From: an uncultured Verrucomicrobiales bacterium | GTDB lineage: Bacteria; Verrucomicrobiota; Verrucomicrobiia; Verrucomicrobiales; DEV007 | Reading direction: 5' to 3' | NCBI GenBank assembly: GCA_937891465.1 | Contig: CALAHF010000203.1 | Location: 1-37,484, forward strand | Length of the DNA stretch: 37,484 nt | Shown here: in pieces, positions 1 to 37,484 of the stretch | Position numbering within the stretch: the first letter of the stretch is position 1 | How the letters are laid out: each line of letters begins with the position of its first letter | The notes under the pieces: model-generated | What the model was told of the DNA's origin: nothing | The model's input: only the letters and a program-made list of their open reading frames with translations | The model's database searches: none | Translations under genes and position numbers: made by a program

Positions 1-32
1 CCATCAAAGCGCCATCAAAGCGCCATCAAGCG
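1..32. repeat. 11-bp tandem repeat, about three copies, inside the kinase gene
   Basis: Two exact copies of CCATCAAAGCG (1-11, 12-22) are followed by a 10-bp copy lacking one A (23-32). More copies may lie to the left. Because 11 is not a multiple of 3, each gain or loss of a unit shifts the kinase reading frame. Confidence 0.8.
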
Positions 33-597
33 TTTGCCCAACGACGAGACCCAATTCGTCAAACTCATTGCAACGGGCGATTCCAAAATCGATCAACTTC
101 ACTGTGGGATCGCCGCTCGCCTCATCAACGATCAAATTCCCGGGCTTGATGTCCCGGTGCAAAATTCCATGCTCGTGAACAAATGCGACTCCATCACACG
201 CCTCGGCAAACAGCGCGACTCGTTCGTTGATCGTCATCCCCTGATCCTCACAAAATTCAGTGATCGACTGTCCGTCCACAAATTCCATGGCATAGAACAG
301 ATCGCTATTTTCTAAAATTCCGCCTTCAAAAAAACGAATCACATTGAGATGATTCAACAGCGCCATCGCCTGTCGTTCCGTTTCGAATCGCTGCAACGCA
401 TCCTCATTGCGCCGGTCCTGACGGGGAATTTTCACTGCTAGCTCCTGAAAGTAAGGTTCTTCCCGCACTCCGCGCCAAACCTCCCCGAAACCGCCGGTTC
501 CCAGCAAATCCCGGAGGCGAAACGGCCCGGCCACAGGCAAGCCCCCACCTTCAGGATCCCCTTTCGGACTCTCTAAATTTTCGGCGTTTCCCTCCAT
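4..597 (-). CDS. Ser/Thr protein kinase, N-terminal part, truncated after the DFG motif
   Basis: A bacterial Hanks-type kinase that phosphorylates Ser/Thr. Visible in order: Gly-rich loop LGTGGFGEVW (about residues 32-41), the ATP-binding lysine in LAVKIP (K56), a candidate pairing Glu in FETE (72-74), the catalytic loop HRDIKPGN (147-154) and the metal-binding DFG (170-172). No signal peptide precedes it. The frame reaches TGA at 4-6 after 197 residues, before the APE motif and the whole C-lobe end, so as written it cannot be a complete kinase. The stop falls inside an 11-bp tandem repeat at the window edge, in the activation-segment region. The rest may lie in another frame to the left. The ATG at 595-597 is the natural start. 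Family assignment is firm; whether the gene is intact is open. Confidence 0.85.
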   Translation of the reverse strand: MEGNAENLESPKGDPEGGGLPVAGPFRLRDLLGTGGFGEVWRGVREEPYFQELAVKIPRQDRRNEDALQRFETERQAMALLNHLNVIRFFEGGILENSDLFYAMEFVDGQSITEFCEDQGMTINERVALFAEACDGVAFVHEHGILHRDIKPGNLIVDEASGDPTVKLIDFGIARCNEFDELGLVVGQTLDGALMAL

Positions 598-768
598 CTC
601 GTCTCTATCTAAAAAAACTACTGAAATCCCCTACCCTCATTATTGCAACAAACCGTCTCTATGCGAAGCATAATTCAAACCGTCCCGACTCGTTTTTGCA
701 GTTCCCAATTTTCTTATTCAGAGAGCCCTTGAAACTTTTAACATTCCACCGACCTGTTTTCACAACCT

Positions 769-2547
769 ATGGCTGCCAAAAAGACACCATTCCTCAAAAA
801 CGTTCCGCTCCTGATAACCATTGGGGTGTGGGTCTTGTGGGGACTTTTTGCACGGTCATGGTATCGAATGGATAAACCCTGGGAAATCGAAGGCGAGCCC
901 ACCACAACCGCTGATTTCATTGCCATTGGCCTCTTCCCCGCTGGCGCGATTGCACTTGGCCTCGCCGCCCTCCTTCTCATCACGAAGCGATGGTGGCTCC
1001 CTCTCGTTTTAAAACGAAACGTGATTGGAGCTTTATCTCAGAGTTCAAAATTCAGTATTCCCAAATGGACCTGGCTTGGGATCATCGGCATTCTCATCGT
1101 CGCGGCCTGCCTCCGTGGGCCAATGATGAATCGGCAAGTGCTTCGCGACGAACAGGACAATCTGCGACGGAACATTTTCGGATTTCACTACATCGAGCTC
1201 CACCACCGGGACCTCCGGTTTTTTGAAGTTGAATGGCCCGATGCCTTTTTCGAAAACCGACTCGCCAACAACCCGATTCTTTTCAGCGTCCTGTCAAAAG
1301 CCAGCCTCGAAATCTGGCGAAAAGTCTCCGGTGCCCCGGAAGATCAGTTCAACAAAGTCGCCCTTCGAATGCCCTCGCTCATCTTCGGGCTCGGCTCAAT
1401 TTTCATGCTGTTTTTGATTTTTTCCATTTGCGGACGCGCCTCCACCGGATTGATAGCCGCACTGCTCGCCGCCCTTCATCCCCTCCACATCCGTTATTCC
1501 ACCGAGGCTCGCGGTTACGGGATCGTTCTCCTCTTTGTGGCGACAGCAATCCTTTTTGGAATCCTGGCCGTCGGGTCCGGTCGCTGGCGTTACTGGCTGG
1601 GGTTTGCCTTCAGCCTGCTGGGAATTCTCTATGCCTTTGCCGGCGGAATCTATTTCGTTTTACCAACCGGGCTGGCCATGGCCGGATTTCTCCTTTTCCG
1701 ATGGGGTAAAAAACGGTCACCCGAAACCCGCGCAGCATTTCTCCGGTTCAGCCTCTGCGCTGTGATTGCAGGGACCACCTATGCTGTTTTGGTGGCCCCA
1801 TCGCTTCCGCAAATTTCTCGACACCTCAGCGGGAAATACGAAAAAATCCCCCTTCATCCCCGCTGGCTTTTTGTCACACTGACGCAATACACCAGCGGAA
1901 TTTGGGTCGACGCCGAAGTTGCCGATCACCTCAAGAGCAAAGGGATGGAGCTCGAAAAGCTCTCTGACGGCAACTACACCGTCGATTGGAACGCCCATTT
2001 CAGCGGGGTCGCCGACTACCTCACCACGACATTCATTCGGGACGAACCGCTCCACGCCGCGCTGATCTTTTTGATCATGCCGGCGCTCGCCATCATTGGA
2101 TTCATCGGAATTTGGCGCCAAAAAGGCATCCTCCCGTGGCTAGCCCTTGCTGGAGTCCTTGCGCCGGTGCTCGATTTCTCGCACCACCAATTCATCACCG
2201 GACTCTACGCCTACTTTTGGTATTGGATTTATTCTCTGCTTTGGTTCCTCGCATTCATCGCCATCGGAATCACTATTCTCGGAAACGGCATCGCAAAGCT
2301 CGCCAAAAAACCATCTCTTGCTCCGATTACGACGGCGATCGTTGCAGCTCTGTTCTTCGGAATTTACATCGTTGAGACCAGCCCTAAAAAGTCGAACCGG
2401 TTTTCTCGCAGCGGAAATCCCGGAAGCGGAAAAACCGTCTTTCCTCGCGGGAAAAGCGAGTGGGCGGTTTACGCAAATGGCTTCCAGTTTCGCGCGCGGA
2501 AAGACGAAGAAATTCCCGAGACGTTTTCCAGTTTGGAGAAAGAATAG
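769..2547 (+). CDS. GT-C family membrane glycosyltransferase (PMT/ArnT-like, GT39/GT83 type)
   Basis: A polytopic inner-membrane protein of 592 residues, the usual size for glycosyltransferases that move a sugar from a polyprenyl-phosphate donor to an acceptor on the periplasmic side. Hydrophobic segments include about residues 11-30, 49-72 and 100-116, then many between 200 and 530. After the third segment an acidic pair in LRDEQDN (D127/E128) sits where the first periplasmic loop of GT-C enzymes carries the catalytic Asp. The HPLHIRYSTEARGYG stretch (237-251) is typical of the family. The C-terminal tail after about 540 is soluble and basic. The gene stands alone, divergent from the kinase across a 171-bp gap where I see no clear promoter or repeat. 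Donor and acceptor cannot be told from sequence. Confidence 0.75.
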   Translation: MAAKKTPFLKNVPLLITIGVWVLWGLFARSWYRMDKPWEIEGEPTTTADFIAIGLFPAGAIALGLAALLLITKRWWLPLVLKRNVIGALSQSSKFSIPKWTWLGIIGILIVAACLRGPMMNRQVLRDEQDNLRRNIFGFHYIELHHRDLRFFEVEWPDAFFENRLANNPILFSVLSKASLEIWRKVSGAPEDQFNKVALRMPSLIFGLGSIFMLFLIFSICGRASTGLIAALLAALHPLHIRYSTEARGYGIVLLFVATAILFGILAVGSGRWRYWLGFAFSLLGILYAFAGGIYFVLPTGLAMAGFLLFRWGKKRSPETRAAFLRFSLCAVIAGTTYAVLVAPSLPQISRHLSGKYEKIPLHPRWLFVTLTQYTSGIWVDAEVADHLKSKGMELEKLSDGNYTVDWNAHFSGVADYLTTTFIRDEPLHAALIFLIMPALAIIGFIGIWRQKGILPWLALAGVLAPVLDFSHHQFITGLYAYFWYWIYSLLWFLAFIAIGITILGNGIAKLAKKPSLAPITTAIVAALFFGIYIVETSPKKSNRFSRSGNPGSGKTVFPRGKSEWAVYANGFQFRARKDEEIPETFSSLEKE

Positions 2548-2561
2548 CTTTTGCTAAAAAA

Positions 2562-3494
2562 TCAGCCGAAGTGCTTTCGCAACAGCGTGAGCGATTCCGG
2601 AATGGCTGTTAGCGGATCGGCATTTCCTTCAAACTCCAGCGATACCCAGCCACCAAATTTCGCTTCGTGCATGATCTTCGCAATTCGCTCGTAGTCTAAA
2701 TCGAGCGAATACCAGCGGCCGCCGCCCACATACGTTTTTGCCTGCAACAACACTGTTTGAGGTGCCAGCTGACCCAACCGGTCATACGGATCCTCCAGAA
2801 AATTCCCCGTATCCAAGGTGACCTGCAACCACGGCGATTTCACCGCATCCACGACACGTTTTACACCTTCGGGAGTCCGTCCAAGACCCCAGTGATTTTC
2901 CAAGCCCATCACGACCCCACGCTTTTCTGCTTCAGGGATCAGCGTTTCGTAAGCCTCGATCACCCATTCATACGCATCCTCCTCTGAATAACCTTCGATC
3001 GCTTTTTCCTCTCCTTTGTTGGCCATCAAATCATCAAAATCTTTCGACGTTCCCCACCTCCCTGAATTCACCCGCATCGTCGGAATTCCAAGCTGATACG
3101 CCTGTTCGAGACAATCAATCGTGTGATCGACATTCTTTTGTCGCTTTTCTTTATCCGGAGATAGAAACCCCTGATGCGTCGAAAATCCCATCAAATCCAG
3201 CCCGTTCAAAAAGGCATGCCGTTTAATCTTCTGCAACGTCGCCGAATCCGTTTCAACAAGCTGGCGTTGCAGAATCTCCAATCCATCGAACCCCATTTCA
3301 GCCGCATGATCCAAACACGTTTCGAGAGGTCGAAACTCATCCCGCCGAAACGCCCAAAACGAATACGACGACACCCCGATCGAATTCGAAATCGCAGTGT
3401 CCGTTTCTGCAGCATCCATCCCCCGCCCAAGGCCCAAACCACCCGCTAATACGGCACCGTTCTTAAGAAAATTTCGCCGATCAAAAGTCTGCAT
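2562..3494 (-). CDS. Tat-exported sugar phosphate isomerase/epimerase-like TIM-barrel protein
   Basis: A 310-residue protein of the xylose isomerase-like TIM-barrel (AP endonuclease 2) superfamily. It opens with a twin-arginine signal, DRRNFLK at residues 5-11 followed by an Ala/Gly-rich hydrophobic stretch, so it is probably folded in the cytoplasm and exported. Candidate metal or substrate residues are E73 (GLEIL), E199 and H201 (GLENHWG), D228 (LDTGN), K253 and E287 (SLEFEG). Exported members are common in Planctomycetes and Verrucomicrobia, usually near sugar-oxidising genes, but individual substrates are mostly unknown. A perfect 17-bp palindrome lies 30 bp upstream of the ATG and may be its operator. 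The stop is 14 bp from the end of the convergent glycosyltransferase gene. Confidence 0.8.
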   Translation of the reverse strand: MQTFDRRNFLKNGAVLAGGLGLGRGMDAAETDTAISNSIGVSSYSFWAFRRDEFRPLETCLDHAAEMGFDGLEILQRQLVETDSATLQKIKRHAFLNGLDLMGFSTHQGFLSPDKEKRQKNVDHTIDCLEQAYQLGIPTMRVNSGRWGTSKDFDDLMANKGEEKAIEGYSEEDAYEWVIEAYETLIPEAEKRGVVMGLENHWGLGRTPEGVKRVVDAVKSPWLQVTLDTGNFLEDPYDRLGQLAPQTVLLQAKTYVGGGRWYSLDLDYERIAKIMHEAKFGGWVSLEFEGNADPLTAIPESLTLLRKHFG

Positions 3495-3524
3495 CCGATG
3501 ACCGTATCAGAAATTTTCAGTCAT

Positions 3525-3541
3525 GTGAAAACCGTTTTCAC
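3525..3541. promoter_or_regulatory. 17-bp perfect palindrome, candidate operator
   Basis: GTGAAAACCGTTTTCAC is an 8-bp perfect inverted repeat around one central C, 30 bp upstream of the exported isomerase-like gene. The shape resembles LacI/GalR-family operators (TGAAA...TTTCA). A partly matching copy (12 bases TGAAAACCGTTT) lies near 25652, upstream of the MoxR-like gene. No regulator gene is in the window. Confidence 0.4.
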
Positions 3542-3606
3542 GACCCAATAGGGTACGTTCATCGAACCAACCCTATTGATTCATCGAACCAACCCTGTCG
3601 GATCGA
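3541..3606. repeat. Intergenic repeat, copy 1: 33-bp palindrome plus one extra direct unit
   Basis: Arms CAATAGGGT (3546-3554) and ACCCTATTG (3570-3578) are perfect complements separated by 15 nt. Within that spacer GTTC and GAAC form an inner inverted repeat. A second ACCCTGT unit starts 22 bp after the first (3592). The repeat fills the spacer between two genes on the minus strand. The same architecture recurs at 12416, 16527 and 37183. Confidence 0.7.
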
Positions 3607-3610
3607 AAAA

Positions 3611-4522
3611 TCAGTAACCAAGGCCCCAGTCGTTTGACTGGCGTTCCGTTGCACGGGCGTCACCGGCACTTGCATCCGCCATCGGGCCCATTGTCATTCG
3701 CTGGCCGACTTCCATTACGCGGTAGCGCTGATTCAATCGCTCGCAGCTTTCGACAAATTCATCCGGAGTTTCGGAATTGAATTCGAACATGTTGTAGTGA
3801 CACGGAATCACCAAACTCGCGCTTACGGCTTTTGCCAACGCCGCTGCTTCAAAGCCGTTTAGATTTCCGGCCACTTTCCGCTCCGGCTTGTTTCCATTGA
3901 TCGGTAAAAACGCCAAATTAATCGGCCACCGGCGAATTTCTTTTACCAATGAATCATGCCACAACGTGTCGCCGGCATGATAAATCGCGAATTTTCCGCA
4001 TTTCACGACAAACCCGAGGAACTTCGATTTTCCATCCGCATCAAATTCAATATCGTTGTGTGCGGCTGTGACGCCATGAATTTCAAACGGCCCGGCTTCG
4101 ACATATTCACCCGCATCAACGCCCAAAGTTTCAGGACCGGCTGGTCCCAAACGCTGCTTCGCGAATTCGACATTCGCCATGGGCAGCACCAGTTTTATAT
4201 TCGGATTTGCCGCCGTCAGCGGAAGCAATGTTTCAACATCAAGGTGATCGGTGTGATTGTGGCTTGAAGTCACCACATCAAGCCCTGAAAGGAGCAGCGG
4301 ATCAATCGCCCGCTCGCTCATCCGCACGTGTGGCTTCTCGGTGTCTTCATATTTCCGCGTCAACGAATCGGAAAGATACGGATCAAACAACAAGCCGCTG
4401 CCATTCCATTTGATGAGAAAACCACTCTGGCCCAGCCACCAAACGTGGAGCGCGCCGGTCACGCTATCCGCTTCCTGAAAATCAGCCAGAAGCTCTTCGT
4501 CTTTAATGAGTGCGGGAATCAT
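3611..4522 (-). CDS. MBL-fold metallo-hydrolase, UlaG-like
   Basis: A 303-residue cytoplasmic protein of the metallo-beta-lactamase fold. The metal-binding motif SHNHTDH (87-93; H88, H90, D92, H93) is intact, with the later ligands H182/D185 (YHAGDT) and H242 (IPCHYN). The opening WWLGQSGFLI and LFDPYLSD stretches match the subgroup that includes UlaG (L-ascorbate-6-phosphate lactonase) and UPF0173 proteins. The family hydrolyses ester, lactone or phosphodiester bonds, and the substrate here cannot be assigned. It is transcribed in the direction of the isomerase-like gene, with a 116-bp repeat-bearing spacer between them, so they may or may not share a transcript. No signal peptide was seen. 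Confidence 0.8.
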   Translation of the reverse strand: MIPALIKDEELLADFQEADSVTGALHVWWLGQSGFLIKWNGSGLLFDPYLSDSLTRKYEDTEKPHVRMSERAIDPLLLSGLDVVTSSHNHTDHLDVETLLPLTAANPNIKLVLPMANVEFAKQRLGPAGPETLGVDAGEYVEAGPFEIHGVTAAHNDIEFDADGKSKFLGFVVKCGKFAIYHAGDTLWHDSLVKEIRRWPINLAFLPINGNKPERKVAGNLNGFEAAALAKAVSASLVIPCHYNMFEFNSETPDEFVESCERLNQRYRVMEVGQRMTMGPMADASAGDARATERQSNDWGLGY

Positions 4523-4603
4523 GCGTGTTAAAACTATTGCATACTCTCAATCGTCATGTCTGCGTGAATTTCAAACGAAAATCAGCAGAATGCCGAATGG
4601 AGA

Positions 4604-6244
4604 TCAATGCACGAAGATATCGTAATCCATCGCCAGGCCGCGCGATCCCAAAATATCGGCGATTCCGTCCGGCATTTTCGGAATATCCGCGTCGAGAATG
4701 GCTTTTAGCGAAAACTCGGCCATCACCGTATTGGCCTTGTTTTCAACGAGCTTCAAATCCTTCACCTTCCCGTTCCGATCAACGCGAAAGGAAATTTTCA
4801 TCGTTCCCCACTCGACAAAATCAGCGTTGTCTACTCGGTAGCGGTGCCATGTGCGGCCAATCGCGTCCGTCACGGCACGTTTATAAATTCCCAACGGCGT
4901 TTTCTCAGCGGCGACTGCTGCATTCGCTTTTTCATTTGAAAGGGTGCCTTTAACTCGAGTTTGAATCATTTCAGGCATGAACGCAGGCGTCTCGTTTTGC
5001 ACTGCGGTCGGATTGATCGCGGGCGACGGAACTGAATTTGGCTGCGGAACATTTTGAGGGATCGCCGGAGCCGCTGGACTTTGTGCCAACGCGGTCGCAG
5101 TCGGAGGCGGCAACGGAGCTGTCGCCGCACTGGGCAAAGCCGATGCCATGGGACGCGGAGTCTCAGGTGATGCAGCTGGTCCCACGTTTTCTTCACGACG
5201 CTCAGCAATCGCTTTTTGATCGGTGGTCGCCACGTTGTCGGAAATCACCGGTGCTTTCATCGAATTCGCCACGACGAATGACTCCTCGGCCTGATCCATC
5301 TGCGGCGCCGCCCCGAACTCAGTCGCCTTTGGTTGGGCCGCCGTTTCGCCTGCAATCATGGGAATTTCCTCAGCGTCAGCAGGTTTTTCAGGGACCGCAT
5401 TTTCGGGGCCTTTGACTGGTTTTGCAGCCATTTCGGCAGGTGATTTCAACTCCTCGCTGGCCAAGCCATCGGGCTGCCCGGAATCTTTAAGCTCAGGCCG
5501 TTTCTCGCCTTCGTTCAGCTGTCCCGCCCTGGCATCCGTCTTTTTCGTCTCCGGCGGCGAATCTGGGTCAGTTTGTTTTGCGTCGGTTTGCTGATTCAGT
5601 TTCGCCTGCTGATCACTGGGTTTATCCTGCTCTTTAAATGGATCGGGCGACATCTCTTTCGGTGGCGCCGACTGGCTCTGCGCAGGATTTCCCATGGCAG
5701 CCGCTGAATTTGCGCCCCCGCTTTCACGATCGATAAAATCGCCATCAATGAATTTCCGATCTCGCATTGCTAAACCGGGCGCTTCTTCTGAGCCATCGAG
5801 CGATGGCAAACCTTTCAGCGCATCGGGATCATTCAAATCCGGAGCGACTTTTGTTGCCGCTTCGGTATTTCGATCAGATTCAAACTTTGGATCTTTCGGC
5901 GCGGCGGACGATTCTTGATCCGTAAACGTCCGAATATACGACGGGTCGTTTTTTGCTAATTTCTGTGCTTCCGCCGGCTTCGGCTCATCCGCTTTTTCTT
6001 CCGGCCTTTCCTCGGATTCGGGCAATTCCGGTTCGGGCGGAAGCACCTTCATTTTCTCAATCAGTTCGGAAAACGAAATTGTAATTTCTTTCGGCGCGGT
6101 GGTTTCGACCAAAGTTGAAGCGGCGAGTTTCGGAGGCCCGATGATTGCCGAAACGAGTAAAAGCACTCCGATAAGACCAAACAGCACGGCGTGGCCGAGG
6201 ATAGCTCCGCCGATCGAAATGAGCACTTTTTTGGTGGGTGACAT
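4604..6244 (-). CDS. TonB-like envelope protein with a long Pro/Glu/Lys-rich spacer
   Basis: About 546 residues. From ATG 6242-6244 the protein has a short basic head, one membrane segment (about residues 6-33), roughly 400 residues rich in P, E, A, K and Q with no predicted fold, and a C-terminal domain of about 90 residues (WHRYRVDNADFVEWGTMKI onward) resembling a TonB C-terminal domain. The layout suits a protein anchored in the inner membrane and reaching across the periplasm. I chose 6244 because GGGGA lies 7 bases upstream. A GTG at 6322 overlapping the RND stop (GTGA) would add 26 non-hydrophobic residues and remains possible. It directly follows the RND gene, so the two are probably cotranscribed. 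No ExbB/ExbD is nearby. A true TonB role is inference. Confidence 0.65.
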   Translation of the reverse strand: MSPTKKVLISIGGAILGHAVLFGLIGVLLLVSAIIGPPKLAASTLVETTAPKEITISFSELIEKMKVLPPEPELPESEERPEEKADEPKPAEAQKLAKNDPSYIRTFTDQESSAAPKDPKFESDRNTEAATKVAPDLNDPDALKGLPSLDGSEEAPGLAMRDRKFIDGDFIDRESGGANSAAAMGNPAQSQSAPPKEMSPDPFKEQDKPSDQQAKLNQQTDAKQTDPDSPPETKKTDARAGQLNEGEKRPELKDSGQPDGLASEELKSPAEMAAKPVKGPENAVPEKPADAEEIPMIAGETAAQPKATEFGAAPQMDQAEESFVVANSMKAPVISDNVATTDQKAIAERREENVGPAASPETPRPMASALPSAATAPLPPPTATALAQSPAAPAIPQNVPQPNSVPSPAINPTAVQNETPAFMPEMIQTRVKGTLSNEKANAAVAAEKTPLGIYKRAVTDAIGRTWHRYRVDNADFVEWGTMKISFRVDRNGKVKDLKLVENKANTVMAEFSLKAILDADIPKMPDGIADILGSRGLAMDYDIFVH

Positions 6245-6318
6245 AAATGATTCCCCGTGTCGCAGTGGGAAAGCGTAGCGGACTTCGCGGAAAAAGCCAA
6301 TCACGTGAAATTCGAAAC

Positions 6319-9300
6319 TCACACCGCTTTTTTATCGCGGGCCGGTTTTTTATCGTCCGAGAATATCCACCTCAACCCGCGTCCCATATCATCTAGAATC
6401 AGATAATTAATGGGAACCAAAACAAGGGTAATCATGGTCGCAAACAAAATCCCGTATCCCAAACTGACGGCCATCGGAATTAGAAATTGAGCCTGCGTTG
6501 CCTCCATCCGAATCAACGGAAACAGACCGGCAAATGTTGTCGCAGACGTCAGGATAATCGCCCGAAATCGAGCCGCTCCGGCGGTATTCACCGCGTCAAT
6601 AACGCTCATTCCTTGATCCCGACGACGATTCACGTAATCGACCAAAACCAGGCTGTCGTTCACGACGACGCCAGCCAGCGCCAGCATTCCAAGGTAACTA
6701 AGCTGGCTGATCGGCATCCCGGTTGTGTCGGCTTTCAAAAAATCCTCGATGAAGTGACCGAGCACCGCTCCCAGCAAACCAAAGGGAATCACCGACATCA
6801 CAATCAACGGCTGAAGGTAGGACCGGAATGGGATCGCCAGCATCGCGTAGATCCCAAAAATGATAATAATGGCACCTCCCCACATTCCAGCGTTGTCTTC
6901 GCGAGCATCGCGGGCTTCACCTTCGAAGCCCCAGCTCATTCCAGGAAATCCCGTGACCATCTCATCTAGAAATGGCGTTAAATTCTCTCGGATGGAATCG
7001 AGGTTCACGGCTTCCTTGTCAGCATCGGCATCGATTTCTACGACCCGCTTCCGATCGACTCGCTCGATCCGAGGGAAACTTTTTACGACCGTTGCATCCG
7101 CCACCGTTGTGAAAGGAACTTCCTGACCCGTGGAGGTTCGAATTTTCATCCCATCCAATGCCGCGAGCGAACGCCGATCGGCTTGCGGATACCGCAGCAT
7201 CACCCGAATTTCGTCACGTCCTCGTTGAATTCGTTGAATTTCCTCGCCGAAAAAGGCCTGACGAACCTGATTCGCCAAATCCGTCATCGTCATGCCAAAT
7301 TGCTCAGCTTCTGGTTTCACCTTCAATTGAATCTCATCGCGGGCATTATCGAGGTTGTCCGAGACATCAAACAGCCCGTCATAGGTTTCCATCTGCTTCC
7401 GAACGATCTCGGCTGCTTTTGTGAGATCGCCGATTCGTTGTCCCGTAAGCTGAACTTCAAGTGGATCGCGTCCCCGACCAATTTCAGCTCGAAAATACAG
7501 TTCCTTCGCGCCGACAATGCCACCCTTCTCCATCAATTTTGCGCGCCACTTTTCAGCGATTTCACGGGTCCCGACTTTCAGCTGCCGATCTTCCGGCGCA
7601 GTGATATAAAACACCACTTCACCCTGATGGCTCTGCCCTGTCTTATTGGAGGAACGGGATGAAGACACTCCCTGCCCGCCAACCGAAGTCAGAATGTCCT
7701 CGATCACAGAAATACCATCTTCGCCGACATATTCCTCTTTCAGGTCAAATACGGCCTGTTCCATCATGTTCACGTATTTTTCCGTGACCGCGATTGGCGT
7801 CCCTTCCTGCATCGTCAGGCGGCACGTTGCGCGTTCACTCTCCACGGTCGGAAAACGGACTGTTTTCAGGTGATTCCCTTTAAAAGCACCGATCAGGATC
7901 GTCATTGAAGCGATGAAAATCGCCAACACGATGTAGCGGTTCGCTAGGATCCAGCGGAGCGAAGGTTGGTAGATAACTTCGACGAATTTCTCGACGGAGT
8001 TGGCGATCCATTGCTGACCTCGGGTGAAAGGCCCCGGCTTACCTTTCGGCATGCGCATGTGCTTCAAATGCGATGGTAGAATCAGTTTCGATTCGATCAA
8101 TGAAAACGCCAAAACGGTAATCACGATGATCGCAATCTGCGGCATCCAGGACCCACTGAAACCTCCCAGGAAAAATAGCGGCACGAAGGCAAGCATCGTT
8201 GTGAAAACCCCAAAAATCACCGGACGCGCCACTTCTTCGGCTCCTTTTATCGACGCTTCTTCCGGGTCTTCGCCGCTTTTCTGACGCGTATAAATGTTCT
8301 CTCCCGTCACGATCGCATCGTCCACCACCACCCCGAGCACGAGAATAAACCCGAACAAACTCACGATGTTGATCGATACGCCCAGCCACGGCATGCAGGC
8401 GATCGCACCGAGAAAACAAATTGGAATCCCCACCGCCACCCACAGCGCCAAACTCGGGCGCAAAAAGAGTGTCAGAAGAATGAAAACGAACAGGATTGAT
8501 TTCCAAAACGATTCTAACAAGGTATGCAATCGGCCTCGGACGATTTTCGAAGAATCGCTCCAATAATCCAGCACCACTCCCTCAGGCAAGGTCACCTGGC
8601 GATCCTCCATAAATTCTTTCACCTGATCAGCAATGCGAATCGCGCTTTGATTTCCCTCTCGAAAAACCGCGATCAGCACGCAGCGTTTTCCGTTAAAACG
8701 TGCTTCAAACGAATTTTCATCAAAACCGTCGTTCACTTTTGCGATATCCCCGATAGTCAGCCACGAACCGTCTTCCCGCGTCGCCACGGTAATTTTTTTG
8801 AAGGCGGCCCGATCGTATGCACGCCCCTTCGTTCGCAGCGCGATTTCACCACCAACGGTTTCCAGCGTTCCGGCCGGCACGTCGATCGAAGAATTCCGCA
8901 ACGCACGCGCCACGACATCGAATGATAAATTGTGACGCTGCAATGCGGTCTCGTCGATTTCGATGCTGATTTCGTAAGGCCGAACCGCCTGCAACTCCGC
9001 GCCCGTCACCTCATCGAGATTCATCAACTCATCCCGGACCGTTTCGCCCAGCAAACGAAGATCCATTTCAGTCAAATCACCGCTCAGAACGACCGAGATC
9101 ACCCAGCGGCTGGATTCTGCAATTCTCACGGTCGGTCGCTCCGCGTTGTTGGGTGGAAAATCAGGAATCGCGTCAATTCGCGCCTCGATTTCATTCAGGA
9201 CCAGCTGCCGATCGTAATCATCATCCACTTCGACAGTCACCGTTCCACCGCTCGAATTGGCCGTTGAAAGCATTTCCTCGATGCCCTCGACATTCGCGAT

Positions 9301-9510
9301 AGCCTCCTCGATACGCACCACGATCGTCTCCTCGACCTCTTCCGGCGTGGCACCACGATAGGGAACCGAGACTGAAATCATGCGGCTTTCCGATTCCGGA
9401 AACACCTCAATCGGGATTTTTCGCATCCACAGTGTCACCAGCCCAGAAATCACGATCGCAGCCATCAAAAGATTAGCGGCGACCCCGTTGCGGGCGAAAA
9501 AGGCAATCAT
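6319..9510 (-). CDS. RND-family efflux permease (AcrB/CusA superfamily)
   Basis: A 1063-residue inner-membrane proton-driven pump. The N-terminus shows the RND start (one membrane segment, then RKIPIEVFPE and PYRGATPEEVEETI). Two large periplasmic loops follow, each after the first segment of a half, with twelve membrane segments in total. The proton-relay acidic pair of transmembrane segment 4 is present in GVVVDDAIV (D397, D398). In the second half the VVNDSLVLVDYVNRRR stretch replaces the KNAIL-type motif of AcrB. Length is normal. Neither a periplasmic adaptor (HlyD/MFP) nor a TolC-like channel is encoded nearby; the downstream partner is the TonB-like protein. Substrate is unknown, and a role in lipid or hopanoid transport is as possible as drug efflux. 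Confidence 0.92.
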   Translation of the reverse strand: MIAFFARNGVAANLLMAAIVISGLVTLWMRKIPIEVFPESESRMISVSVPYRGATPEEVEETIVVRIEEAIANVEGIEEMLSTANSSGGTVTVEVDDDYDRQLVLNEIEARIDAIPDFPPNNAERPTVRIAESSRWVISVVLSGDLTEMDLRLLGETVRDELMNLDEVTGAELQAVRPYEISIEIDETALQRHNLSFDVVARALRNSSIDVPAGTLETVGGEIALRTKGRAYDRAAFKKITVATREDGSWLTIGDIAKVNDGFDENSFEARFNGKRCVLIAVFREGNQSAIRIADQVKEFMEDRQVTLPEGVVLDYWSDSSKIVRGRLHTLLESFWKSILFVFILLTLFLRPSLALWVAVGIPICFLGAIACMPWLGVSINIVSLFGFILVLGVVVDDAIVTGENIYTRQKSGEDPEEASIKGAEEVARPVIFGVFTTMLAFVPLFFLGGFSGSWMPQIAIIVITVLAFSLIESKLILPSHLKHMRMPKGKPGPFTRGQQWIANSVEKFVEVIYQPSLRWILANRYIVLAIFIASMTILIGAFKGNHLKTVRFPTVESERATCRLTMQEGTPIAVTEKYVNMMEQAVFDLKEEYVGEDGISVIEDILTSVGGQGVSSSRSSNKTGQSHQGEVVFYITAPEDRQLKVGTREIAEKWRAKLMEKGGIVGAKELYFRAEIGRGRDPLEVQLTGQRIGDLTKAAEIVRKQMETYDGLFDVSDNLDNARDEIQLKVKPEAEQFGMTMTDLANQVRQAFFGEEIQRIQRGRDEIRVMLRYPQADRRSLAALDGMKIRTSTGQEVPFTTVADATVVKSFPRIERVDRKRVVEIDADADKEAVNLDSIRENLTPFLDEMVTGFPGMSWGFEGEARDAREDNAGMWGGAIIIIFGIYAMLAIPFRSYLQPLIVMSVIPFGLLGAVLGHFIEDFLKADTTGMPISQLSYLGMLALAGVVVNDSLVLVDYVNRRRDQGMSVIDAVNTAGAARFRAIILTSATTFAGLFPLIRMEATQAQFLIPMAVSLGYGILFATMITLVLVPINYLILDDMGRGLRWIFSDDKKPARDKKAV

Positions 9511-9680
9511 GTGTGAGAGAAACGGAAGTCCCCGAATGAAACCTCACTTTGACAGAAAAGTCTCGCGCCAATCTTCGCAAATTCACCCCTAGTTGAATTC
9601 GAGCCGCCCGACTCCCATAAAACGAATCAACAGGTTTTATCCTACGAATGAACCTTGTTTGCTCGAAAAGCCTCGAAATC

Positions 9681-11465
9681 TCACTTTTTGGTAATGGGAA
9701 CCCCCGCAGGATCCATCAATTGCGCTCGAACGAAGAAATAGAGACGCTTTTGGATATGCAACTCGACCTCGCTACGAAATGCTTTCCCGACCAAAGGGAG
9801 GTCGCCAAGAAGCGGAACTTTGTCCTCCAAATCTTGAACCTCGTTTGTCACAAATCCTCCAAGACAAACCACACCTCCGTCCGGAATCCGCACCGTCGTT
9901 TTCAACCTGCGCGTCTCGAAAACCGGCATTTCAATTCGGTTCTCGGTCATCACAACGGAAACCGGTTTACCAAACGCTTTTTGGTAATCATGCATCATGA
10001 TAGGCTCTCCGAAATTTAGAAAGCCTTTGAATTCGGTAACTTCAGGATTCAACTGCAATTCGATCGAATTGCCATTTACGGGACGAGCCATCACTCCAAA
10101 TTCGATCCCCGTATTGGTCCTTGCGAACTCCACTGGGGTTGACGGAGTCACCGGAAACGAACCAGGCTCATCGTCCTTTAGTTCAGTTGATTTTGGCTTA
10201 GGTAAACTCGGAGTCTCATATTTCGTTGGGTAGATGAATTCCCGAATGACCTCAATCTTCCCAGTCTGATCTCCCCGCATCATGATCGAAGGCACACTCA
10301 ACAGGTCGACGCCTTTCTTGTTGTTCAGAGCGCGAATGAGAGCCTGAAATTGAGGATCAGTCAATATCCCCGGGGCAATATCAGGAATCCCGGAAATCAC
10401 ATCCAGTTCCTCAGAAATTTCAATCACCCGTAGCGTCAGAAAAATCTGTGAGCCCTTTCCGATCGCAATCTTTTGTTGAGGCTTTGCCACTTTAACTTTC
10501 TTTGCACTGACAGAAATCAATAAAGGTGGAAGACCGTCTTGAATGACAATTTTTCCGAAATTGGTAGCTCGCGGAACCTTGCCATGAACCCCGGTAAACT
10601 CCCCAGGCCCTGAAACCGAATTCGCTATTTTCGAAGCCGACTTTCCGAGTTTCGCTGAAGTGGTGACCGTCGTTTTCTGACTCAAAACCGTTGGAAAAAA
10701 CTGATTATTTTCCAGCAAGACCTCCGTTCTTGTTTTCTTTCCGATCAATTTTTTCGTTTCCCGTAGAATCTTTGTTCCTCGGTCAGCAAACGCTCCCAAT
10801 GCAGTATTCTCGGCGTCACAGGCCACTGAAACCGAACCGTCCTTCTCGATTTTCGGGAGAAATTTGAGAGTCAGACCAATATCGCGTTTTTCGAATTCCA
10901 TCGGATGAGGAGGCAGAATCACCTCACCATCATTGGTTTTGATCGCAGCTTTTTCCCCAATCGTCATTCCGCCCGTAACGAGCCCATCATAAGATTCTGG
11001 AATCGTCGGCGGCGAATACGCTTTCGCCAAAGTAACGTTCACGATCGACTGAAAACTCGTCGGATTCCCCGAACTCCCCACGATATTAGGTGCCGCAATC
11101 AGTTTGTGCTGACCCGCCGCAATTTCCTTCAGTGCCTGCGAAACAGTCAACGTTGGCTTTCCTCCAGCTGCAGGCAATTCCAGCTGGTAAACATTCGCAT
11201 CAATCAGAACCGGAATTCCCACCGACTTCGGCAGTTTCACTGATATGTTGGCGGGCCTCTTTACTTTCGAAGAAGGTCCCTCGTTTCCTTCATTTGAAAC
11301 CACATATGCATTGGCCGAATCTCCAAATTTAAACTTAGTCGACCGATGAGTGACCGTTCGCTCACCAAACAGATTATTCAACACTTGCCCAAACCCGACA
11401 GTCCCCGAAGCGCCAAAAATTACTGCTCCGACTGCAAATATCGCTACCCATGATTTTCTCTTCAT
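9681..11465 (-). CDS. Secretin-like (type II/III secretion GspD superfamily) protein
   Basis: A 594-residue exported protein with an N-terminal signal (basic MKRK, hydrophobic to about residue 26). Its C-terminal third has the secretin signature: LSVPSIMMRGDQTGKIEV, then LKTTVRIPDGGVVCLGGF and VPLLGDLPLVGKAF near the end. A similar but weaker pattern sits earlier (KLIAAPNIVGSSGNPTSFQSI followed by IGLTLKFLPKI), suggesting a duplicated and partly decayed secretin half. No STN or N0-N3 ring-building domains are evident, and no other secretion or pilus genes are adjacent. It may form or support an outer-membrane ring, but pore formation is inference. It is upstream of the RND gene with a 170-bp spacer (9511-9680) that holds only a doubtful, degenerate repeat copy. 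Confidence 0.75.
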   Translation of the reverse strand: MKRKSWVAIFAVGAVIFGASGTVGFGQVLNNLFGERTVTHRSTKFKFGDSANAYVVSNEGNEGPSSKVKRPANISVKLPKSVGIPVLIDANVYQLELPAAGGKPTLTVSQALKEIAAGQHKLIAAPNIVGSSGNPTSFQSIVNVTLAKAYSPPTIPESYDGLVTGGMTIGEKAAIKTNDGEVILPPHPMEFEKRDIGLTLKFLPKIEKDGSVSVACDAENTALGAFADRGTKILRETKKLIGKKTRTEVLLENNQFFPTVLSQKTTVTTSAKLGKSASKIANSVSGPGEFTGVHGKVPRATNFGKIVIQDGLPPLLISVSAKKVKVAKPQQKIAIGKGSQIFLTLRVIEISEELDVISGIPDIAPGILTDPQFQALIRALNNKKGVDLLSVPSIMMRGDQTGKIEVIREFIYPTKYETPSLPKPKSTELKDDEPGSFPVTPSTPVEFARTNTGIEFGVMARPVNGNSIELQLNPEVTEFKGFLNFGEPIMMHDYQKAFGKPVSVVMTENRIEMPVFETRRLKTTVRIPDGGVVCLGGFVTNEVQDLEDKVPLLGDLPLVGKAFRSEVELHIQKRLYFFVRAQLMDPAGVPITKK

Positions 11466-11542
11466 CAGCGATTAAACAAAATATTCCCCTAAACAGCAAC
11501 AGCTTAGATGTCATCTTTTTGTCTACTAGATCGGTCGCTCGC

Positions 11543-12388
11543 TCAGGAGTCCGTCCCGCCCTCAAACAAAAATCCAGTCAATGGACTCGTCGCGGCGGCT
11601 GAAATTTTTCGCTCAGGAATTCCACATTCAAACGCCATGCGCCCTGCTTCGACTCCCATTTTAAACGCCGTCGCCATTTGCACGGGATCTCCCGCAATCG
11701 CGATTGCTGTATTCACCAAAACCGCATCGGCCCCCATTTCGAGCGCTTCGGCCGCGTGACTCGGTGCTCCCAGTCCGGCATCAACAACCACTGGCACCGT
11801 TGCCTGATCTATAATAATCTCGATCTGACGCTTCGTTTCGATTCCTTGATTCGATCCAATCGGCGCACCCAGCGGCATCACAGTCGCTGTCCCCACATCC
11901 TGCAAACGCTTCGCCAAAACGGGATCAGCATTGATATAAGGCAGCACCGTGAACCCTTCTTTCACCAAAATTTCCGCAGCCGCCAGCGTTTCAATCGGGT
12001 CTGGCAACAAATATTTCGGATCCGGATGGATTTCGAGTTTCACCCATTTCGGAAGACCCGCGGTCGCAGCCAACCGAGCCAAACGCACCGCTTCATCAGC
12101 ATTCATCGCCCCACTTGTGTTCGGCAAAATGAGATATTTGTCGCCATCGATGAAGTCTAGAATATTCGCGAATGGATCGTTTTTTCCCGACAAATCAGCC
12201 CGACGCAGCGCCACCGTAACAATTTCAGTTCCCGAAGCAGCCAGCGCGTCGCGCATGGATTCATTGGACGAAAATTTTCCCGTCCCAACCATCAGGCGAG
12301 ATTCAAAAGTACGATCGGCGATTTTTAGGGGCGTAGACACGCTGCGAAATTCGGGGAAATGCGCAGTTTTTAAAGTCTTTTTTTCCAC
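11543..12388 (-). CDS. thiG: Thiazole synthase ThiG
   Basis: ThiG forms the thiazole phosphate half of thiamine from 1-deoxy-D-xylulose 5-phosphate, dehydroglycine and ThiS thiocarboxylate in the cytoplasm. The 281-residue protein shows the family marks: [14 protein letters not shown] (26-39), TVALRR (58-63), the Schiff-base lysine in WVKLEI (K117), YINADP (151-156) and [12 protein letters not shown] (171-182). It starts at GTG 12386-12388 and has about 20 residues ahead of the usual ThiG start. No thiS, thiF, thiH, thiO or thiC is in the window, so the gene is isolated from its pathway partners. No TPP riboswitch was recognised upstream in the 117 bp shared with the divergent gene. Assignment is firm. 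Confidence 0.95.
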
Positions 12389-12415
12389 AGGAATTCGTTC
12401 TCACTTTTTTCGATC

Positions 12416-12448
12416 AAACAGGGTGTGTTCGATGAATTAACCCTGTTG
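12416..12448. repeat. Intergenic repeat, copy 2: 33-bp palindrome
   Basis: AACAGGGT (12417-12424) and ACCCTGTT (12440-12447) are perfect complements separated by 15 nt. The spacer again holds GTTC, three bases, then GAAT as an inner inverted repeat. It lies between the divergent thiG and beta-propeller genes. Confidence 0.7.
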
Positions 12449-12505
12449 CTTCGTAGAAACGCCAACGCTTGTGCTTCAACGAATCAAGGGTGACCGACCC
12501 AGTTT

Positions 12506-13696
12506 ATGAAACGCTTACTGATCCCGCCCCTCCTTGGATTCGGATTTCTCGTCTCCGGATTTGGTTTCTCCCAAGACGAAAAGCCGGGCTGGCTGGAATC
12601 CTATACCGATCCCGATTTCGGATCCAAAATCACGTGGATCACGGGTGATCCCGGTGGCGTCATTCCCACGATCGACGGAACCTGGGGCAACGTTGTCCGC
12701 CACGGATACAGCAAAGAAGCAGTTTGGAACGCGGACAACTCGCTGCTGTTGCTACGTCGGAATGAAGCCTGGCCGGCGTGGCTGTTTCTCGATGGAAAAA
12801 CGTATGCCCCACTTTTTGGCCGGAATGATATTCCGGGAGTCGAAGCCCGCTGGCATCCGAAACGACCCGACGTGATGGTATTTGTAAAAAATGATACGCT
12901 GGGATTTTGGCACGTTCGTGAAGACAAAACGGAGGTGGCTGCGACGTTCGCAGGCTACTCGGAGCTTCACATAGGGCCGTGGGAGGGCAATCTTTCTGCA
13001 GATGGAAAGCGCATCGTCCTCGCCGGAAAGAAAGCCGGTAAATCAATCGCATTTGCTTACGATTTCTCGACCAAGAAAAAGTATCCCGACCTCGCTTTGA
13101 CTGGAGTGACGCTCGATTGGGCCTCAATTTCAGCTTCGGGGAAATTTGTCGTTATCAACGGAAATATCACCGGCGGAGATCGCGGTGATCAAAGTCAGGT
13201 TTACGATTTAGAAGGCAAAAAAATTGGTAAGCCATGGACTGAATATGGCCGCCCCAGCCACTACGATCTAACGATTGATGCAGATGGAAACGACATCGCT
13301 GTGGGAGGCTCCAAATCGAAACTCGACGATGGCCACGTCATCAAACGCAGGCTTTCTGATGGAAAAGTGACCGTTTTGACTCCGTCTGGATATGCGAGCC
13401 ATGTTTCGACGCGCAACGTCGATTTACCCGACTGGGCATTCGTGACCTACCAACAACGAACCGAAAATTGGCCACCGTATGTCGATGAAGTAGTCGCGGT
13501 AAAACTCGACGGAAGCCATACGGTTAAACGGATTGCTCATATGCGAACGCGGGAAACCGATTACCTGACTCAAGCTCACGCCATTCCTTCGCCCGACGGG
13601 AAACGAGTGCTTTGGGCAAGCGATTGGGAGGCAGAAAAAGGCCGTCCCATCGGAGTTCTCGTCGCTGAGCTGCCAACCGGTCGTGGCCCCAAATAG
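12506..13696 (+). CDS. Exported beta-propeller protein (WD40/PD40-like), function unknown
   Basis: A 396-residue protein with a Sec signal peptide (MKRLLIPPLLGFGFLVSGFGF, cleavage near residue 22). The mature part reads as repeated beta-propeller blades of the TolB/PD40 kind: SKEAVWNADNSLLLL, GPWEGNLSADGKRIVLAG, DWASISASGKFVVING, YDLTIDADGNDIAVGG and AHAIPSPDGKRVLWASDW. No catalytic motif is recognised. Distantly similar exported propellers occur in oligogalacturonate lyases and in substrate-binding or sensor-associated proteins, but I cannot choose between these. It lies 10-50 bp upstream of the histidine kinase gene in the same direction, so it may belong to that operon and feed or report the signal. 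Confidence 0.65.
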   Translation: MKRLLIPPLLGFGFLVSGFGFSQDEKPGWLESYTDPDFGSKITWITGDPGGVIPTIDGTWGNVVRHGYSKEAVWNADNSLLLLRRNEAWPAWLFLDGKTYAPLFGRNDIPGVEARWHPKRPDVMVFVKNDTLGFWHVREDKTEVAATFAGYSELHIGPWEGNLSADGKRIVLAGKKAGKSIAFAYDFSTKKKYPDLALTGVTLDWASISASGKFVVINGNITGGDRGDQSQVYDLEGKKIGKPWTEYGRPSHYDLTIDADGNDIAVGGSKSKLDDGHVIKRRLSDGKVTVLTPSGYASHVSTRNVDLPDWAFVTYQQRTENWPPYVDEVVAVKLDGSHTVKRIAHMRTRETDYLTQAHAIPSPDGKRVLWASDWEAEKGRPIGVLVAELPTGRGPK

Positions 13697-13746
13697 CTAC
13701 GGCGCAATTGGTGGTGACGAGTCGAACGGTATGCGAGGCTGACGCG

Positions 13747-15855
13747 TTGAGAGCATCTTCTCCATTTCGAATCATTGCAGTCCTAATCACCAGTTCTATT
13801 CTGTTAGACACCGGTGTGTCTCAGGAACAACCTGCTCCAGCGCTATTAAAAAAGATCGCTGATGTCCGCGCGCTCTCTTATGACGACGCAGCGACGGCGA
13901 TTCCCGTAAAACTGAATGGGGTTGTCACCGCACACATCAGTTCGGGGTTCGATTTTCAGGATCAAACTGGAGGAATATTTGTTCGAACCACTGGCGAGAT
14001 CCCTGAAATTGGATCGGCCGTCAGCGTCGAAGGCCGTCTCTCTCAAGGAAGTTACAGTCCGTTTGTGGACGCAACGCTGGTCGAAAAGAAAGGCCCGGGA
14101 AAAATGCCCCGCCCATTGTTTTTAGCTCCCGAATATTTGCTGACCGGAGCAGCTGATAACCATTGGGTCGAGACCCGCGGAACCGTTGTCAGTGTCCAGC
14201 CTCAAAAAGGAATCAAGCGACGCTATCTAACCTTGGCTACAGGAACCGTCGATTTGGAAATCCGAATCGGGAATGAATACTCGGACCTTTCAGCTTCCGA
14301 TTTAGATGGCCTTGTCGGCAACAATGTCCGCTTCGAAGGCACGTGCGGTCCGCTGTTCAATGATAAAAAACAACGGATCGGTTCGTTCGTTACCTGCCCG
14401 GAAATGAAGTTTGTCGAAGTCCTTACGAAGCCTCAGATTTCAGTCGATACCATTGAACCGACGCCAATTCCTCAAATCCGGAGTTGGGATCAAAATCAGC
14501 GGCCCGGCAAAGCTGGCATCGTGAAAACTCGTGGCTACGTCACCGCAGTTGAGGGAAGCCGCACCATCGTCATTCAAGACGGCACCCGCGGAATGCAGAT
14601 CAAATTAGCAAAGACTCCGGATTTCGAAATCAAGCCTGGCGATGGTGTAATGGCGACGGGATTCCCGGTAGCTTCAGGCTTTCACGTTGAGCTCCGTTAC
14701 GGTTCCGTCGAAAAACTCGAAGGCGATGCACTGCCCAAACGACTTCCAAAACCGGATGAAGAATCAGATGTTTTCTCAACGGCTTCAGCCTTTTCTGAAG
14801 TCTCCCGAATCGCCCGTTTGGAAGAAATTCGAGTAAATCCAAACAACCGGCAAGTCGCACTTTTGAACATCGATAACAACCCGCAAGTTCGAGGGGTATT
14901 CGCGGCATCCGTCACCACCCCATTGAATCTAGAACCCGACAGCATCGTAAAAGTCACCGGTGTAAAAATGGTCGAGGCAGATGTGAACGGCGACATCAAC
15001 GAAGCCTGGATATCCCTAAGAGGGCCGGAAGACCTCGCGCTCATCAGTAAGCCTTCGTGGTGGACGCCTGCCCGCTATTTGATGGCCATCAGCATGCTGG
15101 CAGTTTCAGTTGTCGCAGCGATCATGTGGCTGACCGCTCTCCGCCGACAAGTTACAGCTCAAACGGCTACGATCGAACATCAGGCTAAGAAGAACGCTAC
15201 CCTCGAAGAACGAAACCGCATCGCCCGTGAATTTCACGACACCCTTTCTCAAGGATTTGCCGGAGTCGGTTTTCAGCTCGTATCAGTGGAAAATGACGTT
15301 TCCAAAAATCCCGAGCGCGCCCGCGAAAAACTCGAACTGGCCCGCCGCATGGTCGAACACAGCATGGCCGAAGCTCGGCAATCGCTCACTAATTTGCGGA
15401 CTCCTTTGCTCGACGGTCAAAGTCTCAGCCAGGCAATTACCGTTGAAGCCGCCCGACTTTGTGAGACTGCCGGAATCGATTTGAAAACGAAAATCGACAC
15501 ACGCGGCGCGGGTTCGCTTTTGCCCGAAAAAACCCAACACGAAGTACTCCGTATTGTTTTGGAAAGCATCGCCAACGCCGGAAAACATTCCCGCGCAGAG
15601 ACACTCACGTTGACGATGAAAGGCGAGGAAAACATGCTCAAAATCCGAGTAATGGATGACGGTATCGGCTTCGATCCCGAATCATTTCGCAATGACGACG
15701 AGCACTTTGGACTCCGGGGAATGCGCGAACGCTCCCGTCATATTGGAGCCGACCTACGCATCGAAAGTGCTAAAGGCGCCCCCTCGATCGTCACCCTGAA
15801 TTTGCCTCTGCCTGAACCTTTACCAACCCCAAAAGAAAGCCAAACTGATGAATAA
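13747..15855 (+). CDS. Sensor histidine kinase, NarL/DegS class, with periplasmic OB-fold-like sensor
   Basis: A membrane sensor that autophosphorylates on His and passes phosphate to the next gene's product. I start it at TTG 13747 because GAGG lies 8 bases upstream and the result begins with a clean signal sequence; TTG 13708 or GTG 13711/13714 would add 11-13 residues. The exported part (about residues 25-435) holds two or three OB-fold-like modules (for example PVKLNGVVTAHISSGFDFQD and GIVKTRGYVTAVEGSRTIV). One membrane segment lies at about 439-465. HisKA_3 follows with IAREFHDTL (H497), then HATPase_c with ESIANAGKHS, DDGIGFD (about 637) and FGLRGMRER. The stop overlaps the regulator's start by 8 bp, so the two are translationally coupled. 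The signal is unknown. Confidence 0.85.
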   Translation: MRASSPFRIIAVLITSSILLDTGVSQEQPAPALLKKIADVRALSYDDAATAIPVKLNGVVTAHISSGFDFQDQTGGIFVRTTGEIPEIGSAVSVEGRLSQGSYSPFVDATLVEKKGPGKMPRPLFLAPEYLLTGAADNHWVETRGTVVSVQPQKGIKRRYLTLATGTVDLEIRIGNEYSDLSASDLDGLVGNNVRFEGTCGPLFNDKKQRIGSFVTCPEMKFVEVLTKPQISVDTIEPTPIPQIRSWDQNQRPGKAGIVKTRGYVTAVEGSRTIVIQDGTRGMQIKLAKTPDFEIKPGDGVMATGFPVASGFHVELRYGSVEKLEGDALPKRLPKPDEESDVFSTASAFSEVSRIARLEEIRVNPNNRQVALLNIDNNPQVRGVFAASVTTPLNLEPDSIVKVTGVKMVEADVNGDINEAWISLRGPEDLALISKPSWWTPARYLMAISMLAVSVVAAIMWLTALRRQVTAQTATIEHQAKKNATLEERNRIAREFHDTLSQGFAGVGFQLVSVENDVSKNPERAREKLELARRMVEHSMAEARQSLTNLRTPLLDGQSLSQAITVEAARLCETAGIDLKTKIDTRGAGSLLPEKTQHEVLRIVLESIANAGKHSRAETLTLTMKGEENMLKIRVMDDGIGFDPESFRNDDEHFGLRGMRERSRHIGADLRIESAKGAPSIVTLNLPLPEPLPTPKESQTDE

Positions 15856-16486
15856 AATTCGCGTAATGTTAGTCGACGATCATCTCGTTGTTCGAAAAGG
15901 ACTCGCAAGTTTGCTGGAGGACGAGGATGACCTCACTGTGGTTGCCGAAGCTGGTTGCGGAGAAGAAGCCATTGCCCAATTTGCTGCGACAAAACCCGAT
16001 ATCGCCGTTCTCGATCTCCGCCTGCCGGACATGAGCGGTATTGACGTCGCGCTAGCGCTTAAAGAAGCAGATCCTGACGCAAAGCTCATGATTCTTTCCA
16101 GCTTTCGCCAAGAAGAAGACGTTCATCGCGCCTTCGAAGCCGGGGTGCTCGGTTATCTTTCGAAAGACGCCAGCAGTCCTGAAATCCTCGAGGCCATTCG
16201 TGAAGTCACCGAAGGTCGACGTTGGGTCCCTGCACGCGTTTCCCAGCTCCTCGCAAAACATGCCTCGGAAAATCATCTCTCAAAACGGGAAACCGAAATC
16301 CTTGCGTTGATCGCAAATGGAATGGCCAACAAAGAAATCGGAGCGCATTTAGGGCTCGCCGAAAACACGATCAAAAATCACGTGAAATCGATTCTCTCAA
16401 AGCTGGGCGCTCGCGACCGAACCCACGCCGTGACCGAAGGTTTAAAGCGTGGAATCCTACAGCTCACCGAGCCGAAACGGCTCTAA
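15848..16486 (+). CDS. NarL/FixJ-family response regulator
   Basis: A 212-residue cytoplasmic transcription factor. The receiver domain (1-120) has the acidic pair D10/D11, the phosphate-accepting D56 in VLDLRLPD, S84/S85 and the conserved K106 in YLSKDA. The C-terminal LuxR-type helix-turn-helix (about 143-205) shows LSKRETEILALIANGMANK, IGAHLGLAENTIKNHV and KLGARDRTHAV. It overlaps the kinase gene by 8 bp (ATGAATAA), so this is a cognate pair. A 6-bp GC-rich hairpin overlaps its last codons. Its targets are not evident from the window. Confidence 0.93.
   Translation: MNKIRVMLVDDHLVVRKGLASLLEDEDDLTVVAEAGCGEEAIAQFAATKPDIAVLDLRLPDMSGIDVALALKEADPDAKLMILSSFRQEEDVHRAFEAGVLGYLSKDASSPEILEAIREVTEGRRWVPARVSQLLAKHASENHLSKRETEILALIANGMANKEIGAHLGLAENTIKNHVKSILSKLGARDRTHAVTEGLKRGILQLTEPKRL
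16469..16483 (+). terminator. GC-rich hairpin at the end of the response regulator gene, possible terminator
   Basis: GAGCCG AAA CGGCTC is a perfect 6-bp stem with a 3-nt loop ending just before the TAA. It is not followed by a run of T, so it is at best a weak intrinsic terminator. It lies between convergent genes, which fits a 3' end. Confidence 0.3.
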
Positions 16487-16526
16487 TCAAGTGTAACGGA
16501 ACTTGCCAAAAATTCCGTCCACGAAG

Positions 16527-16559
16527 TGATAGGCCACGTTCGATGAACAGACCCTGTTG
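16527..16559. repeat. Intergenic repeat, copy 3: 33-bp element with a decayed left arm
   Basis: Right arm ACCCTGTTG (16551-16559) is intact and the 15-nt spacer has the perfect inner inverted repeat GTTC-gat-GAAC (16538-16548). The left arm TGATAGGCC (16527-16535) matches the expected sequence at about five of nine positions. It sits between the convergent regulator and DUF1501 genes. Confidence 0.6.
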
Positions 16560-16568
16560 GATCGTAGA

Positions 16569-17861
16569 TCACGCAAACAAATCAAAGATCGGCTGGCCTT
16601 TATGCGCGGCCGTAAACGGACGTTTGCTCGGGCTGTAAAGCACCTGATCCAGCGGCAACCCAAGTGCATACCCAATCGTTGCATTGATGTCCGCCGGAGC
16701 CACTTTGTTTTCGATAACCGTCTCGCCGTTCTCGTCGGTTTTACCCCAACGCTGGCCGCCGCTGATCCCGCCACCGGCAAACGCACAGCTGAAGGCTTTC
16801 GGATAATGATCTCGCCCCAAGTTCTGGTTGATTCGTGGAGTGCGGCCAAATTCAGTCGTCAACACAATGAGCGTGTCATCGAGCAGTCCGCGCGATTCCA
16901 GATCTGAAATGAGAGCGCTCATCCCTTTATCCAAAATATCGCAGCGCTCGGGAACCCGCGTAAAATTGCCCTGGTGGGTATCCCATCCGCCGAGGGAAAC
17001 TTCGACAAATTTAACGCCGCTCTCAATCAATCGGCGAGCCAGCAAGCAGCCCTGGCCGAACCGATCGTCGCCGTAGGACGCCCGCGTTTTCTCGGATTCT
17101 TTCGATAGGTCGAAAGCTTCCAAATCGGGTGAGTCCATCAGTTTTACAGCGTCTTCGTAAATCGAAGTGTAGGCACGGACATCTTTCTTTCCGTATTCCT
17201 CTCGAAATTTCTGACCCAATTTTTCGGAAAGCCCGAGTCGATAACTGAAATCTTCCTCCTTCAATTTGGTTGAAACGTTCTGCAGACCTTTGGTTGGATC
17301 ACCGATTGAAACCGGCCCGAACCGGCTTTCAAAGAATCCTGCCCCCGGATGACGACTCGCTCCTCCGATCACAACGTTTGGAGGTAATGTCATATTGTCA
17401 CGACCGGAAAACTTCAGCAACCACGCGCCCATTCCCGGATGCTTGATCGTCCCGCGCATCTCGTAGCTGGTATGCATCAAATAGTTGCCCTGCTGGTGGG
17501 CACCGGTCTTTGAACTCAGTGAATTTACGATTCCAAGATGATGTCCTTGCTTCGCCAAATTCGGCAGGTATTCCGAGATCTGCATCCCGTCAGCGCTGGT
17601 GTTGATCGCTTTGGTCGGACCTTGATTCTCGACGCCGCGCTTCACATCGAGCGTGTCCATGTGAGTCATCCCGCCGTTCATGTAGAGGTAGATGACTCGT
17701 TTCGCGGTCGCGACTTGACGTGCTGTGGCGGCATCTGCGCCGGCCCCAAAAGCGTTTTCAGAAAGCACTGGTAACAGACCAACTCCAAGCATGGAGTTGG
17801 CTGCGGTTTGTGCAAAACGGCGACGTGAAATTTCGTCGGACTGATTGAGAAGTTGCTTCAT
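16569..17861 (-). CDS. DUF1501 (sulfatase-like) protein, Tat-exported
   Basis: A 430-residue DUF1501 protein, distantly related to the alkaline phosphatase/sulfatase fold and very common in Planctomycetes and Verrucomicrobia. A twin-arginine signal is present (SRRRFAQTA at 12-20 plus a hydrophobic stretch). Family stretches seen are YLYMNGGMTHMDTLDVKRG, VSLGGWDTHQGNF, TTEFGRTPRINQNLGRDHYP and AFAGGGISGGQRWGKTD. It follows the DUF1549/DUF1553 gene by 24 bp on the same strand. This pairing is conserved across the phylum, and the two products probably act together in the periplasm. The biochemical activity of this family is not established; sulfatase activity is inference. Confidence 0.9.
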   Translation of the reverse strand: MKQLLNQSDEISRRRFAQTAANSMLGVGLLPVLSENAFGAGADAATARQVATAKRVIYLYMNGGMTHMDTLDVKRGVENQGPTKAINTSADGMQISEYLPNLAKQGHHLGIVNSLSSKTGAHQQGNYLMHTSYEMRGTIKHPGMGAWLLKFSGRDNMTLPPNVVIGGASRHPGAGFFESRFGPVSIGDPTKGLQNVSTKLKEEDFSYRLGLSEKLGQKFREEYGKKDVRAYTSIYEDAVKLMDSPDLEAFDLSKESEKTRASYGDDRFGQGCLLARRLIESGVKFVEVSLGGWDTHQGNFTRVPERCDILDKGMSALISDLESRGLLDDTLIVLTTEFGRTPRINQNLGRDHYPKAFSCAFAGGGISGGQRWGKTDENGETVIENKVAPADINATIGYALGLPLDQVLYSPSKRPFTAAHKGQPIFDLFA

Positions 17862-17885
17862 ATCTCTGGTAAGACAGTGGGGTTG

Positions 17886-20057
17886 TTATTTCACAAAATA
17901 AAATTCCTGAGTGTTCATCAGCGCAAAAACCACATCCTGATAAATCTCGTCTCCGCGCTTTTCTGCATCGGCTAAAATCATCGACGTTTCTTCTGCATCG
18001 GGTTTCCTACTCAGGACGCTGAGATAGATCATTTCGAGTTTCTCCTCCGGCGTCGCAGCTTTTTTAAGTTCTCTTGAGAGCAGCGATTGCGGATTGGCTA
18101 CCGTCTGAAAAATCGGACCGTTCAACATCGTCAGGGCTTGGGTAACGGACGCGGCACTTTCAGCATTCTCAATGGTTTCGCGATCGCTTTGCCCGAACTG
18201 CCGCAGAAAATGGCCGGGCCGCGCCGGCGAATCCATGTTTGCCGCTCTCAAATAATTGGAAGCCAAATTCTTGCGAAAGCTCAGGTAACTCCCACGCTCA
18301 CGCGGGTCAGTCATCCCCAGACCATCCATTTCTTTTTCGATAAACTCCTCTTCCTTTTTCGAAAGCTGCCGCATGACGTCTGGTTTCACCCGCCCGTTTT
18401 GATCGAGCTGATCCGGCTCGATTTTCATCGCAAAATCGCCCATTCCCTCCGGCGTCACGAATTCAATTCGCTTGGCCATTCCTTTTTTTAGCATCGGTGC
18501 GTAGACCTGCGAATAGACTTTGTTCGTGAGTTGTCGGCGGATCTGATTGGTTTTCTGAGCGAGCGACTTCACCTTTTCCTGATTTTTCGCTTTGCGAGCT
18601 TCGGCCTGCTCCTCCCGCAATTGCAAGAGTTGGCCTTGCAAATTTTTCTGCGCGTTTGCCACTACTTTGATGTCCTTCATCAATTCCGTTTTACTCTTTT
18701 TTTGAAGCGCCGAGTTCAACATATCAGCCCCGATGTTCCGCAAAATCAATTCCTGGTCGCGACGCCAATTTCCCAACTCAGGCTTTGGATTCACCATCGT
18801 CACGACCGAATCCCAAATTTGCTCCGCCGAAAGACGTCGCATCACCGGCCCTGTAAACGCATAGTCCGCAGGCACCAAAACCTCGGCCTTCGACGATTCC
18901 CGCTGATAAACCTCAGTGTTATACAGCACTCGCAGGAAGCCTTTCAAATCATACTTCTGACGCTTCATTTCGGCTTCGAGAAACTCCAAAAGCTCAGGAT
19001 TTGCTGCCCTGGTTGAGTCGATAAACTCGTCAACTGGCTCGACCAGTCCCAGACCCATCGCTTTTTTCCACATTCGGTTGGCAATCACTTTCGTGAAACG
19101 CGGATTCTCCGACGATGTCATCCAGTCGGCGTAGCTGAACAATTTCTGCCCCGGGCTTTTAATCTCAGGACTCTTCCCGAACATTACCTGCTCTGCAATT
19201 TTCTCCTTCGGCTTCGCGTCGGCATACCGATAGTCATGCGGGAGTTGGGGCATCTTTTCAGGCTGAAATTCCACCACCGGAGTATTGCGAATCGGGCGAC
19301 GAATTTCCTGCAAGGCGCGCTGCATGTTCCGTTTGTCATCACCATCCATCTCTTTGTTAGAATTCATCGCACGCTGAATTTCCTGAAACATCTTGCCGCC
19401 CTGACGATTCTGAACATTCACCCCGTAGCTGAAAGCCGCCATGTGATAAAAATCCATCTGCGTCCATTTGTCGAAAGGATGATTGTGGCACTGCGCGCAC
19501 TCCAGCCGGGTTCCGAGAAAAATGCGGACCGTATTCGCCATATTATCCAACGGCATTCCACGGTCCCTATAATAATAGCCAATCGCCCCATTGGCATACG
19601 TCTCGCCTTCCGCTGTAATTAATTCACGGACAAATTGATCGTAGGGCTTGTTCTTGCGGAGCGAGTCTTTCACGAATCCAACATAGGCAGGGACGACATT
19701 TTGCCCCCCACCCTGCTGCGAATGAATCCGTAAAATATCCGCCCAGAAATTAAACATGTGATTCGTGTATCCTTCAGAATCGAGCAGCTCGTTGATTAAA
19801 TCAGCTCGCTTCGATTTCGAATCATTTCCCAAGAAAGTTTCGATCTCTGCCGCTGTCGGAATCCGCCCAACTGCATCCAAATAAATCCGACGAACAAATA
19901 CATCATCATCAACAATGCTGCCCGGAGTCACCCCGGATTTTTCCCACGATTTTTCGAGAATGCCATCGATCGCTGCCGACGCCTGAGGCTGACCGGCGGA
20001 AGCGGATAAAGAAATTAAAACTGAGGTCGAAAATAGGAAAGACAGCAAATTTTTCAT
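17886..20057 (-). CDS. DUF1549 and DUF1553 domain protein
   Basis: A 723-residue exported protein with a Sec signal ([21 protein letters not shown]). I use ATG 20055-20057; a TTG directly before it would add one residue. The N-terminal DUF1549 half has [24 protein letters not shown] and [26 protein letters not shown]-like text (CxxCH near residue 190), so covalent heme binding is possible. The C-terminal DUF1553 half has [25 protein letters not shown] and ends with [13 protein letters not shown]. A charged coiled-coil insert rich in K, Q and E lies between about 460 and 540. It is the first gene of the pair with the DUF1501 protein. Function is unknown; the family is typical of PVC bacteria. 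Confidence 0.9.
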   Translation of the reverse strand: [723 protein letters not shown]

Positions 20058-20234
20058 CAAAGATCAAAAATGAGACTCCATCATTATGGCGGCTTTTAGA
20101 AAAGTCACAAGGCTCTGATACAGCGTGATAGAGCGAGCCCGTTGGGGCTAACACGACTTTCCTGTTCAGGAGGAATAGTGACACAGAAAAGTCTGTAAAA
20201 CTCATCGAATCTGATCCATCTTTTACCTAGAAAT

Positions 20235-21248
20235 ATGGCACTGCTCGAAGTTCGAAATCTGAAAACTTATTTTCACACCCGCGAGGGCATTGTCCGCGCC
20301 GTCGATGACGTTTCGTTCGATGTGGAACGTGGGCAAACCGTCGGGATCGTCGGCGAATCAGGCTCAGGGAAATCAGTCACCTGCTATTCGTTGATGCGCC
20401 TGATCCCTGAACCTCCGGGGAAAATCGAAGGCGGCACAGCCATGTTTGACGGCATGGATTTGCTGAAACTCACGCCAAAGGAAATCCAAAAAGTGCGCGG
20501 CGATCGCATCACTATGATTTTTCAGGAGCCGATGACATCGCTCAATCCCTACCTGAAAATTTCTACGCAACTCATCGAGCCACTCCAAATTCACCGAGGA
20601 ATGGGCAAAAGTGAGGCTCTTGAAAAAGCGATCGCCGAACTCGACGCCGTAGGCATTCCCGATGCCAAAAACCGAATTCACAGCTATGCCCACGAATTTT
20701 CCGGCGGAATGCGGCAGCGTGTCATGATCGCCATGGCGTTGATCACCCGCCCCGAAATTCTCATCGCTGACGAACCTACGACGGCGCTCGACGTCACCAT
20801 TCAAAAACAAGTTCTCGATCTCATCCGCACTCGGCAGGATGATCTCGGCACCGCGATCATTTTCATCACCCACGATCTCACCGTCGTCTCGGAGGTCTGC
20901 GATTACGTGAACGTCATGTATGCTGGCAGATTCGTCGAGCGCGCCCCCGTTAAAGCCATCTTCACCGAGCCAAAGCACGCCTACACCCGCGCGCTTCAGA
21001 AATCGATTCCCGCCATTCAGGAAAAAGGAAAAGACCTTTACACCATCCCAGGATTGCCGCCCCTCTTGAGCCAGGAAATCCCCGGCTGCGCATTCGGCCC
21101 CCGCTGCGAAACGGCCACCAAGGATCAGTGCCTGACAGATAAACGGCCCATCCTCGTCGAAAAAAATCCACAACACTGGGTTCAAGATTGCCCCGGCTGC
21201 CTCGGTAGTTTTCAAAAAAGTCGTCGCTTCAAAAATTCCAGCTTCTGA
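20235..21248 (+). CDS. Peptide/nickel ABC transporter ATP-binding protein, OppD/DppD type
   Basis: A 337-residue cytoplasmic ATPase that powers import of oligopeptides or similar solutes. Motifs in order: Walker A GESGSGKS (40-47), Q-loop [11 protein letters not shown], signature FSGGMRQR, Walker [13 protein letters not shown] and H-loop ITHDLTVV. The C-terminal oligo_HPY extension is present with its cysteine cluster ([16 protein letters not shown] and DCPGC). It is followed 27 bp later by the second ATPase. No substrate-binding protein or permease gene is in the window; those would need to be encoded elsewhere. The upstream 174-bp divergent spacer has a small hairpin (AGCCC-GTTG-GGGCT near 20136) but no clear promoter. 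Confidence 0.9.
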
Positions 21249-21275
21249 CTCCCAGCTTCCAACTCCTTCTCCCCA

Positions 21276-22070
21276 ATGACCTACCTCGAACTCGACAACC
21301 TCACCAAACACTTCGAAATCAGCGACGGCCTGTTTGGAAAAAAACGTGTCGTCAAAGCTGTTGATGGCGTTTCACTTTCCATCGAAAAGGGTGAAATCCT
21401 CGGCCTCGTCGGCGAATCCGGCTGCGGAAAATCCACGCTATCGCGGCTCATCATGCAACTGCTGCCGCCGACGAGTGGCTCTGTCGTGCTTGAAGACGAA
21501 TGGCTCGCCAATCTTCCTCCCGCGTTGATTCGAGAGCGTCGCCCCGATTTTCAGATGATTTTTCAAGATCCCAACGCGTCGCTCAATCCCCGGATGACCG
21601 TTTACAGCACGTTGGTAGAATCCATTTCGGCACGTCACCCCCGCGTTTCCGATAATGCTGCTGACGCTCAGGAAGCTGTTTCCGAATTGATGCGCACCGT
21701 CGGTCTCGATCCGCGTTACATGCGGAAATACCCCCACGAATTTTCCGGCGGCCAGCGCCAACGTATTGCCATCGCCCGTGCCCTCGGGACCGAGCCTAAA
21801 CTCGTCATCGCTGACGAACCCGTTTCCGCGCTCGATGTTTCCATTCAATCCCAAATTCTCAATTTGCTGCGAAAGCTCAGTCGAGAACTCGAATTGACGA
21901 TGATTTTCATCTCCCACGATCTTTCTGTCGTCCGCTACATCGCCGATCGCATAGCCGTGATGGACGAAGGAAAAATTGTCGAAGTCGGAGAAGCCAACGC
22001 CGTTTTCAACAACCCACAGCACGAATACACCCAGACGTTGTTGAAGGCGATCCCTCAGATTCGTGTGTAG
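21276..22070 (+). CDS. Peptide ABC transporter ATP-binding protein, OppF/DppF type, short form
   Basis: A 264-residue ATPase paralogous to the preceding gene. Walker [10 protein letters not shown]-loop [11 protein letters not shown], signature FSGGQRQR, Walker [12 protein letters not shown] and H-loop ISHDLSVV are all intact. It ends at [15 protein letters not shown] and so lacks the C-terminal oligo_HPY domain that full-length OppF usually has. The two ATPases would form the nucleotide-binding heterodimer of an Opp-like transporter. The next gene starts 3 bp after the stop, suggesting cotranscription. Confidence 0.9.
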
Positions 22071-22073
22071 AAA

Positions 22074-22898
22074 ATGAGCGCGCCGTCAGAAAGCGACGAC
22101 TTGGAAACTGCTTCAAAATTGGAGCGCATTCTTTCTGGGCGACGCATCTTCTTTCGTTTACTCAAAGGAATGGCCATCGGCATTCCAGTTGTCTTAGTTC
22201 TAAGCGTCATCGCTTTTTACGCATACGAAAATCACATCGGCGAAAAAGCGTGGCTCGAAACGAAGGCGAAATACGAGCAACAAGGACTCAGTTTTGATCT
22301 CGCTGACTTCGCCCCCGAAATGCCTTTAGAAGAGGAAAATTTTGCGAGGTGTAAAGTCATTCGATCACTGACTGATTTCACAAAAAGTAGCGGAGACCAT
22401 GTTTTGTATGACGATCCTGCAACACGAGATTCCTTTCTCAAAATGAAGGCTCCGAAACTCTGCGGCAAACGACCTGGAGGAAATTTCGAATACGGCCAAC
22501 CCATTGACTTAAATGTTTGGTCCGTGGCGTTCAGAGAAAGCGAGAATTGGAATTCGAATGATCCCTTTCAAACGTGGAATTTCGAAAAAATTCGGAAAGT
22601 AACCAGCGCGTATGACTCGCAAATTCTGGCACTGGCTTCTGAGTCGAAAGACCGCTCGTTCAATCAACTTCGAGTCGAATTCGGAGATACTTATTTTAAC
22701 CACAAGGGGTCAACAATACCCGACATTGGCGACCTTCGTGACTTCTGTTATTTTCTAAAAATTAGAGCAAACATCGCCAATCGCGGCGGCGATTCTGAAC
22801 TCGCACTTAAGTGCGTTCAGCTGATGCTAAAAATCGCTGATACGGTTGATTCCTCGCCATACTTGATTCACAACCTGGTTGCAGTGACGGTCCGCTGA
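22074..22898 (+). pseudogene. Membrane-anchored unknown protein, 5' part of a gene split by an in-frame TGA
   Basis: The N-terminal 274 residues of a protein I do not recognise by name. A charged head is followed by one membrane segment (about residues 35-50, MAIGIPVVLVLSVIAFYAY) and a soluble region with alternating helices (DFAPEMPLEEENFARCKVIRSL and LRDFCYFLKIRANIANRGGDSE). The frame stops at TGA 22896-22898 after LVAVTVR, then continues open without another stop to 23720 in the same frame. A single C-to-T change in a CGA codon would explain the stop. Assembly error or stop readthrough are alternatives. It starts 3 bp after the ABC ATPase gene. Confidence 0.65.
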
Positions 22899-23720
22899 TC
22901 AGCCGTCTCTGTAGTTTGGGACGGGATTGAGGACCAAACGTGGACCTCCGAGCAACTCAAATTAATCCAAACCGACCTTTACGAACCGCTTTGCATTACT
23001 CCGATGACAAACGCGTTTCATACCGAAGCGATTATTTCATTTTCACGCGGAGTGAATGACTTCCCTGAAAATAAAGAAATGATGAAACAATTAGGTGGGG
23101 CACAAATCATGGATGGATCGCTGAATCTCGGAAATTCATGCGGTTTCTTTCCAACCGGATGGTGGAATCAAAACCGCGTCATCGCAGTGACCGATATTTT
23201 TGAGAGCATTGTGATTCCCGGAAAAAATAAAGACTTAAAAAAATTAGTAAATTGTCCGGATTTCTATCCAATCGACGCCCCATATTCCCATACTTTTTTC
23301 TACAAAATTCATGCGTCTGCTTTCGACGGAATCGTAGCCCGAAACTTAGAAATCCAAACCAAAATCAACCTCGCCATCACGGCCTGCGCAGTCGAACGGT
23401 TCCGACTCAAAAACAATCGGCTGCCCGATTCAATCGCCGAACTAAAGGCCGCCGATCTCGGCGTGATTCGCGATGATTTTTACAATCCTGCTGGCGGACC
23501 ACTTCAATATCGCAAAGACAGCGACAATGGCCGGTACCTTCTTTACAGCTTCGGCAGCCATCAAATCGACAATGGCGGCACATCAAATCCAAGAAGTTCC
23601 GACAGCCCATTTAGTAAAGTAGACAGAAAGACCAGCGACATCGTCTGGCGTTATTCGTCCCCAAAAACCCTGAAGCTGAAGGAACTCTTCGATTCAGGAA
23701 AATGGAAAGCTGCACCGTAA
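22899..23720 (+). pseudogene. 3' part of the same gene, pseudopilin-like C-terminal region
   Basis: Continues the frame of the preceding part directly after the TGA, beginning SAVSVVWDGIEDQTWTSEQL, which has no start codon of its own until ATG 23004. If expressed separately it would give 238 residues. The C-terminal region (NLAITACAVERFRLKNNRLPDSIAEL, then NPAGGPLQYR and RYLLYSFGSHQIDNGG) resembles text common in PVC proteins and in type II secretion pseudopilin C-termini. The whole read-through protein would be 548 residues with one membrane anchor. Function is unknown. Confidence 0.65.
22903..22924 (+). other. 7-bp hairpin just after the in-frame TGA
   Basis: CCGTCTC (22903-22909) pairs with GGGACGG (22918-22924, one G-U pair) around an 8-nt loop, beginning 4 nt after the TGA at 22896-22898. 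A hairpin here could be chance, or could affect stop readthrough. It does not show a clear bacterial SECIS loop. Confidence 0.3.
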
Positions 23721-23731
23721 AATTCTCCTTT

Positions 23732-23835
23732 CACGAACCAACCCTCTTGATTCGTCGAACTTACCCTGTTGGGTCGAAACGGCTTTTCGAACGTACCCTA
23801 TTGAGCCAACTAATAGACCCTGTTCGATCGAAATC
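23732..23835. repeat. Intergenic repeat, copy 4: four direct tandem units
   Basis: Four ACCCT-starting units on the same strand begin at 23741, 23763, 23795 and 23817, spaced 22, 32 and 22 bp. Most read CGAAC, two bases, then ACCCTNTTG, and two end in TCGAAA. They fill the spacer between the interrupted gene and the coiled-coil gene and belong to the same family as the 33-bp palindromes. Confidence 0.7.
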
Positions 23836-23920
23836 TCGGGCTAATTTGAGACACTGAAAGACACGCCGATTTCGCAACGTATTGGTGGAAATCCAATTAT
23901 TTAAGAATACTTTACAAATT

Positions 23921-24838
23921 ATGAGCAACCAAGTCGATACCGAAGACTACATCGAGGAATACGTGAAGGGCACCCACAAGAAACGGGGAGCGACCGTCAC
24001 GATCGTTCTTCTCATATTATTGCTCCTGGGCGCCGGCGGGGCGGCCTATGTTTTTGGGAAGCGCTGGAGTGAAGGCGAATCCAAAATTCTTCAAGCCGAG
24101 CGTGAACTAAAAACACTGGGCAACCAAATCGTTCAGCTTGAAACGGCAAAATCGGAGCTTTCGTCGCAGCTTAGCGATAAACAAGCCGAGCTTGAGCGAA
24201 TCCGTGACGAATGGAAAACTCAAGTCGCATCCCTGGAAACGAAGCACCGCGAGCAAATCCAGCAGACCTACGCGCAGATGGATGAAATCGTTTACGACAG
24301 CCGGAAAACGCTGGAATACGTCGGCACGATTGAGGATAAACTAAAAACTGGCAAGGCCCTCGACGAGAGGGAATCACAGCAGATTCAGAGCGTGGTTGCA
24401 GGTATCAGTTTTCTTCATCGGCAGTATGAAAAGCCAATTCACGAATTCCGTGAACTGGAGCGGTTCCTCGCCGAACAACTTGCGGTTCCCGCGTCGATTC
24501 CCCCGAAAGAACGCTACGGGCTGATGAAGCGAATGTTTAAAAACGAGGAGTTCAAGGCTGAGGAGGCTTCGTTTTATCGTGAAGAAGGCCAGCGGGCTGC
24601 TTTCGACAAAGCTCGGACAAAGGTGAGCGAAGCCTACTCTCGGGCCCAGTCTCAGATGAAGGCGTTGAAGCTCGATTCCAATAAATTCCTCAACGATCTC
24701 GACAACATCGTGGCTAGTAATAACGCCAGCGTCGATGAGGTGAATGACTTTTTCGCGAAGTCGAAAGAGATCTTGAAGATTCATGACAAGATCATGAACC
24801 TTGAGCCTGAGTCAGGTCTCAAGTCAGTTCGTCCGTAA
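23921..24838 (+). CDS. Single-pass membrane protein with a long coiled coil, unknown function
   Basis: A 305-residue protein from ATG 23921; a TTG at 23882 would add 13 residues and is less likely. An acidic head (TEDYIEEYVKG) is followed by a basic KKRG and one membrane segment (24-45, ATVTIVLLILLLLGAGGAAY), then a coiled coil (about 55-120, heptad-rich with Q, E, K and L) and further helices to the end. No enzyme motif is visible. It is the first gene of a same-strand group with the 249-residue orphan protein (22-bp gap) and the MoxR-like ATPase. It may be the membrane anchor of that group, which is inference from position only. Confidence 0.65.
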   Translation: MSNQVDTEDYIEEYVKGTHKKRGATVTIVLLILLLLGAGGAAYVFGKRWSEGESKILQAERELKTLGNQIVQLETAKSELSSQLSDKQAELERIRDEWKTQVASLETKHREQIQQTYAQMDEIVYDSRKTLEYVGTIEDKLKTGKALDERESQQIQSVVAGISFLHRQYEKPIHEFRELERFLAEQLAVPASIPPKERYGLMKRMFKNEEFKAEEASFYREEGQRAAFDKARTKVSEAYSRAQSQMKALKLDSNKFLNDLDNIVASNNASVDEVNDFFAKSKEILKIHDKIMNLEPESGLKSVRP

Positions 24839-24860
24839 TTTTAATTTCAGAAAACGGGAA

Positions 24861-25610
24861 ATGTTGCCGGCACCTTCAATCCGGAAATTCCTTAGGGAAA
24901 CGATCATTGGAAAAAATCCGGTCTGTTTCCAAAAACCGTTTGAGCAAATGGACTGGCTCCGGCCAGTCCAAAAACGGCTGGACGAGATTCAGCGGGTTGA
25001 GTGCAAGTTCCACACGATTCACCGCCTCAAATTGAGCGAGCAAATTGCCCAGCTCGACATCGCGATTAATGAATCGGACGCCACCAAACGCTGGGGCCGT
25101 GCGGAGAGATTCAAACTGTATTTTTCAAATGAAGACATCGCCGTCGACACTCTTTTCATTACGAACGATAGCTATCATCGAAAGATTACCGATGCCGAAA
25201 GGTTCCCCGTCTCCAGTGCCGAAGAAATCGAGGCGCTGATTCAGAAAATTAAAGTCCGCCAAGAGCGCAATGTTCTCCGCGAGAAAAAGAGCGCCAAGAT
25301 TTCGACCCTGAAAGAAAGCGGCATGAAAGCTCGGCTTCGCGAGTTGGCCAACGAGATTGACTTCTCATTCGCAATTGGCCAAAACGCGCGAAACGTAAAT
25401 CTCAGCATTCGTGTGGCAGGAAAAAAAACGGGATTTCATTTCTCATTTCCCAAGGGAAAGTTCGACGCCATGATCGAACAAATTCCCGAACTGATCACCA
25501 ATTTTGAAACGATGGCAAATCTCGGAATCACTTTCCGAACCCACAATCGGAAGTGGCAACAAGGCGATTGGATTTTTCAGAATGCGGATGATGACGATGA
25601 CTACGAATAA
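24861..25610 (+). CDS. Orphan soluble protein with an acidic tail, in the MoxR cassette
   Basis: A 249-residue protein with no family I recognise. I start it at ATG 24861, preceded by CGGGAA; a TTG at 24801 would overlap the previous gene by 38 bp. No signal peptide or membrane segment is present. The middle (about 118-165) is a charged helix rich in K, R and E. A stretch of beta-like text follows (VNLSIRVAGKKTGFHFSFPKGKF broken at residue 200), and it ends in DDDDDYE. It sits between a coiled-coil membrane protein and a MoxR-like ATPase, with 71 bp to the ATPase start, so it may be a substrate or adaptor of the ATPase. Confidence 0.6.
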   Translation: MLPAPSIRKFLRETIIGKNPVCFQKPFEQMDWLRPVQKRLDEIQRVECKFHTIHRLKLSEQIAQLDIAINESDATKRWGRAERFKLYFSNEDIAVDTLFITNDSYHRKITDAERFPVSSAEEIEALIQKIKVRQERNVLREKKSAKISTLKESGMKARLRELANEIDFSFAIGQNARNVNLSIRVAGKKTGFHFSFPKGKFDAMIEQIPELITNFETMANLGITFRTHNRKWQQGDWIFQNADDDDDYE

Positions 25611-25681
25611 AATTGTGATCGATTTCGATTTCAAAACGTATGCATATTCTCTGAAAACCGTTTAACGATTCGACAAAGAAT

Positions 25682-26788
25682 ATGGCAGCTTCAAAAATTG
25701 ACGCTCGGGAGCTTACTGAACTCCTTGATGGCACACCCGCTTCTCAAAATGTGATGCTGGTCGGCCGCCACGGTATCGGAAAATCTCAAATCATCTCCTC
25801 GTATTTCGCCAAGCGGAAGATGATCGTAATCCCCTTCTTCCTCGGACAAATGAGTGATCCCGGCGACCTCATCGGGCTTTTCCACAAAGACGAGAAAACC
25901 GGCCGATCCATCTTCCTTCCTCCATTTTGGTGGCCGCAAAATGATGAACCGGTCGTTCTCTTTCTCGACGAATTGAACCGGGCGCGACCTGAAATTTTAC
26001 AGACGGTGATGGACTTGGTTCTCAACAAAAGTCTCGCTGGAAAAAAGCTTCCCGAAGGCAGCATCGTTATTTCAGCCGTGAACGAGGGTGACGAATACCA
26101 ACTCACCGAACTCGATCCAGCGTTGGTTTCGCGATTCAACATTTACGAATTTTCCCCCACGATTGAAGACTGGCTGGTGTGGGCGGCTGATGCGGATCTC
26201 GATTCGCGCGTCATCAGTTTCATTCAGGAAAATCCGCTCTTGCTCGATTCGGATCCTAAGATCGAATCGCAAAAATCTTCAGGCATGCCATTCGGAGGCG
26301 ATCTCACAAAAACTCCCGACCGCCGTGCTTGGGAAAAAGTCGCCCACCTTGTTTCGGATGTCGATTCCCTCACCGATATTCATACCAAGCTCATTGCAGG
26401 TATTGTTGGCATTCCAGCAGCCCTGCTCTTTTGCAAAACACTGCGGTCCACGCCGTCAATTTCCGCAGACGACCTTCTTTTCCGATTTGGGAAGATCAGA
26501 GCCGTGCTCACAAAACTGGGCGTTCCTGATTTCGCAAATCTCAATGAGCAAATCCTGTTGCGACTTCAATCTGGGAAAAAGATGACCGCAGCCGAAAAGA
26601 AAACGGCTTTGGGAAATTTCACAGAATATCTTGGACTGCTCAAATCCGATGGACACAGCGAAGCTATTGCCCATCTCGCAAATCAGCTTGAGAATCCACG
26701 ATTTGAAAAGGCCAACCAGACCCTGCTCGGAAATCTGAAGATCCTCAACATTCTCACTGAATTTATCGAGGCGATCACGATTGAGTAG
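25682..26788 (+). CDS. MoxR-like AAA+ ATPase
   Basis: A 368-residue AAA+ ATPase of the MoxR/dynein-related branch, which remodels proteins, often to insert metal or cofactor or to activate a VWA partner. Walker A is GRHGIGKS (28-35), Walker B is VVLFLDE (91-97; D96, E97) and the Asn in SAVNEG (N134) fits sensor 1. A candidate arginine finger is R151 in PALVSRFNIYEF. The C-terminal helical part (about 200-368) is unlike standard MoxR. The usual VWA-domain gene next to MoxR genes is missing here: the neighbours are two uncharacterised genes upstream and a heme-binding protein downstream. The partial palindrome TGAAAACCGTTT lies about 20 bp upstream. Confidence 0.85.
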   Translation: MAASKIDARELTELLDGTPASQNVMLVGRHGIGKSQIISSYFAKRKMIVIPFFLGQMSDPGDLIGLFHKDEKTGRSIFLPPFWWPQNDEPVVLFLDELNRARPEILQTVMDLVLNKSLAGKKLPEGSIVISAVNEGDEYQLTELDPALVSRFNIYEFSPTIEDWLVWAADADLDSRVISFIQENPLLLDSDPKIESQKSSGMPFGGDLTKTPDRRAWEKVAHLVSDVDSLTDIHTKLIAGIVGIPAALLFCKTLRSTPSISADDLLFRFGKIRAVLTKLGVPDFANLNEQILLRLQSGKKMTAAEKKTALGNFTEYLGLLKSDGHSEAIAHLANQLENPRFEKANQTLLGNLKILNILTEFIEAITIE

Positions 26789-26825
26789 CAGGTCCGCGAA
26801 ACGGGAATCACCACCCACGGAAACC

Positions 26826-29612
26826 ATGCTACGATCAGCCATGCATTTCAGCATTCTTGTCGCTTCCCTTTTCTGCGCAGCGAGCCTTTGCGCCTACGAA
26901 CACGGCGACACGGTACCGGCAGACTTCAAAATGCCGCAGCCCCTTTCCCTCGCGGATTCGCTCAAAACTCTCGCGACAAAACCCGAGCTCGAAATCGAAC
27001 TCGTTGCCGCCGAACCGCTCACGATGGATCCCATCGCGATTGACTTCGGGCCTGACGGAAAATTGTGGATCGTCGAAATGGCGGACTACCCGCTGGGCCT
27101 CGATGGAAAAAATAAACCGGGCGGCCGTGTCCGATTTTTGACAGATTCCAACGGCGACGGAAAGTTTGATCAATCCACACTTTTTCTCGAAGGGCTGAAT
27201 TTTCCCACGGGAGTTAAAGCATGGAAGAACGGCATTATCGTCGTCGCCGCGCCCGATATTTTCTATGCAGAGGATACTAACAACGATGGCATTGCTGACG
27301 AACGGGAAGTTCTCTTTCGAGGATTCAAAGAAGGCAATCAACAGCACCGTGTGAACGGACTCGTTTGGGGACTCGACAATTACCTTCACCTCGCCAACGG
27401 CGATTCCGGCGGCACGATTGAATCGGTCAAAACCGGCGAAACGCTTGAATTGGGAGCATTCGATTTGAAAATCAATCCCGACCTCGGAGTAATGGTCAAG
27501 ACCAGCGGTCGCACTCAATACGGACGCGTCCGCGACGATTACGGAAACTGGTTTGGCTGCAGCAACTCAAAACCAATTTTTCAATTCGTGCTTCGTCAGG
27601 AACTTCTCACTCTCAATCCTCACGTCGTTTATCCACCTGCAGCGGTTTCTATTACCGCCCCCGCCTGGGCGCCCCGAATTTTTCCCACAAGCAAGCTCGC
27701 GCTTCGCTACAACGTTCCTGACGCCCGCAGCCGAATCACCAGTGCCTGCGGCCTTTCAATCTATCGGGACGACGCTCTCGGCAACGAATTCTACAACAAC
27801 GCGTTTGTCTGCGAACCGGTTCACAATCTGGTTCATCGCAGAGTTTTAAAAAGGCCGGACGGCGAACTCATTTTCAAAGGGGAACGCGCCGAAGACGAAC
27901 AGGACAGCGAATTTTTTACCAGCACCGATCCTTGGTGCCGCCCGGTTTTTTCCACAACCGGTCCCGACGGCGCGATCTGGATTGTTGACATGCACCGCTA
28001 CGTCATTGAGCACCCGGAGTGGATTCCCGAGCCCTGGCAGAAGGTTCTCGACCTCCGCGCGGGTCATGAACTCGGTCGAATTTACCGGATAAAAAACGCC
28101 AACTGCAGCCCTCCTGCGCATGATTCAATTTTAGACAAAAGCGATGCTGAATTAGTTGCCATGTTAGCGTCGAAAAACGGACGCGTTCGCGACATGGCGC
28201 ATCAGCTATTATACGAGCGTGCGTCCGACCTTCCAACTCGCAACAGAATCCCGGAACAATCAGCGGCATTAATTGAACAATCTCTTGATTTAGAAAGCGA
28301 TAAGTTCCCATCGAAAACGGGTTCCTTGATTGAAACACGACTACTGAGCCGTCTCCACGCAACTTCGGTCAGCAGCATAGGTAGCGGACGTGTTTCAATT
28401 CGATCACATACCGATCACCGAAACGGATCCGGAAAATACGCCGATGCAATCCACCTCGCTTTTTTATATGATGAAATCGGGGGCGTGATTAAAACGTCGT
28501 CCTTAGAGCCCCGATCAGAATACTTCGTCGCGGGACTGTTTGAAAGCTTCATCGGCAACAATGAACTTTCAAAAATCACTGCGTTGTTGGCCCCCGAATT
28601 TACGACAACAATCTCACTGCAAAAACGATACGCCATCCTCCTTTCTGTTCTTGATCGACGTAAAATCAGTCTGGCTGATTTCTCAGAAAAACTCCCCGAC
28701 GAAGCCAAACTACGATTGGAAGTGTGCGCCAAATTTTCTGTGACCGCCCGAAAGACCGTGGTCGATTCGAATGCTGATTTGAAGTTACGACTGGGTGCCA
28801 TCAATCTCCTCGGACGAGCTGATTCGACACGGAAAAAGGACGTTTCAATTCTGACAACGCTGGCGAAAAATAACTCGACGAATTTAGCAAAAGCAGCCGT
28901 GAAACGACTCGGCGAATTGCGCGAATTTGGATTTTTGGAATCCGCGAATCAAGTAGCCCCCGAGGTTCTGCGGGCGATGTTGGAATCCGCTATTGGACAG
29001 AGCGCCGGTGCCGAATCGCTTCTGGATCTAGCCGAATCAGAAACGATTCCGCTCGGACTATTCGATGCATCATCTCGGTCACGGTTGACGAGTTACGGAA
29101 ATGGCGGAATTCGCAAACGCGCCAACTTACTGTTTGATTCCGCATCCAATGAAAATCGTGCCGCCGTTTTGAAAAAATTCGAAACCGCTTTGAAACTCAA
29201 TGGTGACGCCAAGGCCGGAAAGGTTCATTTCCAAACCGCCTGCGCTGCGTGTCATCAGCTCGACGGAATAGGAGTCTCAGAACTCGGAGCTGATCTCACC
29301 GCTTTGACCGACAAATCCGGCGGTGCACTTTTAACCGCCATCCTCGATCCAAACCGGGCGATTGAAGACAAGTTCCTTCTCTATTTGATTACGCTAAAGG
29401 ATGGCTCAAATGCAGCCGGTATGATCCAGGGAGAAAGCGGCGACACGATTTCACTGAAGGCATTAGATAGCTCAACGAAGGAAATTTCCCGCAGCCAGAT
29501 TTCGAAGATGGAAAACACAGGACGCTCTGCAATGCCCGAGGGACTCGAAGCAACGCTCGATCCACATAAGATGGCCGATCTGATTGCGTTTATTCAACAA
29601 GCTACAAAATAG
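26826..29612 (+). CDS. PVC-type heme-binding dehydrogenase-like protein with C-terminal cytochrome c domain
   Basis: About 928 residues from ATG 26826; ATG 26841 is also possible, both giving a Sec signal (MHFSILVASLFCAASLCA). The N-terminal region is a beta-propeller-like membrane-bound dehydrogenase domain (TIGR02604-like): IDFGPDGKLWIVEMADYPLG, NGLVWGLDNYLHLANGDSGG and FSTTGPDGAIWIVDMHRYVIEHPEW. A HEAT-repeat-like helical middle follows, then a cytochrome c-like domain (TIGR02603-like) with CxxCH in FQTACAACHQLDGIG (about 802-810) and a closing KMADLIAFIQQATK. Such proteins are expanded in PVC bacteria and are thought to oxidise sugars or related substrates in the periplasm; the substrate is unknown. 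It starts about 37 bp after the MoxR gene. Confidence 0.85.
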   Translation: MLRSAMHFSILVASLFCAASLCAYEHGDTVPADFKMPQPLSLADSLKTLATKPELEIELVAAEPLTMDPIAIDFGPDGKLWIVEMADYPLGLDGKNKPGGRVRFLTDSNGDGKFDQSTLFLEGLNFPTGVKAWKNGIIVVAAPDIFYAEDTNNDGIADEREVLFRGFKEGNQQHRVNGLVWGLDNYLHLANGDSGGTIESVKTGETLELGAFDLKINPDLGVMVKTSGRTQYGRVRDDYGNWFGCSNSKPIFQFVLRQELLTLNPHVVYPPAAVSITAPAWAPRIFPTSKLALRYNVPDARSRITSACGLSIYRDDALGNEFYNNAFVCEPVHNLVHRRVLKRPDGELIFKGERAEDEQDSEFFTSTDPWCRPVFSTTGPDGAIWIVDMHRYVIEHPEWIPEPWQKVLDLRAGHELGRIYRIKNANCSPPAHDSILDKSDAELVAMLASKNGRVRDMAHQLLYERASDLPTRNRIPEQSAALIEQSLDLESDKFPSKTGSLIETRLLSRLHATSVSSIGSGRVSIRSHTDHRNGSGKYADAIHLAFLYDEIGGVIKTSSLEPRSEYFVAGLFESFIGNNELSKITALLAPEFTTTISLQKRYAILLSVLDRRKISLADFSEKLPDEAKLRLEVCAKFSVTARKTVVDSNADLKLRLGAINLLGRADSTRKKDVSILTTLAKNNSTNLAKAAVKRLGELREFGFLESANQVAPEVLRAMLESAIGQSAGAESLLDLAESETIPLGLFDASSRSRLTSYGNGGIRKRANLLFDSASNENRAAVLKKFETALKLNGDAKAGKVHFQTACAACHQLDGIGVSELGADLTALTDKSGGALLTAILDPNRAIEDKFLLYLITLKDGSNAAGMIQGESGDTISLKALDSSTKEISRSQISKMENTGRSAMPEGLEATLDPHKMADLIAFIQQATK

Positions 29613-29618
29613 CGTTGG

Positions 29619-31430
29619 CTACTTAATCCAAACGGCCGGGCTCATTCCGAAAACATAGGTTTTCAGAACATCGGAGTCTGGCTGATAAGGCGGCATCATC
29701 GGCCACCACGGTGCTTCAGGTCCGAATCCGGGCCCCGTTGCAACGGCGCAGAGAAAATCACCTTTGTTGGCTTTCAAATCAGTAAGAGCAAAAGTTTTCG
29801 CGAACTTCTCTCCGGCGGCTGATTGGGATTCAACAGGGATTTCAATGACTTTAACCGACTCACCATTTCGAAAAATTTCGACGCGTTCAGCCTTTGTCCA
29901 ATTCGGACCGAGAACTTTCACTGACGCGTTTTCACCCTTCAAATCAAGCCGCGTTAAAAGTCCAAAACTGACCCACGTTTTGCCATCAAGAAATGATTTA
30001 ATCGCCGTGTCGACATTGATGGCTGCTGGATCAGAATCATCAGCTTCAAGATAAGTCCGACCCTGTCCCGGGATCGCAAAGTTTACCGTGTGGCTGTCGC
30101 TTGCACCAACGGCGGCAATTTTATGACCGCTTTTCAGCAACGCAAACCAGTCGTGAACCAGCTGCATCGGATCAGTCTGAGTCGCTCCAGAATTAATGAT
30201 TTCAATTCCGTTCGCGAGCAACTTCCGATCGTCGTAAAAAGCGCCCGTTTTTAAATCAAAATTTTCCAGAGCCAACGGAGTATAGTTTCGATGAAGGTCA
30301 CGACCGTGATTGAGAATACAAATTTTCACCCCCGGCGTCGCATAGATATTCGTGAAGATCTTGTCCCACGGACGAAGCTTATGCTCCGCAGAAGCCGAAC
30401 CGGGAATAACCGGAAATGAATTAAAGTGCCCGAGACTGGTCGTGACTTCGCAACCCAGAACGGGAGTAAACCACGGAGACTTGGGATACTCGATGTGCTT
30501 ATCATGCCCAGTGGAAACCGGCAACTCAACTCCCTCGCCAGCTACCGAGATCAATCGTTCACCGACAGTGCAGTCGCCATGACGATCAAACTCAAACGTG
30601 TGCAGATGGGTGTCGCACGCCACCAAACCAGCTGTGTCAACTTGTCGTTGAATTTCGAAATTGAGCTCAACTGGCTCGTCGTCCTCAATGATCAATCGCT
30701 GCATTTGCAGACCATATTCAAAGCCGCGACCACAATAGACGTCGTAGATTTTCTCTTTCGAAAGTCCAATCTCAGCATTGCCGTCGATCGTGTAGACAAC
30801 GCCTTCACGGACCGCCAACCGGTCATTTGATTCCGCCCCTACAAAAGCAAGCGTCCCGCTTGAGACATCAACAATCGTGAAACGACATGGAATTGCAGCC
30901 TTTGATTTGGCGTCGACGCACGACAGTTTCAGCTTCCCATTTTGAGGCGGAACTGCCCGGCGAAAGCCACGCATCTTCGCGAGTTCATCAGCTTGCTCCG
31001 AAGTAGACAACTGAAAAGCGACATCGTGAAGAACGATATCACCGACATAAATATCATCGGGATTTTCTGAAGTGGTTGAAATTTCGAGAACGTTCCCGCT
31101 CGCCTTCAACAGTCCTTTCGGGACTTCAATCCCATGCTCGGTCCGATTGTGATCACGCACTAAATTACCGATCTTTACGTCGTTCAGCCTGACTTCCCAA
31201 GTCTGTTTCGTTTCCTCTTGTCGCAACGCCAGGAGTTCAAATGATTCCGGCTTTTCCAAATCGAACTCAACTCGAAATTTGGTGACTTTCGCCTTCTCAG
31301 GAAAATGCGACCACTCTCGTGGTTCTGCATTTCGCAAATGATGCCAGCCCGAATCAATCGTAACGGAGCCAGCTTCGAGTAGCTGCGGTTCCGCAAAAAA
31401 TGTGAGGAAAAGGAGAAGACGGAAGTGCAT
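29619..31430 (-). CDS. CehA/McbA-family metallohydrolase (PHP-like), exported
   Basis: A 603-residue protein with a signal peptide (MHFRLLLFLTFFAEPQLLEA). The N-terminal part is beta-rich (about 20-255) and probably carbohydrate- or ligand-binding. The catalytic PHP-like domain shows CDTHLHTFEFDRHGD (about 268-282), STGHDKHIEYP, CEVTTSLGHFN, LNHGRD and AVGASDSHTVNF, the His/Asp set expected for a metal-dependent hydrolase. CehA is a carbaryl hydrolase, but most family members have unknown substrates and carbamate hydrolysis should not be assumed. It lies 9 bp after the GNAT gene on the same strand and ends 6 bp from the convergent heme-binding gene. Confidence 0.85.
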   Translation of the reverse strand: MHFRLLLFLTFFAEPQLLEAGSVTIDSGWHHLRNAEPREWSHFPEKAKVTKFRVEFDLEKPESFELLALRQEETKQTWEVRLNDVKIGNLVRDHNRTEHGIEVPKGLLKASGNVLEISTTSENPDDIYVGDIVLHDVAFQLSTSEQADELAKMRGFRRAVPPQNGKLKLSCVDAKSKAAIPCRFTIVDVSSGTLAFVGAESNDRLAVREGVVYTIDGNAEIGLSKEKIYDVYCGRGFEYGLQMQRLIIEDDEPVELNFEIQRQVDTAGLVACDTHLHTFEFDRHGDCTVGERLISVAGEGVELPVSTGHDKHIEYPKSPWFTPVLGCEVTTSLGHFNSFPVIPGSASAEHKLRPWDKIFTNIYATPGVKICILNHGRDLHRNYTPLALENFDLKTGAFYDDRKLLANGIEIINSGATQTDPMQLVHDWFALLKSGHKIAAVGASDSHTVNFAIPGQGRTYLEADDSDPAAINVDTAIKSFLDGKTWVSFGLLTRLDLKGENASVKVLGPNWTKAERVEIFRNGESVKVIEIPVESQSAAGEKFAKTFALTDLKANKGDFLCAVATGPGFGPEAPWWPMMPPYQPDSDVLKTYVFGMSPAVWIK

Positions 31431-31439
31431 CTGATGATC

Positions 31440-31919
31440 TTAATCAGAAAACAGCGTTTCCATCACGCGATAATTTGGATCTTCGAAACCGCGTGCACGG
31501 TAGGTTTGACGCGCCGTTTCATTCTCGTTATCAACATACAGGCGAATGCCGCGAACCTCGGAGGCGGCTGTTGCGAGTTCCGTGACGTGATTCAGAAGTC
31601 CCGAGAACACGCCCTGTTTTCGGGCATCCGCACGAACGTAAACGCTTTGCAGCCACCACATCATGCCGTTTCGCCAATCACTCCACTCGAAGGTAAACAT
31701 GAGCTGGCCGATGATTTCATTGGCTTCATTTTCTGCGATAAAATAGCGGCCCTTCGAAGAATCCTCCAGCAACGCGGCGACGCCTGCTGTCAGCGTTGCA
31801 TGATCCAGTTCATGATCTTCCGTTTCGGATGCCAGCCGAATATTGAATTCTGTGATGATTTCGCAATCCGTCGGCACCGCCGGACGAATCACAAACCCCT
31901 TCGATTCTGAATCTTGCAT
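31440..31919 (-). CDS. GNAT-family N-acetyltransferase
   Basis: A 159-residue cytoplasmic acetyl-CoA-dependent N-acyltransferase. The fold pattern is clear: FVIRPAVPTDCEII at the start, beta-strand YFIAENEANEIIGQLMF, then SVYVRADARKQGVFSGLL with the pantetheine-pyrophosphate-binding R/Q-x-x-G-x-(G/A) region (about 101-108, atypical RKQGVFSG), and the C-terminal IRLYVDNENETARQTYRARGF. The acceptor amine is unknown. It is first in a two-gene unit with the CehA-like gene, 9 bp apart. Confidence 0.9.
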   Translation of the reverse strand: MQDSESKGFVIRPAVPTDCEIITEFNIRLASETEDHELDHATLTAGVAALLEDSSKGRYFIAENEANEIIGQLMFTFEWSDWRNGMMWWLQSVYVRADARKQGVFSGLLNHVTELATAASEVRGIRLYVDNENETARQTYRARGFEDPNYRVMETLFSD

Positions 31920-31976
31920 TCATAAGCAATCGCGCAGTCGCCTGAAATTCCGAGTCGTTTTTTTGTCATGCACCGA

Positions 31977-32080
31977 CACGAATCAACCCTGTTGCCTTGT
32001 ATCAGGGCTATCTTCCGGTTCCGCTGCGCGAGAATCCTCAGACCGCTGGCGAGCCAGCTTCTCGCCCTGTTGGTTCGTGA
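31977..32080. repeat. Intergenic repeat, copy 5: two direct half-units
   Basis: ACCCTGTTG at 31986-31994 (preceded by CGAATCA) and GCCCTGTTGG at 32064-32073 (followed by TTCGTGAAA) match the right arm of the family; no left arm lies at the expected place. Between them is GCTGG-CGAG-CCAGC (32045-32058), a 5-bp hairpin. It lies between the divergent GNAT and sialidase genes. Confidence 0.55.
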
Positions 32081-32100
32081 AAATGGATCTGGATAAAATC

Positions 32101-32116
32101 AATGAGATGGCTCATT
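32101..32116 (+). promoter_or_regulatory. Leader hairpin just upstream of the sialidase start
   Basis: AATGAG-ATGG-CTCATT is a perfect 6-bp stem followed by TTGTCTTT, ending 10 bp before the ATG at 32127. It could hinder or modulate translation or act as a weak attenuator, but the T-run is short. Confidence 0.25.
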
Positions 32117-32126
32117 TTGTCTTTCC

Positions 32127-33284
32127 ATGAAATTCTTGTTCTTCTCGATTTTTATTTCTCTTTTTGGTTCAGCCTTCGCTGAAGAGCGCCCGTTCGTCGT
32201 TATTCACAAACAAGGCGATGCCGATTGCCACACCTTTCGGATTCCGGCGATTGCTCGAACCAATGACGGAACTTTACTGGCGACTTATGATATGCGTTAC
32301 ACCAGCAGACGTGATTTGCAGGGGCACATGGACATTGGGCTTTCGCGCTCTACAGACGGCGGAAAGACGTGGGTAGCGCCCTGCGCAATCATGGACATGG
32401 GTGAATTCGGCGGGCTTGGCCAGGATTTAAACGGATGCTCGGATCCAAATATTTTGGTCGATCCAGCGACAGGAGAGATCATCGTTTCGGCCTTGTGGAC
32501 GCATGGAAAGCCGGATACGCATCAATGGCGCGGGAATGGATCGGGACCGGGACACGAGATTGAAAAATCGACACAGTTCATGATGGTGCGATCAAATGAT
32601 GAGGGGAAGACGTGGTCGAAAACGGAGAATTGGACGAAGCGTTTGAAAGATCCGAAGTGGTATCTTTTTGCCCCTGCTCCGGGGAATGGCATTGCGCTGA
32701 AAGACGGCACCCTGGTGATGCCGACACAGGGGCGGGACGAGAAAGGGGAGCCGTTTTCGAATTTAATGTGGAGTAAAGATCACGGAAAAACGTGGACGCT
32801 TTCGACTGCGGCGACGCGAAACACCTCGGAGTGTGCCGTCGCCGAACTGAGCGATGGTTCGCTGATGCTTAACATTCGGGACAATCGAAATCGTTCAGAC
32901 AAATCGGAAACGAATGGTCGAGCGGTTCGTATTACCTCCGATTTTGGAAAGAATTGGACGGTCCATGCGTCGGATCACGGCGCGTTACCCGAACCGGTCT
33001 GCATGGCTAGCCTGATCAGTCACACGCTGAAAGACGGCAAGCGGGTTTTATTCTTCTCGAATCCGAACAGTAAAACAAAGCGCGCAAAAATGACCGTGCG
33101 GGTCAGTTTTGACGATGGAAAAACTTGGCCGGACGATAAAAAAATCCTGCTCGATGAAAAAGGCGGAGCCTACAGCTCCCTCGTAATGGTGGATGATGAC
33201 ACGCTCGGAATTCTCTACGAATCCTCGCGGGCCGACATGATATTTCAGACGATTGAGCTGTCGGAGTTTGGAATCACTCCTTGA
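32127..33284 (+). CDS. Exo-alpha-sialidase (GH33)
   Basis: A 385-residue exported sialidase that would release terminal sialic acid from glycoconjugates. A Sec signal covers 1-18 (cleavage after FAFA-like text SAFA). The family FRIP motif is present (37-40) with catalytic-triad arginine R38. Five Asp boxes of the SxDxGxTW type are seen (STDGGKTW 75-82, then SNDEGKTW, SKDHGKTW, TSDFGKNW, SFDDGKTW). The Tyr nucleophile in AYSSL (Y349) and its partner Glu in LYESS (E365) are in the standard spacing. It overlaps the convergent heme-binding gene by 11 bp. Activity on sialic acid rather than a related nonulosonic acid is inference from the motifs. Confidence 0.92.
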   Translation: MKFLFFSIFISLFGSAFAEERPFVVIHKQGDADCHTFRIPAIARTNDGTLLATYDMRYTSRRDLQGHMDIGLSRSTDGGKTWVAPCAIMDMGEFGGLGQDLNGCSDPNILVDPATGEIIVSALWTHGKPDTHQWRGNGSGPGHEIEKSTQFMMVRSNDEGKTWSKTENWTKRLKDPKWYLFAPAPGNGIALKDGTLVMPTQGRDEKGEPFSNLMWSKDHGKTWTLSTAATRNTSECAVAELSDGSLMLNIRDNRNRSDKSETNGRAVRITSDFGKNWTVHASDHGALPEPVCMASLISHTLKDGKRVLFFSNPNSKTKRAKMTVRVSFDDGKTWPDDKKILLDEKGGAYSSLVMVDDDTLGILYESSRADMIFQTIELSEFGITP

Positions 33285-36117
33285 AAGCCTTGTTATTCGC
33301 ATCGCCACCGCTCATGAGGTAGGCGACGAGATCTGCAAGTTCTTCGGGATTCAGCGTATTGATCAGGCCCGGTGGCATTTGCGAAACCGGGACTTGATCG
33401 ACTTTGGCCACCTCAGCGGTTTTGACTTTGATCGGCTCGGCAGTCGCGTCAGGTGGGTAAATCGCGAAGTCCTCGCCGTTCTCAACCGCGAGGCCGGTAT
33501 GGGCCTTGCCGTTCTTCAGCGTCACCATTGAAGAGCCGTATTGGTCGGAAATAGTTTTGCTCGGATCGATAATAGATTCGATGAGATATTTCCGATCGAA
33601 CTTGTTTTTCACACTCGTGAGATCTGGTCCAATCGCTCCGCCGAGTCCGTCGAAACGATGGCAGGCCGCACAAGCGGTGGCGTGAAACAAATTCCGTCCT
33701 CTTTCGAAACTGCGGCCTTTTCCGCGATTCCCAATTTCGGCGTTTGCTTCCGCGAGAGTCCATACCCGACCGGGGCCGACGGGCTGTTTGATTTCAAAAT
33801 CAGGCTTGGGATTGAAATCTTCGCCGGTGATTTCTGCAACCGCGGCTCGGTCGGCATCGCTGCAATTTCCGAGGGCTTCAGTGCGGATGTTGGCAAGGAA
33901 ACCGGGATAACTCGCGCCACCCGAAAACTTCGCGGCTTCGTTCAAAAACTCGAAATACTGACGGCGCGTTTCCGTTGTCCAGCCCCTGCGGGTATTACGC
34001 AGCATGAAGGCATAATTGATCTCGCGAGACGGCGGATGATTTTCGAGCACCTTCAAAATGGTGCCACCGTAACTTGGGTTTCGGCTTGCTAGCTCGGTCC
34101 AATCAGGAACTTCGGTTTCGCCTCGCTCCGTAATGAGCTTCATCGTTTTCGGAACCACGCTCGGTGCTTCGAGATAGGTGAGAACACGAATCAACTCGGT
34201 GTTCACATCATTATTTTCCGAAGGTAAAAGCGGATCAAGCTCCGAGATGATTTGCGCAGTTTCCGTGCGAGTTGGCTTTCCGAGCCGGATGAAATCCAGA
34301 GCGTAAGCACGAAGCAGTCCGAGAAGCTGTGGAGCCGTTAGTTTATCCGAATCAAGAGAAACCAAGGCAGCCGTCAGCCCAGCTCGGTGTTTTTCGGAGT
34401 CACCCATCCTCGCGAGCGCAACGGCTGCAGTGATTTTGGCCTGTGGATCTGATTCTGTTACAACTTGCTCAGCCCATTGATCGACTGGTTGTGATTCGAT
34501 CGCGACACGGGCGGCGTGGCGGAGAAAACGGTCTTCACTTGAGAGATATGGCCAAGCTTCTTCGACGGCTTTGGTATCTTCGACACCGTGGAATACTTCC
34601 AACGCGTTTCTCGTATTCACTGCGTCACTAGCAGATGTCACTTTGATTGATGCGGTTTTAGTGTCTCCCACATAACTCACCCGATAGAACGCCGACTGCG
34701 TATTCCGTCCACCGATCAGAAAATAGAAATTCCCATCATCCCCGATTTCCGCATCGGTAACCGGAAGCGGCGATCCATAAACCCACGGCTCAGCTTTTCC
34801 TTTGTAACCAGCGCCGTCTGCTTCGAGATGAATCACGTAAATCGTGCCAAAGGTCCAATCGAGCGCGTAGATCGCTTCCTGATATTTCGTCGGGAATTTT
34901 GTCCTGACTCCCGTGACAACTCCGGTCGGGCAGCCGGGGCCGATCTCAACAACGGGCGGCAGCGAGTCTTCGTAGTAGCTTGGCCATTTTCCTGAACCTG
35001 AGCGCCAGCCGTAATCGGAACCGCTCACCACGAAATTGATCCGCGTCGGGCGGTACCACGGCATGCCGAGATCCCACTCCATGTCTGCGTCATAGGTAAA
35101 CAAATCACCCATAGAATTTAGGGCGACGTCATACTGATTTCGATAACCGGTCGAAATGATATCGTGCGTTTTTGCTTCGGGGTCAAAACGCGAAACCCAG
35201 CCGCCCGGCGCAAGCTTCCCGCGCGCATGACCGCGTGCATCCCATTGGCGGGGAAGCAGCAAATCCTCATCCCACGACTGCACTCGTTTCCGCGTAATCG
35301 ATTCTTCCGGCGGTATTGGTGCGTGGTTTCCCCCATCAAGAAAAAGCCCCTTGCCATCCGGCGTGAGCGTGACCGCGTGATTGCCATGCTCGCCGCCCCC
35401 CGTTCCATTCGGCAGCTCTTCGATTTTGTCCAATTTGTCGTCACCATCGGAATCCGTCAGCTTGTAGAGAACGCCGCCATTTTTGTTGAAATACAATCCA
35501 CCGAATGCCCATTCCAAACCTTGCGCACCGCTTAAACCATCAAGTTCAATTTTTTCAACCTCAGTTTCGGCACCACTAACAGTAATGCGAAAAAGCCCCT
35601 GTTTTCCCTGATCGCAGGAATAAAATCGGCCCTTCGGATCTTTCGTTAGCGATACCCACGAGCCCTGTTCGTCTCGGGGAACGGTATAGAGCAACTCGAC
35701 CTTGAAGCCCTCTGCAACCGTGATGTCTTCCGATTCGATCGGACTTTTTTTCTGTGGCGTACGACCTCCCCCGCTACCTTTCGTGCCATTTGGAATTCCC
35801 CACGGACCGATGCCGATTTCGCCAAACGATTTCAGTTTTTCACTCCACGCGGGACTATCGAATCCCGCTTTTTCCCAACCATCAGCAGGCTTTGTATTTG
35901 TGCCTTTCCAACCGGCGGCCTTCGACGTGACGGTCAGTTTCTTACCGTCAGTGGTTTCGATATCCAATCGAAGGATGAATGCAGCAACGTCACCCTCGTT
36001 GGTTGCTGAAGCGGCAATCGTATTGGTACCCTTTTTAAGCAACTTTTCCAATCCGCTGCGATGAATCGGAAAATACCAATCGGGGCATTCGCCGATTTTC
36101 TCGCCGTTCAGGAACAA
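33274..36117 (-). CDS. PVC-type heme-binding protein with C-terminal cytochrome c domain, 5' end unresolved
   Basis: 947 residues from TTG 36117, but coding continues upstream: the same frame reads NDTAWLKSGEKPQWIWNE and LWLRHEFEIPADVKSA before this TTG, with no ATG, GTG or TTG until the run of A at 36269-36277. The N-terminus is a rhamnosidase-like beta-sandwich (FLNGEKIGECPDW...NTIAASATNEGDVAAF). Next is a dehydrogenase-like beta-propeller (VSLTKDPKGRFYSCDQGKQG), HEAT-like repeats, and a cytochrome c domain with CxxCH in FHATACAACHRFDGLGGAIG. It ends with LADLVAYLMSGGD. The product is most likely periplasmic. The missing start suggests fusion to the DUF1080 protein by frameshift or an indel. 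Convergent with the sialidase, overlapping 11 bp. Confidence 0.8.
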   Translation of the reverse strand: MFLNGEKIGECPDWYFPIHRSGLEKLLKKGTNTIAASATNEGDVAAFILRLDIETTDGKKLTVTSKAAGWKGTNTKPADGWEKAGFDSPAWSEKLKSFGEIGIGPWGIPNGTKGSGGGRTPQKKSPIESEDITVAEGFKVELLYTVPRDEQGSWVSLTKDPKGRFYSCDQGKQGLFRITVSGAETEVEKIELDGLSGAQGLEWAFGGLYFNKNGGVLYKLTDSDGDDKLDKIEELPNGTGGGEHGNHAVTLTPDGKGLFLDGGNHAPIPPEESITRKRVQSWDEDLLLPRQWDARGHARGKLAPGGWVSRFDPEAKTHDIISTGYRNQYDVALNSMGDLFTYDADMEWDLGMPWYRPTRINFVVSGSDYGWRSGSGKWPSYYEDSLPPVVEIGPGCPTGVVTGVRTKFPTKYQEAIYALDWTFGTIYVIHLEADGAGYKGKAEPWVYGSPLPVTDAEIGDDGNFYFLIGGRNTQSAFYRVSYVGDTKTASIKVTSASDAVNTRNALEVFHGVEDTKAVEEAWPYLSSEDRFLRHAARVAIESQPVDQWAEQVVTESDPQAKITAAVALARMGDSEKHRAGLTAALVSLDSDKLTAPQLLGLLRAYALDFIRLGKPTRTETAQIISELDPLLPSENNDVNTELIRVLTYLEAPSVVPKTMKLITERGETEVPDWTELASRNPSYGGTILKVLENHPPSREINYAFMLRNTRRGWTTETRRQYFEFLNEAAKFSGGASYPGFLANIRTEALGNCSDADRAAVAEITGEDFNPKPDFEIKQPVGPGRVWTLAEANAEIGNRGKGRSFERGRNLFHATACAACHRFDGLGGAIGPDLTSVKNKFDRKYLIESIIDPSKTISDQYGSSMVTLKNGKAHTGLAVENGEDFAIYPPDATAEPIKVKTAEVAKVDQVPVSQMPPGLINTLNPEELADLVAYLMSGGDANNKAFKE

Positions 36118-36233
36118 CGTCGCACCGTTGTCGCAAGTCGCGTAAATCGTCGCCGACTTTACGTCAGCGGGAATCTCAAACTCATGACGCAGCCAAAGTT
36201 TCTTCCCGGCATTTCTTTCATTCCAAATCCACT

Positions 36234-36278
36234 GTGGCTTCTCACCCGACTTCAGCCACGCTGTGTCGTTTTTTTTTG
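36234..36278 (-). other. Candidate -1 frameshift site between the DUF1080 and heme-protein frames
   Basis: The minus strand reads C followed by nine A then C (run at 36269-36277), which contains the A_AAA_AAA slippery heptamer in the DUF1080 frame. A -1 shift there changes KKTTQRG-stop to KKNDTAWLKS and continues in the heme-protein frame. A 6-bp stem, GTGGCT with AGCCAC (36254-36259 and 36234-36239), begins 9 nt downstream. Confidence 0.5.
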
Positions 36279-37088
36279 AGCCGGCGCTGCAGCCGCTTTC
36301 TTCCCTGCTTTTCCTTTGCCCTTCCCCTTACCTTTTGCGGGGATCGGTTTTGGTGCTGGTTTCGCGGACTTGTCAGAAATAGCAACTCCTTCAGCAAGCA
36401 CTGCCTTTGCTTCGTCGCCTTCGAGGTGACGTAGCTTCAGATCCTTAAAATTCACCCACATCGCAGGGCCAGCATGGAGCTGAAGACCAATCTGGCCTTT
36501 GGCAATCGCGTCCGGGTGATTCTCGGTGAGGTCCATTGTGATCTGGCCGTTCACAAAATGTAGAATGCGATCTCCAACGGCCACGACACGCAATTCATTC
36601 CACTCCGTATCGACCAGTTTTGCGTCATCACCAATCGCGTTGACAACTGCTTTCGATCCATCTGCCTTCGTGACGACTCGCTGACCACGCTGAGCAACGA
36701 TCCCGCGTTTGCCAAATTTCTCGCCGTAAAGCATTCCAAAATACTCAGCTTTTGGGTGAAGGTCAGCCTGATAACCAGCCATCACAAAATTCGCTTCATC
36801 GACAGTGTTCGACCGATACATCACGCCCGAATTATTCCCGCCGAATTTCACCTGGCAAGTGAACTCAAAATCAGTCACCACTTCGTCCTGAAGAATCAGA
36901 AACGTGTTTCCCTTGGTCGGCTTCGCTTCCGTCGTTTCACCAAAAATCGTTCCGTCTTTCACACTCCAGAAATCAAGCCCTTTCCAGCCATCGAGAGATT
37001 TTCCATCAAAGAGCGTTTTCCACTCACCGCCCTGCGCGGAAGTCAATGCAACGGCCAAAGCCACAAAAATGGGAATCAGTTTTTTCAT
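36252..37088 (-). CDS. DUF1080 (3-keto-disaccharide hydrolase-like) exported protein
   Basis: A 278-residue protein from ATG 37086-37088; a GTG-like earlier start at 37199 would add 37 residues and run through an intergenic repeat, so I rejected it. A Sec signal covers MKKLIPIFVALAVALTSAQGG. The DUF1080 lectin-like jelly-roll shows EWKTLFDGKSLDGWKG, FSVKDGTIFGET-like text, FEFTCQVKFGGNNSGVMYRS and GQIGLQLHAG. It ends in a low-complexity tail rich in K, G and A, more typical of an interdomain linker than of a C-terminus. The family has been linked to 3-keto-disaccharide hydrolysis; substrate here is unknown. The stop comes 5 residues after a nine-A run. Confidence 0.85.
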   Translation of the reverse strand: MKKLIPIFVALAVALTSAQGGEWKTLFDGKSLDGWKGLDFWSVKDGTIFGETTEAKPTKGNTFLILQDEVVTDFEFTCQVKFGGNNSGVMYRSNTVDEANFVMAGYQADLHPKAEYFGMLYGEKFGKRGIVAQRGQRVVTKADGSKAVVNAIGDDAKLVDTEWNELRVVAVGDRILHFVNGQITMDLTENHPDAIAKGQIGLQLHAGPAMWVNFKDLKLRHLEGDEAKAVLAEGVAISDKSAKPAPKPIPAKGKGKGKGKAGKKAAAAPAQKKTTQRG

Positions 37089-37182
37089 TAACAAAGCGTG
37101 CCGAATTTTCGCAAGCGAAGCAATACCGCGAATGTGGAATGCACAGATTTTGCCTGATCCGATAAAACGCATTTTAACGAAA

Positions 37183-37215
37183 CAACAGGGTCTGTTCATC
37201 GAATCAGCCCTGTCG
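37183..37215. repeat. Intergenic repeat, copy 6: 33-bp palindrome
   Basis: Arms CAACAGGGT (37183-37191) and GCCCTGTCG (37207-37215) pair at most positions (one mismatch, one G-T) across a 15-nt spacer holding GTTC-atc-GAAT. It lies between two minus-strand genes, upstream of the DUF1080 gene and just after the stop of the partial gene at the window end. Confidence 0.65.
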
Positions 37216-37232
37216 ATCCGTGCCGCTGGAAT

Positions 37233-37484
37233 TTATTGGGCAAAGGGATCTGCGACCGTCTCTTCCGATTTCGCTCTCGACTTTTTTTCGGGGCTGATCA
37301 GAATCTTGTGAGACTCGACTTTGTATTCCATTCTCGCGAGTTGGCAGGTGTATTTCAGAGCTTCGGACAGCGGCACGTTGGCGAGTTTGAGTGTAATCAA
37401 GGCATCCGCAGAACCGTTCAAAACAACATTGATTCCTTTTTTCGATGGATCGGATTCGGTGTCGAGTTCGACGGAACGCTGCTG
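37233..37484 (-). CDS. C-terminal part of an STN-like (secretin/TonB N-terminal short domain) protein
   Basis: The last 83 residues of a protein that begins outside the window; the frame is open to 37484. The stretch INVVLNGSADALITLKLANVPL followed by SEALKYTCQLARMEYKV and ILIS resembles the STN domain, a small alpha-beta fold found near secretins and TonB-dependent receptors. In this protein it lies near the C-terminus. The end KSRAKSEETVADPFAQ is charged and probably flexible. The rest of the protein is not visible, so function cannot be stated. It shares the minus strand with the DUF1080 gene, 144 bp upstream of that ATG. Confidence 0.6.
   Translation of the reverse strand, partial: QQRSVELDTESDPSKKGINVVLNGSADALITLKLANVPLSEALKYTCQLARMEYKVESHKILISPEKKSRAKSEETVADPFAQ

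Follow-up and report, generated by a model that had tools for sequence, protein, structure and literature searches.

A DUF1080-heme-binding fusion gene broken in its linker in one Verrucomicrobiales assembly: very probably an ordinary lesion, with an A-rich slippery heptamer as bystander

Fused PF06439-TIGR02603 proteins of Verrucomicrobia and Planctomycetes are the closest known relatives of the gene described here, which has the same domain order, a similar low-complexity linker and around 50-76 % identity to them; they are, however, uninterrupted, while our copy carries a frame break in the linker, next to a run of nine A (A9). Among recoding systems, dnaX-type -1 frameshifting, with its A_AAA_AAG heptamer, stem and Shine-Dalgarno-like stimulator, resembles the locus in having an in-phase A-rich slippery heptamer, but the locus has neither a conserved stem nor a conserved out-of-frame arrangement, and its homologs read straight through. 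Transcriptional slippage on nine A or T (PMC1088944) involves a run of the same length; in the sister genome, however, that run is in frame and slippage is not needed. The singleton frameshifted genes and pseudogenes found with GeneTack (PMC3711429) show the same kind of single-genome transition, whose position and direction are not conserved in relatives, and from these our locus does not differ in any apparent way. Surveys of frame transitions in prokaryotes counted 4010 pseudogene clusters as against 146 recoding clusters (PMC3711429), and the prior therefore favours a reading other than recoding.

The locus lies on the minus strand of the window, i.e. the whole 37,484-nucleotide stretch analysed, which belongs to a draft, probably metagenome-assembled genome of 229 contigs. 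Its DUF1080 frame starts at an ATG (37088) and ends in ...AAAAPAQKKTTQRG and a TGA, five residues or 15 nt past a run of exactly nine A. The -1 frame, translated past the run, gives (S)KKNDTAWLKSGEKPQWIWN..., in a fuller reading SKKNDTAWLKSGEKPQWIWN..., and continues as coding sequence to 33274. This frame is open from 36327, directly after a TAA, and contains no ATG, GTG or TTG before the TTG at 36117, codon 54 past the junction. A preliminary description of the locus had reported the switch of frames, with the stop five residues beyond nine A, and a coding -1 frame lacking an early start codon, and both observations hold. The frame switch exists in the given sequence, and the recoding motifs around it are near background.

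Table 1. Features of the interrupted fusion gene (positions in the window; G001, sister genome)
Feature	Position	Strand	Basis or remark
DUF1080 / 3-keto-disaccharide hydrolase half (PF06439) and linker	36255..37088	-	Pfam, translation, G001 comparison
Downstream half, -1 frame	33274..36279	-	Profile matches, G001 comparison
A9 run	36269..36277	-	Same length in G001, in frame with downstream half
Linker segment between identical anchors	36285..36307	-	23 nt in window, 27 nt in G001
Outer bounds of any frame switch	36252..36330	-	TAA 36330..36328 to TGA 36254..36252

The DUF1080 half carries a signal peptide (MKKLIPIFVALAVALTSAQGG) at its start, followed by an N-terminal PF06439 domain (Pfam, E 1.3e-36), and ends in a K/G/A-rich linker (KPAPKPIPAKGKGKGKGKAGKKAAAAPAQ). 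The downstream half comprises a beta-sandwich (residues ~26-162), a propeller (~247-519), HEAT-like repeats (~528-656) and, at its C-terminal end, a CxxCH cytochrome c domain (859-990). The last of these matches the TIGR02603 heme-binding domain with 101.9 bits (cut-off 68.15; motif CAACH), the beta-sandwich resembles part of the rhamnosidase model NF041573 as well as a lectin domain, and the HEAT-like repeats match alphaRep designs. With 58.0 bits against a cut-off of 122.2, the propeller appears related to the TIGR02604 model but is not a member by that model. Neither a start codon nor a signal peptide was found at the beginning of the downstream half. Since c-type cytochromes require export for heme attachment and the sole export signal lies on the DUF1080 half, the downstream half is sensible only as part of a fusion: on its own it could not reach the compartment where heme is attached.

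When related genomes were searched at the protein level, the best relative was found in G001, where an open frame of 1313 codons covers the match and, counted from its ATG, encodes an uninterrupted fused protein of 1276 residues. In around 30 further loci, from Verrucomicrobia and Planctomycetes, a single reading frame runs from DUF1080 through a low-complexity linker, which varies between loci, into the downstream half; the remaining loci have the downstream half alone, with an N-terminus of its own and beginning just before the beta-sandwich. The junctions of all fetched loci were read, a few genomes being counted twice, under a handle and an accession, and the window was the only locus with the halves of a fused gene out of frame at the junction. 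The proposal that both frames belong to a single protein, with the order DUF1080, linker, beta-sandwich, propeller, HEAT-like repeats and cytochrome c and a length of about 1270 residues, is thus confirmed by the continuous fused genes for which a homolog search had been suggested; the same search yielded no homolog with a conserved out-of-frame A-run at the junction, the A9 of G001 being in the downstream frame. Two candidates for a second case were rejected: L091 has a separate DUF1080 match, distant at 35 % identity, that precedes a stand-alone gene, and in L028/L054 the frame changes inside the sandwich, next to undetermined bases (N) and away from the junction. The latter locus, a fused homolog of Akkermansiaceae UBA6138 (L028 ~1501; L054 ~3452), apparently contains an assembly gap. 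The literature search found no paper describing a DUF1080-heme fusion. In the window's own genome, the same heme-binding domain has around 40 paralogous matches, which sit in long open frames, and such breaks are therefore uncommon there.

To place the break, we compared the linker with that of G001, the sole congeneric genome in the comparison, so that the exact linker comparison rests on a single pair. The junction of G001 reads ...TCC GGC TCA AAA AAA AAC GAC CCG..., in which GGC TCA AAA AAA AAC GAC encodes G S K K N D. A 20-nt block containing the A9, CCGGCTCAAAAAAAAACGAC, is identical in the window and in G001, which translates it directly in the frame of the downstream half, so the run is in frame at a length of nine. 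Upstream, a second identical anchor, GGCAAAGGAAAAG, is in the DUF1080 frame in both genomes. Between the anchors the window is 4 nt shorter, i.e. -1 modulo 3, and because of this spacing the difference of frame falls in the GC-rich linker (36307-36285) and is not slippage of the A-run. A switch upstream of ~36290, which would make the downstream frame read REESGC..., is made less likely by residue composition, a criterion that has no resolution within 36257-36287. Parsimony would thus place the lesion immediately ahead of the run, in GC-rich sequence, and leave the A9 as a bystander. The 20-nt block was also considered as a conserved slippery element and rejected, as identical blocks of 20-26 nt occur elsewhere in the gene, with synonymous sites saturated.

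The evidence of selection is in line with a young break. Compared with G001, the DUF1080 half shows 79 % identity over 250 codons (dN 0.13, dS 2.4) and the downstream half 76 % over 999 codons, with dN/dS values of about 0.06 and 0.09, respectively, which are rough because dS is near saturation. Of the 66 columns invariant in eight homologs, 62 are kept in the window copy. Relative-rate counts with seven outgroups were 8 versus 3 for the first half and 9 versus 19 for the second (z 1.5 and -1.9), i.e. without clear acceleration on the window branch. Both halves are, as these ratios indicate, under strong purifying selection, and this, together with the lack of acceleration on the window lineage, argues for a lesion that is recent or artefactual. 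Selection would have acted on the entire gene up to a very recent time, or would act on it still if the break is a draft error.

The preliminary description had put forward, besides a homopolymer indel, programmed -1 ribosomal frameshifting on A_AAA_AAA, which would yield a short DUF1080 protein and the fused protein at a set ratio. Several of its ingredients are present: an X_XXY_YYZ heptamer in the zero frame, A_AAA_AAA, lies in correct phase within the A9, a 6-bp pairing (GTGGCT/AGCCAC) is possible 9 nt downstream of it, both as had been described, and the downstream frame is clearly coding without a start codon. Comparable signals are, however, common in the window, where 44 in-phase X XXY YYZ heptamers occur in 10926 codons of its genes, four of them AAAAAAA, and 4.8 % of random 60-nt windows contain a perfect stem of at least 6 bp at the equivalent position. 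The stem is absent from the predicted RNA structure, folding is unexceptional (z = -1.33; 21 of 200 shuffles fold equally well) and in G001 two of the six pairs are broken, C-A and G-A replacing G-C and C-G in a by-eye alignment. Thus, neither of two features expected of programmed -1 frameshifting was found, namely a stable conserved downstream structure and, among the ~30 fused loci, all of them in frame, a frame switch conserved among homologs. As for an upstream Shine-Dalgarno-like stimulator, the linker is rich in purines and a match there would carry little weight. With G001 reading the same A9 directly into the downstream frame, the proposal is unsupported and we regard it as extremely unlikely. 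Transcriptional slippage at the A9, by which an extra A in some mRNAs would let a genuinely broken gene still yield some full-length protein, is also very unlikely, if less so. Nine A are regarded in the literature as a potential slippage site (PMC1088944), and the run falls within the only interval where a change of frame works. Against this, there is no sign of selection: a conserved out-of-frame run of at least nine A or T was not found among the homologs, and in G001 slippage could do nothing but harm, its run being in frame already. A further 16 A9/T9 runs in the genome are located in open frames longer than 200 codons, no closer than 60 codons to either end, and have a positive coding score on both sides; A9 is therefore tolerated here, without general miscounting or recoding, and slippage would at most be a fortuitous rescue.

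The simplest sequence error, a true run of ten A from which one was lost by error or mutation, is unlikely, though it is the most probable of the alternatives to a linker lesion. Long A runs are prone to both mutation and error, and one added A would join the frames as A-Q-K-K-N-D. In G001, however, nine A follow the same seven bases (CCGGCTC) in the downstream frame, and ten A would therefore require the linker to have changed as well, in compensation. Runs of this length are also rare in the genome (251 A8, 42 A9 and two of ten or more), which possibly reflects a mild shortage of runs of ten. Of the earlier suggestion that ten A in the true sequence would leave a simple fused gene, the fused gene stands and the tenth A does not, given the nine A of the sister. 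In favour of the ten-A reading, or at least against a lesion in the linker, it can be said that a low-complexity linker could have changed phase twice, leaving room for a lost A, and that one sister genome carries the exact comparison. Two separate genes, one for a short DUF1080 protein and the other for a heme protein translated from TTG 36117, have the lowest probability of all. A stand-alone downstream half is known in many relatives, but these forms typically have an apparent signal peptide of their own in addition to their start before the sandwich, whereas the downstream frame has its first start codon within the conserved sandwich and lacks an export signal, and the 54 codons preceding it are conserved with G001. 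Finally, one could imagine that the lesion is fixed in the species and that the ancestral in-frame A9 was co-opted for slippage, which, whether transcriptional or translational, would then set the ratio of secreted DUF1080 protein to DUF1080-heme fusion; this we consider highly improbable, placing it between slippage as a mere rescue and programmed frameshifting.

Further observations concern other parts of the window and of its genome. A sialidase/BNR-like gene (32127-33284, plus strand), identified by eye from repeated SxDxGxTW motifs, is convergent to the fused gene and overlaps its 3' end by 11 nt. At 22074-23720 (plus strand), a 549-codon frame for a membrane-anchored protein of a paralogous family contains one in-frame TGA (22896-22898), a site that is open in the homologs of G001 and others, with residues S, D, A, N or R. 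This TGA is probably a nonsense mutation or an error, which would make it a second broken gene in the window. The genome encodes SelA (G000:C45:3328-4680, L174; 496 bits, above the cut-off), and a weak tRNA-Sec match, under the gathering score, lies at the extreme end of a contig (G000:C113:2-73, L175). Although the use of selenocysteine is possible in this organism, a selenocysteine reading of the TGA is unlikely, as the site is not a conserved Cys/Sec position.

Taken together, the locus is very probably an ordinary fused gene with a linker lesion in one assembly, due to error or very recent mutation, and not a case of programmed frameshifting. A net -1 (modulo 3) lesion would have arisen shortly before the A9, in a linker of low complexity and high GC content, either as an assembly or consensus error or as a very recent mutation, and we infer that it is without function. 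The case illustrates that a slippery heptamer can be a bystander, since the in-frame run of the sister genome shifts the break into the linker. Were the break real and fixed, the locus would exemplify the conversion of an in-frame A-run into a regulatory slippage site, which nothing here supports. For annotation, the two predicted genes are best merged into one fused gene marked as interrupted, and the locus should be left out of counts of recoding; the single gene would encode a periplasmic DUF1080-linker-beta-sandwich-propeller-HEAT-cytochrome c protein.
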